A stretch of DNA of 64,000 nucleotides. It comes from Lactobacillus johnsonii ATCC 33200 (GTDB lineage: Bacteria; Bacillota; Bacilli; Lactobacillales; Lactobacillaceae). The notes under the pieces were generated by a model. The model was not told the origin of the DNA. It was given only the letters and a program-made list of their open reading frames with translations, and did no database searches. Numbering within the stretch: position 1 is the first letter of the stretch; each line of letters opens with the position of its first letter. Where the stretch lies: assembly GCF_000159355.1 (NCBI RefSeq), contig NZ_GG670121.1, forward strand, positions 456,358 through 520,357, in the 5' to 3' direction. Shown here in pieces: positions 1 through 64,000 of the stretch. Position numbers and translations under genes: made by a program.

Positions 1-547
1 TCATACCAACAGCAATACCACTAGCACCATTAACAAGTAAATTAGGAATTCGTGCTGGCAATACTACTGGTTCATTTTCTGTATCATCGTAGTTACGTTG
101 CCAATCAATAGTTTCTTTATTGATATCACGAAGCATTTCAACCGCAATTTTGCTCATCTTTGCCTCGGTATAACGCATTGCGGCTGGTTCATCCCCATCG
201 ACAGAACCAAAATTTCCGTGTCCATCAACTAACATGTAACGATATGAAAAGTCTTGGGCCATATGGGCCATAGCTAAATAGATTGAAGAGTCACCATGCG
301 GGTGGAATTTACCCATAACTTCCCCAACAATTCTAGCACTCTTCTTATATTGCTTATCGGGTGTAACTCCTAATTCATGCATTCCGTAAAGAATACGACG
401 TTGTACAGGCTTTAGACCATCTCGAACATCAGGTAGGGCACGAGCCACAATAACCGACATAGCATAATCTAAGAATGATGTACGCATGGTATGGGTTAAA
501 TCAACATTACGTATTCTGTGATCTTGAGGTTGATTTTCGTTAGCCAT
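1..547 (-). CDS. gyrA: DNA gyrase subunit A, N-terminal part (cut by window edge)
   Basis: Reading leftwards from ATG at 547, 182 codons are visible before the window ends. The breakage-reunion domain start is clear: the [16 protein letters not shown]-type block and the quinolone-pocket helix HPHGDSSIY are present. An AGGAGG Shine-Dalgarno lies just upstream, and gyrB ends 10 bp before the start, so gyrA is the last gene of a yaaA-recF-gyrB-gyrA transcript. With GyrB it forms the A2B2 type II topoisomerase that introduces negative supercoils. One oddity: the residue equivalent to E. coli Asp87, nearly always acidic, is Leu91 here (codon 275-277). Identification is certain; only the first fifth of the protein can be judged. 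Confidence 0.98.
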
Positions 548-557
548 CTAAAGCCTC

Positions 558-2525
558 CTAAGCATCTAAATTCTCAACGTATTTTGCGTTCTTTTCAATA
601 AATTCTCGTCTTGGACCTACTTCATTACCCATCAAGAGGTCAAATATCTTGTCAGCATCTTCAGCATATTCAGGACTTACTCGATCTAAACGACGATTTT
701 CTGGGTTCATGGTAGTTTCCCATAATTGCTCTGGATCCATTTCACCTAGTCCCTTATAGCGTTGAACAACTGGCTTAGGACTTGGTTGCAAGGTACCTAA
801 ATAATCGTGTAATTCTTCATCAGTATCGAGATATTTCTCTACCTTACCTTGACGAACTTGATATAGAGGCGGACGAGCAATGTAAACATATCCCTTTTCG
901 ATCATTGGACGCATATAGTTGTAAAAGAGCGTCAAAAGCAGAGTTCGAATGTGAGCACCATCGACATCGGCATCTGTCATGATAATCAATTTATGGTATC
1001 TTGCCTTTGAAACGTCAAAATCAGCACCAAATCCTGTACCTAAAGCGGTAAAGAGGGATCTAATTTCTTGGTTAGCAAGAATTCTATCCATTGAAGCTTT
1101 TTCAACGTTCAAGATCTTACCTCTAATTGGCAAAATTGCCTGGGTTAAACGAGAACGTCCTTGCTTTGCAGATCCACCGGCAGAGTTACCCTCAACGATA
1201 AATAACTCTGAAATACTTGGGTCATTACTGGTATTGTCAGCTAATTTTCCTGGCAAGTTAGCAATTTCAAGTCCTGACTTCTTCCGTGTAACTTCACGTG
1301 CACGCTTAGCAGCAGTTCTAGCTCTTTCAGCAAGTTGTCCTTTTTCAACAATCTTACGACCAACAGAAGGATTTTCCATTAAGAAACGACTAAACGTTTC
1401 TGAAAATGCTCGATCGACTGCAGTTCTAGCATCTGAGTTTCCAAGCTTAGTCTTAGTCTGACCTTCAAACTGAGGATTAGGGTGCTTAACAGATACAACA
1501 GCTGTAATTCCTTCACGAATATCTTCACCAGATAAGTTATCATCTTTATCCTTCAAGATTTTAGCCTTATGAGCATAATCGTTAACTACACGAGTTAGAG
1601 CAGTCTTAAAGCCGGCTTCGTGCATCCCACCTTCATAGGTGTGAATATTGTTTGCAAAGGTCATTAAAGTGGTTTTATAGCCATTGGTGTATTGCAATGC
1701 AACTTCAACATCAATACCTTCATAATTACCTTCAACATAGATTGGTTCATCAAATAACACTTCTTGACCTTTGTTTAAAAAGGCAACGTATTCTTTGATT
1801 CCACCTTCAAAGTGGTAAACATCAGTTTCAGCACTTTCTTTACGCTTATCGGTAAAGGTTAATTTTAAGCCTTTGTTTAAGAAAGCAAGTTCACGAATTC
1901 TGTTCTTTAAAATTTTATCGTCGAAAGTTGTAGTTTCGGTAAAAATATCTGGGTCAGGATAGAAATGAACGATTGTTCCATGTTCTTCAAGAGGAACGGT
2001 ACCCACTTGCTTCATTTCTCCTACTACACGGCCATGATCAAAAGAAATGGCGTATTTCTTTCCATCTCTCATAACTGTAACATCAAGTTTAGTTGAGAGG
2101 GCGTTTACTACAGAAGCCCCAACACCGTGAAGACCACCAGATACTTTATATCCGCCACCACCGAATTTACCACCAGCGTGCAAAACAGTAAATACAGTTT
2201 CTAGGGCTGGACGACCTGTTTTAGCTTGAATATCAACCGGAATACCACGTCCATCATCTTGGACTGTAACACTGCCATCTTCATTAACAGTAATTTCAAT
2301 CTTGGTCGCAAATCCTGCTAATCGTTCGTCAATACTATTATCAATAATTTCCCAAACAAGGTGGTGTAAGCCTTGGCTACTAGTTGAGCCAATGTACATA
2401 CCTGGGCGCTTTCTAACTGCTTCAAGTCCGCCTAGAACTTGAATTTGACTTGCGTTATAAGTATCAGCACGCTTTTCAAAATCTTTAGCTTTATTTAATG
2501 CTGCCTTGCTCTTATCTTCTGCCAT
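558..2525 (-). CDS. gyrB: DNA gyrase subunit B
   Basis: This 655-residue protein is the ATPase subunit of gyrase. The N-terminal GHKL ATPase half shows the DDGRGIPV and [15 protein letters not shown] motifs. The C-terminal TOPRIM half has GKILNVEKA and [12 protein letters not shown], then [17 protein letters not shown]. The ATG at 2525 directly abuts the recF stop codon, and its Shine-Dalgarno (AAAGGAGAG) lies inside the end of recF, implying translational coupling. In the TOPRIM motif normally read EGDSAGG, this protein has EGNSAGG (Asn447, codon 1185-1187), matching the position of the E. coli GyrB D426N quinolone-resistance change. Otherwise it is of normal length and organisation for the family. 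Confidence 0.99.
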
Positions 2526-3650
2526 TTAACTCTCCTTTGTACTGATCGTTCCAGCAGAAATGTGATAGACCTTAGGTTCTTTCACGATTTCCCAAGAAAT
2601 ACCTTCTAAATCTGTTGTTGTGATAAAAGTTTGCGTTTTTCCATGAATATAATTTAGTAAACTACTTTGTCTTCGATTATCTAATTCGCTCATTACATCA
2701 TCTAAAAGTAAAATTGGATACTCTTGTGTCAGTTCATGTACTAATTGAATTTCAGCCAACTTTACACTTAAAGAAATCGTCCGCTGCTGTCCCTGAGATG
2801 CAAAATCATGGGCATTTTTATCGTTAATCAAAAAATCCAAGTCATCTCGATGAGGTCCACTCAAAGTAGTCCCCTTTCGAATTTCATTAGGACGATTTTT
2901 TTTATAACTAGTAATAACTTTTTGATAAATGGTCTCTACATCATCATCTGGGGTAATTTCCTTAACTGATGGACGATAAAAAATCTGTAATTTTTCAGCT
3001 TGACCACTAATCTCACTATGAGCACTTTGAGCATATGAATTAAGTTTTTTAATGTATTTAATTCTTCTAGAAATTATCTCCGCTGCAATTCCTGCAAGCT
3101 GATCTGACAAGACATCTAAAAAAACTAAATCATTTGCTTTTTTTATGCTCAATTGCTTCAAGTAATTGTTTCTTTGTTGCAGTACCTGACGATACTGACT
3201 TAAAAAATATAGATATTCTGAATTAATTTGCCCAAACTCTAAATCCATAAATCGCCGTCTAGTCGATGGAGCGCCTTTTACCAAGGCTAGATCTTCTGGA
3301 GAAAACAAAATTGCATTCATTTGTCCTACATAAGCGGAAAGTTTCTTTTGTTCCAGTCTGTTTACCCAAGCTTTTTTTCCGTTTGGTGTTAAACGTAATT
3401 TAAGCTCTACTTCTAATTGACTTTTATGGACCTTCCCTTGTAAGCCAGCAAATTTACTTCCAAAACGAATTAATTCTTTATCACTGTTTGTTCTATGAGA
3501 CCGAGTTAGGGCCAAAAAATAAATCGCTTCAAGTAAATTAGTTTTTCCTTGGGCGTTTGGACCAATAAAAATATTTACATGAGGGTCAAAATTTATCTTT
3601 AGTTCTTCAAAATTTCTAAAATCTTTTAATTCAAAGTTTGCAAGATACAT
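2526..3650 (-). CDS. recF: DNA replication/repair protein RecF
   Basis: RecF is an SMC-like ATPase that, with RecO and RecR, loads RecA at single-strand gaps. The 374 residues carry Walker A GPNAQGKT at residues 30-37, the LSGPHRDDL signature in the C-terminal third, and Walker [12 protein letters not shown] near the end. Length is typical (about 370). The ATG at 3650 lies three bases from the yaaA stop codon (3654), and the gyrB ATG directly follows its TAA, giving a tightly packed yaaA-recF-gyrB-gyrA operon as in Bacillus. No anomalies were seen. Confidence 0.99.
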
Positions 3651-3653
3651 CGG

Positions 3654-3869
3654 CTACTCTGAAATAAATTCATACTCTTCTCCAGCTAAGTTTAGTTCAT
3701 CTCCAGGATGTATTTTCTTTCCACGGCGATCTTCAATTTCACCGTTCAACTTAACAGGATTTTCTTTTAGATACCATTTAGCTTGACCACCAGAAGATAT
3801 TACGCTCTCTTCTTTTAGAAACTGAGCAAGCGTAATATATTCTCCCTTAATTGTGAATTTTTTGATAAT
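3654..3869 (-). CDS. yaaA: S4-domain protein YaaA, probable AUU start codon
   Basis: A 71-codon reading frame between dnaN and recF encodes the small S4-like RNA-binding protein always found here in Firmicutes. The diagnostic block SGGQAKWYLKENPVKLNGE followed by DRRGKKIHPGD is intact. No ATG, GTG or TTG occurs in frame after the upstream in-frame stop. The best start is ATT at 3867-3869, five bases after GGGGTG; ATC at 3866 is the alternative. Two minimal ORFs (ATG-ACA-AGG-TAA and ATG-GGG-TGA) overlap the ribosome-binding region. The exact molecular role of YaaA is not firmly known; it probably binds structured RNA. Identity of the family is secure, the start codon is inference. Confidence 0.9.
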   Translation of the reverse strand: MIKKFTIKGEYITLAQFLKEESVISSGGQAKWYLKENPVKLNGEIEDRRGKKIHPGDELNLAGEEYEFISE

Positions 3870-3899
3870 ATCACCCCATTTACCTTGTCATACCTAGTT

Positions 3900-3928
3900 A
3901 TTATACCGTTTTTTTATGTGAAATTCAA
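3900..3928 (-). promoter_or_regulatory. Promoter of yaaA-recF-gyrB-gyrA operon
   Basis: On the minus strand, TTGAAT (3923-3928) and TATAAT (3900-3905) are separated by exactly 17 bases, ending about 30 bases before the yaaA start. This is a near-consensus sigma-A promoter and shows that the gyrase genes are transcribed separately from dnaA-dnaN. Confidence 0.75.
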
Positions 3929-4044
3929 TTTTATGACGTACTGTAGCCTTTTTTAAGCCACTTTATTCGAATTTAATATGACTATACTTAACTAGATAAA
4001 AATTCGCTTAATCAGCCTAAATTTGGCTTTTAAGTACAATGCAA

Positions 4045-4075
4045 GAAAAAAAGAGCTACTTTTGTAGCTCTTTTT
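4045..4075 (-). terminator. Terminator after dnaN
   Basis: The 9-bp stem AAGAGCTAC/GTAGCTCTT with a TTTT loop is followed, on the minus strand, by a run of T residues. It lies just downstream of the dnaN stop and separates dnaA-dnaN from the yaaA operon. Confidence 0.8.
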
Positions 4076-4080
4076 ATAAA

Positions 4081-5211
4081 TTAAAATGTTCTAACTGGCG
4101 TGATTAATTGAGTGAAATTAACATCTTGTTTTGCCGGTATCACTGTAAATGGTCTTAGCGGCTGAGTAAAGTTCATAATAATGGAATCAGTAATAGAGGC
4201 ACGTAAAGCTTCTCTTAGATAATCAGGATTGAAGGAAATAGTTAAGCCATCTCCTTCAAGATTCTTAAAGCCAATTTCTTCTTCCACATTTCCTATCTCC
4301 GGTGAATCACCTTGGAGTTTAACTAATTGATTTTGAACATCAAGAGTCATCTTAACCACATTGTTACGGCTTTCGTGAGTAAGAAGACTGGCACGTTCGA
4401 GAGAACGAGCTAAAACTGGTAATTCAAATTCAACTGATGTTGTAGATTCAGTTGGAATTAAACGATCAGTGTCTGGATATTGTCCATCAAGTAAACGTGA
4501 ATAGAACGCAATGTTTCCAACTTCAAATAAAACTTGGTTTTCACCAGGATTTACTGTGATTTCGGGATCACTTTCTCCGATAATTCGGGATAATTCTACT
4601 AAGCTCTTTCCAGGAATAATTAAGTCAGTACTTGTTTGAGGACCATTTTCTAGAGAAATTTGACGTTGAGATAGTCGGTGACTGTCGGTAGCAACTGCTT
4701 TAATTGATGAATTATTGAAGATGAAGTTAACACCAGTTAAAGTTGGTCGACTTTCTTGAGTAGCGACTGCAAAAACAGTTTCGTTAATAATTTCTCTAAA
4801 TGTTTTACCAGAAATTTTAAATGATGCATCAGTAGAAATTTCTGGTAAGTGTGGATAATTGTTTGCATCTAAACCGTTAATCATGAATTCGGTATTTTCA
4901 GAAACAATTTTTGTTTGAAAACTTTCTTTTACTTCAAATGAAAAATCTTTACCTGGTAATTTTTTTACAATTTCACTGAAAAATCGTGCTGGTAAAACGA
5001 TCGATCCCTTAGATTGGACAATTAAATCATCGTTTACTGGGATTTGAATTTCAATAGAAATGTCAGTATCACTACCGGTTAAAGTAAGTTTTTCATCTGT
5101 AAGGGTAAGTTTTATACCACTTAATATTGGAATAGTAGCACGTGAAGAAATTGCACGCATAGCATTATTTAAGTTTTCGAGGAATAAATTACGATTAATT
5201 GTAAACTGCAT
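4081..5211 (-). CDS. dnaN: DNA polymerase III beta subunit (sliding clamp)
   Basis: This 376-residue protein is the ring-shaped processivity clamp that tethers DNA polymerase III and repair enzymes to DNA. It begins MQFTINRNLFLENLNNAMRA and ends in FTQLITPVRTF, both typical of Firmicute DnaN, and has three repeated clamp domains by length. The ATG at 5211 is preceded by a GGAGG sequence. It lies downstream of dnaA, separated by about 180 bp that holds the origin unwinding element and three DnaA boxes, so its expression is probably tied to DnaA binding there. Confidence 0.99.
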   Translation of the reverse strand: MQFTINRNLFLENLNNAMRAISSRATIPILSGIKLTLTDEKLTLTGSDTDISIEIQIPVNDDLIVQSKGSIVLPARFFSEIVKKLPGKDFSFEVKESFQTKIVSENTEFMINGLDANNYPHLPEISTDASFKISGKTFREIINETVFAVATQESRPTLTGVNFIFNNSSIKAVATDSHRLSQRQISLENGPQTSTDLIIPGKSLVELSRIIGESDPEITVNPGENQVLFEVGNIAFYSRLLDGQYPDTDRLIPTESTTSVEFELPVLARSLERASLLTHESRNNVVKMTLDVQNQLVKLQGDSPEIGNVEEEIGFKNLEGDGLTISFNPDYLREALRASITDSIIMNFTQPLRPFTVIPAKQDVNFTQLITPVRTF

Positions 5212-5231
5212 CGTTTACCTCCTGTGAAATT

Positions 5232-5379
5232 ATATGTACGTTGTTTTATTTAATTATATATTTAAATACTTAGAAGTAGTAGTAGGGCCAGTGGAATCTG
5301 TGGAAAAGTAACCAAACACCTGAATAAAACATACTTTTGCATGTTTAATAAATGTGGATAAAGTTAAAAGTTATCCACA
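5232..5379. other. oriC, unwinding half: DnaA-trios, AT-rich DUE and three DnaA boxes
   Basis: Between dnaA and dnaN. Read from dnaA towards dnaN on the minus strand the order is: inverted perfect DnaA boxes (TGTGGATAA 5353-5361 and TTATCCACA 5371-5379), a further box (TGTGGAAAA 5299-5307), a GC-rich spacer, five trinucleotides TAC/TTC/TA-type (5271-5285, TAG AAG TAG TAG TAG on the plus strand), then a very AT-rich stretch (5241-5270). This matches the basal unwinding system described at B. subtilis incC (DnaA box, GC-rich, DnaA-trios, AT-rich). The strand opening is therefore predicted here. Confidence 0.8.
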
Positions 5380-5391
5380 CGTTATTAACTT

Positions 5392-6756
5392 TTAGTGTTC
5401 AAGCATAGCCTTTAAATCATACACAGCTGCTTTAATTTCAGCATCAGTTTTTAAGGCACGCGAAATTTTATCGCAAGCATGCATTACAGTTGTGTGATCC
5501 TTACCGCCAAATTCTTGTCCAATTTTAGGCAAACTAGAATCTGTTAACTCACGAGACAAATACATTGCAATTTGTCGAGGAACGACAATTTGTTTTACAC
5601 GCTTCTTACCCTTTAGTTCAGTAGTTGAAGTTTGGAAATAATTAGCCACAACTTCTTGAATCTTAGAAATTTGAAGCCCCCTATTTTTTTGTACCAACTT
5701 TAAGTCAGCTAGAGCCTCTTTGGCTAAGTCAACATTAATATCTTCGCGCTCAATTGTTGCATGGGCTTGAACTTTAACTAAAGCTCCTTCGAGTTCACGA
5801 ATATTGGTATCAACTTGGGAAGCAATGTAATCAAGGGTACTGTCGTCAATTGCTAGGCCATCAGTTTCAGCCTTTTTTCGCAAAATCGCAATTCTAGTCT
5901 CTAAATCTGGAGGCGTAATTTCAACTTGTAGTCCCCAAGCAAAGCGTGAAACTAAACGTTCTGATAATTCAGGGATTTCGGTTGGGAGACGATCACTAGT
6001 CATAACAATCTGTTTTTGATCATTATAAAGGGTTTCAAAAGTATGGAAGAATTCCTCCTGGATTCCCTCTTTTTTAGAAAAAAATTGAATATCGTCTACT
6101 AATAGGAGATCACAGTTCCGATACTTATTACGAAATTCAGCCTGAGTTTTGTTTTTTATTGAGTTAATAAAATCATTTACGAAAGTTTCACTCTGAATAT
6201 AAACCACTTTTGCATGTGGTTTTTCAGCCAACATTTGGTGTCCAATGGCTTGCATTAAGTGGGTTTTACCTAAACCGACCCCACCAAAAATAAACAACGG
6301 ATTGTAAAAACTTCCCGGATTATCAGCGACTGCTAAGGCGGCACCTGCTGCCAGCTTGTTTCCCTCACCTTGAACAAAGGTATCGAAAGTATACTTACTA
6401 TTTAGTTGAAGGTCTTGAGCAAATTCATCTCTACGATTTTCTAATATTTCTTGATTAGTTTTAATTCGTGGTTGTGGTGTAACTAAACGTTCAGGACCTT
6501 CTTTACTTGCAACTTCAAATTTAGGTTGAATTTCCATGTCGGCATAAGCATATGCTTCTTGAATGAGTTGAGAAGCCAAGTTCTTTTCCCAGTATCCCTT
6601 TGCAACGGGTGATTCAACAGCGATTATCATTTCTTTTGTCTTTTTATTAAAGGAAAGTGGTTTAGTATTTTTAAACCAAGCATTATAGGCAACCGTGTTG
6701 TAGCTTTTTTTCATCTCAGCATTAAAAAATTGCCAAAATTTATCTAGATCAAACAA
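5392..6756 (-). CDS. dnaA: Chromosomal replication initiator protein DnaA
   Basis: DnaA is the AAA+ initiator that binds DnaA boxes and opens oriC. The protein (454 residues from the chosen start) has the DnaB/DiaA-interaction N-terminus, AAA+ core with GGVGLGKTH (Walker A, about residue 160) and LLLVDDIQFF (Walker B), and the C-terminal DNA-binding signature GGKDHTTVMHACDKI. The chosen start is TTG at 6756, preceded seven bases upstream by GGAGG, giving MFDLDKFWQFF as in other lactobacilli. The frame stays open 26 codons further to an ATG at 6834, but that stretch contains DnaA boxes and looks noncoding. A TTG start may hold DnaA levels low. Boxes at 6779-6787 and 6825-6833 suggest autoregulation. 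Confidence 0.98.
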   Translation of the reverse strand: MFDLDKFWQFFNAEMKKSYNTVAYNAWFKNTKPLSFNKKTKEMIIAVESPVAKGYWEKNLASQLIQEAYAYADMEIQPKFEVASKEGPERLVTPQPRIKTNQEILENRRDEFAQDLQLNSKYTFDTFVQGEGNKLAAGAALAVADNPGSFYNPLFIFGGVGLGKTHLMQAIGHQMLAEKPHAKVVYIQSETFVNDFINSIKNKTQAEFRNKYRNCDLLLVDDIQFFSKKEGIQEEFFHTFETLYNDQKQIVMTSDRLPTEIPELSERLVSRFAWGLQVEITPPDLETRIAILRKKAETDGLAIDDSTLDYIASQVDTNIRELEGALVKVQAHATIEREDINVDLAKEALADLKLVQKNRGLQISKIQEVVANYFQTSTTELKGKKRVKQIVVPRQIAMYLSRELTDSSLPKIGQEFGGKDHTTVMHACDKISRALKTDAEIKAAVYDLKAMLEH

Positions 6757-6778
6757 AAAAATTCCTCCAAATACTGTA

Positions 6779-7130
6779 TTATCCACAGAATAAGTCAAAA
6801 TAAGTTTAGCATGAATTAAGTAAGTTTTCCACAAGTGATAAAAAGAATTAACAAATTCACAGGTATGTGGATAATATAAAAATAGAAATCCACTGAAGTG
6901 TGAAATAAAATTTCAAGTTTAAGTTTTCCACAGCGATATGTGAGTTTATTATACGCTATAAATCAAAGCTTTATGCTAAATAAATTATATTTTCCACAGG
7001 GTGTTTATTTTGTTCTAAACAGGGTGTGAATTGTGCATAACTCTGAGAATGATCTTGTTGATAAAAAATAAATAAAAAATTTAAAAAAAGATATCCACAA
7101 AAAATAATTTGAAAAATGCTTTAAAAATAA
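6779..7130. other. oriC, DnaA-box cluster upstream of dnaA
   Basis: This AT-rich noncoding block between dnaA and rpmH contains perfect DnaA boxes (TTATCCACA 6779-6787; TGTGGATAA 6866-6874), three TTTTCCACA variants (6825-6833, 6924-6932, 6990-6998) and two one-mismatch copies (TGTGCATAA 7032-7040; ATATCCACA 7091-7099), ending in an A/T-only stretch. Gene orientation diverges here (dnaA leftwards, rpmH rightwards), as at Firmicute origins. It corresponds to the incA/incB region of B. subtilis. Confidence 0.9.
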
Positions 7131-7161
7131 CTTTTCTTTTTAGGAAAATTTTGATAAGGCC

Positions 7162-7190
7162 TTGGTTTTTTCGCGTAAATATGCTATTCT
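7162..7190 (+). promoter_or_regulatory. rpmH-rnpA-yidC promoter
   Basis: TTGGTT (7162-7167), a 17-bp spacer and TATTCT (7185-7190) form a sigma-A-like promoter about 50 bases before rpmH. Confidence 0.65.
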
Positions 7191-7241
7191 ATCTTAGAAA
7201 TTGTGCTTATTAAGCATTGAAAAACGGAGGTGCAACATTAA

Positions 7242-7382
7242 ATGTCAACTAAGAGAACTTACCAACCTAAGAAGCGTCACCGTTCACGCGTTCATGGTTT
7301 TATGAAACGTATGGCTACAGCAAACGGCCGCAAGGTTTTAGCAAGACGCCGTAAAAAAGGTAGAAAAGTCTTATCTGCTTAA
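7242..7382 (+). CDS. rpmH: 50S ribosomal protein L34
   Basis: A 46-residue, highly basic protein, [16 protein letters not shown]... ending in [12 protein letters not shown], is the unmistakable L34 of the large ribosomal subunit. A strong GGAGGTG Shine-Dalgarno lies 8 bases upstream of the ATG. It is the first gene rightwards from oriC and is followed by a hairpin and rnpA, the universal bacterial arrangement. Confidence 0.98.
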
Positions 7383-7384
7383 GC

Positions 7385-7407
7385 CACTGAAGCTCAGTGT
7401 TTTTTTT
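7385..7407 (+). terminator. Hairpin with T-run between rpmH and rnpA
   Basis: A 6-bp stem CACTGA/TCAGTG with loop AGC is followed directly by eight T residues. It looks like an intrinsic terminator placed between rpmH and rnpA. It probably acts as a partial terminator (attenuator), lowering rnpA-yidC expression relative to L34. Confidence 0.65.
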
Positions 7408-7430
7408 AATTTAAGTAAGGATGAACCAGA

Positions 7431-7799
7431 TTGAGAAAAAGCTACCGTGTAAAAACTGAGAGAGACTTTCAAAAAGTTTTTAAAGAAGGACAGTCAATGG
7501 CTAATCGCGGCTTTGTTGTCTATACCTTACCCAAAGAAAATCAAAAGCATTTTCGCGTTGGAATTTCTGTTGGGAAAAAAGTAGGTCATACGGCGGTAGC
7601 ACGTAATCGCCTCAAACGGTTCATTCGTGCTACACTGACAGAACTTAAGCCAGAGATAAGGCCTGATTTAGACTTTTTAGTAATAGCTCGACCTTATGCA
7701 CGAGATTTTGATATGGGACGAACCAAAAAGAATCTTATTCATGTTTTAAGGTTAGCTAAGATCTTATCGAGCAAAGAGACGGAAATTGAGGAAAAGTAG
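7431..7799 (+). CDS. rnpA: Ribonuclease P protein component
   Basis: The 122-residue basic protein binds RNase P RNA and helps mature tRNA 5' ends. It begins [20 protein letters not shown] and contains the family's RNR motif in the form [11 protein letters not shown]. It starts at TTG (7431) a few bases after AAGTAAGGA; an ATG at 7421 is out of frame. The yidC start overlaps or abuts its end, so rnpA and yidC are translationally linked. The signature is complete and the length is normal. Confidence 0.97.
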
Positions 7800-7800
7800 A

Positions 7801-8676
7801 GTGAGAAATCATTTGTCTAAGAAAAATTGGAAACTGATTCTATTAGCTTTAGGAATGCTTGCCTTAACGTTAGTAGTTACAGGTTGTGCATCAACTAATG
7901 GAACAAGTGTTGCTCCTATTTCTCATACTAGTGGCAATTGGTGGGATCGGTATATTGTTTACTATATTTCCCAATTTATTCTTTGGATTGCAAGTTTAGT
8001 TCATGATTCCTATGGTTGGGCAATCATTATCTTTACTATTATAGTAAGAATAATTTTATTACCATTGAATGCCATTTCTATTAGAAGCATGGCTAAGCAA
8101 CAAAAAGTGCAACCACAGATGGATGCATTGCGTAAAAAGTATCCAGGTAAGGATGTTGAGTCACGTCAAAAGTTACAAGAAGAAACTAGCAAGTTGTATA
8201 AAGAAGCTGGTATTAATCCATATACTGGATGTTTACCAATGTTAATTCAACTACCAGTTATGTATGCTTTGTATCAAGCAATTTGGCGGACTCCACAGTT
8301 GCAAAATGGTCGGTTTTTGTGGATGGATTTGGGACGTCCCGATCCATATTACATCATGCCTATCTTGGCGGCTGTATTCACTTTTATGAGTACGTACATC
8401 AGTCAGATGTCAACGCCCCAATCCTCACAAAATGGAATGACTAAGGGAATGACATACTTGATGCCTCTTATTATTGGGGTTTCAGCAATTGGTATCCAAT
8501 CTGCGATTTCACTTTACTGGGTGATTTCCAACTTATTCCAAGTAGTTCAAACCTTTATTTTGCAAAATCCATTCAAGTATCAACGTGAACTTGAGGAACA
8601 AAAGAAGGAAGAACGTGAACGTCAGCGCAAAGTTCGTCGCGCATACAAACGTTTAGGACGTAAACAACAAAAATAA
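7801..8676 (+). CDS. yidC: Membrane protein insertase YidC (lipoprotein form)
   Basis: YidC/OxaA inserts proteins into the membrane, alone or with SecYEG. The product (291 residues from GTG 7801) has a lipoprotein signal ending LTLVVTGC (Cys29), five membrane segments with the conserved core GWAIIIFTIIVRIILLPL and QLPVMYALYQAIW, and a Lys/Arg-rich tail (KYQRELEEQKKEERERQRKVRR). GTG at 7801, with GAGG nine bases upstream, is preferred over TTG at 7786 inside rnpA. As in many Firmicutes, this origin-proximal copy is one of probably two YidC paralogues; the other is not in the window. Confidence 0.96.
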   Translation: MRNHLSKKNWKLILLALGMLALTLVVTGCASTNGTSVAPISHTSGNWWDRYIVYYISQFILWIASLVHDSYGWAIIIFTIIVRIILLPLNAISIRSMAKQQKVQPQMDALRKKYPGKDVESRQKLQEETSKLYKEAGINPYTGCLPMLIQLPVMYALYQAIWRTPQLQNGRFLWMDLGRPDPYYIMPILAAVFTFMSTYISQMSTPQSSQNGMTKGMTYLMPLIIGVSAIGIQSAISLYWVISNLFQVVQTFILQNPFKYQRELEEQKKEERERQRKVRRAYKRLGRKQQK

Positions 8677-8705
8677 ATTATCTTTAATTTGAAGATAAAG
8701 TAGTC

Positions 8706-8758
8706 AAAGTGCTTTATCCATCATTATTTTTTGTAGTGGTGGAGTGGGCACTTTTTTT
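8706..8758 (+). terminator. Terminator of rpmH-rnpA-yidC
   Basis: AAAGTGC (8706-8712) pairs with GCACTTT (8748-8754), with an inner CCATCA/TGGTGG pairing and a T-run at the end. A smaller hairpin (TTATCTT/AAGATAA, 8677-8699) precedes it. The apparent upstream extension of the mnmE frame runs through this structure, which argues for the later mnmE start. Confidence 0.6.
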
Positions 8759-8786
8759 ATTGAGATTATTTTATGTAGGTGAAAAA

Positions 8787-10172
8787 ATGGCACAAGTATT
8801 AACACAATTTGATACAATCGCTGCAATTTCTACTCCTATTGGCGAAGGAGGTATATCAATTGTTCGTCTATCTGGTGAAGATGCAGTAGCGATTGCTAAT
8901 AAACTTTTTAAAGGAGCAGATTTAACTAAGGTTCCCTCACATACAATTCATTATGGACATATCGTTGATCCTAAAACTAAGGATGTTGTAGACGAGACAA
9001 TGGTTAGTGTGTTACGCGCACCAAAAACTTTCACTCGAGAAGATATGGTTGAAATCAATTGTCATGGTGGAATGATTGTAACTAATGATATTTTGCAGCT
9101 ACTTTTGGCAAACGGTGCTCGAATGGCTGATCCGGGTGAATTTACTAAGCGCGCCTTTATGAATGGTCGTATTGACTTGACGCAAGCTGAATCTGTAATG
9201 GATATTGTCCGGGCTAAGACGGATAAGTCTCGTCAAGTTGCTATGACACAATTAGCTGGTGGATTGTTAGATAAAATTAGAACAATGCGCCAGGAACTGT
9301 TAGATACAATGGCTCATGAGGAAGTTAATATTGATTATCCAGAATATGACATGGACGATTTAACTTCTCAAGAAATGAAAAAGAAGGCCCAAGAAGTTTC
9401 AAAGCAAATTGATCAATTGCTAAAAACAGCTCAGGAAGGGAAAATTATCCGTAATGGTCTAGCAACGGCTATCGTGGGAAGACCAAATGTTGGTAAATCC
9501 TCTCTTTTAAATTATTTAACGCAGGACGATAAAGCAATTGTTACTGATATTGCGGGAACAACAAGAGATACACTTGAAGAATATGTTTCTGTTAAAGGCG
9601 TACCGCTGAAGCTGATTGATACTGCTGGGATTCACCATACAGAAGACAAGGTCGAAAAAATTGGAGTTGAACGTTCAAAGAAAGCTATAGCTGAAGCTGA
9701 TTTGGTGCTTTTACTTCTGGATGCAAGTCAAGATTTAACAGACGAAGATAAAAATTTATTAAATTTAACTGCTAATAAAAAACGAATTATCATTTTAAAC
9801 AAACAAGATCTAGGCACAAAAATTTCCCAGGAAATGATAAGAGAAATTACTGATAATCCAATTATTGTAACTTCAATCTTAAAGCAAAAAAATATGGATG
9901 CGCTTGAGAATGCAATTGAGCAATTATTCTTTAGTGGAATAGAAAATTCACAAAATCAAATCTTGGTAACAAATCAAAGACAAGCTGGTTTATTAGCCAA
10001 AGCAAAGCAATCTTTAGAAGACGTTGTCAATGGAATTGATGATGCAATGCCTTTAGATTTGGTTCAAATTGATCTCAAAAATGCTTGGGATACTTTGGGT
10101 GAAATTACTGGTGAAAGTGCACCTGATGAATTAATTACCCAATTATTTAGTCAATTCTGTCTTGGAAAGTAG
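8787..10172 (+). CDS. mnmE: tRNA modification GTPase MnmE
   Basis: MnmE with MnmG forms the complex that installs cmnm5 groups on U34 of several tRNAs. The 461-residue protein has the N-terminal folate-binding domain, a helical domain, the inserted G domain with [12 protein letters not shown] and DIAGTTRDT and NKQD, and the C-terminal FCLGK motif containing the functional cysteine. ATG 8787 ([15 protein letters not shown]) is chosen because it has a TAGGTGA site and matches family starts; 26 further in-frame codons upstream overlap a terminator. mnmG follows within 8 bp, matching the shared function. Confidence 0.98.
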
Positions 10173-10179
10173 GATGAAA

Positions 10180-12078
10180 ATGAAGACTTACGAATCAAAT
10201 GAATATGATGTAATTGTTGTTGGAGCAGGCCATGCGGGAGTAGAAGCAGCCTTAGCAGCAGCACGAATGGGAGAAAAGACACTTCTTTTAACGATCAATT
10301 TAGACATGGTGGCTTTCATGCCATGTAATCCATCAGTTGGTGGACCAGCAAAGGGTACTGTTGTGCGTGAAATCGATGCTCTTGGCGGCGAAATGGGTAA
10401 AAACATTGATGCCACTTATATTCAAATGAGAATGCTCAATACAGGTAAGGGTCCCGCTGTTAGAGCATTGAGGGCACAAGCCGATAAATGGCAATATCAT
10501 GAGCGTATGAAAGATACAATTGAAAACGAGCCTAATTTAACTTTACGTCAAGCTGTTGCAGATGAGTTGATCGTTGAAGATGGAGTATGTAAAGGTTTGA
10601 TTACTAATACTGGTGCAAAGTACTATGCTAAAAGCGTTGTGTTGACCACAGGAACAGCTGCTAGAGGAAAAATTATTATTGGAGAATTGGCTTATTCTTC
10701 AGGTCCTAATAACTCACTTCCATCTATTAAATTACCTGAAAATCTTGAAAAGTTAGGCTTTAAATTACGTCGTTTTAAGACTGGTACTCCTCCTCGAGTG
10801 GATGGAAATACTATTGATTATTCAAAAACTCAAGAAGAGCCTGGAGACAAAGAACCAAGACATTTTTCTTACACTAGCAAAGATAGTGATTACCTAGAAG
10901 ATCAAATGTCTTGTTACATGACTTACACTAATACCGTAACGCATGACATTATTCGTGCAAATCTTGATCGTGCTCCAATGTTTTCTGGGGTTATCAAGGG
11001 TGTAGGCCCACGTTACTGTCCTTCAATTGAAGATAAGGTAGTTCGTTTTGCAGATAAAGATCGTCACCAAATTTTCTTGGAACCAGAAGGACGCCATACT
11101 AAGGAAATATACGTAGGTGATTTTTCTACTTCAATGCCTGAAGAAGTACAATTGAAGATGCTTCATAGTGTTGCTGGCCTAGAAAAAGCAGAATTGATGC
11201 GCCCAGGATATGCAATTGAATATGACGTAATTGAACCTTGGCAATTAAAGCATACATTAGAGACAAAAAATATTAAGCACCTCTTCACTGCTGGTCAAAT
11301 GAACGGAACATCTGGTTATGAAGAAGCAGCCGGTCAAGGATTAATTGCTGGTATTAATGCGGCCTTAAGTGCTCAAAATAAGCCTGGATTTACTTTACAA
11401 CGCGATGAAGCATATATAGGGGTCTTAATTGATGACCTAGTAACTAAAGGGACAAATGAACCATATCGTTTGCTAACTAGCCGGGCAGAATATCGTCTTC
11501 TTCTTCGTCACGATAATGCAGATTTGCGTTTGACTGAAAAAGGTCATGAATTAGGCTTGATTTCAGAAGATCGTTATAAGGAATTCCAAGATAAAAAGCA
11601 AGCTATTTCCCAGGCAATGGAAGCTATTAAGAAAGTTACCATTCACCCTACTGATGAGGTTCAAGAATATTTAGCTAGTGTTAAGCAAGATCGTTTAAAT
11701 GCAGGAGTTAGCGGGGCAGACTTTTTGAAGCGACCACGTGTAACTTTTGACGCAGTTGAAAAATTAAGTGGTGAAACTTTAGCTACTGATCGCTATGTGA
11801 AAGAACAAGTTGAAATTGCATTGAAATATGAAGGTTATATCAAGAAGGAAAAGACCTTGGTTGATCGTTTGCATCGACTTGAATCAAAGAAAATTCCAGT
11901 AGATATTGACTACAATGCAATTCCAAGTTTGGCAACTGAGGCGCGTCAAAAATTTGAAAAGATTCGTCCTGAGTCAATTGCTCAAGCTGAAAGAATTTCT
12001 GGTGTAAATCCAGCTGATTTGGCAATATTAACGGCATATATTCAACAAGGCCGAATTGCAAAGGTGAAAAATAAATAA
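10180..12078 (+). CDS. mnmG: tRNA uridine-5-carboxymethylaminomethyl modification enzyme MnmG
   Basis: FAD-dependent partner of MnmE in U34 tRNA modification. The 632-residue protein opens with the dinucleotide fold VVGAGHAG (residues 14-20 area) and has the [12 protein letters not shown] and GTPPRVDG motifs and the C-terminal helical MnmE-binding domain. ATG 10180 has AGGA five bases upstream; ATG 10174 and TTG 10162 are in frame, and the TTG would overlap mnmE. The gene ends about 230 bp before pyruvate oxidase, and no strong terminator was found directly after it. Confidence 0.98.
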
Positions 12079-12234
12079 TTAGTTTTAAAGCAAAAAAATA
12101 AAAAATTTTTTTGTTGAGTATGATCACTTAATCACAGTTTAAAGTTGCTACCTAATGATAAGTTGTGAAAGAAGAGTAAATAGTTTGTGAATTAATTATT
12201 TTTGATAATGAGTAAATACAGGACTAGCAGTCAT

Positions 12235-12287
12235 AGCAACCGCTTTCAATTATGCTACAAATGTGCTTTAATCAAGGTGTAAGAAAA
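12235..12287 (+). promoter_or_regulatory. Pyruvate oxidase promoter with cre-like site and shared 14-nt element
   Basis: TTTCAA (12244-12249), 17 bp, then TTTAAT (12267-12272) form a likely promoter. AGCAACCGCTTTCA (12235-12248) matches 11 of 14 positions of the CcpA cre consensus and overlaps the -35. AAGGTGTAAGAAAA (12274-12287), at about +1, is repeated exactly upstream of lactate oxidase at 42094-42107. This suggests catabolite control plus a common regulator for both oxidases. Confidence 0.5.
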
Positions 12288-12312
12288 AACATTAAGGAGA
12301 TGCTTATAGACT

Positions 12313-14121
12313 ATGACAAAGATTAGTGGCTCAGATGCAATGTTTCAAGTCTTATATGACTGGGGTATTGACCATATATACGGTTTTCCAGGCGGCTCAT
12401 TTGACTCAACAATGAATGCAATTCATAACTGGCGAGATAAGATAAAGTTTATTGAAGTAAGACATGAAGAAGCTGGTGCCTTAGCAGCTTCTGCTGAATA
12501 CAAAATTAGTGGAAAAGTAGGAGTGTGTTTTGGTTCTGCAGGCCCTGGTGCCGTTCACTTAATGAATGGACTTTATGATGCAAAATATGACAAGACACCA
12601 ATGGTTGCAATTGTTGCTAATGTTCCAACAAGTCGTCAAGATATTGATTTCTTCCAAGCTTTTGATGAAAAGCCATGGTTTGATCCAGTCGCTGTTTGGA
12701 ATCACCAAGCAAAGACAGCGGAAGCTATTCCGGTTTTAATGGATGAGGCAATTCGTCAAGCTTATCAAAAGAAAGGGCCAGCTGTTTTAATTTTACCGAA
12801 AGACTTTGGTTGGGATAAGATTGAAGATAACTTCCGCAATAATGCTGCAGCACACAAGATCGTTCCTAATTTCCCAGCACCACGTAAGGAACAAATTGAT
12901 AAAGCACTTGAATTAATTAAAGAAGCTAAAAATCCAATTGTTTACTTTGGTCATGGTGCCCAAGATGCTAGTGCAGAGTTAAAGGAATTTTCTGATAAAT
13001 TTAAGATGCCACTAGTTTCATCAGTTTTAGGAAAAGGAATTGTTGAGGATGAGTTCCCAGCATACATGGGCTCAATTGGTCGTGTTGGTGCTAAGCCAAG
13101 TAATGATATTCAAACTCATGCCGATTTAGTAGTTTGGGTTGGTAACAATTCACCATTCTCCGTCTTCTTCTTCAATCCTAAGGCAAAAGTAATCCAAATT
13201 GATATTAATTCAGAAAGACTGGGTAAGCGTCATGCTGTAACTGTTCCAATGTTAGCTGACTCCAAGAAAACTTTACGTGCTTTAATTGAAGCAGGTGAAG
13301 GGCGTGCAGAATCTCCATTATACAAGGCTGCTCTTGCTGATCGTGAAAACTGGGAAGCTTGGCTTGAGAGCTTTAATGATTCAGACGAAATCCCAATGAG
13401 AGTAGAACCAATTTTTGATGTAATCAATAAAAAGGCTGCTAATGATGCCGTATTTGCAGTAGATGTAGGTAATGTAAATATTAACTTTGATCGCTTGATG
13501 CACCTACATGATGATCAGAAATGGACTACCTCCGGCTTATATGCAACTATGGGCTATGGCGCTCCAGCTGCTTTAGCCGCTGCTACTATTTATCCAAAGC
13601 GTGAGGTTTGGAACTTAGCTGGTGATGGTGGCTTTGCCATGATGAACCAAGAGCTTTTAACCCAAGCACGCTACAATATGCATATTATTAACGTGGTCTT
13701 CACAAATGAAACTTTGGGTTTTATTGAAGCTGAACAAGTCGATGAGTCTCATCAACCATTATCTGGTGTAAAACTTCCTGATAATGATTGGGCGATGTCT
13801 GCTGAAGGTATGAATGTAAAAGGCTTTACTGTTCGTACTAAGAGAGAATTTGAAGACGCAGTCGCTGCGGCTCAACAAATGGAAGGTCCAGTTTTGATCG
13901 ACTGTAAGATTACTCATGATATGCCATATTCAACTGAATTAAATACTTTAGACGATCCAGCTTTCGTTGCTAAATATGATGCTCAAGCTTTGAAGCCATT
14001 TAGTTACTTTGCTGGTAAGTATGGAGTTGAGGCAGATGCTGCATCTGGTGCATCTGAACATACTGAAGCAGAGCCAGTTGAAGCTAAAGAAGATGCTTCA
14101 TCAGGCGCATCACGCCATTAA
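12313..14121 (+). CDS. pox: Pyruvate oxidase (H2O2-forming) with duplicated SGAS tail
   Basis: This TPP- and FAD-dependent enzyme oxidises pyruvate with O2 and phosphate to acetyl phosphate, CO2 and H2O2. The 602 residues show the N-terminal TPP Pyr domain with the catalytic Glu in RHEEAGALAA, a central FAD domain, and the C-terminal TPP motif GDGGFAMMNQELL...FTNE. After the conserved end (about KYGVEAD) comes a 28-residue acidic tail containing DAASGASEH and DASSGASRH (DNA 14035-14055 and 14092-14112). The same motif ends lactate oxidase, and it resembles ApbE flavinylation sites. The Shine-Dalgarno AAGGAGA is unusually far (about 12 nt) from the ATG. The gene is monocistronic, with a terminator behind it. 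The enzyme call is firm; the role of the tail is inference. Confidence 0.96.
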   Translation: MTKISGSDAMFQVLYDWGIDHIYGFPGGSFDSTMNAIHNWRDKIKFIEVRHEEAGALAASAEYKISGKVGVCFGSAGPGAVHLMNGLYDAKYDKTPMVAIVANVPTSRQDIDFFQAFDEKPWFDPVAVWNHQAKTAEAIPVLMDEAIRQAYQKKGPAVLILPKDFGWDKIEDNFRNNAAAHKIVPNFPAPRKEQIDKALELIKEAKNPIVYFGHGAQDASAELKEFSDKFKMPLVSSVLGKGIVEDEFPAYMGSIGRVGAKPSNDIQTHADLVVWVGNNSPFSVFFFNPKAKVIQIDINSERLGKRHAVTVPMLADSKKTLRALIEAGEGRAESPLYKAALADRENWEAWLESFNDSDEIPMRVEPIFDVINKKAANDAVFAVDVGNVNINFDRLMHLHDDQKWTTSGLYATMGYGAPAALAAATIYPKREVWNLAGDGGFAMMNQELLTQARYNMHIINVVFTNETLGFIEAEQVDESHQPLSGVKLPDNDWAMSAEGMNVKGFTVRTKREFEDAVAAAQQMEGPVLIDCKITHDMPYSTELNTLDDPAFVAKYDAQALKPFSYFAGKYGVEADAASGASEHTEAEPVEAKEDASSGASRH

Positions 14122-14140
14122 TTTCCTAGGAAATAATTAA

Positions 14141-14176
14141 ATAAAGAGTTCACATAGCTGAACTCTTTATTTTTTT
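14141..14176 (+). terminator. Terminator after pyruvate oxidase
   Basis: A 12-bp perfect stem ATAAAGAGTTCA/TGAACTCTTTAT with a 6-nt loop is followed by a T-run. Confidence 0.9.
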
Positions 14177-14266
14177 AATAAAAAGTAAGCAAAATTGTGC
14201 GAAATTCATAATAAAAAAGTATACTAGTAGATGAACGAATTTTATTAAATATGTGGAGGCAAAAAT

Positions 14267-15655
14267 ATGCAACAATTTGGGGTTATTGGCTTGTCCGTTA
14301 TGGGGAAAAACCTTGCCTTAAACGTTAAAAATCATGGCTACTCTGTCTCTGGATTTTCAATTGATAAGCCAGAGGTTGATGCTTTAGCAAAATATGAAGA
14401 TAAGAATTTGAAGCCAACTTATACTTGGGAAGAATTTGTTAATTCACTAGAAAAGCCACGAAAAATCTTGATTCAAATCATGGCTGGTAAACCAGTTGAT
14501 GAAACTTTACAAAAACTATTGCCTCTTTTAGATAAGGGCGATATTTTAATTGACGGTGGTAATTCTAATTTCCATGATACTAATCGTCGCTATAAGGAAA
14601 TGGAAAAGCAGGGTATTCACTTCATTGGTATGGGTGTTTCTGGCGGTGAAGAAGGAGCTTTGAACGGTCCTGCCTTAATGCCAGGTGGTGATGAAAAAGC
14701 TTATGAAGAAGTAGCGCCAATCCTTGAAGCTATGGCTGCCAAGACTCCAACTGGTCAACCATGTGTCGGATACATTGGACCAGCAGGTAGTGGTCACTAT
14801 GTGAAGATGGTTCACAACGGTATTGAATATGGTATTATGCAGATTATTTCTGAAGTATACGATGTTCTCCGCACCGTTGGTCATTATTCAAACGATGAAA
14901 TGAGTGAAATCTTTAAGAATTGGGATAAGGGTGGTTTACAAGCTTATTTAATTGAAATCACTTCTAAGGTCTTAAAACAAAAGGATAACTTAACTGATGA
15001 TCATATTATTGATCATATCTTAAATGAAGCTTCTTATAAGGGAACTGGTAACTGGATGCTTGAAGATGCAATTCGTTTAGGTGCTCCAATTACTGTAATT
15101 GCAGAAGCCGTTCTTGCTCGTTTTATGTCAAAAGCAACTTTGAGAAATGATCCTGAACCAAAGATTGACCCAGAGAAAGCGCCAAAGGACTTAGTTGATC
15201 AACTTGCAAAAGCCTTATACTTAGCTATGGCTGTTTCATATGGTCAAGGATTTGAACAATTAACGATGGCTGCAAAAGCTTATAACTGGCGCTTGCACTA
15301 TTCAACTATTGCCCAAAACTGGGAAGCTGGATGTATCATCCGCTCACAAATGCTTCATGATATTAAGTTTGCGTATAATGCTGATAAAGACTTGCCTAAC
15401 TTATTCAAGGCTCCATTTTTTGATAAAGTAAAGAAAGAAAATATTGGTGCTCTTAGAGATGTGGTTAAAATTGCGGCTGATGCTGGTGTACCAACTCCAA
15501 CTCTTAGTGCAGCTTTGAATTACTTGGAATCTATTTTTAATCCACGCTTACCTCAAAACATTATTCAAGGTCAACGTGATTACTTTGGTGCTCACACTTA
15601 CCAAAGAAATGATCGTCCAGGTACTTTCCATACTGAATGGTATGAAGAAAAATAG
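14267..15655 (+). CDS. gnd: 6-phosphogluconate dehydrogenase, atypical cofactor loop
   Basis: Decarboxylating oxidation of 6-phosphogluconate to ribulose-5-phosphate in the oxidative pentose phosphate route. The 462-residue protein has the fingerprint GVIGLSVMGKNLALN, the substrate motif IDGGNSNF, the catalytic region GVSGGEEGA, the KMVHNGIEYG helix and the C-terminal YFGAHTYQR. At the end of beta-2, where NADP-specific enzymes read N-R-[ST] (binding the 2'-phosphate), this one reads FSIDKPE. The missing Arg and the Asp suggest NAD or dual specificity. A GGAGG site and TATACT (14220-14225) lie upstream. Terminator and a parS-like site follow. The enzyme family is certain; the cofactor is inference. 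Confidence 0.96.
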   Translation: MQQFGVIGLSVMGKNLALNVKNHGYSVSGFSIDKPEVDALAKYEDKNLKPTYTWEEFVNSLEKPRKILIQIMAGKPVDETLQKLLPLLDKGDILIDGGNSNFHDTNRRYKEMEKQGIHFIGMGVSGGEEGALNGPALMPGGDEKAYEEVAPILEAMAAKTPTGQPCVGYIGPAGSGHYVKMVHNGIEYGIMQIISEVYDVLRTVGHYSNDEMSEIFKNWDKGGLQAYLIEITSKVLKQKDNLTDDHIIDHILNEASYKGTGNWMLEDAIRLGAPITVIAEAVLARFMSKATLRNDPEPKIDPEKAPKDLVDQLAKALYLAMAVSYGQGFEQLTMAAKAYNWRLHYSTIAQNWEAGCIIRSQMLHDIKFAYNADKDLPNLFKAPFFDKVKKENIGALRDVVKIAADAGVPTPTLSAALNYLESIFNPRLPQNIIQGQRDYFGAHTYQRNDRPGTFHTEWYEEK

Positions 15656-15658
15656 TAA

Positions 15659-15674
15659 TGTTTCACATGAAACT
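15659..15674. other. parS-like site (degenerate) after gnd
   Basis: TGTTTCACATGAAACT compared with the parS consensus TGTTNCACGTGAAACA has two differences (G to A in the centre and the last base). It lies in the intergenic gap immediately after gnd, about 9 kb from oriC. Confidence 0.4.
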
Positions 15675-15677
15675 AAA

Positions 15678-15706
15678 AAAGTCACTACAGATGTAGTGGC
15701 TTTTTG
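15678..15706 (+). terminator. Terminator after gnd
   Basis: The stem GTCACTACA/TGTAGTGGC (one G-T pair) with a GA-type loop is flanked by A and T runs. Confidence 0.85.
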
Positions 15707-15753
15707 CGTTAAAATAGAGCAGTATCTAATAAAGAGGACGTAGGTAAGTAAGA

Positions 15754-17307
15754 ATGAGGAAAGAAGAAAAAGATAATCTGAAGTTGATGCTACAGGCATT
15801 AATTGTAGGACTAATTGCGGGTGCCGTAGTTGGATTATTTAGATTTGGAATTGAAAAGACTACTGCTTTTTGGCTCCATCTTTTTAAAGAGGTCCATAAT
15901 AATCCAGTTTGGTTTGTTGCAATTGTTCTTGGGTTAGCCGCAGTAGGGATCATAGCGGGATATTTTGTTAAACAGTATCCACACGTTGGAGGATCCGGTA
16001 TTCCAGAAGTTAAATTACAGCTTCAAGGTAAGCTCCAACTTAAATGGTGGCAGATTTTGTGGAGAAAGCTCATCGGGGGAATCTTAGTAATTGGAACAGG
16101 CTTGTTTCTAGGACCTGAGGGACCATCCCTTCAACTTGGTTCATCCATTGGCCAAGGAGTGGGTGAGAAGCTAAAACAAAGTAAATACAATCAAAGGGTG
16201 TTACTTGCAACGGGAGCTGCCAGTGGTTTATCAGCTGCATTTGGAGCACCATTGAGTGGAGCACTATTTGTTTTAGAAGAAATTTTTCATAATTTCTCTC
16301 CGCGAGTTTGGATGAATTCCTTGGTAGGAGCAATTGCTGCTAATTTTATGGTGTCCTACTTTTTTGGCTTACACCATGCTTTAGGGATGCCCTATGATCA
16401 TTCATTTCCAATTTATTTATACTGGCAATTGGTGATTTTAGGAATTATCCTGGGACTATTAGGCCATTTATATAAAAAAGGTTTATTTGGATTAAAAAAA
16501 GTCTATTTAAAAATCACCTGGTTACCACGTTGGCTACATGGTTTAATTCCATTAACAATTTTAATTCCAATTATGTATTATTGGCCATTAATTACTGGAC
16601 CAGGTAATCGTTTGATTTTATCTTTACAAAAAATGCTCACTCAAAGTGGATGGGCACTAGTTGGAATTTTAGCATTTTACTATGTGCTGCGAATTGTATT
16701 TTCAATTATTTCTTATGATTCAGGGTTACCTAGTGGTATATTTTTGCCAATTTTAACTATGGGCGCTCTAATTGGAGCAACCTATGGTACATTAATGGTA
16801 CAACTTGGCTTAATGCCTGCACACTTAGTTATTAACTTGATAATTTTTTCAATGGCCGGCTATTTTGCAGCTATAATTCGCGCTCCATTTACAGCAATAA
16901 TTTTGATTACTGAAATGGTGGGGTCACTTCTTCACTTAATGCCACTGGCTGTTGTGGCATTTATTGCACTTTTAATCGATCAAATTCTTGGTGGCAAGCC
17001 AATCTATGACAGTTTGGCAGCCGCTATGATGCCAGAAACACGTTTGCAACCAATATCGGGTGAAGAAGACGAATTAGATATCCCCGTGTATGAAAATAGT
17101 AAGTTAGTAGATCAGGAAATTAAGGATGTTCAATGGCCAGATAATGTACTTGTTAGAACGATTAGAAGAGGAAGTCGAGAAATAATTCCTCATGGTGATA
17201 CTGTAATTGTAGCAGGAGATTTATTAATTCTGGGAGTTGATCATAATAAACGATCAGCTGCTTATGATGCAATGAAAGAACTGCAAGGCGTAGAGCTGGA
17301 TGGATAA
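15754..17307 (+). CDS. clcA: CLC-family chloride channel/transporter with TrkA-C domain
   Basis: A 517-residue integral membrane protein of the voltage-gated chloride channel/antiporter family. Three ion-path signatures are visible: GGSGIPEVK, GPEGPSLQLG (with the gating Glu) and GLPSGIFLP. About ten hydrophobic segments follow the CLC pattern. The last ~75 residues (LDIPVYENSKLVDQ... to LLILGVDHNKR) form an RCK/TrkA-C-like regulatory domain. In lactic acid bacteria such proteins are thought to aid acid resistance or halide export; the transported ion is not shown by sequence. The ATG follows AGGTAAGTAAGA. It ends convergently with the MutS2-like gene and shares a terminator. Confidence 0.9.
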   Translation: MRKEEKDNLKLMLQALIVGLIAGAVVGLFRFGIEKTTAFWLHLFKEVHNNPVWFVAIVLGLAAVGIIAGYFVKQYPHVGGSGIPEVKLQLQGKLQLKWWQILWRKLIGGILVIGTGLFLGPEGPSLQLGSSIGQGVGEKLKQSKYNQRVLLATGAASGLSAAFGAPLSGALFVLEEIFHNFSPRVWMNSLVGAIAANFMVSYFFGLHHALGMPYDHSFPIYLYWQLVILGIILGLLGHLYKKGLFGLKKVYLKITWLPRWLHGLIPLTILIPIMYYWPLITGPGNRLILSLQKMLTQSGWALVGILAFYYVLRIVFSIISYDSGLPSGIFLPILTMGALIGATYGTLMVQLGLMPAHLVINLIIFSMAGYFAAIIRAPFTAIILITEMVGSLLHLMPLAVVAFIALLIDQILGGKPIYDSLAAAMMPETRLQPISGEEDELDIPVYENSKLVDQEIKDVQWPDNVLVRTIRRGSREIIPHGDTVIVAGDLLILGVDHNKRSAAYDAMKELQGVELDG

Positions 17308-17325
17308 AAATATCTGAATAAACAC

Positions 17326-17370
17326 AAATAAGCCCTCTAGCTTAAAGTAAGCTGGAGAGCTTATTTTTAT
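17326..17370. terminator. Bidirectional terminator between clcA and mutS2-like gene
   Basis: A long stem (AATAAGC...CTCTAGCTT with AAGCTGGAGAGCTTATT) is flanked by A and T tracts, so it can serve both convergent genes. Confidence 0.8.
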
Positions 17371-17392
17371 AATTATTTAAATAGTTGTGTTA

Positions 17393-18493
17393 TTACTTTT
17401 TCAACTTCTTCCAGGCCTTTTTAGAACCGCGATCTAAATCCTTGTTTAGTTTATATTCTTGCCAATCTTGAACAAATAATAAATCAAGGTTATAACCTGC
17501 AGGATAAAGTTCTTCAGCTTTTCGAACTAATTTTGCTCCTTTTAAGGGGATAGTCTCAAAAGTTCTATTAACGAAAACCACAATGTGATTCGCTATATCA
17601 GCATTCTCATAAAAGAGTACTTCTTGGTGATATTTTGGTACTTTAATTCGATCGCCTTTTTTAAAAGAAGGTAGGGATTTAACTTTTTTCTGCTTGTTTT
17701 TAAATTTAAGCTTAGCTTGCTTTATAGGAAAGATTCCTGTGTTTAAGAAATTTTTAGCTTCTAACAGTACGTTTTTAGCCATACCACTTTTTTCTGCAAT
17801 CCAGAGAGCACGACTGGCGCCTACTTGATTTAAAAGTAGTTTATATGTGGTATGTAGCGTTTGTAAGTCAAAAGCCATTGCTGCCGTAATAAAGGCAGGA
17901 TTTTTAGTCGAATAATCTTTTATAGCGCCATAGTGGGTAGTTGCTAAGATTAGGCATCCTTTTAGCTGCAGGATTTGTAAAATAGCAATAGCAAGGGCTG
18001 CACCTTCATTGGGATCCGTTCCACTACCGAGTTCATCTAACAAAATCAGACTGTTTGGAGTAGTCTTTTGAACAATCTCTGCCATCTTTTTCATTTCAGC
18101 AGAAAATGTTGAGAGGGAGTTATCTAAGTCTTGATGATCACCAATTGAAGTGTAGATTTCGGTCACAATCGGAATGGAGCACCGTGCTGCACTAGGTAAG
18201 AAGAGACCAAATTCAGTCATTGCAGTAGCTAAGCCAACAGTTTTGAGTGTGACAGTTTTACCACCTGCATTCGGTCCAGTAATAATTAAGCCATATTTAG
18301 TTGCATCTAACTTAAGAGATAGGGGAACTGGATTACTTAATAAGGGATGCTTCATTCCGTTCAATTGAAGCTCATTTTGTTCATTTAAAATTGGTCGTTT
18401 GCCACCAATAGCATGCGAATATTTTGCACGAGCTAAGATGCAATCCAGATCAACAATAACAGTAAGATTGGCTTCAAAATTAGGTAAGTTCAT
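17393..18493 (-). CDS. MutS2-like ATPase, C-terminal part (separated by frameshift)
   Basis: The 366-residue frame carries the ABC-type MutS ATPase: Walker A TGPNAGGKTVTLKTVG, Walker B LILLDELGSGTDPNEG and the ATTHYGAIKDYS switch. A basic tail follows, with no Smr endonuclease domain, unlike full MutS2 (about 785 residues). Its ATG (18493) overlaps the end of the upstream frame by 14 nt in the +1 frame. Joined across the shift, the two parts give a ~620-residue MutS2-type protein lacking Smr. Whether it is translated separately, by coupling, or is a pseudogene cannot be told. Its role in mismatch repair, recombination control or ribosome rescue is unknown. Confidence 0.8.
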   Translation of the reverse strand: MNLPNFEANLTVIVDLDCILARAKYSHAIGGKRPILNEQNELQLNGMKHPLLSNPVPLSLKLDATKYGLIITGPNAGGKTVTLKTVGLATAMTEFGLFLPSAARCSIPIVTEIYTSIGDHQDLDNSLSTFSAEMKKMAEIVQKTTPNSLILLDELGSGTDPNEGAALAIAILQILQLKGCLILATTHYGAIKDYSTKNPAFITAAMAFDLQTLHTTYKLLLNQVGASRALWIAEKSGMAKNVLLEAKNFLNTGIFPIKQAKLKFKNKQKKVKSLPSFKKGDRIKVPKYHQEVLFYENADIANHIVVFVNRTFETIPLKGAKLVRKAEELYPAGYNLDLLFVQDWQEYKLNKDLDRGSKKAWKKLKK

Positions 18494-19256
18494 TATAGAC
18501 TTTTGCTGTTAAATTCCCCAAAATTTGAGATTCAATTAAGTAAATCTGATTTTCGACTGTAGTTTTTTCTTGAGTAAGGTGAAGGATCTTAGTTGGCTCG
18601 ATAAAAGCCGTGGCTCCATTATTAGATTGATCAATAATATTTCCACCAAAAGTATGCTTAAAAGTTGCCTTAACAGGAAGAGTATAGTGATTATCTTTTT
18701 GAATAATCTGAAAATCCTGCAGCATTGATTGGTACTTTTTTGTCTGCAAGTATTTCTGTAAGGTTTCCTTGATAGTTGTATTTAATTTACTACTTCTTTG
18801 GCGTAGTTTAGTCAGATCTTTATCGGCTCGGTCGGAAACCTCTCCGCGTTCAATATCTCGATAAATTACTTCTTCTAATTTATCGAGAATAGTTAGACTA
18901 TCACAATAGCTTGCCATAATCGGAACGTTACTTCTTTGTTTATCAAAAAAGCGTACTAATAAGCAGGTAACCCGTATAAAGTCGGCAACTTGTTCTAGTT
19001 CTCGAGGCTTTAAGATATATCCCTTTTTCACTTTATTGATAATTGGGGTAAAAGCATCTGAATTAATAAAAGGGATGTGTAGGCCGTGATCTAAAATCCA
19101 GACCATTTCTTCCGTTTCATCTAATAACGCATTTGCTTTGACTAACTTATTTGCAAGTGGTTGAGCTAAAATTTTCTCCTTAGTCTCTGGTGAAACAGCA
19201 TAGTGAGCTACAAGTTTACGTACATGTGAAAATTCGATTTCGTCAGTATTATTCAA
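18480..19256 (-). CDS. MutS2-like protein, N-terminal part (ends at frameshift)
   Basis: This 258-residue frame matches the N-terminal/core helical and clamp part of MutS2: IEFSHVRKLVAHYAVSPETKEKILAQ, the LLDETEE helix, GEVSDRADKDLTKLRQR, then LPVKATFKHTFGGNIIDQSNNGATAFIEP. It stops at NLTAKVYNELT, just where family members continue into the ATPase domain, which resumes in the +1 frame. It has an ATG at 19256 and a hairpin-forming leader at 19301-19331. Apart from the shift, the sequence is well preserved, suggesting a recent mutation or selected expression as two polypeptides. Confidence 0.8.
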   Translation of the reverse strand: MNNTDEIEFSHVRKLVAHYAVSPETKEKILAQPLANKLVKANALLDETEEMVWILDHGLHIPFINSDAFTPIINKVKKGYILKPRELEQVADFIRVTCLLVRFFDKQRSNVPIMASYCDSLTILDKLEEVIYRDIERGEVSDRADKDLTKLRQRSSKLNTTIKETLQKYLQTKKYQSMLQDFQIIQKDNHYTLPVKATFKHTFGGNIIDQSNNGATAFIEPTKILHLTQEKTTVENQIYLIESQILGNLTAKVYNELT

Positions 19257-19300
19257 TTTTTTATTTTTCTCCTTAAGAAAATAGATTTTAAGTTTGGTTT

Positions 19301-19331
19301 TCTCAAGGGAAAGTAGATTAGTCCCTTGAGA
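19301..19331 (-). repeat. Perfect 10-bp inverted repeat upstream of mutS2-like gene
   Basis: TCTCAAGGGA (19301-19310) and TCCCTTGAGA (19322-19331) could form a hairpin in the leader of the MutS2-like gene (start 19256) or be an operator. No T-run follows, so it is not an obvious terminator. Confidence 0.6.
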
Positions 19332-19533
19332 CTAAAATACAATTAGCATCATATGGCAATATGTCCTTTTCTAAATTATTGATTCTAATGATATAACATT
19401 TTTTCGAAAAAAGCACTGGGGGTAGAAAAGAATTAAGTGTATATCAATATCTTTGCAGTAGAGTATAAAATAATTTGATGAACGAATAAAAAAGCTAAGA
19501 AGTCGAGTTGATTCTAATGAGTTTTCGGCAAAT

Positions 19534-19552
19534 AAAAGCCACCGGCTTTTTT
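19534..19552 (+). terminator. Small terminator-like hairpin without an obvious gene
   Basis: AAAAGCC-ACC-GGCTTTT followed by T residues in the 540-bp gap between the mutS2-like gene and the ADD-family gene. No plus-strand ORF precedes it; it may end a small RNA or be a remnant. The rest of this gap (19332-19533) shows no coding signal that I can support. Confidence 0.45.
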
Positions 19553-19644
19553 GTTAAATAAGATCTTTATGAGTCATTTATTATAGGGGTGATCAAGGTG
19601 GACACAAGAGTTGATAATAGAATCTCAGCTTTTGCTAACTAAAA

Positions 19645-19690
19645 CGATTTAATTAGCACCACGTGTACTTTAATCAATATGTAAAAAAGA
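19645..19690 (+). promoter_or_regulatory. Degenerate copy of the pyruvate oxidase promoter region
   Basis: TGTACTTTAATCAATATGTAA resembles TGTGCTTTAATCAAGGTGTAA upstream of pox (12263-12283), and the preceding bases align loosely too. No oxidase gene follows; it runs into the terminator of the ADD-family gene. It is probably a remnant of a lost gene, or a chance match. Confidence 0.35.
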
Positions 19691-19751
19691 GAATCCTGAT
19701 ATTAAACGATGTCGTAACTTAATGACATTGATATCGAAGGATTCTCTTTTT
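19683..19751 (-). terminator. Long terminator after ADD-family deaminase
   Basis: AAAGAGAATCCT pairs with AGGATTCTCTTT, enclosing further paired segments (GATAT/ATATC, ATGTC/GACAT), with A/T tracts at both ends. It lies 45 bp downstream of the stop codon at 19796. Confidence 0.85.
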
Positions 19752-19795
19752 GTGTTTGTCGAGACTTTATATGTTTGATGGTAAAAGTATTTTTA

Positions 19796-20815
19796 TCATT
19801 CGTTTACTCTTACATAATCATCGATTTGCTTTAGGTATAGAGCCTTCTGTTCATTACTAATCCATGAAGTTTCAAAAGAGTTCTTAGCTAATTGGACGAT
19901 TTGATCTTTATTTAAATCAAAGTTTTTAGCAAGGGCATAGTAATTATCAGAAATATAACCACCAAAATAAGCTGGGTCATCAGAGTGAATAGAGACTTTT
20001 ACACCTTTATTTAATAGTTCAAGTATTTCTTTACCTTTCATTTCAGGAGAAACAAAAGAATTAGAAAGAGGGCAAGCGGTAAAACCAATTTCATTTTTAG
20101 CAGCGTATTCAACTAAGTCTGGATCTTCTACAATATTAGTTCCATGATCTATTCTTTCAGTACCGATTACTTCAAGAAGCTCTCTGATATGTTCAATAGA
20201 ATTTTTTTGGTCAATATCTGCATGTGCTGTAATGTGAAGATTATGAGTAGTAGCATCAGTGAATTGATTAAAAAATTTCATTGGTGGATTATTGTGTTCG
20301 TCAGAATCAAGTCCTATTCCAATAAATTTATCCTGATATTTTAGAGATTCTTCTAATGTTTTACGAGCAGATTCACGTGAATAATCACGTAAGAAACACA
20401 TAATTAAGCGCGCATCAATATTAAGAGCACGTGCATCAACGGTTGCTTTGTATAAACCATTGATTACGGTTTCAAAAGGTATATTACGACTAGTGTGTGC
20501 CTGTGGATCGAAGAATATTTCAACATGACGAACATTATTCTTAGCAGCACGATGTAAATAGTCCATTGCTAAGTCGTAGAAATCCTGTTCTGTTTCTAAG
20601 ACATTCATTGCAGGATAATAAACTGCTAAAAATGATGTTAAATCAGTAAATTTGTATGAATTCTTAACTTCTTGAATAGTAGATTGACCAATATCAACAT
20701 GATTTCTTTGAGCAAGTTTTAATTTTAATTCGGGTTCTAAAGTACCCTCAATGTGAACGTGAAGCTCCGCCTTAGGTAAACCTTGTACAAATTCTTTACT
20801 AACCTTTACAGACAT
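19796..20815 (-). CDS. ADD/Aah1-family purine deaminase with altered HAGE motif
   Basis: A 339-residue metal-dependent deaminase. LPKAELHVHIEGTLEPELKLKLA (metal HxH at 19-21), FFDPQAHTSR, LIMCFLR, RIDHGTN and SDDPAYFGGYI resemble the adenine deaminase (Aah1/type 2) branch more than adenosine deaminases. In the motif normally HAGE, carrying the catalytic Glu, this protein reads HADI (His198, Asp200, Ile201; codons 20213-20224). It may have shifted chemistry, use a nearby Asp, or be inactive on adenine. It is divergent from an AzgA-type permease and an Ade-family deaminase. A PurBox-like site lies 20 bp upstream of its ATG. Often labelled adenosine deaminase; I consider adenine or another purine more likely. 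Confidence 0.85.
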   Translation of the reverse strand: MSVKVSKEFVQGLPKAELHVHIEGTLEPELKLKLAQRNHVDIGQSTIQEVKNSYKFTDLTSFLAVYYPAMNVLETEQDFYDLAMDYLHRAAKNNVRHVEIFFDPQAHTSRNIPFETVINGLYKATVDARALNIDARLIMCFLRDYSRESARKTLEESLKYQDKFIGIGLDSDEHNNPPMKFFNQFTDATTHNLHITAHADIDQKNSIEHIRELLEVIGTERIDHGTNIVEDPDLVEYAAKNEIGFTACPLSNSFVSPEMKGKEILELLNKGVKVSIHSDDPAYFGGYISDNYYALAKNFDLNKDQIVQLAKNSFETSWISNEQKALYLKQIDDYVRVNE

Positions 20816-20834
20816 TTACAATAACCTCCAAAAT

Positions 20835-20847
20835 AAATGTTCTTTTT
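20835..20847 (-). promoter_or_regulatory. PurBox-like site before ADD-family gene
   Basis: On the minus strand AAAAAGAACATTT sits directly before the GGAGG, 20 bp from the start codon. It has one change from the CGAACATT core seen at the same place before two purine permeases (39478-39492, 41911-41924). Confidence 0.4.
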
Positions 20848-20902
20848 TTGATGATTTACAAACATGGTATCTATTAAATTTTATTTAGTCAAGTTTAAAA
20901 CA

Positions 20903-20947
20903 CGAATTATTAAACTTGCATCGCTTAAAAATGTATGTGATAATTCG
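20903..20947. promoter_or_regulatory. CGAATTAT/ATAATTCG inverted pair in the divergent purine promoter region
   Basis: CGAATTAT (20903-20910) and ATAATTCG (20940-20947) form a perfect 8-bp inverted pair between the two divergent purine genes. CGAA/TTCG cores are those of Firmicute PurR boxes, but the spacing is longer than in B. subtilis. It is a candidate shared operator. Confidence 0.35.
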
Positions 20948-20991
20948 AATCGAGTTAAGTTTATTTATTTACTGTTTCGGAGGTAAAAAAT

Positions 20992-22341
20992 TTGGAAGAA
21001 AGAGTTAACGCAAATGGTTTGACTGGAGTCCTGGATCGAGTGTTTCATCTTTCAGAGAATAAGACTACAGTTAGGCAGGAAAGCATGGCTGGTTTAACAA
21101 CGTTTATGGCTATGGCATATATTTTATTTGTTAACCCAAGTATTTTAGGTGCAGCTGGTATGGATAAGGGTGCAGTATTTACAGCAACTGCCTTATCTGC
21201 AATTCTGGGATGTTTTTTGATGGGATTTTTAGCTAACTATCCTATTGCAATTGCGCCAGGTTTAGGGGACAATGCTTTTTTCACTTATTCGGTAGTTTTA
21301 GCTATGGGTATTCCATGGCAAAAAGCGATGGCAGGTGTTTTTGTAGCTTCAGTTTTGTTTACAATAATCTCATTTCTTAAGATACGTGAGAAAATCATTG
21401 ATGCAATCCCTCAAGATCTGAAATATGCCATGGCAGCTGGAATTGGGTTATTTATTGCTTTTGTTGGTTTACAAGGAGGTGGATTGGTTGTCGCCAATAA
21501 ATCTTCTTTAGTAGGAATTGGTTCATTCACTGTTCCTACAACTTGGTTAACTATTTTTGGTCTTTTTTTCACTGGGATTTTAATGGCTAAAAAAATTCCT
21601 GGCTCAATTTTTTATGGATTAGTTGCTACGACTGTTCTTGGCTTAGGAACTGGCTTAATTAAAATGCCTAGTCAATTTATTTCTCTTGCGCCAAGTTTAA
21701 AACCAACCTTTGGCATAGGAATTATGAATCTTTCAGCAATGACTAGTCCACAGATGTGGGCTGTTGTCCTAATTTTCTTCTTGGTTGCATTTTTTGATAC
21801 TGCGGGTACATTGATCGGCTTGGCTCAGCAAGCAGGTATTATGAAAAATGGCAAGATGCCTAGAATTGGTCGTGCATTGATGGCTGACTCACTTTCTATG
21901 TTAGGTGGTTCAGTTATGGGGACTACTCCGACAGCAGCTTATGTTGAATCTTCTGCTGGGATTGCTATTGGAGGAAAGACAGGTTTAACAGCGGTTGTTA
22001 CTGGATTGCTTTTCATGTTAAGTATGATCTTTTCGCCATTTTTAACTGTTGTAACTTCAAATGTTACTGCACCCGCTTTAATCATAGTTGGGGTTTTAAT
22101 GGCTTCTTCTTTAAAAGAAATTCAGTGGGATAAATTGGAAGTGGCTTTACCGTCATTTCTTGTGATTTTAGGGATGCCATTAACCTACAATATTTGTTAC
22201 GGTATTGCTTTTGGATTTTTGACCTATCCTTTGTTTATGACAGCCGCTGGCAAGCGTAAGAAAGTTAGTCCTTTAATGTGGTTGATGCTGGTCATTTTTA
22301 TTATCTTATTATATGTTTTGAATATTTTGCCTAGGAGCTAA
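20992..22341 (+). CDS. NCS2/AzgA-type purine permease (linked to deaminases)
   Basis: A 449-residue transporter with about 13 hydrophobic segments, of the AzgA-like branch (adenine, guanine, hypoxanthine). Motifs: TTFMAMAYILFVNPSILG near the N-terminus, APGLGDNAFFTYSV in TM3, AFFDTAGTLIGLAQQAG in TM8 and VESSAGIAIGGKTGLTAV in TM10. Translation starts at TTG (20992), 7-8 bases after GGAGGT. The stop overlaps the ATG of the Ade-family gene by one base, so transport and deamination are coupled. It is one of four such permeases in this window and the only one beside deaminase genes, suggesting adenine or a related purine as substrate. Confidence 0.93.
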   Translation: MEERVNANGLTGVLDRVFHLSENKTTVRQESMAGLTTFMAMAYILFVNPSILGAAGMDKGAVFTATALSAILGCFLMGFLANYPIAIAPGLGDNAFFTYSVVLAMGIPWQKAMAGVFVASVLFTIISFLKIREKIIDAIPQDLKYAMAAGIGLFIAFVGLQGGGLVVANKSSLVGIGSFTVPTTWLTIFGLFFTGILMAKKIPGSIFYGLVATTVLGLGTGLIKMPSQFISLAPSLKPTFGIGIMNLSAMTSPQMWAVVLIFFLVAFFDTAGTLIGLAQQAGIMKNGKMPRIGRALMADSLSMLGGSVMGTTPTAAYVESSAGIAIGGKTGLTAVVTGLLFMLSMIFSPFLTVVTSNVTAPALIIVGVLMASSLKEIQWDKLEVALPSFLVILGMPLTYNICYGIAFGFLTYPLFMTAAGKRKKVSPLMWLMLVIFIILLYVLNILPRS

Positions 22342-24125
22342 TGATGTTAACAAAAGAATTACTAAGTGAATATATTGATGCAGGGGCTGCAAAAATTAAA
22401 GCAGATATGGTGATAATTGGTGGGACGTTGGTTAACGTAAATACTGAAGAATATTATCCAGCTAATGTAGCCATTTATAAAAAACGTATTATTGCAGTTG
22501 ATTCTGATATTAAAGACTATATTGGTGAAAATACTCGAATTATTGACGCAACTGATAAATATTTGGTTCCTGGGTTAATTGATTGTCATATTCATGTGGA
22601 ATGTAGCAAGATGAGTATGACTCGTTTTGCACAAGCTGTGGTACCACATGGAACCACTAGTATTGTTACAGGATTTGATGAATATATTTCTGTTATTGGA
22701 GTAGACGGATTAAAGGATATTTTTAAAGAGGTAGATCAATCGCCTTTAAAGGTATTTTGGGGCTTGCCATATCGCACACCTTATACTATTCCTAAGTCTA
22801 CTATTGCTTACGATGTAACTAGTGAAGATCATGAGAAATATCAGAGAGATCCTAGATGCTGGGGTGTCTGGGAAACTGTTCGCGAAGCTGTTCAAACTAA
22901 AGACTCAACTACACTAGATGCTTTGACGTTGGCTAGAAATAATCATCAAGCAATATTTGGTTGTTCACCAATGGCTCGTGGGAAAGAATTAAATGAATTC
23001 CTAATGAGTGGGGTAAGAGTTGATCATGAGAGTTATGATCATCAAGAATTTTTAGAAAAAGCACGTAAAGGAGTTCATGTAGTAATTCGAGAATCCGCAG
23101 TTACTAAATTCTTAAAAGAAAATATTCGTGCGATTACTGAAGGTACATCTGGAGTAAGGCGTCATACTAGTTTCTGCTCCGATGATGTAAATGCACGTGG
23201 AATTTTAGAACATGGGCATATTGATCATATGGTTCGCATTGCAATTAATGCAGGTGTTAGTCCAATGGCTGCAATTCAAATGGCTACTATTAACGCGGCT
23301 GAAGCTTATAAGATTGATGATTATGTTGGTTCAATTACTCCTGGCAAAGATGCTGACATTCTATTAGTTGATCAACCTGGTACTTTCAATGTTGAAACAG
23401 TTATCAGTAAAGGGGAAATTATTACTTTAAATCATAAAAAGAAATTTAATTATCAAGTTCCCACTAGAAATGCAGAATTAAGTAAGACAGTTAAACATCC
23501 GCTTATGAAAGCTGATGACTTTAAGTATTGTGTTCCTGTGAATGAAGGTACGGCTAAAGTAGAAACAATCAATAGTATTGGACCATTTGTAAGGAAGAGA
23601 AAAGATGTTACTCTAGATATTAAAGATGGGGTAATTGAACCTAGTGTTGAAAAAGATGTGGCTGTTGTCTCTGTGATCGAAAGATATGGAATTAATCAAA
23701 ATCAATCTAAGGGATTTATTTCAGGATGGTCCTTTAAAAAAGGTGCAATTGCTACTACTGCTTCACCAGATGATAACAATATTGTAGTAGCTGGTGTCAA
23801 CTATGAGGATATGGCATTAGCGGTGAATGCCTTAATTGAAAAACAAGGTGGTCAAGTTGTTGTAGTTGATGGTCAAGTTGTATCATTTTTACCATTACCA
23901 GTAGCAGGCATTGTTTCTGATTTAGAACCGGAGAAATTAGCCGAGCAAGAAAGGGAACTAGAAGAAGCTGCTAAAGCAATTGGTAGTGATTTGCCTGATC
24001 CAATTTTCTATTTATCATTTTTACCTATTACAGCAATTCCAGATTTGGCTATTACTGATGGAGGAGCAGTTGATTACACCAAATTGGCATACTTTGATCC
24101 GATTTTAAAATTAGAAGAAAAATAA
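22341..24125 (+). CDS. Ade-family (COG1001) adenine deaminase-like amidohydrolase
   Basis: A 594-residue amidohydrolase related to adenine deaminase Ade/YicP. Visible: metal HxH in GLIDCHIHVE, VDHESYD, IRES, CSDDVNARGILEHGHIDHMVR and the C-terminal FKKGAIATTASPDDNNI and LPLPVAGIVS. Two departures from E. coli Ade stand out: DPHE is replaced by GFDE, and the beta-5 His of GHCPG/GHAPG is Cys208 (GCSPMARG, codon 22962-22964). It may be a divergent subfamily with another substrate or metal site. The ATG at 22341 overlaps the permease stop; a second ATG at 22344 has better spacing from AGGAG. No terminator was clearly seen downstream. Confidence 0.85.
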   Translation: MMLTKELLSEYIDAGAAKIKADMVIIGGTLVNVNTEEYYPANVAIYKKRIIAVDSDIKDYIGENTRIIDATDKYLVPGLIDCHIHVECSKMSMTRFAQAVVPHGTTSIVTGFDEYISVIGVDGLKDIFKEVDQSPLKVFWGLPYRTPYTIPKSTIAYDVTSEDHEKYQRDPRCWGVWETVREAVQTKDSTTLDALTLARNNHQAIFGCSPMARGKELNEFLMSGVRVDHESYDHQEFLEKARKGVHVVIRESAVTKFLKENIRAITEGTSGVRRHTSFCSDDVNARGILEHGHIDHMVRIAINAGVSPMAAIQMATINAAEAYKIDDYVGSITPGKDADILLVDQPGTFNVETVISKGEIITLNHKKKFNYQVPTRNAELSKTVKHPLMKADDFKYCVPVNEGTAKVETINSIGPFVRKRKDVTLDIKDGVIEPSVEKDVAVVSVIERYGINQNQSKGFISGWSFKKGAIATTASPDDNNIVVAGVNYEDMALAVNALIEKQGGQVVVVDGQVVSFLPLPVAGIVSDLEPEKLAEQERELEEAAKAIGSDLPDPIFYLSFLPITAIPDLAITDGGAVDYTKLAYFDPILKLEEK

Positions 24126-24373
24126 ACCCACTTTGTAAAAAATATTAAGCTCTAAAAATCAAATATATAAAAGTCTGTATAGCGATTTGCTTTACGTAGA
24201 AAAAGCTATTTAATAATATGCGATAGTGTAGTGTCACTCAAAATTAGGCCATGAATTTTTTGGGCGTTATTATGTCTAAATTGATCAAGCAAGATAGGAT
24301 TCTTGTTTTTAGAGAGTGTTTTAGAAAATAAATGCAAAACTTTTTTGTTTACTACCTACTTAAAGTAAAGAAA

Positions 24374-24403
24374 AACTCTCAAAATTATATTTGAGAGTAA
24401 AAG
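24374..24403 (-). terminator. Terminator after IscA-like gene
   Basis: The stem ACTCTCAAA/TTTGAGAGT with a 6-nt loop and, on the minus strand, a T-run lies just downstream of the stop at 24411. The remaining gap to the Ade-family gene (24126-24373) has no supported feature. Confidence 0.8.
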
Positions 24404-24410
24404 TTATTTA

Positions 24411-24821
24411 TTAACAATTTTTTTGATTAATAATTCCTTCTTTAGCTCGTTCTGCTAAGAAACTTGCCTTTGCTATTTTTACGGCGCCAGTTAAGATGCC
24501 CGAATTATTACGTAAACGTAAGGTAGTATTATGAATATCAAGGATCAAGTTATCACCGAGAAATGCTAAATCGTAGTCAGAAGTATAAATTTCAAAATTA
24601 GCATTATTTTCAATTTTTACTGAGTAGCGTGGATCGTGCTTCATTGTATCAAGTGAGATTAATGAATAATCCATTCCTATATTACATGAGCCACCCTCAA
24701 TTGAGTAGTCGCCTCCACCGCCATCAACAATTAAAAGTATTTCATGTTTGTTATAACCACGTTTTTTAAGAAAATCGATTGCATCTTGGCTAATTGTCAT
24801 TTTTACCATAGAAATCACCAT
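24411..24821 (-). CDS. HesB/IscA-like iron-sulfur biosynthesis family protein
   Basis: A 136-residue protein of the HesB-like (IscA/YneR) fold common in lactobacilli. Features: an N-terminal TISQDAIDFLKKRG helix, the glycine-rich strand LLIVDGGGGDYS, and the C-terminal half DLAFLGDNLILDIHN. It lacks the conserved C-terminal CGCG cysteine motif of true IscA, so a direct scaffold role is doubtful. The start is uncertain: ATG 24821 is only two bases after AAAGGAT, and later starts (GTG 24818, ATG 24806, ATG 24800) are possible. It is monocistronic and divergent from the GNAT leader. Confidence 0.7.
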   Translation of the reverse strand: MVISMVKMTISQDAIDFLKKRGYNKHEILLIVDGGGGDYSIEGGSCNIGMDYSLISLDTMKHDPRYSVKIENNANFEIYTSDYDLAFLGDNLILDIHNTTLRLRNNSGILTGAVKIAKASFLAERAKEGIINQKNC

Positions 24822-24992
24822 AATCCTTTCTAAGCTTAATTTTAAGAAAAAGTAGTATCAAATCAATTATTTTGTTTGAATTGGAGTGAAGTTTCAGGAG
24901 CCCTAAATATTTCCTGGAAAATAATATTAATATTATTCAAACTTTTTTGCAGAATGTGAGTTAAAATATTTGAATTATTTTTTACTTAAATA

Positions 24993-25022
24993 TTGACCAC
25001 AATGTTAATAATATATTAATAT
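24993..25022 (+). promoter_or_regulatory. Promoter of GNAT leader transcript
   Basis: TTGACC (24993-24998) followed, 18 bases on, by TAATAT (25017-25022). The spacer and -10 include the palindrome TAATATATTA, and another 18-bp palindrome (AATAATATT/AATATTATT) lies at 24920-24937, which may be operators. Confidence 0.5.
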
Positions 25023-25051
25023 TACTAAAAATTAAGAAAGCAGGTAAGATA

Positions 25052-25090
25052 ATGAGATTACGTAGAAAAGCTAGCCAATTTAGTCGTTAA
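25052..25090 (+). CDS. Short leader ORF MRLRRKASQFSR
   Basis: A 12-codon ORF with its own AGG-type Shine-Dalgarno (GCAGGTAAGATA) is followed immediately by a hairpin and the acetyltransferase gene. It begins Met-Arg-Leu-Arg. The ErmDL leader MRLR segment and Arg/Lys-X-Arg/Lys motifs are known to stall ribosomes carrying macrolides. Its position after a promoter and before a hairpin that contains AGGAG fits an attenuation leader peptide. Translation has not been shown; this is a prediction from layout. Confidence 0.5.
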   Translation: MRLRRKASQFSR

Positions 25091-25110
25091 TCAGGAGTTA
25101 TTTCTCCTGA
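25091..25110 (+). promoter_or_regulatory. SD-sequestering hairpin behind the leader ORF
   Basis: TCAGGAG pairs with CTCCTGA around a TTATTT loop, starting one base after the leader stop codon. No U-run follows, so it is not a standard terminator. It hides an AGGAG that could serve the ATG at 25110. Confidence 0.55.
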
Positions 25111-25136
25111 TGTTTCAAATAGAAATTAGGTTAGTT

Positions 25137-25550
25137 ATGTCAGAAGAAGTAATTATTAGAAAATATAAAAATATAGACTATGTTCAATTATGTCAAGTAC
25201 ATGATCAAGCTAGAATGCAAGAATTAATTGTAGGTAATGCAGTTGATTTGTATGCTCCACTTGAAGTGGCAGTGTATAAAGAGGAACTATTTTCGAAAAC
25301 AATTTATGTAGCTGCGCTTGACAGCCAAGTAGTAGGTTTTGTGGCTTTTAGAAAGAACGAATTAGGCTATATTTACGTGTTAAATGAATTTCAAGGAAGA
25401 GGAATTGGTGGTAAATTACTGGATACTGTAATTCCTTATTTAGAACGTCCCGCTTTTTTAGAGGTCTTTCCCACAAATATCAAGGCAAAAAGATTATATC
25501 GGAGTCGTGGATTTGTAGAAGAGACTAAAGAAAAAATGATTTTGCATTAA
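25137..25550 (+). CDS. GNAT-family N-acetyltransferase
   Basis: An acetyl-CoA-dependent transferase of about 137 residues. The acetyl-CoA-binding motif A is LNEFQGRGIGGKLLDTVI (Q-G-R-G-I-G), followed by the beta-bulge and EVFPTNIKAKRLYRSRGF, both standard for the family. The substrate cannot be told. I place the start at ATG 25137 (MSEEVIIRKY), where family similarity begins. ATG 25110 in the same frame would use the AGGAG hidden in the preceding hairpin and is a real alternative, especially if the leader controls expression. It ends at a bidirectional terminator shared with the convergent C-S lyase-like gene. Confidence 0.85.
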   Translation: MSEEVIIRKYKNIDYVQLCQVHDQARMQELIVGNAVDLYAPLEVAVYKEELFSKTIYVAALDSQVVGFVAFRKNELGYIYVLNEFQGRGIGGKLLDTVIPYLERPAFLEVFPTNIKAKRLYRSRGFVEETKEKMILH

Positions 25551-25565
25551 CTTAATAAAGAGAAC

Positions 25566-25603
25566 AAAAAACGGTCAGTGGATGATTTTCACTGACCGTT
25601 TTT
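25566..25603. terminator. Bidirectional terminator
   Basis: The stem AAAAACGGTCAGTG/CACTGACCGTTTTT lies between convergent GNAT and YnbB-like genes. Confidence 0.9.
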
Positions 25604-25619
25604 AAGGATACTGATATGT

Positions 25620-26888
25620 CTAATCTTTTTTATAGAAAGTTTCTTCTACAGCATGAGTGATCGCAATCTTGTCATGGGCATAAGAAAGACCACCTTGCAC
25701 GTAAAGACGGTATGGCGGACGCATTGGACCGTCTGAAGATAATTCGATCGTAGAACCTTCAGTAAAGCTTCCTGAGGCCATAACAACGTCATCTTCGTAA
25801 CCATCTTGGTGATATGGAATCGGATCAACAAATGAGTTCATTGGTGAATAGTGTTGAATAGCAGCACAGAACTTAACCATTGGATCTGGTTCGCCGAAGG
25901 TTACAGTTTGAACGATATCAGTTCTTGGATCATTCCACTTAGGTGCAACTTTCATTCCCATTTCTTCACAGAGAGCAGCAGTATAAATCATACCCTTTAA
26001 AGCTTCTCCAGTAGTGTGAGCTGCCATAAAGAATCCTTGATACATATCTCTTAAATAGCCCCATGTAGCGCCTTCTCCTTTACCAGCGCCAGGTACGTTA
26101 AGGCGTGAGCCTGCTCCTTCAATGAGATCTTTTTTACCAACAAGGAAGGCACCAGCTTTGACAATGCCGGCACCAGCATTTTTGAATAAGGAACCAGCAA
26201 GCATATCAGCACCATAAAAAGTTGGCTCTTCAGTTTCAGAAAATTCGCCATAGCAGTTATCAACGAAGATTTTTACGTCTGGACGAACTTCTTTAATGAA
26301 CTTAAGCATCTTCTTGATTTTTTCCATTGTAAAGCTTGCACGAACAGCATAACCAAGAGAACGTTGAATAGTTACAACCTTAATTTTTGGATCTTGCAAG
26401 TCTTTTCTAGCTTGTTCATAATCAACTTCACCGTTATCAAGTAAATCAGTGTGCTTAAAGTCAATGCCCCATTCTTTCATATTGCCTGGTTTGTCACCGG
26501 CTAAGCCAATAACTTCTTGAATAGTGTCGTATGGCATACCGGTTAAGTAGTAAAGCGTGTCGCCAGGGCGGAGCATACTAAATAGACCAACAGCAATAGC
26601 ATGAGTTGCTGAAGAGAATTGAGGGCGTACTAATGCATCATCAGTTTTGAAATAATCTGCATACATTGCCTCTAATTTATCACGGCCAACGTCGTCATAA
26701 CCATAGCCAGTAGAAGGAACTAAATCTTCTTCTCCAACACGATGCTTTCTAAATATATCCAAAACACGTTGTTGATTATAGAATACTTGCTCATCAATTT
26801 CTTCTAGACGAGGTTCGATCATTTTATCAACTTTATTGACTTTTTCTTTTAATTCGGTTGGTAAATTTTCTTTCCAAGATAAAACCAT
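25620..26888 (-). CDS. PLP-dependent YnbB/aluminium-resistance family protein
   Basis: A 422-residue fold-type I PLP enzyme of the methionine gamma-lyase-related family (COG4100, often called aluminium resistance protein). Key parts: STGYGYDDVGRDKLE near the N-terminus, VDNCYGEFSETEEP holding the PLP-pyridine Asp, and GSLFKNAGAGI with the Schiff-base Lys. The true reaction is unknown; C-S lyase or methionine gamma-lyase-like activity is assumed. Its ATG lies three bases from the ornithine decarboxylase stop, so the two form an operon. In Bacillus and staphylococci the homologue neighbours other genes, so this pairing is of some interest. Confidence 0.85.
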   Translation of the reverse strand: MVLSWKENLPTELKEKVNKVDKMIEPRLEEIDEQVFYNQQRVLDIFRKHRVGEEDLVPSTGYGYDDVGRDKLEAMYADYFKTDDALVRPQFSSATHAIAVGLFSMLRPGDTLYYLTGMPYDTIQEVIGLAGDKPGNMKEWGIDFKHTDLLDNGEVDYEQARKDLQDPKIKVVTIQRSLGYAVRASFTMEKIKKMLKFIKEVRPDVKIFVDNCYGEFSETEEPTFYGADMLAGSLFKNAGAGIVKAGAFLVGKKDLIEGAGSRLNVPGAGKGEGATWGYLRDMYQGFFMAAHTTGEALKGMIYTAALCEEMGMKVAPKWNDPRTDIVQTVTFGEPDPMVKFCAAIQHYSPMNSFVDPIPYHQDGYEDDVVMASGSFTEGSTIELSSDGPMRPPYRLYVQGGLSYAHDKIAITHAVEETFYKKD

Positions 26889-26891
26889 TAC

Positions 26892-28991
26892 TTAATTCTC
26901 CTTTAATACTTCTGCTTGTACTCTTATTTTACCATCTGATTTTTGATCCCAGTAGACTCCCTGAATTTCAGGTACAAATCCTGGGAAACGCTCGATCGCA
27001 CCTACTAAAACTTCAAAATACTTTTGATCAATGTCGCTCCATTTTTCACCTGGTGCAACAATAAACACACCTGGTGGGTACGGTAATGCACCTTCAGCAG
27101 CAATGTGGCCTTTAACATTTTCTAAGTTAACTAACTCACTTTCATTTTTCATGAAGAGATAGTCAGCATGCTCGGGAGTCATTTGATAATTTTGCATGTC
27201 TGGTTTAGAAAATAATTCTTGCTGGAGAGTAAAGGTATTATTTCCCCGGTAATATTCATGCATTTCTTGGCATAGCTGTTTTAAAGTATAACCTTTGTAG
27301 CGATCACCATATACCTTAGTTAGCTTAGGGAGCACTTTTTCTAGAAGTGCATCCTCGTTATAGTACTGCTCAAATTCTAAGAATGCATTTAGCAAGATAT
27401 CTAATTCAGCTTTAGTATCTCCCGGCGTTAATAAGAAAAGAAGAGAATATAGGTCATCTTTTGCACGAATAATTCGTTTCTCCATTAGAAATTCTGCGAC
27501 AACTGGTCCAGAAATACCTATTTCTTCATATTTTGCATTTTTAACATCAATTCCAGGAGTTACAATAGTAATTTTTAGAGGATCGATCATGGCTTGACCA
27601 GACGCAATTTTGCTAAATCCATGCCAAAGATTAGTGGAATCTAAATTCCAGTACTTTTCATTTGTAGCTAAATCATCAGTACTAATATTTTCAAAATTAT
27701 CAATTACTAGTGGCTTAAATAATTTTGATTTTTTAATTAATTCTTTCCGCCATTCAATTCCTAAGCGTAAGATTTTGTCCCACCATTTTTTATTACCCTC
27801 ACCACTAGTTAAATATGAGTTAACGGTGAGTGAGGCATAAAGTGGATAAGAGTAACTTGAGGTAACAAATTTAAGATAGGCGTGGTTAAAGTGCTTATGA
27901 TCAACGTAACGTTTCTGGCCTTTAATATGAGCATCCTTTTTTAAAATTTGTGAGGCTTGGCCCATCCCAGCTTGTTGTTTATGAAGTGATTGAGTTACTA
28001 AAATACCCGGATCTTCTGGCCCAAAGTCTAAGTTGAGGGGAGACAAGTGATTCATAATTGGAACAAATTGTTCGAATCCTCCCCAAGCACAATCAAACAG
28101 AATGTAATCGCATAGTTTACCAATTTTATCAATCATCCACTTTGCGTCGTAAAAAAGACCATCATATGTTTCTGATTGAATGATAGCTAATCTAAATGGA
28201 CGTTTAGCTTTAGCTTTTTCAGGGTCAACTTTAGCAATTTCAGCGCGAATTTTTTCTTCACTTAGGAAGTTAGGATCCATCTCTCCAATTAATCCAAGAG
28301 CATTGCGATCGGTTGGAATATATACTGGTTTTGCACCAGTCATTACTAAAGCACTATTATAGAGTGATTTATGATTATTTCGGTCAAACAGAACTAAGTC
28401 ATCTTTAGTTAATAGTGCATTTGCACAAATTGAATTTGCACTCGTTGTTCCATTAGTACAGAAATAAACTTTATCAGCATGGTAAGTTTTGGCAGCTTTT
28501 TGCTCAGCAGTTAAAGGCGTTCCTTCGTGGGTCATTGTATCGCCTAATTCTGGTACTGTATCACTGGTATCGGCAAACATGAGGTTTTTACCAAAGAAGC
28601 GATTAAATACTAATCCAGCCGGATGTTTTTCGTAATATAAGCCATTATGATGACCTGGTGTAGTAAAACTAACTGGACGATCTTCTGCAAAATTGACCAA
28701 ATCAGTTAAAAAGCCAGGAACCATTTCTGCTGTGTATTGATTTGCCGCATCGATTATTTGACTTTTTTCATTATTAGAAATTGTTTCATGTGAAACTTTA
28801 ATAATAGGAATTCCAAGTCCTGATTTTTTTTGTAAATCTTGAGCAGTTTTAAGACTACTTTTATCATTCTCTGCTACAACAATAGCGGCAAGTTCACTAG
28901 CTTGAGTTTCATCGTTCAAATTAGTAGTTTGCCATGAATTAAAATCATTATTTTTTAGTTGATTGCTTAATGCAATTTTTAGAAAATTCAT
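26892..28991 (-). CDS. speF: Ornithine/lysine/arginine decarboxylase family, probable inducible ornithine decarboxylase
   Basis: A 699-residue PLP-dependent decarboxylase with three parts: an N-terminal flavodoxin-like wing domain, the PLP core FTTPGHHNG...VTQSLHKQQAGMGQASQI (HK binds PLP), and the C-terminal domain ending PEIQGVYWDQ. Length and motifs match Lactobacillus and E. coli ornithine decarboxylases (about 730). With the divergent APC permease it probably forms an ornithine-in/putrescine-out acid-resistance system. AAGGTGATTAA precedes the ATG. A parS-like 16-mer lies inside the coding region (28782-28797), and its leader contains a 10-bp inverted repeat. Confidence 0.92.
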   Translation of the reverse strand: MNFLKIALSNQLKNNDFNSWQTTNLNDETQASELAAIVVAENDKSSLKTAQDLQKKSGLGIPIIKVSHETISNNEKSQIIDAANQYTAEMVPGFLTDLVNFAEDRPVSFTTPGHHNGLYYEKHPAGLVFNRFFGKNLMFADTSDTVPELGDTMTHEGTPLTAEQKAAKTYHADKVYFCTNGTTSANSICANALLTKDDLVLFDRNNHKSLYNSALVMTGAKPVYIPTDRNALGLIGEMDPNFLSEEKIRAEIAKVDPEKAKAKRPFRLAIIQSETYDGLFYDAKWMIDKIGKLCDYILFDCAWGGFEQFVPIMNHLSPLNLDFGPEDPGILVTQSLHKQQAGMGQASQILKKDAHIKGQKRYVDHKHFNHAYLKFVTSSYSYPLYASLTVNSYLTSGEGNKKWWDKILRLGIEWRKELIKKSKLFKPLVIDNFENISTDDLATNEKYWNLDSTNLWHGFSKIASGQAMIDPLKITIVTPGIDVKNAKYEEIGISGPVVAEFLMEKRIIRAKDDLYSLLFLLTPGDTKAELDILLNAFLEFEQYYNEDALLEKVLPKLTKVYGDRYKGYTLKQLCQEMHEYYRGNNTFTLQQELFSKPDMQNYQMTPEHADYLFMKNESELVNLENVKGHIAAEGALPYPPGVFIVAPGEKWSDIDQKYFEVLVGAIERFPGFVPEIQGVYWDQKSDGKIRVQAEVLKEN
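28782..28797. other. parS-like site inside speF
   Basis: TGTTTCATGTGAAACT has two differences from TGTTNCACGTGAAACA. It is the second of three such sites in the window. Confidence 0.35.
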
Positions 28992-29017
28992 TTAATCACC
29001 TTGTTTTCCTACTATAT

Positions 29018-29049
29018 TTTCTAAAATAGACTTGCAAAAATTTTAGAAA
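29018..29049 (-). repeat. 10-bp inverted repeat in speF leader
   Basis: TTTCTAAAAT (29018-29027) and ATTTTAGAAA (29040-29049) could form a hairpin just before the speF ribosome-binding site. A 12-bp palindrome TTTTGTACAAAA lies at 29073-29084 in the divergent promoter region. Confidence 0.55.
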
Positions 29050-29234
29050 TCTTTATAATTTTGTGCGGACGTTTTTGTACAAAATTTTATTTGCAAGAAT
29101 ACTACGGCATAAATTATAGCGATTTATAAAGGATTTCTACAAGTTAATTTGAATACTTCAATGATAGTTTTGAAACCTCCAAATTTAAAAGATGGGATTT
29201 AGATAAATATTTTAATTTTGGGGGAATTTAAAAA

Positions 29235-30713
29235 TTGGATAAACCAGATGTCTTTAATGACTTAGAACCGAATAAAAAACATTATATGAGTTGGCCAGTT
29301 ATTGCGCTGATTGACTTTGTAACGATTATTAGTTTTGAAAATATCTTCTATCCATTTCAAAACCAAGGTCTTTCAGTTGTAATTTCATGGATCTTTCTTT
29401 TATTTACTTATGTTATTCCTTACGCATTGATCAGTAGTCAAATGAGTTTGACTTTTGATAATCAAGATGGAGGACTTGCTTCCTGGGTAAGAAGAAGTAC
29501 GAACGACACTTTAGGATATTGGACTTCATGGATGTATTGGGTTCAGAGTGTGCCATATATCGTTGATGTGTCAAACTCAGTTATCGTGTCTTTTAGTTGG
29601 ATAATCTTTGGTAACAATAGTTTAGACAAGAAGATGTCAACGTTCTGGTTTGGAATTTTGACTTTTGTAATCATTTTGATCTTTATCTTACTTGAAAATA
29701 AGTTGCGTAACTCACTAGAAATTCTTTCCTTAATTGGTGGGGGAGCTATGTTCATTATGTCCATGCTTTTTGTTTTGCTTGCTGCCTGGTCAGTAATGCA
29801 TGGACACCACATTGCAACTCAACCATTTAACTGGGGTGCATTTAAACCATCATTTAGCTTGAATTATTTCTCAACTACTGGACTTTTGATTTTCGCAATG
29901 TCGGGTGCTGAACTTGCTGCTCCATACGTGCAACAAATGAAAAATCCTAAACGTGATTTTCCTAAGGCAATGTGGATGCTTGCAATTATGACAGGATTCT
30001 TGACTATTTTTGGAACCTTAGCACTAGCTATGTTCTTTAACGCTCATAAGATTCCACATGACTTTAAGATGAACGGTCCTTACTATGCTTTCCAACTTTT
30101 AGGTGAAAGTTTAGGAATGGGTAAAGTCTTGATGTACATTTTCGCAGTTGTACAAGCAATCTTCATGATGGCTCAACTTGCCGTATTACTCGATGCTTCA
30201 AGTCGTGTATTTGCCGGAGATGTTGGCGAAAAATTCATGCCAAAATGGTTGACCAAGAAGAACAAGAATGGTCGTCCAATTCACAGTTATACTTTTACTG
30301 TAGGACTCAGCTTATTCTTACTTCTTTTAACAGGAACTTTGCCAAATATCAATACTATTTACAACTGGCTATTAAATGTTAACGGTATTATTTCACCATA
30401 TAAGACTTGTTGGGTATTCTTTGCCTTTGTAGCAATGAGAATGCATCAGGATAAATACCACTCTAGCTATGTCTTTATTAAAAACAAGACTGGTGCATTA
30501 ACTGTTGGTTTTTGGTGCTTACTCTTTACTTTTGTTTGTGCAACTTTAGGATTCATTCCACAAAACGTTGCAGTTGGTACAAAAGCATTTACTCATCAAC
30601 TATGGATGAATATTATTACTGTTGTAGTACTCTTTGGTTTGGGGTTCGTTTTACCATGGCTTCGTAAGCTTGAACAAAAGCGTGAAGAAGAAATGATGGT
30701 TGAAGAAGATTAG
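29235..30713 (+). CDS. APC-family amino-acid/polyamine antiporter
   Basis: A 492-residue membrane protein with 12 hydrophobic segments of the APC superfamily, closest in look to glutamate:GABA (GadC-like) exchangers. Motifs: FENIFYPFQNQGLSVV in TM1, FAMSGAELAAPYVQQMKNPKRDFPKA in the TM6 loop. It starts at TTG 29235 after GGGGGAA. It is divergent from the ornithine decarboxylase, so an ornithine/putrescine exchange role is likely by context; the sequence alone does not fix the substrate. Confidence 0.85.
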   Translation: MDKPDVFNDLEPNKKHYMSWPVIALIDFVTIISFENIFYPFQNQGLSVVISWIFLLFTYVIPYALISSQMSLTFDNQDGGLASWVRRSTNDTLGYWTSWMYWVQSVPYIVDVSNSVIVSFSWIIFGNNSLDKKMSTFWFGILTFVIILIFILLENKLRNSLEILSLIGGGAMFIMSMLFVLLAAWSVMHGHHIATQPFNWGAFKPSFSLNYFSTTGLLIFAMSGAELAAPYVQQMKNPKRDFPKAMWMLAIMTGFLTIFGTLALAMFFNAHKIPHDFKMNGPYYAFQLLGESLGMGKVLMYIFAVVQAIFMMAQLAVLLDASSRVFAGDVGEKFMPKWLTKKNKNGRPIHSYTFTVGLSLFLLLLTGTLPNINTIYNWLLNVNGIISPYKTCWVFFAFVAMRMHQDKYHSSYVFIKNKTGALTVGFWCLLFTFVCATLGFIPQNVAVGTKAFTHQLWMNIITVVVLFGLGFVLPWLRKLEQKREEEMMVEED

Positions 30714-30719
30714 CCTAAT

Positions 30720-30767
30720 AAAAAAGACTGAATTAAGATTGATTGAATCTTAACTCAGTCTTTTTTT
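30720..30767. terminator. Bidirectional terminator between permease and copper ATPase
   Basis: AAAAAGACTGA-TTAAGATT pairs with AATCTTAA-TCAGTCTTTTT around a 5-nt loop; the convergent genes share it. Confidence 0.9.
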
Positions 30768-30771
30768 GTCT

Positions 30772-32697
30772 CTAATTAGCTCCAGCGATCTTCGCTTTAT
30801 TCAAAAGTAGCGAACTACCAACAACTGAAACAGATGAAAATGCCATCGCTAAACCTGCTAATTCCGGACTTAGTGTAAAGCCTAAACCAACGAATAAGCC
30901 AGCTGCAATTGGGATACCAATTGTATTGTAGATAAGAGCCCAGAAGAGGTTTAATTTAATACGATTGAAGGTCTTCTTTGAAATATCAAGAGCGCGAACA
31001 ACACCTCTTAAATCATTTTGAACTAAGACAATACCACCAGAGTCAATTGCGATATCTGTACCAGATCCCATCGCAATTCCTACATCAGCTGTTGAGAGAG
31101 CGGGAGCATCATTGATACCATCCCCAACAAAGGCTACCTTATCGCCATTTTGTTGAAGCTCTTGAATATGTTCAGCTTTTTCATTTGGTAGAACGTCAGC
31201 AATAACTTGGTCAATGCCAACTTCGTTAGCGATAGCTTGAGCAACTTTTTCATTATCACCGGTAAGCATTACTGTCTTTAATCCACGTTTCTTAAGTTCG
31301 CTGATAGCTTCTTTAGAGCTTGGTTTAGGAACATCTTGAATAGCAATTAGGCCAATAATTTCACTATTTAAGCCGACATAAACAACTGTTTTAGCTTCTT
31401 CCTGTAATTTTGTAGCTTGCTTATTCATTTCCTGGGAAATGTTGACGTCGGCTAGTAATCGATTGCTTCCAACAAAAGCTGTTTGATCATGGTAATTAGC
31501 TTTAACGCCTTTACCTTCAATTGCTTCAAAGTCGCTAACTTTTTCGATTTGTAATTTTTCAGAATCTGCTTTTTTAACTATCGCCGTAGCAAGCGGGTGT
31601 TCAGATGATTCTTCAAGACTTGCAGCAATTCTTAAAACTTGTTTTTTGTCACCGACAATATCAGTAACTTCAGGTCTACCGACAGTGATAGTACCTGTTT
31701 TATCAAAGACAACAGTATTCAAGTCACTAACTTCTTGAAGAACTTCACCGTTCTTGATCAAAACTCCCATTTTAGCGCTACGAGCAGTACCAACCATTAA
31801 AGCGGTTGGAGTAGCAAGGCCTAAAGCACATGGGCAGGCAATAACGATTACGCTAACTGCAAAAAGCATGGCTTCAACAGCGGTTGCTCCAAGGAATGAG
31901 TACCAAATGATAAAAGTTAAAATGGCAATAATCATAGTAGCAGGGACAAAAATATTAGAAATTTTATCCGTTAAGTTTTGAATTGGGGCATGACTAGTCT
32001 GAGCTTTTTTAACTAAATCAACAATTTGAGCAAGCATGGTGTCAGAACCAACTTTAGTAGCCTTGAAAGTGATTGTCCCGTTACTATTAATAGTTGAACC
32101 TACAACGGTGTCACCAACTTTTTTAACTACCGGCATACTTTCACCGGTAACCATTGATTCATCCAGTGTAGTAACACCTTCTAGAATCTCACCATCAACT
32201 GGAATTTTTTCACCTGGCTTAACACGAATAATGTCGCCAACTTGAACTTGATCAAGTGGAATTTTTACAAATTTACTATCTCTTTGAACTTCCGCATCTT
32301 TTGCTTGTAAACCCATTAATTTACCTAAGGCATTTGACGCATTATCATGCATCTTTTCTTCCATAGCGTCGCCTAATAAGACGAAGACAGTAACAAATGC
32401 TGCACTTTCAAAGTAAACTGGACGGTTGGTAATCATAGCAAAGATACTATAGAAATACGCAACAGCTGTACCAGTAGCTACTAAGGTATTCATATTAGCA
32501 CTATGCTTTTTGAAAGCGGCAATAGCACTTTTCCAGTAAGGAAGTGCAGAGATTGCCATAATAATTGTGGTTGTAATAAGAGCAATCCAGTTATATCCTG
32601 GCATCATCCAATGGAATGGCATTGCAAACATTTGAATAAGCATTGGGATAGAGAGGATAAAAGATATCCAAAATCTTTTAATGTTTGATAACTTCAT
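30772..32697 (-). CDS. Copper-exporting P1B-type ATPase without N-terminal metal-binding domain
   Basis: A 641-residue P-type ATPase. Copper-transport signatures are present: CPC in [15 protein letters not shown] in the seventh membrane helix ([10 protein letters not shown]) and MAFSSVSVV in the eighth, all of the Cu(I) class. Phosphorylation motif DKTGTITVG, nucleotide motif SSEHPLATA and hinge [10 protein letters not shown] are intact. No N-terminal HMA domain is present; the protein starts just before the first membrane helix. The two small cupredoxin genes upstream may replace the missing metal-binding domain. The ATG overlaps the stop of the preceding cupredoxin gene. Last gene of copY-cupredoxin-cupredoxin-ATPase. 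Confidence 0.93.
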
Positions 32698-32984
32698 TAT
32701 TTAACAACAACCTTCCCATGAAACATGTCCATTCCGCAACTCCAATTATAAGTAGCAGGCTTGTCTGTAGGGATATTTACAATGACCTCTTTTTTGCCAT
32801 CGAGTTTATCATCTATATTCAAGTCTTTAAAAACTACTTCGTTCATACAGCCCATATTGTCAGATGGAATAAATTTTAATTGGGCTGGTTTACCTTGCTT
32901 AAAAGTAATGGTATCTGGTTTATAGCCATGATTTTCTGTATTGACAACAACTTTTTTGGTTTGATTTTTTGAAAAAATACTCAT
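32697..32984 (-). CDS. Soluble cupredoxin-domain protein
   Basis: A 95-residue protein with no signal peptide, consisting of one cupredoxin-like domain (residues about 10-95). Potential copper ligands are Cys/Met residues in [10 protein letters not shown] and the C-terminal [11 protein letters not shown]. The same domain forms the C-terminal part of the next gene upstream. It overlaps the ATPase gene by one base. By context it probably donates or holds Cu(I) at the cytosolic face, in place of CopZ, but that is inference. Confidence 0.8.
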
Positions 32985-33002
32985 TTTAAATAGATCCTTT
33001 CT

Positions 33003-33380
33003 TTATTTAACGATAACTTTTCCGTGGAACATATCCATTCCGCAAGCAAAGTTATAGGTTCCGGCCTTGTCTGTTGGAATATTGACAGTAGTAATTTTTT
33101 GTTTGGTTAAGTCCTCATTAACTCCTAATTGTTCGAAAACAACATGGGACAAACATGCTGTTGAGTCGCGCATGTCAAAGTTAACTTGAGCAGGCACACC
33201 TTTTTTAAGAATTACTGTTGAAGGTGAATAACCACCATTTACAACAATTGTTGCAGTTTGTTCATCATTAACAATTGTGCTCGTACTGGCAGCTTCTTTA
33301 TGTTTGCCAAAGAACCACCAAATAATAAAACCGATTAAAATTACCCCTACGATTAAGGTAATGATCTGACTTCCATTCAT
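33003..33380 (-). CDS. Membrane-anchored cupredoxin-domain protein
   Basis: A 125-residue protein with one N-terminal membrane helix (residues 6-24, IITLIVGVILIGFIIWWFF), a short linker, and a cupredoxin-like domain ending [14 protein letters not shown]. It is about half identical to the downstream soluble copy, implying duplication. The positively charged GKHKE after the helix suggests the domain may be cytosolic. Tight spacing to copY and the second cupredoxin gene shows a single operon. Confidence 0.8.
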   Translation of the reverse strand: MNGSQIITLIVGVILIGFIIWWFFGKHKEAASTSTIVNDEQTATIVVNGGYSPSTVILKKGVPAQVNFDMRDSTACLSHVVFEQLGVNEDLTKQKITTVNIPTDKAGTYNFACGMDMFHGKVIVK

Positions 33381-33392
33381 TCTTGTTTCCTC

Positions 33393-33827
33393 CTAACAAA
33401 TAGTAGACCCTGTTTTTAAGCAGTTGCAGGGAACCATCTCAGGTGCCTCTTTTTCTTTTTGACTGATTTCTTTTTTCATCTTTATTAAATCACCTTTAGA
33501 AACGGGGGAGTCTTCTAAAAGTTTCAAAATTACCTCGCCTTTGTGCATATCACACATTCTATTTAGTAAGGTCTTAGCTTCGTTGTACGTCATGTCGGTT
33601 TGATTAACCGTAGTCGTGTAGATGTACCGGCGTCCATCTTGCTTAGCATTTAACCAGCCTTTTTGAACGAGACGTCTAATTAAAGTTTTGATAGTAGAAT
33701 CTGTCCAATCTTTTTTAGCCTGAAGCTCGTTTAAAATTTGTTTTGTATTTGTTTCACCTAATGTCCAGACAATGCGCATTACTTCCCATTCACTGTCTGA
33801 AATTGAAGATAAATTCTTTTCACTCAT
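33393..33827 (-). CDS. copY: CopY/TcrY-type copper-responsive repressor
   Basis: A 144-residue repressor of the BlaI/MecI/CopY family. The N-terminal winged helix (ISDSEWEVMRIVWTLGETNTKQIL... STIKTLIRRLVQKGWL) binds operators; the C-terminus has the cysteine motif CNCLKTGSTIC. Standard CopY has CxCxxxxCxC; here only three Cys with different spacing are seen, so Cu binding may differ. Two cop boxes flank the promoter just upstream, giving autoregulation of the whole copper operon. Confidence 0.9.
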   Translation of the reverse strand: MSEKNLSSISDSEWEVMRIVWTLGETNTKQILNELQAKKDWTDSTIKTLIRRLVQKGWLNAKQDGRRYIYTTTVNQTDMTYNEAKTLLNRMCDMHKGEVILKLLEDSPVSKGDLIKMKKEISQKEKEAPEMVPCNCLKTGSTIC

Positions 33828-33845
33828 TTATATATTCCTTTCGTT

Positions 33846-33885
33846 TACAAATGTAATCATATAACTTTTAGTTTACATTTGTCAA
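33846..33885 (-). promoter_or_regulatory. copY operon promoter with two cop boxes
   Basis: On the minus strand TTGACA (33880-33885), 18 bp, TATGAT (33856-33861). TACAAATGTA (33846-33855) is a perfect TACANNTGTA CopY operator just after the -10; TACATTTGTC (33874-33883) is a one-mismatch copy overlapping the -35. Confidence 0.85.
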
Positions 33886-33984
33886 CAATAAAGATCGATG
33901 TACTTAATAAAAATATAATTAAATTATTGTTAAAATAATCATTTCATAGTAAAATCTAGACAAATAATTTAAGAAGGTGAGTAG

Positions 33985-34542
33985 ATGGACGATAAAAGAT
34001 GGATTGAACTAGCTAAAAGACGTAAGCAAGATAAGTATTTCGGTATTATCAGCTTGTTGATTGCTTTGATGATGGTTTTCTTTACATTGAAAAATATTGG
34101 TTGGCTACTTACTTTCATTGTCGTAGCAGTTATTCTCTACTACTGGATTGATGTGGAACAGATGCTTGAAGACAGTAAGGCAATTAATAGGACGCAGAAG
34201 ATTATTTTTATTATCCTTGGAATAGTTTATGAACTGACTAGCATTATTTTTGCTTTCATTAATTTAGATTATTTATTATTAGCTTTTGGCATTGTAAGTG
34301 CAGGATATTTAGGCTTTAAGATAAATACGGTATTTCGTAAAGATTTGAAGAATAAAAAACTGAAATTTGGGGAGAGTATAGTCGCAATTTGTCTCGGACT
34401 CGGAGCTGCAATCTTGCTTATATTACTTACTCCTAAAGACATTCTTTGGCTATTTCTTTTGATTTTTGCTTTAGCTTATAATCTGATTCACCTAATTGTT
34501 AGAATTAAGGTTGAACATGACGGAACTAACCGAGAACTGTAG
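33985..34542 (+). CDS. Unknown multi-pass membrane protein (tandem copy 1)
   Basis: A 185-residue protein with six likely membrane helices, not assigned to a known family. It starts MDDKRWIELAKRRKQDKYFG after AAGGTGAG, and ends LAYNLIHLIVRIKVEHDGTNREL. It shares the layout and C-terminal block with the next gene: YxxDxEQxLE after TM2, GYLGFK after TM4 and NLIHLIVRIKVE at the end. It is divergent from copY. A link to copper is possible only by position. Confidence 0.7.
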   Translation: MDDKRWIELAKRRKQDKYFGIISLLIALMMVFFTLKNIGWLLTFIVVAVILYYWIDVEQMLEDSKAINRTQKIIFIILGIVYELTSIIFAFINLDYLLLAFGIVSAGYLGFKINTVFRKDLKNKKLKFGESIVAICLGLGAAILLILLTPKDILWLFLLIFALAYNLIHLIVRIKVEHDGTNREL

Positions 34543-34563
34543 GAAAAAGAAAGGGATGAGTAG

Positions 34564-35109
34564 ATGCGCCCAGACTTGATTCTTAAAAATAGAAAGTTGA
34601 ATCATATTATCGGCGTAATAGGAATCAGTCTGAGTATTGTAGTGATATTTTTAGCCTTAAAAAATGTAAGCTGGGTATATCGACTAGTGGCAGTATGTGC
34701 AATCATTTATTACCTTATTGACATAGAACAAAAATTAGAAGAAGACCATGCAATTACAAAAACAGGTCGAAATATTATAGTTGTAAGTGGTAGTTTTTAT
34801 ATAGGCTTTAGCATAATTTGTGCCTTTATAAATATTGATCTTTTATTAAGGCTGGCTGGAATCACAGGTTCAGGCTATTTAGGATTTAAGACCTATCAGA
34901 TGATTAGAGAAGGAATTCTGAATAAGAAATTGAAGTTAGCTGATAGTTTAGTAGCAACTTTTTTAGGTGTTTTTCCAGCTATTTTACTAATTATTTATGC
35001 ATCTATTGCTTTTTTGATAATTTTATTAGCATTAACTTTGCTGTATAACTTAATCCACTTGATAGTTAGAATTAAAGTTGAACGTGGTTCAACGAATCGA
35101 CAATTCTAA
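34564..35109 (+). CDS. Unknown multi-pass membrane protein (tandem copy 2)
   Basis: A 181-residue paralogue of the preceding gene, 21 bp downstream, with the same six-helix pattern and shared blocks (IIYYLIDIEQKLEED, GYLGFKTYQMI, LLYNLIHLIVRIKVE). The pair arose by tandem duplication and has clearly diverged. A GGGATGAG ribosome site precedes the ATG. Function unknown; a strong terminator follows. Confidence 0.7.
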   Translation: MRPDLILKNRKLNHIIGVIGISLSIVVIFLALKNVSWVYRLVAVCAIIYYLIDIEQKLEEDHAITKTGRNIIVVSGSFYIGFSIICAFINIDLLLRLAGITGSGYLGFKTYQMIREGILNKKLKLADSLVATFLGVFPAILLIIYASIAFLIILLALTLLYNLIHLIVRIKVERGSTNRQF

Positions 35110-35112
35110 AAT

Positions 35113-35160
35113 AAAAAAGGTAGAGTATTCGATTTTCAGGTCGAGTACTCTACCTTTTTT
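35113..35160. terminator. Bidirectional terminator
   Basis: AAAAAAGGTAGAGT-TTCGA pairs with TCGA-TACTCTACCTTTTTT, between the convergent membrane-protein and deformylase-like genes. Confidence 0.9.
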
Positions 35161-35191
35161 ATGAAAAATAGTATACGTAAAAATTTTTTAA

Positions 35192-35605
35192 TTAAATCAA
35201 AATTCCATTACAATGATCAACTTCATGTTGAATTACCTCGGCAGTAAAATCAGAGAAACTTTGCTGCCGAGTTTCTAAATTCTCATTTTGATATTTAACT
35301 GTGATGTTCTTGTATCTTTCAGTTGGACGTTCTCCAGTTAAAGAAAGACAACCCTCATAAGCTAGATATTTGTCATCTTGGGCCACAATAATTGGGTTAA
35401 GCATCACAATTGGGAGTGGTCCAATAAATAAAGCAATAATTCGTTTTTGAACACCAATCATATTTGCGGCGAGGCCAGCTGCTCTATACTTATTAGCCAG
35501 TAAAGTGTCCTTTAAATCAGTGGCTGCTCCTAAATCTTGTTTAGTTGCTGGTAGAGACTTAAATTTTAAAGAAAGTTCATCATGAATAATAAGTTTGACC
35601 GCCAT
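35192..35605 (-). CDS. Peptide deformylase-like protein (second, short form)
   Basis: A 137-residue member of the peptide deformylase family. Metal motifs EGCLSL (Cys) and QHEVDH (two His, catalytic Glu) are intact. Motif I, normally GxGLAAxQ, reads AAGLAANMIG: the conserved Gln is Met. Such short proteins are usually a second deformylase-like copy beside a housekeeping def elsewhere. Activity on formyl-Met peptides is plausible but unproven. The minus-strand ATG follows a GGAG site. Confidence 0.85.
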   Translation of the reverse strand: MAVKLIIHDELSLKFKSLPATKQDLGAATDLKDTLLANKYRAAGLAANMIGVQKRIIALFIGPLPIVMLNPIIVAQDDKYLAYEGCLSLTGERPTERYKNITVKYQNENLETRQQSFSDFTAEVIQHEVDHCNGILI

Positions 35606-35669
35606 AAAAATAATTCTCCATTGTTATTTTTATCCTAATTATCGCATATTACTCGCGTAAAATTTAAGT

Positions 35670-36155
35670 TTAATTATTTTTTCTTTCTTTAATTACAAGA
35701 CGAATTGAATTTATTACCCGGGCAATAATGATCACTATCCCTACAAATAATGAAAGATAGCCTAATGGAATTAAGAAGAAGTTTTCGTGTAAAAAACCAT
35801 TACTATCAATATAAGAAACAGAGGCACCGCTGATTAAGAAGAAAATAATTTCTAAAATAATGAATGCACTCCCGATGATAGTAGTGACCATATTAAATTT
35901 TGCTGCCCGTGTTCTTTTACCATCATTAATCAAAGTTTGCTCAATTTTATTCATCTTTTTATCTCCTAAAATTAATTCATCAAGGGAAACACCAAATGTT
36001 TTTGCAATTAAAATAATCATTTCGAAATCAGGAGGATTACGATTTTTTTCCCAGTTAAAAATAGCTTGCCTAGTTACATTCAATTTTTTGGCCATCTCTT
36101 CCTGAGTCAAGTTACTTTCTTTTCGAAGGCGTTTTATTTGTTCGTTAAAGTCCAT
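35670..36155 (-). CDS. XRE-family regulator with C-terminal membrane helices
   Basis: A 161-residue protein: HTH (FNEQIKRLRKESNLTQEEMAKKLNVTRQAIFNWEKNRN, residues 4-45 area) followed by a linker and two or three hydrophobic helices (about 85-108 and 122-145). ATG 36155 is preferred because GAGGTGG lies upstream; the longer GTG start (36164) falls within that site. It is a membrane-tethered repressor type common in lactobacilli. Its target is unknown; neighbours are a deformylase-like gene and a purine permease. Confidence 0.82.
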   Translation of the reverse strand: MDFNEQIKRLRKESNLTQEEMAKKLNVTRQAIFNWEKNRNPPDFEMIILIAKTFGVSLDELILGDKKMNKIEQTLINDGKRTRAAKFNMVTTIIGSAFIILEIIFFLISGASVSYIDSNGFLHENFFLIPLGYLSLFVGIVIIIARVINSIRLVIKERKNN

Positions 36156-36194
36156 TTTGCCCACCTCATAATTTAATTTAATGAAAATTGAGTC

Positions 36195-36247
36195 AAAAAA
36201 AACAAGCTAGCAATGCTTGCATCTTAAGAGATAGCGTTACTAGCTTG
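36195..36247 (-). terminator. Terminator after guanine-riboswitch permease
   Basis: The 14-bp stem CAAGCTAG-CAATGC/GCGTTA-CTAGCTTG (with G-T pairs) is followed on the minus strand by eight T residues. Confidence 0.85.
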
Positions 36248-36262
36248 AAAAAAGATTCTTAA

Positions 36263-37579
36263 TTAGCCCATATTAGTAATTAAGAAGAAGATAACAAAGA
36301 TTACAAATAAAATGTACATCATTGGAGATACTTCTTTATAGCGCTTAGAAGCAATCATAGTAATTGGATAAGCGATCATTCCTAAGGCTAAACCATCAGA
36401 GATGGAGTAAGTTAAAGGCATACCAACTACTACTAGGAAGGATGGGAAGGCAATTTCAAAGTTATCCCAATGGATGTATTTAAGATTACCTGCCATCAAA
36501 ACTCCGACTATGATTAAGGCTGGAGCCGTTACAGTTGTTGGAATTACTGCTAAAAGTGGACTGAAGATCATTGAAATTAAGAATAGAATACCAACGAAAA
36601 TAGCAGTTAAACCAGTTCTACCGCCCATTGCGATACCGGCACTTGATTCAACAGAAGTACCAAGTGGAGCAGTACCTAACACAGACCCTTCAACCATAGC
36701 TAGTGAGTCTGACAAGAAAGCTTTTCCAATCCGTGGAATCTTACCGTTTTTGTCAACCATTCCAGCCTGTTGTGTCATACCAATTAAGGTACCAGCAGTA
36801 TCAAAAAATGTAACAAGTAAGAATGTTAAAACAACCATAAATAGCTGTGGCGTATTGATATCTTTTAAGTGAAATACTGCTTGACCAAAGGTTGGAGCAA
36901 TACTTGGAGCACCTGAAACAATACCATGTGGCATTGGAATTTGACCAATAATCATTCCGAAAATAGCAGTTACAATCATTCCGATGAAAATTGAGCCCGG
37001 TACTTTAGCTGCCATTAAGATAACAGTTAAGATTAAACCAAATAATGTGATCCAAACTGCTGGATTGTTAAATGAACCAAGACCAACAAGAGATGATTTA
37101 TTGTCGACAATCAATTTACCATTTTGCAATCCAATAAAAGCAATGAACAAGCCAATACCAGCAGAAATTGCATATTTTAAATCTTGAGGAATTGCATCAA
37201 CAACTTTTTCACGAAGTTTTAAAACGGTAATCAAAATGAATAAAATTGAAGCTACTAACACACTAGCTAGGGCAGTTTGCCAATTGATATGCATTCCGAT
37301 AACAACGTTATATGAGAAAAAGGCTGCACTACCAAGTGTTGGTGCTAAGGCAATAGGATAATTCGCAATAAATCCCATCAAGAAACAACCAATTGCGGTT
37401 GCAATAGCAGTAACAGTAAAGGCAGCTCCTTTATTAATGCCAGCTGCACTTAAAATATTCGGGTTAACAAAAAGGATGTATGACAATGAAACAAACGTGG
37501 TTAAGGCTGCAATTAATTCACGTTTGACATTAGTATGAGCATCCTCTAAATGAAAGATCTTGTCTAAAAATTGCATCAT
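36263..37579 (-). CDS. NCS2/AzgA-type purine permease under guanine-type riboswitch
   Basis: A 438-residue membrane transporter. Motifs: LTTFVSLSYILFVNPNILS, FFDTAGTLIGMTQQAG and VESSAGIAMGGRTGLTAI. In TM3 the other three paralogues read G-x-N-A-F-F, but this one reads GSAAFF, so a substrate-site Asn is Ala. A guanine-class riboswitch and terminator occupy its leader, indicating repression by guanine or hypoxanthine; uptake of guanine, hypoxanthine or xanthine is therefore likely. Two adjacent ATGs; the second (37576) has better Shine-Dalgarno spacing. Confidence 0.93.
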   Translation of the reverse strand: MMQFLDKIFHLEDAHTNVKRELIAALTTFVSLSYILFVNPNILSAAGINKGAAFTVTAIATAIGCFLMGFIANYPIALAPTLGSAAFFSYNVVIGMHINWQTALASVLVASILFILITVLKLREKVVDAIPQDLKYAISAGIGLFIAFIGLQNGKLIVDNKSSLVGLGSFNNPAVWITLFGLILTVILMAAKVPGSIFIGMIVTAIFGMIIGQIPMPHGIVSGAPSIAPTFGQAVFHLKDINTPQLFMVVLTFLLVTFFDTAGTLIGMTQQAGMVDKNGKIPRIGKAFLSDSLAMVEGSVLGTAPLGTSVESSAGIAMGGRTGLTAIFVGILFLISMIFSPLLAVIPTTVTAPALIIVGVLMAGNLKYIHWDNFEIAFPSFLVVVGMPLTYSISDGLALGMIAYPITMIASKRYKEVSPMMYILFVIFVIFFLITNMG

Positions 37580-37602
37580 TTCTCCAACATAAAATAAAAA
37601 TG

Positions 37603-37738
37603 AAAAAAGGACACAGTTTACCCAAGAGCCACGGGTAAAAGATGTCCTTTAAAGCAATTTATGACGTCTGATACCTATAGTCCTGAATTTATGGCTCAGG
37701 GTAGATACTGTCGACCTTATTTCGACGATATATAGATA
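37603..37738 (-). ncRNA. Purine (guanine-class) riboswitch with terminator platform
   Basis: The aptamer (37672-37738, minus strand) has P1 TATCTATA/TATAGGTA, P2 around GTCG/CGAC with loop containing AAGG, J2/3 TATCTACC, P3 CCTGA/TCAGG with loop GCCATAAAT, and J3/1 ACTATA. The C in GACTAT corresponds to C74, the guanine/hypoxanthine-specific choice (U in adenine types). The expression platform (37603-37650) is a terminator, AAAGGACA/TGTCCTTT plus an inner TTTACCC/GGGTAAA, followed by T residues. High guanine is predicted to end transcription before the permease. Confidence 0.93.
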
Positions 37739-37805
37739 ACTTGATTGTTAAGTATTCTAGCAGAAACATATCGTATACGCAAATGGAGATAGATGATTTC
37801 AAAAT

Positions 37806-37828
37806 AAAAAGAGCATACAGCTCTTTTT
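37806..37828 (-). terminator. Terminator after MazG-like gene
   Basis: AAAAAGAGC-ATACA-GCTCTTTTT lies 10 bp beyond the stop of the MazG-like gene. Confidence 0.85.
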
Positions 37829-37838
37829 ACTCTAATAC

Positions 37839-38138
37839 TTATTTATCAGTATTCATCAAAAGGAATTTGGTAAAGCTACCTTTTTCAGCTTTCTTTGCTT
37901 TTACTTGCTTTAGTAATTCTTCTTTACTAATATTTTTAAAATCTAAAAATGCTTCTAACACTGTGTAAACATCAGCTAATTCTTCAAGGAGATTTTGATC
38001 ATCAGGCGCAGCTTTAACTTCATTAGCTTCTTCGACGATTTTATTTTTTAAGGCATCTTCTCGTTCTTCAGGTTTAAGTTGACGATAAGATGCGTAGGTA
38101 GCGAATTCAGGAATTTTGTCTCTAACTAGTTTTTTCAT
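37839..38138 (-). CDS. MazG-like all-alpha NTP pyrophosphohydrolase
   Basis: A 99-residue protein starting KLVRDKIPEF, with the metal-binding helices EEANEV and EELADVYTVLEAF typical of the phosphoribosyl-ATP pyrophosphohydrolase-like/MazG superfamily. These usually hydrolyse noncanonical or excess (d)NTPs. It follows a purine permease by 10 bp on the same strand, so a role in cleaning up abnormal purine nucleotides is plausible. It is too short to be HisE in a histidine operon, and no his genes are near. Confidence 0.82.
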   Translation of the reverse strand: MKKLVRDKIPEFATYASYRQLKPEEREDALKNKIVEEANEVKAAPDDQNLLEELADVYTVLEAFLDFKNISKEELLKQVKAKKAEKGSFTKFLLMNTDK

Positions 38139-38148
38139 TTTGTAATCT

Positions 38149-39459
38149 CTATTTTACATTTAGAACAACGAAGTAAATGACGAAGACAAAGAATAAGATC
38201 CACATCATTGGCGTAATTTCTTTGAATCTCTTAGCAGCAAGCATTGATACTGGGTAAATAATTAAGCCCCAGCCAAGACCGTCTGAAATTGAGTAGGTAA
38301 GAGGCATACCGAGTGCGATTAAGAAACAAGGAATTGCAATTTCAAGATCAGTCCAGTGTACATGTGCTAAGTTTTCAGCCATTAATACCCCAACGATGAT
38401 TAAAGCAGGGGCAGTTACTTGAGTGGTAAAGACACTTAAGATTGGGCTGAAGATGGTTGAGATTAAGAAGAAAATACCAACCCAGACAGCAGTTAAACCG
38501 GTTCTACCACCAACTGCAATACCAGCACTTGATTCAACAAAGGCACCAACTGGTGAAGTACCAAGAACAGAACCAACTAACATACCAGATGAGTCAGCTG
38601 CTAAAGCTTCACCGGCACGTGGCATTTTGTTGTCTTTCATAAGACCTGCTTGTTGAACAAGTCCGATTAAAGTACCAGTAGTGTCAAAGAAAGTAACCAG
38701 TAAGAAAGTGAAGACAACGATCCACATTTGTACAGTATTAATGTCGCTAATATGGAAAACAGCTTGACCAAAAATTGGTGAAAGACTTGGAACGCCTGAA
38801 ATAAAGGCCTTAGGCATTGGAATTTGACCAATTATAATCCCAAAGACAGCAGCCACGATCATTCCGATAAAGATGGCCCCAGGAACTCTGGCGATCATTA
38901 AGAAAATAGTTACAACTAAACCAAAAATTGTGATCCAAACAAGTGGATTGTTCAAAGCACCAACAGTAACTAAGGTAGAATCACTCTTGCTAATTAATTT
39001 ACCACCTTGTAGACCGATAAAGGCAATAAATAAACCGATACCAGCAGAAATAGCATATTTGATATCACTAGGAATAGCATCAATAATCATCTCACGTACT
39101 TTAAATATAGTCAGTAAGATAAAAAGAATTGAAGCAACGAAAACGGCAGCTAAAGCAGTCTGCCATTTTACATGCATCCCTAAGCAGACCGTATAAGTAA
39201 AGAATGCATTCAGTCCTAAAGTTGGTGCAGAAGCAATAGGATAATTGGCAATTACTCCCATTACAATACAAGTAAAAGCGGCAGATAAGGCGGTGGCTGT
39301 AAATAGCGCTCCCTTGTTCATGCCACTTGCTCCTAAAACAGCTGGGTTAACAAAAAGGATATAAGACATACTTACAAAAGTAGTTAATCCAGCTAAAAAC
39401 TCAGTTTTAAATGAAGTATGGTTTTCATTTAAATGGAAAAATTTACCAATTGAATTCAT
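38149..39459 (-). CDS. NCS2/AzgA-type purine permease (paralogue 3)
   Basis: A 436-residue permease, MNSIGKFFHLNENHTSFKTEFLAGL..., with GLNAFFTYTV, FFDTTGTLIGLVQQAG and VESSAGIAVGGRTGLTAV. ATG 39459 has GGAGGG seven bases upstream; the longer TTG start (39471) is part of that site. Closest in sequence to the permease at 40585. A strong PurBox lies 19 bp before the start codon, with a 14-bp inverted repeat further upstream. Cotranscribed with the MazG-like gene. Confidence 0.93.
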   Translation of the reverse strand: MNSIGKFFHLNENHTSFKTEFLAGLTTFVSMSYILFVNPAVLGASGMNKGALFTATALSAAFTCIVMGVIANYPIASAPTLGLNAFFTYTVCLGMHVKWQTALAAVFVASILFILLTIFKVREMIIDAIPSDIKYAISAGIGLFIAFIGLQGGKLISKSDSTLVTVGALNNPLVWITIFGLVVTIFLMIARVPGAIFIGMIVAAVFGIIIGQIPMPKAFISGVPSLSPIFGQAVFHISDINTVQMWIVVFTFLLVTFFDTTGTLIGLVQQAGLMKDNKMPRAGEALAADSSGMLVGSVLGTSPVGAFVESSAGIAVGGRTGLTAVWVGIFFLISTIFSPILSVFTTQVTAPALIIVGVLMAENLAHVHWTDLEIAIPCFLIALGMPLTYSISDGLGWGLIIYPVSMLAAKRFKEITPMMWILFFVFVIYFVVLNVK

Positions 39460-39477
39460 GTAGCCCTCCAAGAATGG

Positions 39478-39492
39478 TAATGTTCGGATTTT
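39478..39492 (-). promoter_or_regulatory. PurBox before purine permease (paralogue 3)
   Basis: On the minus strand AAAATCCGAACATTA matches the PurR box AWWWCCGAACWWT almost fully. It lies between promoter and Shine-Dalgarno. Confidence 0.65.
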
Positions 39493-39506
39493 AAAGGAAA
39501 ATTTAA

Positions 39507-39543
39507 TTTTAAATGATTAATTTATGTGTTTAATCATTTAAAA
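39507..39543. repeat. Perfect 14-bp inverted repeat
   Basis: TTTTAAATGATTAA (39507-39520) and TTAATCATTTAAAA (39530-39543) flank a 9-bp centre, in the divergent region between the permease and merR. No T-run follows. It is a candidate operator or leader hairpin. Another PurBox-like AAGGCGAACAATA lies at 39666-39678. Confidence 0.7.
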
Positions 39544-39712
39544 GCGAATCTTCAACTAAAATTATATCTAAATTATTAACTATTTCAAGAATAAAAACTA
39601 TAATTATTCGATTAAATCAAAAAAATATAGAATAATAGGTACAAAAATAAGAAAATTGTTTTAAAAGGCGAACAATATTTCCAAGGAAATAGAATATTTT
39701 ATAATTTAGAAG

Positions 39713-39743
39713 TTGACCTTAACCTTACGTTAATTGATATCTT
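39713..39743 (+). promoter_or_regulatory. MerR-type promoter with 19-bp spacer
   Basis: TTGACC (39713-39718) and TATCTT (39738-39743) are separated by 19 bp containing the dyad TTAAC-CTTAC-GTTAA, the hallmark of MerR-activated promoters. It precedes merR itself, implying autoregulation. Confidence 0.75.
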
Positions 39744-39763
39744 AAATCTGGGAGGTGAAAGTA

Positions 39764-40498
39764 ATGTCAGAGAGATACACCATCGGAGAAGCAGCCAAGA
39801 AATTACAAGTGAGTACACGGACTTTAAGGTTTTATGAGGAAAAAGATCTAGTGAGGCCAGCTTATACTGAAGAAAATGGATATCGTTTTTATGAAAAAGA
39901 TCAGATAAGACAACTTGAATTAATTCTTTTTCTAAAAAAATTGGGATTTTCATTGAAACAAATAAAAATGCTCATTCAAGATGAGCATGGGAATCAGTCA
40001 CTGGAGTTATTGCTTAAAGAACAATACCAGGAGAATCAGCGGAAAATTGAGGAGATAAGTAAGAAACAAGCACAAATAAAACATTTGCAAAAAATAAAGT
40101 TGTCGCGTGCTGTATTAACCAATCACTCTGGCATTACAGATATTATGAGAAAAGAAAATAGACTTTCAGCTTTAAGAGATAAGATGTTAGTTTTTGGAGG
40201 ACTTTTGTCAATAATTGAAATATTAGGGATCGGCATAGCATTTTATTTATATCATCTAAACCAAATAACTAGCTTTGTAATTGAAGTTTTTGGACTAGTA
40301 GTTATTATTTTTATGATGGCATTGGGATTGTCGCGATATTACTATGACAATGTTGAATATGTTTGTCCTAATTGCGGAGATGTATTTATTCCATCATTTT
40401 TGGCATTTAATTTAGCTCCGCATACGCCTAAGTTTAGAAAATTGACTTGTCCAAAATGCGGTAAAAGATCTTATTGTTTAGAAATTAGTAGAGAGTAA
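39764..40498 (+). CDS. MerR-family regulator with membrane helices and zinc ribbon
   Basis: A 244-residue protein: N-terminal MerR HTH (RYTIGEAAKKLQVSTRTLRFYEEKDLVRP), a coiled-coil dimerisation helix, two membrane helices (about 148-170 and 178-198), then a C-terminal CPNCG...CPKCG zinc ribbon of the type also seen in SdpI-like proteins. ATG 39764 has GGGAGGTG upstream; GTG 39755 lies in that site. The effector is unknown; the membrane/zinc-ribbon part may sense an envelope signal. It stands between two purine permease genes, both read in the opposite direction. Confidence 0.85.
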   Translation: MSERYTIGEAAKKLQVSTRTLRFYEEKDLVRPAYTEENGYRFYEKDQIRQLELILFLKKLGFSLKQIKMLIQDEHGNQSLELLLKEQYQENQRKIEEISKKQAQIKHLQKIKLSRAVLTNHSGITDIMRKENRLSALRDKMLVFGGLLSIIEILGIGIAFYLYHLNQITSFVIEVFGLVVIIFMMALGLSRYYYDNVEYVCPNCGDVFIPSFLAFNLAPHTPKFRKLTCPKCGKRSYCLEISRE

Positions 40499-40540
40499 AA
40501 CAATATTTAAAATTGACAGAAAATTTTTTGATTAACCAAG

Positions 40541-40570
40541 AAAAAGCCCGCGCATCAGCACGAGCTTTTC
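40541..40570 (-). terminator. Terminator between merR and purine permease
   Basis: AAAAGCCCGCGC pairs with GCACGAGCTTTT (with G-T pairs) around ATCA; T-run on the minus strand. Confidence 0.8.
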
Positions 40571-40584
40571 TCTTGAGTTTCAAT

Positions 40585-41895
40585 CTATTTAAAATTCAAT
40601 ACCCATAAGAAGATGATAAATACTACAAACAGTACCCACATCATTGGGCTAACTTCTTTACCACGCTTTGCAGAAACCATACAAATTGGGTAAGTAATCA
40701 TTCCTAATGCCAAACCGTCCGAAATTGAGTAAGTAAGAGGCATACCAAGTAAGATTAAAAATGCAGGTACGGCAATTTCTAACTTGTTCCAGTGAATATG
40801 TGCGGTATTTTGTGCCATTAAAACTCCGACGATTATTAACGCAGGAGCAGTTACTTGTGTAGTAAAGACACCAAGTAGTGGACTAAAAATCATTGAGATC
40901 AAGAAGAAAATGGCTACAAAGACAGCGGTTAAACCAGAACGACCACCAACAGCAATACCAGCACTTGATTCGACAAAGGCACCAACTGGTGAAGTACCGA
41001 AGATTGAACCAAACATCATGGCAGTTGAGTCAGCAGCTAATGCTTTACCGACACGTGGCATTTTATTATTTTTCATAAAGCCAGCTTGTTGAGCAAGACC
41101 GATTAAAGTACCGGCAGTATCAAAGAATGTAACAAGTAAGAAAGTTAAAACAACAACCCACATCTGCAAAGAGTTAATATCTTTAACGTGGAAAATTGCC
41201 TGGCCAAAAGTTGGAGCTAAGCTTGGTGCTAAAGAGATAAACTTATGAGGAACGGCAATTTGACCGGTACAAATTCCAAAGATTGATGCGACAATCATTC
41301 CAATAAAAATAGCACCTGGGACGCCTAAGATCATCAAGATTACTGTAACAATTAAACCAAAAATAGTAATCCAAACGAGTGGATTATGAAGTGATCCTAA
41401 ACCAACTAAAGTTGATTTATTAGCAACGATTAAGCCACCGTTTTGTAATCCAAGAAAGGCGATAAATAAACCAATACCGGAAGAAATGGCAAATTTTAAG
41501 TCTGAAGGAATTGAATCAATAATCTTTTCTCTTAGCTTAAATAAGGTAATTAAAATAAAGATAATTGATGCAACAAAAACACTAGCTAAGGCAGTTTCCC
41601 AGGATACTTTCATGCCAATACATACTGTGTAAGCAAAGAATGCGTTAATACCTAAAGCAGGTGCTTCACCGATCGGGTAGTTAGCCACAATTCCCATGAT
41701 TGCTGTACCAAGAGCAGCTGCTAAAGCAGTAGCTGTAAAGACAGCTCCGGTATTCATTCCGCTAGCGCCAAGAACGCTAGGGTTAACGAAAAGAATATAT
41801 GACATACTAATAAAAGTAGTTAACCCAGCAATAAATTCAGTTCTAACATTAGTTCCTAACTTTTCTAAATGAAAGTAGTTTTTTATAAAATTCAT
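40585..41895 (-). CDS. NCS2/AzgA-type purine permease (paralogue 4)
   Basis: A 436-residue permease, MNFIKNYFHLEKLGTNVRTEFIAGL..., with GINAFFAYTV, FFDTAGTLIGLAQQAG and VESSAGIAVGGRSGLTAV. GGAGGACAAA precedes the ATG. A promoter (TTTACA, 17 bp, TACACT) and a PurBox-like site (41911-41924) lie upstream. It is the closest relative of the permease at 38149, so the two probably arose by duplication. Substrate among adenine/guanine/hypoxanthine cannot be decided from sequence. Confidence 0.93.
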   Translation of the reverse strand: MNFIKNYFHLEKLGTNVRTEFIAGLTTFISMSYILFVNPSVLGASGMNTGAVFTATALAAALGTAIMGIVANYPIGEAPALGINAFFAYTVCIGMKVSWETALASVFVASIIFILITLFKLREKIIDSIPSDLKFAISSGIGLFIAFLGLQNGGLIVANKSTLVGLGSLHNPLVWITIFGLIVTVILMILGVPGAIFIGMIVASIFGICTGQIAVPHKFISLAPSLAPTFGQAIFHVKDINSLQMWVVVLTFLLVTFFDTAGTLIGLAQQAGFMKNNKMPRVGKALAADSTAMMFGSIFGTSPVGAFVESSAGIAVGGRSGLTAVFVAIFFLISMIFSPLLGVFTTQVTAPALIIVGVLMAQNTAHIHWNKLEIAVPAFLILLGMPLTYSISDGLALGMITYPICMVSAKRGKEVSPMMWVLFVVFIIFLWVLNFK

Positions 41896-41910
41896 TTTGT
41901 CCTCCAGACA

Positions 41911-41977
41911 TAATGTTCGTTTTTAAGCTTTAAATAAGCAACTTTTATAGTGTAGCATCCCCATAAATAAATGTAAA
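41911..41977 (-). promoter_or_regulatory. Promoter and PurBox-like site for purine permease (paralogue 4)
   Basis: Minus strand: TTTACA (41972-41977), 17 bp, TACACT (41949-41954), then AAAAACGAACATTA (41911-41924), a PurBox-like element 16 bp before the ATG. Confidence 0.6.
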
Positions 41978-42093
41978 CGCGAATTTTAGCGATAAAAGGT
42001 TGTAAAAACTTTCTGAAAGTAAATCTTATAAGAGATAGTGAATTATTTCATAAGAGCTTTTGCTTAATCCACTAATAAAATAGTTTTAAAATT

Positions 42094-42107
42094 AAGGTGT
42101 AAGAAAA
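42094..42107 (+). promoter_or_regulatory. 14-nt element shared with pyruvate oxidase leader
   Basis: AAGGTGTAAGAAAA is identical to 12274-12287 and lies just after TAAAAT (42087-42092), a likely -10. It is placed 30 bp before the lactate oxidase Shine-Dalgarno-like AGAGGA. Confidence 0.5.
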
Positions 42108-42137
42108 CGTTTGTTATAAAAATTAGAGGAATGTACG

Positions 42138-43367
42138 ATGACAACTTACTATAAGGGCTTCCCACAAAGTACAAGAGAAGAAAAGTTACATATGGTTAAC
42201 TTAGATGAACTGGAGCATGAAGCAAAATATGTAATGCCAGAGGCAGCCTATTATTATGTAGCTAGTGGTGCTGAAAATGAATGGACTTGGCGAAATAACA
42301 CTCAAGCATTTAATCATTTTCAAATAGTTCCTCGAGCTTTGACTGGAATGCAAAACCCTGAACTTAATACTGAGTTTTTAGGGAAGAGCCCGGTTATGAT
42401 TTGTCCAATTGCATGCCACGGTATTGCAAACGCTGAAGCAGAAATTGATACTGCAAAAGGTGCAAAAGCTGCTGGGGCCTTATTTGCGATGAGTACCTAT
42501 GCAAATAAGAGTGTACAAGAAGTACAAAGTGCAGTAGGGGATTCTCCTAGATTTATGCAACTATATTTAAGCAAAAACTGGGACTTTAATAAGATGGTAA
42601 TTGAAGAATCAGTTAAAGCTGGTTTTACGGGATTTTTCTTAACAGTAGATGCTTTAGTTAGTGGATATCGTGAAGCTAACTTACGAACTAACTTTACTTA
42701 TCCGGTACCTTTGGCTTTCTTTAATGAATGGAACGGTGGAAAGGGTGAAGGACAAAGCGTTGCACAAATGTATGCTTCGTCGGCTCAAAATATTGGACCA
42801 GATGATATTCATAAAATAAAGAAAATTGCTGATGTTCCTGTAATTGTTAAAGGAGTTGAATGTGCTGAAGACGCTATGCTTGCTGTTGGGGCTGGAGCAG
42901 ATGGGATCGTAGTTTCTAATCACGGCGGACGCGAAGTAGATGGCGCTCCTGCGACGATTGATGTTTTACCTGAAATTGCTAAGGCAGTAAGAAGCTCAAA
43001 TCATCGTGTTCCAGTTATTCTTGATGGCGGCGTTCGTCGCGGCTCTCATGTCTTTAAAGCATTAGCATTAGGTGCAGACTTAGTCGGTATTGGGCGCCCA
43101 TTCTTATATGGCTTAACACTTGGTGGTGCACAAGGTGTTCAATCAGTTATTGAGCAATTAAATAAGGAATTATTGATTGATATGCAATTAACCGTCTGTA
43201 AGACAATTGAAGATATTAAACATGCGAAGATTGATCATATTAATTACAGTGCTGACTGGGGCATTTCTTCAACTAGCAGAAGCGTGATGAAACCATATCC
43301 TGTTACTAAGGAAAATCAGTTAACAGGTGAAGCAGCTGATGCTGTAAGTGGTGCCTCAAGACATTGA
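42138..43367 (+). CDS. lox: Lactate oxidase (H2O2-forming) with SGASRH tail
   Basis: An FMN-dependent alpha-hydroxyacid oxidase of 409 residues, turning L-lactate and O2 into pyruvate and H2O2. Seen: AYYYVASGAENEWTWRNN, FMQLYLSKN, the catalytic SNHGGREVDGAPATIDVLPEI (His and Arg) and the FMN-phosphate loop DGGVRRGSHVFKALALGADLVGIGRP. The C-terminus is longer than in Aerococcus lactate oxidase and ends DAVSGASRH (43338-43364), the same tail as pyruvate oxidase. AGAGGA precedes ATG 42138. Together the two oxidases would turn lactate to acetyl phosphate with two H2O2. Confidence 0.95.
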   Translation: MTTYYKGFPQSTREEKLHMVNLDELEHEAKYVMPEAAYYYVASGAENEWTWRNNTQAFNHFQIVPRALTGMQNPELNTEFLGKSPVMICPIACHGIANAEAEIDTAKGAKAAGALFAMSTYANKSVQEVQSAVGDSPRFMQLYLSKNWDFNKMVIEESVKAGFTGFFLTVDALVSGYREANLRTNFTYPVPLAFFNEWNGGKGEGQSVAQMYASSAQNIGPDDIHKIKKIADVPVIVKGVECAEDAMLAVGAGADGIVVSNHGGREVDGAPATIDVLPEIAKAVRSSNHRVPVILDGGVRRGSHVFKALALGADLVGIGRPFLYGLTLGGAQGVQSVIEQLNKELLIDMQLTVCKTIEDIKHAKIDHINYSADWGISSTSRSVMKPYPVTKENQLTGEAADAVSGASRH

Positions 43368-43386
43368 TTGTTAGGATTAAAAAATA

Positions 43387-43417
43387 AAAACTGCGATCCA
43401 TATTGGACCGCAGTTTT
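43387..43417. terminator. Bidirectional terminator between lox and dgk
   Basis: AAAACTGCG-TCCA pairs with TGGA-CGCAGTTTT. Confidence 0.85.
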
Positions 43418-43420
43418 GCT

Positions 43421-44095
43421 TTATTTAACTAAATTAGGTTTCCAGTCGTCTTCAAGTTTACCCATTTCTTTGAGCTTAGCCACAATTTGATTTAGGACTT
43501 CTTGCCGATCTTCTTCACTTGCCATGAAATCAAGTTTATCACCATCAATAGTCATTTTTGGTGAATAGTCATACTTCTCATACCAAGGTTTGTAATAACG
43601 AAGTAGACGCTTGTAGTAATCTTCTAGAGTCGGATCATAACTCAATTGTTCATAGTTACGACCGCGTTTTTGAATTCTCTTGAGCATTGTATCATATGAG
43701 ACATCGATATGAACAAGGAGATCAGGATTCTTCTTAGGCATCCGATCTAATTCACTCATCATATTGTGCAAGAGCTCATAATAAGTGTCGACTTCTTCTG
43801 GAGTAGCACGCCCAATATCTGCATTCATTTGGAAGAAAAGAGCATCTTCGTAGATAGAACGGTCAAGTACATTATTATCATCAGTTAAGGCTGACTTAAT
43901 ACTTTGAAAACGAGTATTTAAGAAATAAACTTGCAGTAAAAAGGCATATTTTTTAGGGTTTTCATAGAATAATGGCAAAACAGGATTGTCATCTACACTT
44001 TCATAAAAGGGATTAGTACCCAAATATTTAGATAAGATACCTGTTAGACTGGATTTTCCGGCTCCAATGGGCCCGCTTAATACAATAACTGTCAT
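43421..44095 (-). CDS. dgk: Deoxyguanosine kinase subunit
   Basis: A 224-residue deoxynucleoside kinase; the tandem dak-dgk layout, lengths (648 and 675 bp) and 21-bp gap match the heterodimeric kinase described in Lactobacillus acidophilus R-26. P-loop GPIGAGKSS at 8-16, [12 protein letters not shown] (ERS-like motif) and the lid KRGRNYEQ are visible. It phosphorylates deoxyguanosine to dGMP using ATP, salvaging deoxynucleosides in organisms without ribonucleotide reductase capacity. ATG 44095, giving MTVIVLSGP, is preferred over GTG 44098. Confidence 0.93.
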
Positions 44096-44116
44096 CACGT
44101 TCCTTCTATTCGTTAA

Positions 44117-44764
44117 CTAGTTCAAATTACCTATATCAGTAAGTTTCTGATCGATTGTGCTGATAACTTTCTTTCGCGCATCTTCATTGGCAACAAAGTC
44201 GTATTTATCACCATCAATCATCATCTTAGGGGATGCATTATATTTTTCGTACCAAGGCTCGTAATATGATAAAAGGCGAGCATAGTAATCTTTTAAACTT
44301 GGATCGGTTGACAATTGTTCAAACTTACGACCACGTTTTTGAATTCGATGAAGCATAGTATCAAGAGAAACATGAATGTAAATTAAAAGATCTGGTTTTT
44401 TACTTGGATTACCAGGTGCTTGCTCCATCATATTCTCAAGTAAACTATCATAAATCTTGAATTCCGTAGGATCAGCAATACCACTGTCAACATTCATTTT
44501 GAAAAATAGGGCATCTTCATAAATGGAACGATCGGACACGCTGTTATGATCGCGAATAGCTTGGTTAATTTGAGCCAAACGATGGTTTAAAAGATAAGTG
44601 TTTAAAAGAAAAGTATAGTGAGCCATATCTTTATAATAAAGTGGCAAAATTGGATTGTTATCTACACCCTCATAAAAGGCTTGAGTACCTAAATGTTCGG
44701 CAAGAAGACTGGTTAAACTGGATTTTCCGGCTCCAATGGGCCCGCTCAATACAATAACTGTCAT
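44117..44764 (-). CDS. dak: Deoxyadenosine kinase subunit
   Basis: A 215-residue partner of Dgk; first gene of the pair. It has the same N-terminus [18 protein letters not shown], then [12 protein letters not shown] and KRGRKFEQ. Identity over the first 17 codons extends into the upstream noncoding bases. Assigned dAK from its upstream position and length, as in L. acidophilus; specificity is not provable by sequence alone. ATG 44764 with AGAAAG upstream; GTG 44767 is an alternative. TTGAAT/TATATA with 18 bp may be the promoter. Confidence 0.92.
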
Positions 44765-44925
44765 CACGTTCTTTCTACAATATATAGTTTGCTTTAATAG
44801 TGTAATTCAATATCTGGTAGGTAGGCAAGCTATTTTTAAAAAAAGAGTTAGGTGAAAAAGTCAAGAGTAGATCTGAAAAAATATAGATTAAGGAGAAAAG
44901 AATTCTACTAATTTCATTCAATCAA

Positions 44926-44959
44926 ATAAAAAACGAACTAATCTAAAAAGATTAATTCG
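44926..44959 (-). terminator. Terminator after nagB
   Basis: CGAACTAATCT/AGATTAATTCG around AAAA, with T residues on the minus strand. The region 44768-44925 otherwise holds only the dak promoter. Confidence 0.8.
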
Positions 44960-44987
44960 CTTAAGTAAACGGTCTGATTAATGAGGA

Positions 44988-45707
44988 TTAATTTCTATAT
45001 TTTGGATCAAGTTTTGCGGCAGCAACTTTATCACAAATAACTGTTACATCTGGGTGATCTTGTAAGATAGATGCTGGCACTTCTTCAGTAACAGGGCCTT
45101 CAACTAAGGCTTTAACTGCATCTTGTTTTGATTCGCCAAATGCAAGTAAAACAATCTTCTTACTTTGCATAATGGATTTAATTCCCATACAAATGGCTTG
45201 ACGAGGAACTTCATCTTCGTTATCAAAGAAACGTGAATTAGCTTTAATAGTGCTCTCAGTTAATTGAACTTTATGAGTTAAGCTGCCAAATGGAGTGCCT
45301 GGTTCGTTAAAAGCGATATGGCCATTTCTACCGATACCGAGGATTTGGATATCAATAGGATTAGCAGCAATAATGTCGTTATAACGATCAACTTCTTCAT
45401 CGATATCCTTGGCCATTCCATTTGGAATATAAGAATGCTTAAATGGCTTCTTATCAAATAAGTGCTTTTGCATGAAATAGTGATAACTTTGATCATTATC
45501 TGGATTTAAGCCATAGTATTCATCTAGGTTGATACTAGTCATATCAGAGAAGTCTAGGTTACTGTCACACATATCGTCATACATTGGGATTGGGGAAGAA
45601 CCAGTTGCTAAGCCTAAAACTTTATCGCCATCTTCCATCCCCTTTTTAATAATTTCAAATGCCTTAGTGCCGCCTTCAATATTATCTTTAGTTACGATGA
45701 TTTTCAT
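44988..45707 (-). CDS. nagB: Glucosamine-6-phosphate deaminase
   Basis: A 239-residue enzyme turning glucosamine-6-phosphate into fructose-6-phosphate and ammonia, feeding amino sugars to glycolysis. Motifs: [24 protein letters not shown] and [27 protein letters not shown] precedes the ATG. Two copies of a NagR/DasR-like operator flank its promoter. It is monocistronic; the MurNAc gene murQ lies 2 kb away, so both may serve cell-wall sugar recycling. Confidence 0.97.
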
Positions 45708-45726
45708 AATATATACCTCCTCATTT

Positions 45727-45768
45727 ATTGGTCTAGTCCATTATAAAATATAAAATTGGTCTAGTCAA
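45727..45768 (-). promoter_or_regulatory. nagB promoter flanked by two operator copies
   Basis: TTGACT (45763-45768), 17 bp, TATAAT (45740-45745). ATTGGTCTAGTC occurs at 45727-45738 (after the -10) and 45755-45766 (overlapping -35), one turn-multiple (28 bp) apart. Similar to the GntR-type NagR/DasR site ATTGGTCTAGACCA. Confidence 0.7.
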
Positions 45769-45833
45769 CTTAAACCGCTAACATTTTTAATTTTATTTTT
45801 TTCTGCGGTAAAATTTAGGTGAGGTGAGAAGAG

Positions 45834-46673
45834 ATGGAGAAGAGTTTTCAGGAAAGTAATTTATCAGGTTTAGGTATGGGAACTTGGGGAATCGGCGAAG
45901 ACGCTTCAAAGAAAAAAGATGAACTTGCTGCCCTTCGTTATGGCTTAGATCATGGAATTAAAGTAATCGATACTGCGGAAATGTATGGTGAAGGAAAAAG
46001 TGAAAAGCTAATTGGCGAGGCAATTAGAGGGTATGACCGAAGTAAAATCTTTTTAATTTCGAAATTTTATCCATATCATGCTTCTCCAGAATTAGAGCGG
46101 CAAAGCTTAGAAAAAAGCTTAAAAAAATTAGGAACTGATTATTTAGATTTATATTTACTCCACTGGCGGGGAGACAAGCGTTTATCTGAAACGGTTCGGG
46201 GACTTAAAGAATTACAAAAAGAAGGACTAATTCGTCATTGGGGTGTGTCAAATTTTGACGTGACTGATTTAGAAGAACTATTTAGCGTTCCTGGCGGAAA
46301 AGACTGCTTTGCTAATGAAGACCTATATAATCTATCTGAGCGAGGGGTAGAATACGACGTTTTACCTTGGCAGGAAAAACACGGCGTCGGCTTTATTGGA
46401 TATTCTCCATTTAATTCAGGTAAGGGTGATTCAATCAGAATTACTAATAATCTTAAGATTGTTGCTCGCGCTCACCATGTAACGCCGCATCAAGTGATGC
46501 TTGCTTGGACTTGGAGAAATGGAAATATTTTATCTATTCCAAAAGCAGGCAGTATTGAGCATATGAAAGAGAATATTGCTGCTAAAGATATTAAGTTATC
46601 TCCGGATGAAATAAAATTAATTGATAATGACTTTCCGCAACCGACTGAAAAAATGCCGCTTGCGATGATATAA
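45834..46673 (+). CDS. Aldo/keto reductase
   Basis: A 279-residue (beta/alpha)8 oxidoreductase. The catalytic set Asp (VIDTAEMYGEG with Tyr), Lys (LISKF) and His (LLHWRGD) is present; VSNFDVTDLEEL and IPKAGSIEHMKEN follow, the latter for NADPH. Relatives reduce aldehydes, methylglyoxal or 2,5-diketo-D-gluconate; the natural substrate is unknown. GAGGTGAGAAG precedes the ATG. Divergent from nagB. Confidence 0.9.
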   Translation: MEKSFQESNLSGLGMGTWGIGEDASKKKDELAALRYGLDHGIKVIDTAEMYGEGKSEKLIGEAIRGYDRSKIFLISKFYPYHASPELERQSLEKSLKKLGTDYLDLYLLHWRGDKRLSETVRGLKELQKEGLIRHWGVSNFDVTDLEELFSVPGGKDCFANEDLYNLSERGVEYDVLPWQEKHGVGFIGYSPFNSGKGDSIRITNNLKIVARAHHVTPHQVMLAWTWRNGNILSIPKAGSIEHMKENIAAKDIKLSPDEIKLIDNDFPQPTEKMPLAMI

Positions 46674-46708
46674 GGGTGAAATGAAAGAAAATTATTTAAA
46701 AGTAACTG

Positions 46709-46742
46709 AAAAAGCTCTACCTGCGTAAAGGTAGAGCTTTTT
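46709..46742. terminator. Terminator after aldo/keto reductase
   Basis: AAAAAGCTCTACCT/AGGTAGAGCTTTTT, also usable by the converging TauE pseudogene. Confidence 0.9.
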
Positions 46743-46769
46743 ACGTATTACAAATGAGTTAGAACTGTT

Positions 46770-47501
46770 TTATCTATATGCAGTATAAGCAAAGTAAGCT
46801 GCTTGAATAAGAGCTAAAACGGCAATTCCTAAGCGAATAACTTTAACGGGAATATGACGCGCATGATGCGAGGACCGGAATAACTCCCAATTAAGGCACC
46901 AATAGCCAATGGAATGGCGGAATCCCAATAAATTTTTGCAGTAAACATATAGATGATTAGGGCAACTAAGTTTGAAAGAGACCCAATTATATTTTTCATA
47001 GCATTAACTGTTAAAAAATCGTCATCACTAATGGCGTTCAATATAACGATCATTAAAACGCCACTTGCTGCTCCAAAATATCCTGCATAGATACCAGTAA
47101 TCACTAGGCAAAGTAAAGATATAATTTGAAGAAGCCGGTTATTACCATCTTTTTCCAGATGAATTTCCCCACTGAATAAAATCATTAGACCAGAAAAAGC
47201 GATACAAAATGGAACAATTTTTTCGAATATTTTCCCGGGAAATTGTATTAAAAGCATACATCCTAAAGCTGATCCAACAATTGTAAAGATTGAATAGAAA
47301 CTTACTTCTTTCCAATGCCCTTTTAATTCTTTTAGGGATGATGCAGTTGAACCAACTCCAGTCCAAATTAAGGCAGCATCATTGGTTGTATTGGCATATA
47401 CGGGTGGAATTCCAACTGATAAAAGTATTGGGTAAGTTGCTAGCGATTGTTGATAGGAGGCCTCCTAAAATTAAATAAACAAATAAGAAAAAAGGACTCA
47501 T
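46770..47501 (-). pseudogene. TauE/SafE-family permease, two frameshifts
   Basis: Translated in three frames, the region gives a nearly full TSUP/TauE permease (about 244 codons). Frame 1: MSPFFLFVYLILGGLLSTIAS from ATG 47501 (after GAGAGGTGA). Frame 2: TYPILLSVGIPPVYAN through KIYWDSAIPLAIGALIGSYSGPRIMR. Frame 3: RHIPVKVIRLGIAVLALIQAAYF to the stop at 46770. The shifts lie near 47435 (with a small loss of sequence) and near 46858. Unless both are sequencing errors, the gene is inactive. Substrate of the ancestral protein (sulfite/organosulfonate or other anions) is unknown. Confidence 0.8.
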
Positions 47502-47562
47502 AAATTCACCTCTCCTTGTAGATGTAAACATTACAATGGCAGGTATTATAAGCTCCTTACGT

Positions 47563-48468
47563 TTAGTCAGCAAGCTTCTTATTTAAAACTTCAGCAACAT
47601 TTCCGTCTGTAGCTGATAATAAATTTTTTGCTTGGCTAAGACTTTGATTGTTTTTAAGCATGATAATAGCTAGGCCAACATCGTTATTGGTTTCTTTCAA
47701 TGTATCTAGAGCTTTTTCAATAGATACGTTGGTAGTTGCTTGAATAATTCGACAGGCACGGTCAATTAATTTGGAATTTGTTGGTTTAACATCAATCATA
47801 ATGTTTTCATAGACTTTTCCTTGTTTAATCATTACCCCAGTAGAAATTATATTTAAAATCATCTTTTGAGCAGTTCCAGCTTTCATTCTGGTCGAACCAG
47901 TTATTACTTCAGGACCAACAACAGCTTCAATTGCTATATCAGCAGAACGTCCTATTTCTGAATCTTTTACACAGGCAATAGAAATAGTTAAAGCTCCAAC
48001 TTCATTAGCATAAGAAAGCCCGCCAATGACATAGGGTGTACGTCCACTAGCTGCAAGACCTAAAACTATGTCTTTTTTATTTAACTTTAGAGCATTTAAA
48101 TCTTTTTTAGCTAATTTTTGTGAATCTTCAGCTCCTTCGACTGCTACATACATAGCTCGCTTGCCGCCAGCAATAAGCCCAATAGCTCGGTCTGGAGTAA
48201 TTCCGTAAGTAGGAACTAGTTCAGCAGCGTCTAAAACACCAAGACGTCCACTTGTTCCAGCCCCGATATAGATTAAACGTCCACCTTCATGGTAGCGAAT
48301 AGCTGCTTCATCTATTGCCTGGGCAATTTTTTGATCTTGGTTCTCTACAGCTAAGGCAACTTTTTGATCTTCTTGATTAATGGTTTTTACCATATCCAGA
48401 GTTGACATTGAATCAATATGCATAGTTGCTGGATTACGTTGCTCTGTAGTTAAATTCTTGATTTCCAT
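47563..48468 (-). CDS. murQ: N-acetylmuramic acid 6-phosphate etherase
   Basis: A 301-residue SIS-domain lyase that cleaves the lactyl ether of MurNAc-6-phosphate, giving GlcNAc-6-phosphate and D-lactate. Motifs: LIYIGAGTSGRLGVLDAAELVPTYG and GSTRMKAGTAQKMILNIIST. It stands downstream of a truncated beta-lactamase gene on the same strand. The MurNAc-type PTS permease that usually supplies substrate is represented here only by a fragment, so MurQ may now depend on another transporter or lack substrate. Confidence 0.96.
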   Translation of the reverse strand: MEIKNLTTEQRNPATMHIDSMSTLDMVKTINQEDQKVALAVENQDQKIAQAIDEAAIRYHEGGRLIYIGAGTSGRLGVLDAAELVPTYGITPDRAIGLIAGGKRAMYVAVEGAEDSQKLAKKDLNALKLNKKDIVLGLAASGRTPYVIGGLSYANEVGALTISIACVKDSEIGRSADIAIEAVVGPEVITGSTRMKAGTAQKMILNIISTGVMIKQGKVYENIMIDVKPTNSKLIDRACRIIQATTNVSIEKALDTLKETNNDVGLAIIMLKNNQSLSQAKNLLSATDGNVAEVLNKKLAD

Positions 48469-48483
48469 AGTAAATACTTCTTT

Positions 48484-48942
48484 CTACTGTGTAAGTATTT
48501 TTCCAATATTTTGAATCATGTTTAAAATACCTTCGTAGTCTTCTTGATTTTGATAGTTTGTTAAAACACAACAATCAATTACTTCATTTTGTGATTTAAA
48601 TCTAGCAATATCATGTTGTTCATGTAAAAGTTCACCAGTTTTATTAAATGTTTCAAACTTTGGATTACTATAAGCGACTAATTTATTTCTTACGGTTTGA
48701 TGTTTTAATGAATTTAGAATTATTTGATTAACTTCGTTATTATCATTTAGCAGCCTTTGAAAAACATTCATTATGGAGTTTGCAGTGCATGTATTTTCTT
48801 TAGTGCTTTTCTCCATTAGAAATCTATTCAATGAGATATTTTGAAAATTTTGTTGGAGGAAGGAATTAATAGTATCTAAGTGGTAATAACTTAGCAGAGC
48901 ATTAGTAGCACTATTGTCAGATAAGGATAACATTAGATCTAT
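48484..48942 (-). pseudogene. Class A beta-lactamase-like serine hydrolase, 3' fragment
   Basis: Only the C-terminal half remains: LMLSLSDNSATN (SDN motif) and FNKTGEL (KTG motif). The N-terminal half with the catalytic SxxK is missing. Homology runs up to about 48942 (IDLM), where the sequence switches to a PTS gene on the other strand. Cannot be an active enzyme. The stop is 15 bp before murQ, so it once led a bla-murQ operon. Confidence 0.85.
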
Positions 48943-49551
48943 TGGTTTGTTTATATTGGGGGTTCAGGTACTATTTTAGGTCTATGTGTTTTATTAGCAT
49001 TTTTATCTAAGTCTTCATTTGGGAAGACATTAGGCAAAGCTGTTATTATCCCAAGTATCTTCAACATTAATGAACCTATTATTTTTGGATTACCAATTGT
49101 TTTAAATCCATACTTTGCAATTCCATTTATTGTAACTCCTATGGTAAACGGTGCATTAACCTACTTTGCTATGGTTCTACATTTAGTATCTCGCCCTATT
49201 GCTTTGGTACCATGGACATTACCAGGCCCAATTGGTGCATATATGGCCACTGGATTTGACTGGCGTGCTGCTATTTTATCCATTATTAACATAATTATTT
49301 CTGTTATTATTTACTATCCTTTCTTTAAAGTTTGGGATAAAAAACAATTAGAAAAAGAAATGCGGGATAAGGAAAATAACACAGTAACAACAGAAACAAA
49401 TAAAAACAGTAATGTTGAAACTTTCAACTTAAATGAAACTGGTAGAATATTAGTTGAGCATATATCTGTTAGAGAGTACGTAAAGAAAAGTATGAATTCA
49501 TGTTTTGGTACTCTAATTAAGTTTAGAAAACTAGCAAAAATGAATGTGTGA
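48943..49551 (+). pseudogene. PTS EIIC (cellobiose/MurNAc-like family), 3' fragment
   Basis: In frame from 48943: FVYIGGSGTILGLCVLLAF, then IPSIFNINEPIIFGLPIVLNPYFAIPF, GPIGAYMATGFDWRA, and a charged tail. This is the C-terminal third or so of a lactose/cellobiose-family EIIC (CelB-like). The N-terminal membrane half is absent; no start is seen before the junction. A short internal ATG (49141) could not make a working permease. It is followed by a terminator. Confidence 0.85.
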
Positions 49552-49564
49552 TTTTAGCTTAAGT

Positions 49565-49603
49565 AAAGGCCACTATAGCATATGTGTTATAGTGGGCTTT
49601 TTT
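49565..49603 (+). terminator. Terminator after PTS fragment
   Basis: AAGGCCACTATA pairs with TATAGTGGGCTT (one mismatch) and T residues follow. Confidence 0.8.
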
Positions 49604-49620
49604 GGAGAAATATAAATAAA

Positions 49621-50649
49621 ATGAAAAATATTAATGAAATATCGATGTTAATGAGATCAGCGATCGAGAATCACGCAACTCCCGGCATTAGTTATACATT
49701 AGAAGATATAAAAAATAAGAGAACTGAAACATGCTTTTTGGGATATAGAACTTATAATAAAGAAGTACCTTTAAAAGATGGAGATCTTTATGATTTAGCT
49801 TCTTTAACTAAAGTTGTTGGGGTAACAAGTCGCATTCTTCAATTATTGGGGACAAAAAATATACGTTTAAATGACAAGGTAGAGAAATATCTTCCAAAAT
49901 TTGATTATCATGACATTACTATAAAAAACTTGTTACTTCATAATTCCGGCTTACCAGCTGACATAGATAATGTATTTATGTACAAAAATAAAGCTGATGT
50001 AATAGACGCAATCTTTAATCAAAAATTAGTCTATCCAGTTGGTACGGATATGATATATTCAGATCTAAATTTTATCTTATTAGGATTAGTTATTGAAAAA
50101 ATTGATCATAAAACTTTAGATGAGAGTTTAAAAATTCATGTTTTTGAACCATTAGACATGGAAAATACTGGATATTGCATCGATAAAAGCAAAAGTCATT
50201 TTGTACCTACAGAAAAAACACGAAGTAGAGGATTGGTCCAAGGGGTCGTGCATGATGAAACAGCATATATGCTAGAGGGAATTTTAGGAAACGCAGGATT
50301 ATTATCGACAATTAGTGATCTCAAAAAATTTTGTTTAATGTATTTACAAAAAGGAAAATATAAAAATAGAACGATAATTCCATCGCAGATGATTGATGAT
50401 TTATTTAAGTATGATTTCATGGGGAGAACTTTAGGATGGAAAAGATGGAAGATAAACAAGAGAATGCTTTGGCATACTGGTTTTACAGGAACATCTATTG
50501 CGCTTGATTTAGATAATTTTAGTTTCTTTATTTGCTTAACTAATCGTATAAATCCTACTAGAAAAAATAGAAAATGGATTGATATAAGAAAACTAGCAAT
50601 AAGTTTATTTTTTAATAGTTTAGAAGAAATACCAGAGAATAGAAAATGA
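49621..50649 (+). CDS. Class C beta-lactamase/DD-peptidase-family serine hydrolase
   Basis: A 342-residue cytosolic serine hydrolase (no signal peptide). Catalytic motifs: SLTK (DLASLTKVVG), Y-S-D (MIYSDLNFI) and H-T-G (LWHTGFTG). Such enzymes in lactobacilli often sit with murQ and a PTS EIIC and are thought to trim muropeptides or esters. ATG 49621 is chosen over 49582, which would begin inside the terminator hairpin. The 5' noncoding GGAG is rather distant. Intact, unlike its neighbours. Confidence 0.88.
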   Translation: MKNINEISMLMRSAIENHATPGISYTLEDIKNKRTETCFLGYRTYNKEVPLKDGDLYDLASLTKVVGVTSRILQLLGTKNIRLNDKVEKYLPKFDYHDITIKNLLLHNSGLPADIDNVFMYKNKADVIDAIFNQKLVYPVGTDMIYSDLNFILLGLVIEKIDHKTLDESLKIHVFEPLDMENTGYCIDKSKSHFVPTEKTRSRGLVQGVVHDETAYMLEGILGNAGLLSTISDLKKFCLMYLQKGKYKNRTIIPSQMIDDLFKYDFMGRTLGWKRWKINKRMLWHTGFTGTSIALDLDNFSFFICLTNRINPTRKNRKWIDIRKLAISLFFNSLEEIPENRK

Positions 50650-50674
50650 TCTCAAAAAATTATTATTTGCAACC

Positions 50675-50707
50675 AAAAAGAGAGGTAAATAACTACCTCT
50701 CTTTTTT
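50675..50707. terminator. Bidirectional terminator
   Basis: AAAAAGAGAGGTA/TACCTCTCTTTTTT between convergent genes. Confidence 0.9.
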
Positions 50708-50714
50708 CAATCTA

Positions 50715-51785
50715 TTAATCTGTATCAACCTTAATCTTCCCGTCAATGATTTTTTGCTTAGCTTTTTGAACTTTAATCCAGGTATGATAGGATAAATTCC
50801 CTTGAGCTAAAGAAATACCTTTGTTTTTAAGACCATACTTCAGAGTTTTACCACCTGGGAATTTTCCACTAGCAGTTTGGGTAGCGATATCTTCAACAGC
50901 AAGATCGGCACTTTTGATAACTGAAGTAAGAGTGAAATTAGATGGTTGTCCACCTTTTGCCAGGTAGTCGCCTAATTTTGATTGATCTTCATCAGATCCT
51001 ATAACCCATACTTTTTGCCTTACAGGTCGAGCTTGATTGATTTCCTGCGCTGCTTTGAATACACCTTGTCCACTTTTACCTGCTGCTTGAAAAATGACGT
51101 CAGCTTTTTTATTGTACATTTCCTGGGCAATATCGTGTGCTTTATTAGCATCTGAAAAGTTTCCAACTGTCTGGCTCACTACTTTAATATGTTTATGAAG
51201 TTTATGATTTGTTGTTCTTACGCCTTGAATAAAACCTGCTTTGAATGAGGCCATTTCTTTACTATTTTGACCTAAGACTAAACCAACTGTTTGACTTTTA
51301 GTCGTGTAAGCAGCTGCTACACCAGCTAAATATGCTCCTTCTTGATTCTTAAAGGAGATACCGGTTAAATTTTTTAGTTTTGGAGTATAGGCATCAATAA
51401 CGACAAAATTCTTTTTTGGATTATTTTTAGCTGCTTTAATAATATTTGGCTTAAGAGTATAGCCAACACCAATAATAGTTGAGAAATTTTTATCTAACGT
51501 TTCATTGATAGTGGTTTGATAATATTTCGGATCTTTAGGTACAAAATAGTTATAGCCTTTGTTTCCTTCTGGAAGATCATTTTTAGTACCATAATCTTTT
51601 AAACCATTCCAGGCAGATTGATTTAAAGAATTATCTTTAATGCCGTTAATGTCGGATATAAGAGCGATATGATTGTCTCCCTTTTTATTTGTTGGTTCCT
51701 CATGATTAGGTTTGCTACAAGCACTTGCTATTAAAAAGATAGCACTTGTGATCAATAATAGATTAAATTTTTTATTTAGCTTCAT
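50715..51785 (-). CDS. BMP/PnrA-type nucleoside-binding lipoprotein (orphan)
   Basis: A 356-residue extracellular lipoprotein: signal peptide ending LIASAC (Cys23), then a Bmp-family periplasmic-binding fold, with IALISDINGIKDNSLNQSAWNGL, GVGYTLKPNI, SFKNQEGAYLAGVAAA and WVIGSDEDQSKLGDY. Homologues (PnrA, BmpA) bind purine nucleosides for ABC import. No ATPase or permease lies adjacent, so it must use a transporter elsewhere or act alone. Strong terminators on both sides show it is monocistronic. Confidence 0.9.
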   Translation of the reverse strand: MKLNKKFNLLLITSAIFLIASACSKPNHEEPTNKKGDNHIALISDINGIKDNSLNQSAWNGLKDYGTKNDLPEGNKGYNYFVPKDPKYYQTTINETLDKNFSTIIGVGYTLKPNIIKAAKNNPKKNFVVIDAYTPKLKNLTGISFKNQEGAYLAGVAAAYTTKSQTVGLVLGQNSKEMASFKAGFIQGVRTTNHKLHKHIKVVSQTVGNFSDANKAHDIAQEMYNKKADVIFQAAGKSGQGVFKAAQEINQARPVRQKVWVIGSDEDQSKLGDYLAKGGQPSNFTLTSVIKSADLAVEDIATQTASGKFPGGKTLKYGLKNKGISLAQGNLSYHTWIKVQKAKQKIIDGKIKVDTD

Positions 51786-51826
51786 TTGAAAACCTCGATT
51801 AAAAATCTATTCTAATTTTAAACGAG

Positions 51827-51866
51827 AAAAAGACCATCCTACAAGTCAAAGTAGGGTGGTCTTTTA
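51827..51866 (-). terminator. Terminator after PhnD-like gene
   Basis: AAAAGACCATCCTAC pairs with GTAGGGTGGTCTTTT around an 8-nt loop. Confidence 0.9.
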
Positions 51867-51878
51867 AAAATATTAAAT

Positions 51879-52811
51879 TTATTTTTCAGCCTTTTTAGCT
51901 TCAGCTTCGTATTCACGAACAATATTGAAGTTAGAATCTTTAGAATCTACATAGCCATAGTGTTGGTAAATATTTTCAAGGATCTTCTTACCCTTCTTAG
52001 TCTTAGCAATATCTTTAAAGGCAGTAGCAAGTTTCTTTCTAAATGACTTAGACATGCCGCTTCTAACAGCAACAGTATCGTTTGGAATGTATTTAGTAAA
52101 GTAAATTGGAACAACATCTTTCATTACAGCAGGTGCATCTTTAGCAGCCAGAGGACGAGCGTCAGAGAAGACAAAGGCAGCATCGGCATCACCGTTGTAA
52201 ACTGATAAAACAGCTTGATCGTGACCCTTAACTTGAACTAATTTACAATCTTTTGGTACATTTAAACCTTTCTTGTGAAGTTCCGCAATTGGAAGAACGT
52301 AACCAGAAGTAGAGGTTGGATCTTGAACGGCAATTGTCTTACCTTTTAGATCTTTCCAAGATTTGATCTTAGAGCCCTTTTTGACTACGATCATTGAACG
52401 GTAGCTATCCATTAATTTGTGGTTTTGCTTACCGCTTGGTTCGTCATAGCCATAACGTTGTGCTTGTAGTAAAACATCCGCTACACCACGTTTGTGAGCT
52501 AAGACATAAGCATCAGGTGGTAGGAAACCAACATCAACTTTCTTTGATGCCATTGCTTCAATTAAAGCAGAGTTATCAGTTGAAACAGTCACATGAACAG
52601 GCATATGTAATTGCTTTTCAAGCAAGCCTTGTAATGGCTTAGCTTTAGCTTCAAGTTTAGAAGCTTGGACACTAGGAACAAACTGAACGTTTAATTCTTT
52701 AGGAGTATAGCCATCATTTGCTTTAGAAGCAGACTTATTGTTTGAACATGCAGCAGTTGATGCGGCAAGTAAAATCATAGCAGCGCCGATTAAAAATTTC
52801 TTTATATTCAT
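51879..52811 (-). CDS. PhnD-type phosphate/phosphite/phosphonate-binding lipoprotein (orphan)
   Basis: A 310-residue lipoprotein with signal peptide ending ASTAAC (Cys22) and a type II binding fold: VQFVPSVQASKLEAKAKPL, VDVGFLPPDAYVLA and the anion-binding QDPTSTSGYVLPIAEL and GDADAAFVFSDAR. Members bind phosphonate, phosphite or phosphate, but some serve other ligands. No phnC or phnE neighbour. It has GGAGG before ATG 52811 and its own terminator. The 210-bp upstream gap contains no other clear feature. Confidence 0.88.
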   Translation of the reverse strand: MNIKKFLIGAAMILLAASTAACSNNKSASKANDGYTPKELNVQFVPSVQASKLEAKAKPLQGLLEKQLHMPVHVTVSTDNSALIEAMASKKVDVGFLPPDAYVLAHKRGVADVLLQAQRYGYDEPSGKQNHKLMDSYRSMIVVKKGSKIKSWKDLKGKTIAVQDPTSTSGYVLPIAELHKKGLNVPKDCKLVQVKGHDQAVLSVYNGDADAAFVFSDARPLAAKDAPAVMKDVVPIYFTKYIPNDTVAVRSGMSKSFRKKLATAFKDIAKTKKGKKILENIYQHYGYVDSKDSNFNIVREYEAEAKKAEK

Positions 52812-52983
52812 TTTTTCCTCCAGAACTATTTAATGAAGTTGACGATATAAAGATAGCAAACTATGGGTGTTAATTCAATAGAAAACATGTATATTTTTAC
52901 AATAAATCAAAAATATTGTTCGTGTTTTGTTAAAGAAAACTAGTGGAATCAATGATTTTGCATACTGAAAGCACGAATTTAAA

Positions 52984-53020
52984 AACAATAAAAAATCCAG
53001 ATGACTAACATCTGGATAAA
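52984..53020 (-). terminator. Terminator of cyd operon
   Basis: ATCCAGATG-ACTAA-CATCTGGAT with T-run on the minus strand, just after the prenyltransferase stop. Confidence 0.85.
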
Positions 53021-53024
53021 AAGG

Positions 53025-53951
53025 TTATTTAATTCTAAGATTTAACATCAAACCGATAAAGAGACCTACTGCTTCAGTTACAAATAAAACTTGGGTATTT
53101 TGGACTACTTTAGGGAAAGATTTTGGCTTAGTTTGTATTTTCCAAAGAAAGCACATGTTTTTGTAGATTGTTGGAATACAAATCAAAATTAAAGCGACAC
53201 TCCAAGGAAGGACTCCAACCCAAATTGCCCAACCTGTTAAAAAGAATCCTAAAAAGTAGTTAAATACGAATAAATAAAGACCGCCCTTAATTCCAATATA
53301 AGAAACTAAAGTGTGTCTTCCATTTGCGATATCTGCATCATGATCACACAAATTATTTCCAAGCATTAAAGTGAAGTTACAAATTTCAGGAATGCCGGCA
53401 GCAAGGATAATTGGCCAAACAAAATTCCAGTTAAATGGTACATGGGGATAAACGTTAATATAGACCATGATTAGAAAAATTCCAAATCCCATTGCAAAAC
53501 AAGCAGCTATTTCTCCAAAAGGCCCGGCAGAAATTGTATGTGATCCAGTTGAATAGGAAAGAGCAATTGCGTAACAAATAATTCCTAGAATCCAAATATA
53601 TAAATTAGTTTGAAAACCAATCATAAAAGCACAGGTGGCTGAAATAATAAATAAAATCCAAATAAGAACTAAAACATTTTTGGGATTAAGATGATACTTC
53701 CCAATTGGATTCTTTTTATGATCGCCAGTTTTAGCAGCTTTTTCACGCTTATAATCCCAATAACCATCATTTACATTCATAAAAATCTGTAGAACAATTG
53801 TAGCGATACACATTTCAATTGTTGGAAAAATTCTAAACAACTGAAAATTATATTCTGTGTACATGATTCCTAATAGGACAGGAATTATGGAGTTAAATAG
53901 GGTACGTGGTTCAACTAATTCATAGTAGCCTTGCTTTGCTTCAGCAGACAT
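53025..53951 (-). CDS. menA: UbiA-family (MenA-like) prenyltransferase
   Basis: A 308-residue membrane protein with 8-9 helices and two aspartate motifs, NVNDGYWDYKRE and NLCDHDADIANGR, binding prenyl diphosphate and Mg. It probably joins a prenyl chain to 1,4-dihydroxy-2-naphthoate to give demethylmenaquinone. It is the last gene of the cydABDC operon, 20 bp after cydC. No other men genes are seen, so the host may import the naphthoate precursor to make quinone for cytochrome bd. Confidence 0.88.
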   Translation of the reverse strand: MSAEAKQGYYELVEPRTLFNSIIPVLLGIMYTEYNFQLFRIFPTIEMCIATIVLQIFMNVNDGYWDYKREKAAKTGDHKKNPIGKYHLNPKNVLVLIWILFIISATCAFMIGFQTNLYIWILGIICYAIALSYSTGSHTISAGPFGEIAACFAMGFGIFLIMVYINVYPHVPFNWNFVWPIILAAGIPEICNFTLMLGNNLCDHDADIANGRHTLVSYIGIKGGLYLFVFNYFLGFFLTGWAIWVGVLPWSVALILICIPTIYKNMCFLWKIQTKPKSFPKVVQNTQVLFVTEAVGLFIGLMLNLRIK

Positions 53952-53970
53952 AATAAACTTCTTTCTATTT

Positions 53971-55716
53971 TTAAATTAGTCCTTGATCCATTAAATAAAG
54001 TTGATGAAAATGCTCATTGTGTTCAAATAATTCGTAAGGATTGCCCTGCATGGTCACTTTTCCATCTTTAAAGAAGAGAACTTCGTTCATATATTTTACA
54101 CCTTGTAAGTGGTGAGTTACCCAAACTACTGTCTTCTTCTTTAAAACATCAAATACTAAATCTAATAATTTTTGTTCTGTTAGCGGATCTAGACCCACTG
54201 TTGGCTCATCTAAGAGGACAATTGGGGTATCTTGTAAAAGTACACGTGCTAATGCTAAACGTTCCTTTTGACCACCAGAAAAACGTGCGCCAGCTTCTGC
54301 GACTTCTGTATCCATTTTTTTAGGAAGGGAATTAATGAAATCAGCTAGCTGTACTTTTTCTAAAATTTCCATCATTTGATCAGCATTGGCATCTGGATTA
54401 GCCATTTTAAGATTTTCATAGATAGTAGTATTGAATAAAAATGGCTCCTGGTTCAGCACAGAGAATAATTTTGAACGCTCTTTTTGTAAGGACAAAACAT
54501 TAATCTTATCCAAGGTGACAGTACCTGTATTTGGCTTTAAATCTCCAAGAATTAATTGTAGGATAGTACTTTTTCCAGCCCCAGATGGTCCAATTAAAGC
54601 AGCTTTTTGACCTCTTTTTAATGTGAGAGAGAAATTTTGAATAATTGGATAATCTTCTCCTGGATAAGTGAATGAAATATCAGTAGCTTTTAAAGTTCCT
54701 ACAAAAACTGGATCAAGATATTCTTGATGAGGTAAATGGTTTTCAGGTACTGTTAATTCATTTAAATGCTTTACTGAATCGCTATATGTGTGCCATTCCT
54801 CAATACCTTGTCCAACGGGAATGAAAGCATCAGATAGAGGGAACAAGGCTAAAACAACAGCACCAACGTAATTTGCTGCTTCTTGATTATAGGTGAGGTT
54901 CTTGTTAGTGAAATAAAGAATAGCAACAGCCATTAAACCGAAGATAAACTCAAGAATAAAATCACGTGCCCAATCAAACTTGCCGGATTTTTTTTCATGC
55001 TTTCCTAAAGACTTTAAAGTGGTTTTAGTTTGATTGAAAAATGCATCCTTGCGACCAGAAATTTTCCAGTCGCCAGCACCTAAAACTTGATCAGTAAATT
55101 CTGTATAAAGCTGTGTTTTCTCTTTCTTTTCCTTACTGCGTACACTAGCTTGTTTTAGAAGTGAGAAGAATGGAACGAGAATAAGTTCCATAATCAATAA
55201 AATTGCTATAATACCCGCTAATGGCCATGAAAATAAGCCAAGCAAAATTACAACAATAAATCCTACTAGGTAACTTAGAATGGCTGGAAAGATAGTTCTC
55301 AAATAAAGATTTTGTAAGTGTCCAATATCATCAGTTAGGAGAGAAAGAATACTTCCTGTCTGAAAAGCTGAGCCGACTGCTGAAGTATTTTTTTCAGCGA
55401 TATAAAAAAGTCTTCTCCTTAGAGAACTTGTGACCCGTAAAATCCAATTATGAGAAACTAAACGCTCTAAATATCTAAATAAAGGTCGTCCAATTCCGAC
55501 AGCACGCATTAAGACGATTGGGACATAAATCATTAAGATGTTTTCTGGACGTGTTGCTGCTTTGTCAATTGTATAGCCCGCATAAAACATAAGCGCACCA
55601 CCACAAAAGAACATAACGATGCCAAGAAAAATCGCTAAGAGAAAATTCCACTTATATTTTGCAAGGTAAGGTTTAACCCAATGTTCATGTTTCCAAGAAA
55701 ATTTTTTGTTCATCAT
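53971..55716 (-). CDS. cydC: ABC exporter CydC (cytochrome bd assembly)
   Basis: A 581-residue half-transporter: N-terminal six-helix domain and C-terminal ATPase with Walker A IGPSGAGKSTILQL, signature FSGGQKERLALAR and Walker B IVLLDEPTVGLDP. Partner of CydD; the pair exports thiols/affects haem assembly for cytochrome bd. Overlaps cydD by 4 nt (ATGA). Which of the two is named C or D follows gene order and sequence resemblance. Confidence 0.92.
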   Translation of the reverse strand: MMNKKFSWKHEHWVKPYLAKYKWNFLLAIFLGIVMFFCGGALMFYAGYTIDKAATRPENILMIYVPIVLMRAVGIGRPLFRYLERLVSHNWILRVTSSLRRRLFYIAEKNTSAVGSAFQTGSILSLLTDDIGHLQNLYLRTIFPAILSYLVGFIVVILLGLFSWPLAGIIAILLIMELILVPFFSLLKQASVRSKEKKEKTQLYTEFTDQVLGAGDWKISGRKDAFFNQTKTTLKSLGKHEKKSGKFDWARDFILEFIFGLMAVAILYFTNKNLTYNQEAANYVGAVVLALFPLSDAFIPVGQGIEEWHTYSDSVKHLNELTVPENHLPHQEYLDPVFVGTLKATDISFTYPGEDYPIIQNFSLTLKRGQKAALIGPSGAGKSTILQLILGDLKPNTGTVTLDKINVLSLQKERSKLFSVLNQEPFLFNTTIYENLKMANPDANADQMMEILEKVQLADFINSLPKKMDTEVAEAGARFSGGQKERLALARVLLQDTPIVLLDEPTVGLDPLTEQKLLDLVFDVLKKKTVVWVTHHLQGVKYMNEVLFFKDGKVTMQGNPYELFEHNEHFHQLYLMDQGLI

Positions 55717-57530
55717 AGTAGATCTTCTTTCAATGGGTGAGTAAGTTTTTTGAATAAAGTTCCGTTTTTAGCTAAGTCACTAGGAGCACCTTGTTCTACA
55801 ATTTCTCCATTTTCAATGACTAGGCACCAATCCATATCATTTAGCCAGTGCAAGCGGTGTGTCGTAAAGAAGACTAAATGATTTTCCATTAATTTCTTCA
55901 TCGGCTCCTTTAATTCATACTCAGTTTCAATATCCAGGTGAGCAGTTGGTTCGTCGAAAAATAATATCTTTCGATCTTTTGCTAGGAAAGCACGGGCTAA
56001 TGCAATGCGTTGTTTTTGTCCGCCAGAAATGCCGCGTCCATTTTCACCGATTCTAGTGTTTAAACCATCTTTTAAACTAGCAACAAAATTATTCAAATCA
56101 GTTGCTTTTAACGCAGCATCAATTTCTGTTTGACTAGCATTTGGATTATAAAAAGTTAGATTTTCTTTAATGCTAGTTGCGAACATGAAAGGATCTTGTG
56201 GAATATATGTAATTTGATTTTGCCAATTCTTTTGATTGAGTTGGGCAAGATTTTGCCCATTAATTGTAAAATTATCTTCTTTAAGATGGGGAGTAAGAAA
56301 GCCCGCTAAAATTCTCATTAATGTTGTTTTTCCAGCACCTGTTGGGCCAATAATGCCAACTTTTTGAAATCCTGTAAGCTTTAGATTAACATTACGTAAC
56401 TCATCAGCTGTATGAGTCTTATCGGCACTTGTTTGTTCCTTTTTTACTACGGCGCTCATTTTTGCATTTTTATTAATACTAAAATGATCTTGATCAATAT
56501 GACTATAGTTAAAAGAAACATCATTAGCTATAAAGACACTATCTTTGTTCCACGTGAAACTAGATAACTGATCTTCTTGGGGAGTGGTTGGAAAAGCTAG
56601 AATATCAAAAATTTGTCCTAGAGCATTTTTACCATTTAAAGTTGCATGGAAATCATTACCAAAATCCCGAATTGGTAAAAAGTATTCAGGTGATAAAATT
56701 AAAATCACTAATGAAGGATAAAGAACCAAGTTGCCATTGATTAAGCCAATTCCAAGAAACATGGCAATAATTGCAATGGATAATGTGGTAAAGAAGTCTA
56801 GCGTAAAGGTGGATAGGATTGCTACTCTTAAGACACCCATTGTCTTTTTACGGTAGTTTTCACTATTTTTATAAACAATATTTCCATATTTTTTAGCAAG
56901 ACCCAAAACTTTTAAGGTGCTTAACCCCCGTAAAGCATCAACAAAGTGGTTTTGCAATTTAATATATCCAGCATATTGTTTACTAGCTTTACTTTGAGCA
57001 GCAGTTCCTAAAATGATCATAAATAAGATCAGTAAAGGAAAAACTAAGAGTAAAATCCATCCAGAAAGGGCATTTAGAGTAAAGATATAAATTAAAATCA
57101 CCCATGGAGCAATTGCGAGGGCAATTAATTTTGGAAAAATTAGCGACAGATAATTGGAAATTTCGTCCATTCCATCTAAAAGAGTAGAAACTAAGTTTCC
57201 TGTTCCAATTCTTGAGACTAATGCAATTCCACCATCATAGGTTTTATTAAGTAATTGTTGACGTAAAAGAGCAGTTGTCTGATTTGCATAACGATTCATA
57301 TACCATTTTTGAAACCAGTTAATTCCTTGTCTTAATAAATAGAAGATCAAAAAAGCTAAAACATCTTCTACAATATTAGCAAAAGACTGTCGTTTCCAAG
57401 AGCCGACAATTGCTCGAGCAAGGAAAATACCTTGGCCTAAAATAGCAAATGCTTGCAAGAACATTAGTCCTGCAAGCATTGCGAGCATGATTTTGGCTTT
57501 TGGTAATTTAAAAAGTCGTTTATCAATCAT
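55713..57530 (-). CDS. cydD: ABC exporter CydD (cytochrome bd assembly)
   Basis: A 605-residue half-transporter with N-terminal membrane domain and ATPase: Walker A IGPTGAGKTTLMRIL, signature ISGGQKQRIALAR, Walker B ILFFDEPTAHLD. A parS-like 16-mer lies within its coding region (56546-56561). Spacing is 18 bp from cydB and overlapping with cydC, so all five genes form one transcript. Confidence 0.92.
   Translation of the reverse strand: MIDKRLFKLPKAKIMLAMLAGLMFLQAFAILGQGIFLARAIVGSWKRQSFANIVEDVLAFLIFYLLRQGINWFQKWYMNRYANQTTALLRQQLLNKTYDGGIALVSRIGTGNLVSTLLDGMDEISNYLSLIFPKLIALAIAPWVILIYIFTLNALSGWILLLVFPLLILFMIILGTAAQSKASKQYAGYIKLQNHFVDALRGLSTLKVLGLAKKYGNIVYKNSENYRKKTMGVLRVAILSTFTLDFFTTLSIAIIAMFLGIGLINGNLVLYPSLVILILSPEYFLPIRDFGNDFHATLNGKNALGQIFDILAFPTTPQEDQLSSFTWNKDSVFIANDVSFNYSHIDQDHFSINKNAKMSAVVKKEQTSADKTHTADELRNVNLKLTGFQKVGIIGPTGAGKTTLMRILAGFLTPHLKEDNFTINGQNLAQLNQKNWQNQITYIPQDPFMFATSIKENLTFYNPNASQTEIDAALKATDLNNFVASLKDGLNTRIGENGRGISGGQKQRIALARAFLAKDRKILFFDEPTAHLDIETEYELKEPMKKLMENHLVFFTTHRLHWLNDMDWCLVIENGEIVEQGAPSDLAKNGTLFKKLTHPLKEDLL
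56546..56561. other. parS-like site (15 of 16) inside cydD
   Basis: TGTTCCACGTGAAACT differs from the ParB-binding consensus TGTTNCACGTGAAACA only in the last base. It is the best of three such sites in this window, about 50 kb from oriC. Confidence 0.65.
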
Positions 57531-57548
57531 TTTTATTCCTGTTCTAGA

Positions 57549-58571
57549 TTAGGCGTTTTGATTTACCTTAATCCGGTGTCTAAAGACTACGTATGACCAG
57601 ATGATATAAGCTAAGGCGATTGGCAAAAGGATTAGAGCAACAATTGTCATTACCTCAAGTGTTAGTTTAGAGTTGGCTGCATTTTTAATTAAAAGTGAGT
57701 GGGCTGGATCAGTGGCGATTAATACGCGAGGGAAGAGTCCGTTAAATAAAAGTCCAACAACAGCTACTAAAGTTAATCCACTCGTTACGAAAGCTTTTCC
57801 TTGCTTATTTTTAATTAAGGCAATATCAGACCAAGCAGTTAGAACAACAATAAGTAAAGTAATAATTGTTGAAGAGATTGGTCTTAACTTAAAGAAATCA
57901 GTTTGGAAGAAAATCAATAAAGCAAAGACAATTTCTCCTAAATAAGCTACAAGATAAAGCTTCTCGTTTAAGTTAGCAGCACGCTTACTTAATTCTGGGT
58001 CATCAATTCTTAATCTTAAGAAGTTAATTCCATGAATTAAGCAAAGGAGCCCTCCTGCTACTCCTGCAACTACTGATAATGGGTTAACAATATTCCAAAA
58101 ACTTAAACTCATATTTCCTTGAGCATCGATTGGAACACCTTGAATTAGGCTACCGAACATCATTGTAAGGAAAAATGGAGCTAATAAACTACCCCCAAAT
58201 AGGGCACTAGTCCAGATTCTAAATCCGTGCTCAGTTTCGGCATGAGCAGAAAATTCAAAGGATACTCCTCTGATAATTAGAGCAAATAAGGTAAAGAATA
58301 GTAAGATGTAATATCCACTAAATAGACTTGCATACCAATCAGAGAATGACGCAAACATGGCACCACCGGCTGTGATAAGCCATACTTCATTTCCATCCCA
58401 GTGTGGTCCAATAGTTTCCATCATTACATGTTTTTCTTGATCATTTTTTGCTAAAAACTGTGTTGCCATTCCTACACCATAGTCAAAACCTTCAGTAAAG
58501 TAGAAAATCATGAAAAGAAGGCCAATTAATAGGAACCAAAGCAACTGTAAAAAATCAATTCCATCGATCAT
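57549..58571 (-). CDS. cydB: Cytochrome bd quinol oxidase subunit II
   Basis: A 340-residue membrane protein with about nine helices: FLLIGLLFMIFYFTEGFDYGVGM and ETIGPHWDGNEVWLITAGGAMFASF are diagnostic of CydB. It forms the heterodimer with CydA, reducing O2 to water with quinol. The ATG shares one base with the cydA stop codon, giving translational coupling. Confidence 0.97.
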   Translation of the reverse strand: MIDGIDFLQLLWFLLIGLLFMIFYFTEGFDYGVGMATQFLAKNDQEKHVMMETIGPHWDGNEVWLITAGGAMFASFSDWYASLFSGYYILLFFTLFALIIRGVSFEFSAHAETEHGFRIWTSALFGGSLLAPFFLTMMFGSLIQGVPIDAQGNMSLSFWNIVNPLSVVAGVAGGLLCLIHGINFLRLRIDDPELSKRAANLNEKLYLVAYLGEIVFALLIFFQTDFFKLRPISSTIITLLIVVLTAWSDIALIKNKQGKAFVTSGLTLVAVVGLLFNGLFPRVLIATDPAHSLLIKNAANSKLTLEVMTIVALILLPIALAYIIWSYVVFRHRIKVNQNA

Positions 58572-59962
58572 TAGTATGCACCCCTTTCAAGTGCACCAGC
58601 TACACCCATATCAAGTTGACGTTTACAGTAATAGATCATCACTCCGCCAAGAGTTGAGAAGATTAGGAAGTACATAATATTTGTGAACCAGAGCTCACCG
58701 GTGGTTGTACTTGCAGAAATTGAATCTGCAATTGTAAATAGACCATAGACGGTCCATGGGAAACGACCAAGTTCTGTAATGAACCAACCACAAGTATTAG
58801 CAATAAATGGAAGGAAGGTTGAAATACCTAAAATCCATAAGAACCAGCGTTTGTTTTCAATTGTATTCTTCTTTGGACGAGTCCAAATTAAACCTAAAAT
58901 TGAAAGCAAAGCAAATAGGGCACCAAAACCAGCCATGATTCTAAAGCTATAGAATAAGGTCTTAACCGGAACATAATAGCTCATGTCTTTGCCAAACTTT
59001 TTATCGTATTTTGCATGCAATTCTTTATTGATTTGATTCATTCCCTTAATGGAACCACTAGTACTGTGATAAGTAAGAATGGTTAGAACATCAGGAATAG
59101 AAATTGCACCTTCATTTTTATGTTCTTTAGTATTTAAATTAGCAACTATATCCCATGGAGCGTGATCGCCTGTTGTTTCATAAACACCTTCAGTTGCTGC
59201 AAACTTCATTGGTTGTTCGTGAATTTCAACTTGAGTTTGATAGTCACCAGCACCAATTTCAGCAATTGAAGCAAATAAGGCAACCCAAAGAGCGATACGC
59301 ATGGACTTTTTATGGAAGTTAACATCCCGTTTTCTAAGTAAGCCAAAAGCAGCCATCCCAATTACGACAAATGAAGCCGTAACAATAGCACCGATTACTA
59401 CGTGTGGGAAACTAGCCCATAGTTGTTCGTTGGCAATTAAAGCCCAAAAATTAGCCATTTGCGCCTTACCATTTTTAATGACATAGCCAACTGGATGCTG
59501 CATAAAGGCATTAGCGGTTAAAATCCAAATTGCACTCAGCATTGAACCGATAAAAGAGATCCAAACTAAGGCACAGTGCAAGGCTGGCTTAAACTTGTTC
59601 CATGTAAACATCCATAAACCAATGAAGGTAGATTCCATAAAGAAAGCTAACAAAGCTTCAATGGCCAATGGAGCACCAAAAATATCACCCATGAAACGAG
59701 AGTAGTCAGACCAGTTCATTCCGAATTGAAATTCCTGAATAATTCCTGTAACTACCCCGACAGCAAAACTCAATAGATAAATTTTTCCCCAGAATTGAGC
59801 CATCTTTTTATATACTTCGTCCTTTTTAACGACGTAGAGTGTTTCCATGATTGATACAATGAATCCCATCCCAATGGAGAAGGGAACAAAGAAGAAGTGG
59901 AAGACTGTAGTCATTGCGAATTGGAAGCGGGCAAGATCTAACATTGTTACACCCGATAACAT
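58571..59962 (-). CDS. cydA: Cytochrome bd quinol oxidase subunit I
   Basis: The haem-carrying subunit, about 463 residues. Haem ligands are seen: His in TTVFHFFFVP (b595), His in ASFPHVVIG and Met in FYSFRIMAGFG (b558). The quinol loop has YQTQVEIHEQPMKFAATEG and is short (S-type). Since lactobacilli do not make haem, activity needs external haem. Start ATG 59962 (MLSGVTMLDLARFQ) has AGGTGA at good distance; ATG 59968 lies too close to it. A cre-like site overlaps its promoter. Confidence 0.96.
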   Translation of the reverse strand: MLSGVTMLDLARFQFAMTTVFHFFFVPFSIGMGFIVSIMETLYVVKKDEVYKKMAQFWGKIYLLSFAVGVVTGIIQEFQFGMNWSDYSRFMGDIFGAPLAIEALLAFFMESTFIGLWMFTWNKFKPALHCALVWISFIGSMLSAIWILTANAFMQHPVGYVIKNGKAQMANFWALIANEQLWASFPHVVIGAIVTASFVVIGMAAFGLLRKRDVNFHKKSMRIALWVALFASIAEIGAGDYQTQVEIHEQPMKFAATEGVYETTGDHAPWDIVANLNTKEHKNEGAISIPDVLTILTYHSTSGSIKGMNQINKELHAKYDKKFGKDMSYYVPVKTLFYSFRIMAGFGALFALLSILGLIWTRPKKNTIENKRWFLWILGISTFLPFIANTCGWFITELGRFPWTVYGLFTIADSISASTTTGELWFTNIMYFLIFSTLGGVMIYYCKRQLDMGVAGALERGAY

Positions 59963-60010
59963 TTTCATTCACCTATTTCTATTTCCACATATATAACATC
60001 TGTTTCCTTA

Positions 60011-60039
60011 AGCATATACTTTATTGATGCCGTTTTCAA
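60011..60039 (-). promoter_or_regulatory. cyd operon promoter with cre-like site
   Basis: TTGAAA (60034-60039), 17 bp, TATGCT (60011-60016) on the minus strand. TGAAAACGGCATCA (60025-60038) is a close match to the CcpA cre consensus and overlaps the -35, predicting glucose repression. Confidence 0.6.
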
Positions 60040-60088
60040 TAAAATATAAGAATAAGTTCATAACTTTTTTCTTAGGTAAGTTTAGAGC

Positions 60089-60122
60089 AAAAAAATAAGG
60101 ATTTCAATGTTGAAATCCTTAT
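60089..60122 (-). terminator. Terminator of ABC exporter operon
   Basis: A perfect 13-bp stem ATAAGGATTTCAA/TTGAAATCCTTAT with a 2-nt spacer, T-run on the minus strand. Confidence 0.85.
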
Positions 60123-60126
60123 AGAT

Positions 60127-62466
60127 CTATTCACTTCTTAAAGCAATTGCGGCGTCCTTTTTAGCAGCCATTCGAGCTGGTATGTGACCACCAAGCATTG
60201 TTAAAACAGTACTAATAATTACTAAAATTAAGGCTTGCATTGAGTCGAGTTGTGCAACGTTACTCATATTAGTAATTGCGTATAATACTGCGTTGATTGG
60301 GAAAGTGCATAAGTATGCAATCAGGATACCTAAAATACCAGAAAAGAGGCCGAGAATAAAGGTTTCAGCATCAAAGACACGGGTAATATCGCGTTTTCTA
60401 GCACCTAAAGCTTTAAGCACACCAATTTCTTTTGTACGCTCTAAAACAGAAGTATAAGTTAAAATACCAATCATAATCATGGAAGTAACTAAAGAAATAG
60501 CAGCAAAAGCAACTAAAACGTCAGTAATTCCGTCAAGCAGACCACCAGTTAACTTAGTGACCGTGCCTGACATATCAGTATAGATAACCTGATCTTTTTT
60601 AGCTTTACCTTTATTATATTTGTCTAAGTAATCGAGAACTTTATCTTTAGACTTAAATGAATTTGGATAGATAAGAATACCGCTAGGGATGCTAGAGCCA
60701 CCAAGAGATGCAATAAATTGCTCTTTTTGAGTTTGGTTCATTGGCTGGTTGGTCATTACATTGGTAGTACTATTCTTTTGCGCCTTAACAATATTCGAAT
60801 TTTCATTTTGCTTAATAATTTCTTGAGTTAAACCATCACTGTAAGCAATACCGTTATCTAGAAGGGCCATTTGACTATTATTTTTACCACGAATAACGGC
60901 ACTTAATTTTAAGGTTAAGTTGCTAGAATCATACATTGATTTAGAAGCTTTTTGTGGAACAAAATTTCCAGTAGGCAATTCTTGATAGTAATTGTTGTTA
61001 CTAATTACCTTAAAAGTACGGCCGACAATTTTGTTTAGATCAATTTTTTGACCATCTTTAATTGAAATCCCTAAATTCTTAAGTGCATTAATATTGGCTT
61101 GATTTTTATTATTTAACACAAGAACTACTTCGTTATTTGACGTAGGCCAGGAACCAGCAAGTAGTTGGTAATTATCCTTTAAAAAAGTTCCTTGCTTTGA
61201 ATCAAGCGTTTTAGGAAAGACACTTGTGTTAATCCCTACACTATTCATCCCTTGAAGTTGAGCACTAGCAATAGCAGAACCGGAGCTGTTAACATTAGAA
61301 AATTCTACATGCTTAATTTTGCCATTATCATTAGTTAAAAGATTAAGCTGGGTTCCTCGAATAAAGGAGATGTTGTTAGCATATGAAGGATTAATTTTCT
61401 TAACATAATTGATATAAGACTGAGTAATCTTATTTTCATGTGTATTTTTCTCGTTGTCTGGTTTTGCGGCAACGAGATAGCCCTTATTTTTGACATTTTT
61501 GTCAGATTCAGTTCGGCTTGTAGCGGCGTTCATATCTGTTGCCGTTTGAGAAATAGAAATCGGGAATTTAGCTAGTGTTTTACTTTGCGTTTCATTAATT
61601 TGTTTTTGAAAACCATGTGATAAAGCTAAAACAATAGCAATACCAATAATTCCGATACTTGAAGCAAAGGCAGTTAAAAAAGTTCTACCTTTCTTAGTCA
61701 TAATGTTAGTAAAACTAAGTTTTAGAGCATTCCAGTAAGACATTTTTGTCTTTTTGAGTTTAAAAGTATCCTTTACTTCTTTTTTAGGCTCAAAGGCATT
61801 TGAATCACTAAGAATTTTTCCATCCTGGAAATGGACAATTCTACTTGCATATTCTTCAGCCAGTTCAGGATTATGTGTAACCATGATGACTAATTTATCG
61901 TGGCTGAGTTCCTTGATTAGCTCCATAATACTTTCACTGGTTTTAGTATCTAAAGCTCCTGTTGGCTCGTCACATAGAAGAATATCGGGATCATTAGCTA
62001 TTGCCCGAGCAATAGCGACTCGTTGCATTTGTCCGCCGGATAATTGATTAGGACGTTTCTTTAAATGGTCGCCTAGCCCAACACGCTTTAGCGCAGCAAT
62101 GGCCTTTTCGTGGCGTTCATTACTACTTACGCCTGAGAGGGTCATGCCAAGCTCTACATTTTCAATAATAGAAAGGTGAGAAATGAGATTATAACTTTGA
62201 AAAATAAAGCCGACCGAATTATTGCGGTAAGCATCCCAGTCAGGTTGAGAGAAATTTTTCGTCGACTTACCATTGATGATAATGTCTCCAGAATCGTAAT
62301 GATCTAATCCACCAATTACATTTAAAAGCGTCGTCTTACCAGACCCACTAGGACCTAAGATAGCAACGAATTCACTGTTACGGAAATTAATCGTAACGTC
62401 ATCTAATGCATGTGTGACAGTATCACCTACGTGATAGGTCTTTTTTAAGTGTAAGAGTTGTAGCAT
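60127..62466 (-). CDS. MacB-like ABC transporter, fused ATPase-FtsX permease
   Basis: A 779-residue protein: N-terminal ATPase (Walker A LGPSGSGKTTLLN, signature LSGGQMQRVAIARAI, Walker B ILLCDEPTGALD), then a membrane helix near 265-285, a large extracytoplasmic domain (about 290-610, Asn-rich) and three C-terminal helices of the FtsX/MacB type ending ARMAAKKDAAIALRSE. Such proteins export antimicrobial peptides or release lipoproteins; the substrate is unknown. Twelve bp downstream of the YdcF-like gene. Confidence 0.88.
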   Translation of the reverse strand: MLQLLHLKKTYHVGDTVTHALDDVTINFRNSEFVAILGPSGSGKTTLLNVIGGLDHYDSGDIIINGKSTKNFSQPDWDAYRNNSVGFIFQSYNLISHLSIIENVELGMTLSGVSSNERHEKAIAALKRVGLGDHLKKRPNQLSGGQMQRVAIARAIANDPDILLCDEPTGALDTKTSESIMELIKELSHDKLVIMVTHNPELAEEYASRIVHFQDGKILSDSNAFEPKKEVKDTFKLKKTKMSYWNALKLSFTNIMTKKGRTFLTAFASSIGIIGIAIVLALSHGFQKQINETQSKTLAKFPISISQTATDMNAATSRTESDKNVKNKGYLVAAKPDNEKNTHENKITQSYINYVKKINPSYANNISFIRGTQLNLLTNDNGKIKHVEFSNVNSSGSAIASAQLQGMNSVGINTSVFPKTLDSKQGTFLKDNYQLLAGSWPTSNNEVVLVLNNKNQANINALKNLGISIKDGQKIDLNKIVGRTFKVISNNNYYQELPTGNFVPQKASKSMYDSSNLTLKLSAVIRGKNNSQMALLDNGIAYSDGLTQEIIKQNENSNIVKAQKNSTTNVMTNQPMNQTQKEQFIASLGGSSIPSGILIYPNSFKSKDKVLDYLDKYNKGKAKKDQVIYTDMSGTVTKLTGGLLDGITDVLVAFAAISLVTSMIMIGILTYTSVLERTKEIGVLKALGARKRDITRVFDAETFILGLFSGILGILIAYLCTFPINAVLYAITNMSNVAQLDSMQALILVIISTVLTMLGGHIPARMAAKKDAAIALRSE

Positions 62467-62478
62467 ATTTTTTCCTTT

Positions 62479-63600
62479 CTAAGCAATTATGTATTTGCCC
62501 CAGCCTAATACGGCAAAAATTGCTTGGATTATAAATAAAATTGCAATTAAACCAATGATAACAAAATGGCGTTTCTTATGCATGATAAAGACCCCAGCAA
62601 ATTCACGAATTGTAGCATTAGGTAAGAAATAAAAACGTGTAGTTGCTCCGACACCATTGGCCTTTAAATGAGCCATTTTTGCATAAAGGCCCGCTCTAAA
62701 AAGATGATAGTTATTAGTGAAAAACTTAGCTTTAAATTTTGAATTTCCCCAATCACTGATTGCTACTTTTTTAGAGTAGAGCATGTTTTGATAGGTATTA
62801 GTTGATTTATCTTCTAATAGAATCAAGTTAGAGTCATAGCCATGTTTAACGGCGTAATCTTTCATAGCGGCTGCTTCAGAGAGATCCTCGTCTTTTCCTT
62901 GTCCACCTGACATAATTAGTTTTGGACGTTTATGTCCTTTATCATATTGTTTATTAGAAAAAGCAATAGCTCGGTCAATTCGTGCACCTAACAGGCGTGA
63001 TACTTTCTTTCCATCAATTAATCCTGCGCCGAGAACAATTAGGTAATCTTGCTTGTAGCGACGGGGAGTAATTTGATACAAAACTAAATTAAGTAAAAAG
63101 TTATACATTACAAATAGAAGATAAAAGGCAATCAAAGTTGCTCCAGCAACTAGAGAATGAAGCCAGTCCGGTAGGCGGTGAAATACACCTAATCTATTTA
63201 AAGTCCATATTCCTACTAAAAATAAACCAATAATCAAAGTTAAAAGATTTGGTAAAGAATGACTTTCATATTTCCAAACAAAATACGCATTCCATAGAAA
63301 GAAAATCCAAGAAAAAGTTACTAAGAAAAAGATTCCAAATAGAATAGCCAAAGCAAGGAAAGAAAATGAGATAGTTAGTAAAGGATTGTGTTGAGAAATA
63401 ATTAAAATAGCAGACCATACTAAAAAGCTAATCCCAAAGGCTGTAAAAATGAGTCCATTGATTAAACGTCGTGGTTCAATTAACCATGAAAGTAAAAATA
63501 AACTAAAAAATATAAACATAATCAAGGAAGTAAGGGTTACTTGATTATGTACAATAAAATTAAAAATTTGATGCAGAGATTGCATGAGTTGTGATTGCAT
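62479..63600 (-). CDS. YdcF-like (DUF218) membrane protein
   Basis: A 373-residue protein with six or so N-terminal helices (about 20-190), then a DUF218 domain: YLIVLGAGLIDGKKVSRLLGARIDRAI, LIMSGGQGKDEDLSEAAAMKDYA, LLEDKSTNTYQNMLYSK, TNNYHLFRAGLYA, and one more helix near the C-terminus. YdcF-family proteins may act on nucleotides or envelope precursors; the function is not established. It is the first gene of a two-gene operon with the MacB-like exporter. Confidence 0.82.
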   Translation of the reverse strand: MQSQLMQSLHQIFNFIVHNQVTLTSLIMFIFFSLFLLSWLIEPRRLINGLIFTAFGISFLVWSAILIISQHNPLLTISFSFLALAILFGIFFLVTFSWIFFLWNAYFVWKYESHSLPNLLTLIIGLFLVGIWTLNRLGVFHRLPDWLHSLVAGATLIAFYLLFVMYNFLLNLVLYQITPRRYKQDYLIVLGAGLIDGKKVSRLLGARIDRAIAFSNKQYDKGHKRPKLIMSGGQGKDEDLSEAAAMKDYAVKHGYDSNLILLEDKSTNTYQNMLYSKKVAISDWGNSKFKAKFFTNNYHLFRAGLYAKMAHLKANGVGATTRFYFLPNATIREFAGVFIMHKKRHFVIIGLIAILFIIQAIFAVLGWGKYIIA

Positions 63601-63679
63601 GATTAAATGTCCTTATGTCTTTTTAATAAATAATTATAATGAAAAGAAATAGATAATTTCAATTAGAGGAAGTGTTCGG

Positions 63680-64000
63680 ATGAAGACTTTTTTACGCTTT
63701 TTAGGGAATTTAGCAACAGTAATTATTGCTTTTGTATTATATACACTTTTGCAATTAGGATATGCGCAAAAAAAGGTAAACTTGTTATTCGCAGTTATTT
63801 TAGCAGTTTTAACTGTGGCAGTAATTTATTGGATGTATTGGATTTACAAACGAGAATTAAAGCAAGAAAATGATTGGTTCTTTAATGCTAAACCTCACTG
63901 GGATGTAAAACGAATAATTATTTCAGTAGCAGCATTTTTTACACTCGTAATTTTCCAAATAGCCTATGTCAGATTATTTGGTGGTAACACAATTTCGAAA
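63680..64000 (+). CDS. Membrane protein, N-terminal part (possible CPBP protease; cut by window edge)
   Basis: 107 codons are visible from ATG 63680 (after AGAGGAAG). Three hydrophobic helices (about 10-28, 37-56, 79-97) and the string LFGGNTISK at the end resemble the start of CPBP-family intramembrane proteases of lactobacilli, whose catalytic motifs would lie further on. The call is tentative because the conserved part is outside the window. Divergent from the YdcF-like gene. Confidence 0.5.
   Translation, partial: MKTFLRFLGNLATVIIAFVLYTLLQLGYAQKKVNLLFAVILAVLTVAVIYWMYWIYKRELKQENDWFFNAKPHWDVKRIIISVAAFFTLVIFQIAYVRLFGGNTISK

Follow-up and report, generated by a model that had tools for sequence, protein, structure and literature searches.

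The pyruvate oxidase gene (pox) of Lactobacillus johnsonii ATCC 33200 encodes a protein (POX) that runs on past the end of the conserved enzyme, and the locus raises the question of whether this additional C-terminal tail, with its two motifs of the kind recognised by ApbE flavin transferases, carries covalent FMN. The DNA analysed here (the window) is the whole stretch of 64,000 nucleotides in which pox lies. POX scores 767.4 bits against TIGR02720 over residues 6–566, above the equivalog cut-off of 637.85, all three TPP_enzyme domains (N, M and C) were matched in the profile search, and the alignment with the L. plantarum enzyme of solved structure ends at residue 573 of the query. FAD is the flavin used by this family. 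No signal peptide was seen by eye at the N-terminus. The window neighbourhood was rejected as a functional clue, as the neighbours, which we take to be mnmE and mnmG upstream of pox and a 6-phosphogluconate-dehydrogenase-like gene downstream, give no link to flavinylation. The features discussed below are collected in Table 1.

Table 1. Features discussed in the text; positions are those of the window unless a locus handle (L) precedes them.
Feature	Position	Strand	Basis or remark
pox, pyruvate oxidase (SpxB type), 602 aa	12313..14121	+	ORF; TIGR02720; TPP_enzyme N/M/C domains
POX C-terminal tail, aa 574–602	14032..14118	+	Past aligned end of solved pyruvate oxidases (alignment); predicted unstructured
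POX flavinylation motif 1, DAASGAS	14035..14055	+	Putative FMN acceptor Ser codon 14053–14055; first motif in all 25 tail-bearing sequences compared
POX flavinylation motif 2, DASSGAS	14092..14112	+	Putative FMN acceptor Ser codon 14110–14112, two residues ahead of stop
Lactate-oxidase-like FMN-dependent dehydrogenase (FMN_dh), 409 aa	42138..43367	+	PF01070, E 4.7e-110
LOX-like C-terminal tail, ends DAVSGASRH	43254..43364	+	No counterpart in the 31 LOX loci read from other genera
LOX-like flavinylation motif, DAVSGAS	43338..43358	+	Putative FMN acceptor Ser codon 43356–43358
Two PAS_10 proteins	L016:8256-8990 and L016:11035-11571		Three and one C-terminal motifs
Two FMN_red genes, 345-aa gene, phosphatase-like gene, apbE	L017:5129-9137	one strand
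FMN_bind fumarate-reductase-like gene	L018:6462-9370
G230 cluster (another genus): pox (tail DVVSGASQHV), apbE, FMN_red-type gene, FMN_red/PAS-type fusion with four motifs	L214:8552-13539	one strand	PAS named by profile match, FMN_red by likeness and PMC4500961

The 28 residues encoded by positions 14035–14118 read DAASGASEHTEAEPVEAKEDASSGASRH. Both DAASGAS and DASSGAS are exact fits to D-x-x-[S/T]-G-A-[S/T], the motif defined for ApbE substrates in a review (PMC12052999; statements on this and the other cited papers refer to the sections of each considered here). When the 28 residues were shuffled 300,000 times, 482 shuffles contained at least one motif and none contained two. The original prediction of a tail of about 28 residues with two ApbE-like motifs is thus confirmed by the open reading frame, the end of the alignment, the exact motifs and the shuffles; the tail is genuine and not a chance pattern. 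A structure model of POX, built with 23 of 29 sequences (the window and 28 loci), predicts the tail to be unstructured, with pLDDT below 50 across residues 575–602. The model is of modest quality overall (mean pLDDT 64.5, pTM 0.54), and for this reason a structural argument for the reach of the tail was dropped.

A scan of named genomes returned 28 POX loci, and the motif tail is kept in 25 of these (24 aligned with the window sequence plus a fragment, L047). In the second copy in L. colini (L036) POX stops ahead of the tail, in a Limosilactobacillus locus (L039) the tail is present and the motif absent, and in L. kefiranofaciens (L044) the pox frame is broken. The tail comparison comprised 25 sequences, namely the window and 24 of the 28 named loci, with 22 distinct tails among them, and every one of the 25 contains at least two motifs. 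As the search required Ala at place 6 and Ser or Thr at places 4 and 7, these places are not independent counts; Asp is found in the first motif of all 25 sequences and in the last motif of 23, and Gly in 24 of 25 in both. The acceptor at place 7 is Ser in all 25 sequences although the search also allowed Thr, and it is Ser in every other POX tail read as well, contrary to the expectation in the original prediction that it would usually be Thr. Synonymous differences occur in the codons of the motif and the acidic linker is free to drift, which together with the conserved places looks like selection on the motif and not like simple sequence; a random tail in homologues, one of the outcomes that had been named as fatal to the idea, was thus not what was found. 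Two loci labelled Faecalicatena absiana (L040, L041) have POX tails resembling the one in Lactobacillus equicursoris (L042), which may reflect horizontal transfer, contamination or mislabelling.

In a wider survey, 104 of 301 Lactobacillaceae genomes gave 121 POX matches at E 1e-150, and all 121 C-termini were read. Motif tails such as those that a survey of lactobacilli had been proposed to look for occur on 23 of the 121 loci, in 23 genomes and five genera (g1 15 of 15 loci, g25 four, g6 two, g23 one and g5 one), and two strict motifs are present in 14 of the 15 g1 enzymes, with only one in G226. Across the five genera the tails have unlike linkers, lengths and motif numbers (up to three), so that the motif is their recurring part. 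All 23 genomes with a POX tail are ApbE-positive, against 63 of the 81 with tail-less POX (Fisher p 0.011, not corrected for kinship), and the presence of ApbE in those 63 means that the tail is not a required part of POX. On a tree of the 121 POX cores the tail trait needs at least 4 changes, compared with 21.4 on average when the labels are shuffled, and the genomes are therefore not independent; the trait is clustered, yet found in more than a single clade. Taken alone, the association of the POX tail with ApbE is statistically weak, with one genus dominant (15 of 23).

A single ApbE match (PF02424) is present in the genome, with a score of 226.1 bits against a cut-off of 25.6. The protein has 308 residues and begins MIENYASTPISKVGRGLGTV; no signal peptide or lipobox was seen by eye or by hydropathy, and within the first 45 residues the most hydrophobic 15 average only 0.83 on the Kyte-Doolittle scale. 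For this reason ApbE is probably cytosolic, like POX, and the two proteins probably share one compartment. The lack of an apbE gene, a second outcome named as fatal to the idea, is likewise not what was found. Residues 8–268 align with the solved FMN transferase 7esa, and the regions AVTSGTYERF and YHHIIDPKTGYP are similar. The apbE gene overlaps the end of a gene that is presumably phosphatase-like and lies downstream, on the same strand, of two genes of the FMN_red family, which encode 178 and 184 aa and are situated about 2 kb upstream of it. By family and arrangement this pair probably corresponds to FRedA/FRedB of L. johnsonii (PMC4500961), and a pair of H2O2-forming NADH:FMN reductases may share an operon with apbE.

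The motif pattern was found in 14 places genome-wide, compared with one for a reversed-pattern control, and after translation 10 of the 14 proved to be true motifs inside real open reading frames. Two of these are in POX, one in a lactate-oxidase-like (LOX-like) protein, three in a PAS_10 protein of 244 residues, one in a PAS_10 protein of 178 residues, and one each in an FMN_bind protein, a YtxH-like protein and FtsH; the seven in POX, the LOX-like protein and both PAS_10 proteins lie in C-terminal tails. FtsH was rejected as an ApbE substrate, the motif being internal to a conserved enzyme, in what we take to be a conserved FtsH stretch. The YtxH-like protein, itself found in 8 of 21 genomes of the genus, was likewise rejected: its motif near the C-terminus (DSNSGAS or DTNSGAS, L249–L252) is present in this genome and in two of three close relatives and broken in L252, and this loss in a near relative means that some single motifs may be due to chance. 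Raw genome-wide counts were also discarded as proof, as across the family they seem to track genome size and composition; the excess of motifs over control in g1 (265 and 54 in 15 genomes), set beside that in ApbE-negative genomes (275 and 202 in 42 genomes hand-picked from 120 for size), is no more than suggestive.

The LOX-like protein scores 369 bits against TIGR02708, below the equivalog cut-off of 645.5, and is therefore named lactate-oxidase-like, lactate being its inferred substrate. Its solved relatives are named L-lactate oxidase, 6rhs among them, and flavocytochrome b2 is also related. The motif tail is present on 15 of 15 g1 loci and on none of the 31 loci read from other genera, out of 125 non-g1 matches listed, and the acceptor is Ser in every LOX sequence read. 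Both tail-bearing PAS_10 proteins exceed the PF13596 cut-off of 22.1 bits (74.3 and 27.8 bits), and between their genes lies a gene for an NMN_transporter (PnuC-like).

In the 301 genomes the PAS core was found in 102, and 101 of these are ApbE-positive, against 80 of the 199 genomes without it (Fisher p 3e-28, not corrected for kinship). One to four motifs are carried by 27 of the 30 PAS loci read; the gene is frame-shifted in L222, and the repeats of L238 and L242 are related but outside the strict pattern. The latter two loci, both from genus g6, encode fusions with a PAS part, and DASASAS-type repeats abound in their tails. In at least 28 genomes, spread over 12 genera, a PAS gene and apbE are no more than 3 kb apart. 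Besides the cluster of G230, with a fusion resembling the FMN_red/PAS fusions reported in relatives (PMC4500961), G191 has the order pox, apbE and a PAS gene with three motifs, and in G033, G123 and G170, too, pox is immediately followed by apbE, with PAS nearby. In these four g34 genomes the POX tail is absent despite the adjoining apbE, and such clusters tie together POX, ApbE and multi-motif PAS proteins even where the tail is missing.

The motifs and their recurrence, the shared tails, the one ApbE with no visible signal peptide and the adjacency of the genes in relatives are all present at the level of sequence, and with them in view we consider it likely, with a probability of roughly 0.88, that ApbE attaches FMN to the serines of the POX tail. 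Covalent FMN on POX and the LOX-like protein, electron transfer via the tail and the identity of the acceptor are what we infer beyond this. In a first, well-supported step the cytosolic ApbE would move FMN from FAD onto the Ser that closes each D-x-x-S-G-A-S motif, and a POX subunit would then bear, besides the FAD of its active site, a flexible acidic arm with at most two covalently bound FMNs. The same ApbE would modify the tails of the LOX-like and PAS_10 proteins and, in the fumarate-reductase-like protein, the FMN_bind domain. In a second step the disordered tail would let FMN visit the active-site flavin of POX or LOX and accept electrons, while the FMNs of the PAS tails would take electrons from the NADH:FMN reductase pair, and in a third the reduced arm would hand them on, either to O2 or to some other acceptor in the cytosol, for example the FMN_bind reductase. 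The chances that arm-borne FMN acts as such an electron shuttle appear to us evenly balanced. A tag of only these seven residues is sufficient for flavinylation and is most effective at an end of the chain (PMC12052999). The same review gives Thr as the residue preferred by ApbE, and the all-Ser acceptors of POX and LOX count against flavinylation on this ground. Three or four FMNs on a PAS tail would give a high local FMN concentration, to be compared with the Km of FRedA/B for FMN of about 20 µM (PMC4500961).

The tail FMN may alternatively be a cofactor tether, which sits in or reloads the flavin site of its own or a neighbouring subunit and prevents loss of the flavin, and is not an extra carrier. 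This role has been published for FMN_red (PMC11334425). It could apply to the LOX-like protein, which belongs to the FMN-dependent dehydrogenase family (PF01070). It fits POX less easily, as an FAD enzyme with two motifs when FAD is not what ApbE attaches, and the motifs per chain (up to four in PAS proteins) exceed the flavin sites expected, so that we regard a tether as rather unlikely. The tail may also be a docking, sorting or degradation tag, common to oxidases and PAS proteins and not flavinylated, since a short motif that unlike proteins share, in many cases with His or Tyr after it at the C-terminus, resembles other peptide tags, and the tail is predicted to be unstructured, if by a modest model. 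This reading is improbable in view of the identity of the motif with the published ApbE motif, the ApbE-positive state of 23 of 23 POX-tail genomes, the position of apbE beside such genes and the flavinylation of similar tails on Lactococcus FMN_red (PMC11334425), and also because in g25 it is EED or ED rather than His that comes after the last POX motif. That low-complexity Ser/Ala/Asp-rich tails resemble the motif by chance, for which the simple acidic linkers and the single YtxH-like motif not kept in every near relative might speak, can practically be dismissed given two motifs in 0 of 300,000 shuffles, at least two motifs with synonymous codons and drifting linkers in 25 of 25 tail-bearing sequences, and a motif tail kept in 25 of 28 named loci.

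The tails of POX and the LOX-like protein resemble several known systems in part. Flavocytochrome b2 joins to a lactate-oxidising FMN_dh core a folded heme domain that carries electrons, whereas the LOX-like protein would add FMN on a short tail. The C-terminus of E. coli PoxB is a membrane- and quinone-binding peptide that serves electron delivery. PoxB (3ey9) and POX are both pyruvate oxidases. The closest published case is that of FMN_red from Lactococcus lactis and L. taiwanensis, with C-terminal tails of one or two motifs that are flavinylated by the cognate ApbE and require the Ser/Thr (PMC11334425, 2024). Like POX it is a flavoprotein with an unstructured C-terminal extension bearing one or more ApbE motifs, but it has the FMN_red fold and its FMN is proposed to be secured in its own site. 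Only the tail is similar, as no FMN_red match (PF03358) was found in POX or the LOX-like protein at E 0.001. POX belongs to the TPP enzymes and contains FAD, and the LOX-like protein is an FMN_dh. A second likeness is with proteins described for Lactobacillus johnsonii in 2015 (PMC4500961), namely the reductases FRedA/FRedB (Nfr) and LjPAS; by family and arrangement, and not by sequence identity, their counterparts here are the FMN_red pair and the 244-residue, LjPAS-type PAS_10 protein. LjPAS is regarded in that study as regulating assembly, and a term search of the paper found no mention of ApbE or covalent flavin; the published LjPAS was presumably unflavinylated, having been made in E. coli with no Lactobacillus ApbE mentioned.

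The original prediction that a tail-borne FMN on this enzyme would be new holds in part. ApbE tails on pyruvate oxidase or lactate oxidase were not found in print in the open-licence literature at the level of titles and abstracts, and the terms 'pyruvate oxidase', 'lactate oxidase' and 'Lactobac-' are absent from the main text of each of three papers (PMC11334425, PMC8238504 and PMC12052999), as are 'pyruvate' and 'lactate' from that of PMC11334425. Flavinylated C-terminal tails as such have been known since the FMN_red work of 2024; what would be new are tails of this kind on POX and a LOX-like enzyme and the shared cytosolic set to which they appear to belong. ApbE flavinylation is discussed mainly as a means of holding flavins outside the cytosol (PMC8238504, PMC11334425), and its role would be broader if a conserved set of cytosolic oxidases were naturally flavin-tagged.

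Covalent FMN on POX and the LOX-like protein would, if true, be an unsuspected cofactor of two classical H2O2-forming Lactobacillus enzymes and would alter the view of electron handling and H2O2 production. Tentatively, a cytosolic 'tethered-FMN bus' may be envisaged, in which one ApbE puts covalent FMNs, mostly on flexible arms, on POX, LOX-like, PAS and fumarate-reductase-like proteins, and electrons from pyruvate, lactate and NADH would be pooled and passed, free of quinone, to O2 or under anoxic conditions to a reductase. Were this so, oxidases that form H2O2 would, through covalent FMN, become dehydrogenases in a soluble chain of electron transfer. L. johnsonii is described as lacking an endogenous quinone pathway (PMC4500961), and L. 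johnsonii and L. gasseri as having cytochrome oxidase genes with menaquinone and heme synthesis absent (PMC5811513, in which nothing on tails was found in the text considered). A pox knockout left the H2O2 of L. johnsonii NCC533 unchanged according to other work cited in PMC4500961, which would fit electrons going elsewhere and also fits low expression of POX; an arm-borne FMN would offer one possible reason for this null effect.

A cytosolic ApbE acting on a cytosolic fumarate reductase is known from Klebsiella (PMC12052999), and the combination of a cytosolic ApbE with a soluble redox enzyme would be similar here. The sole FMN_bind match in the genome is the fumarate-reductase-like protein, with the motif DTVSGAT within its FMN_bind domain. 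The motif of the Klebsiella enzyme presumably also lies inside a folded FMN_bind domain and not in a free tail. The substrate of the fumarate-reductase-like protein may be other than fumarate, and its position beside a gene that we take to encode a LysR-type regulator resembles the phenolic and vinylphenol reductase loci of lactobacilli.
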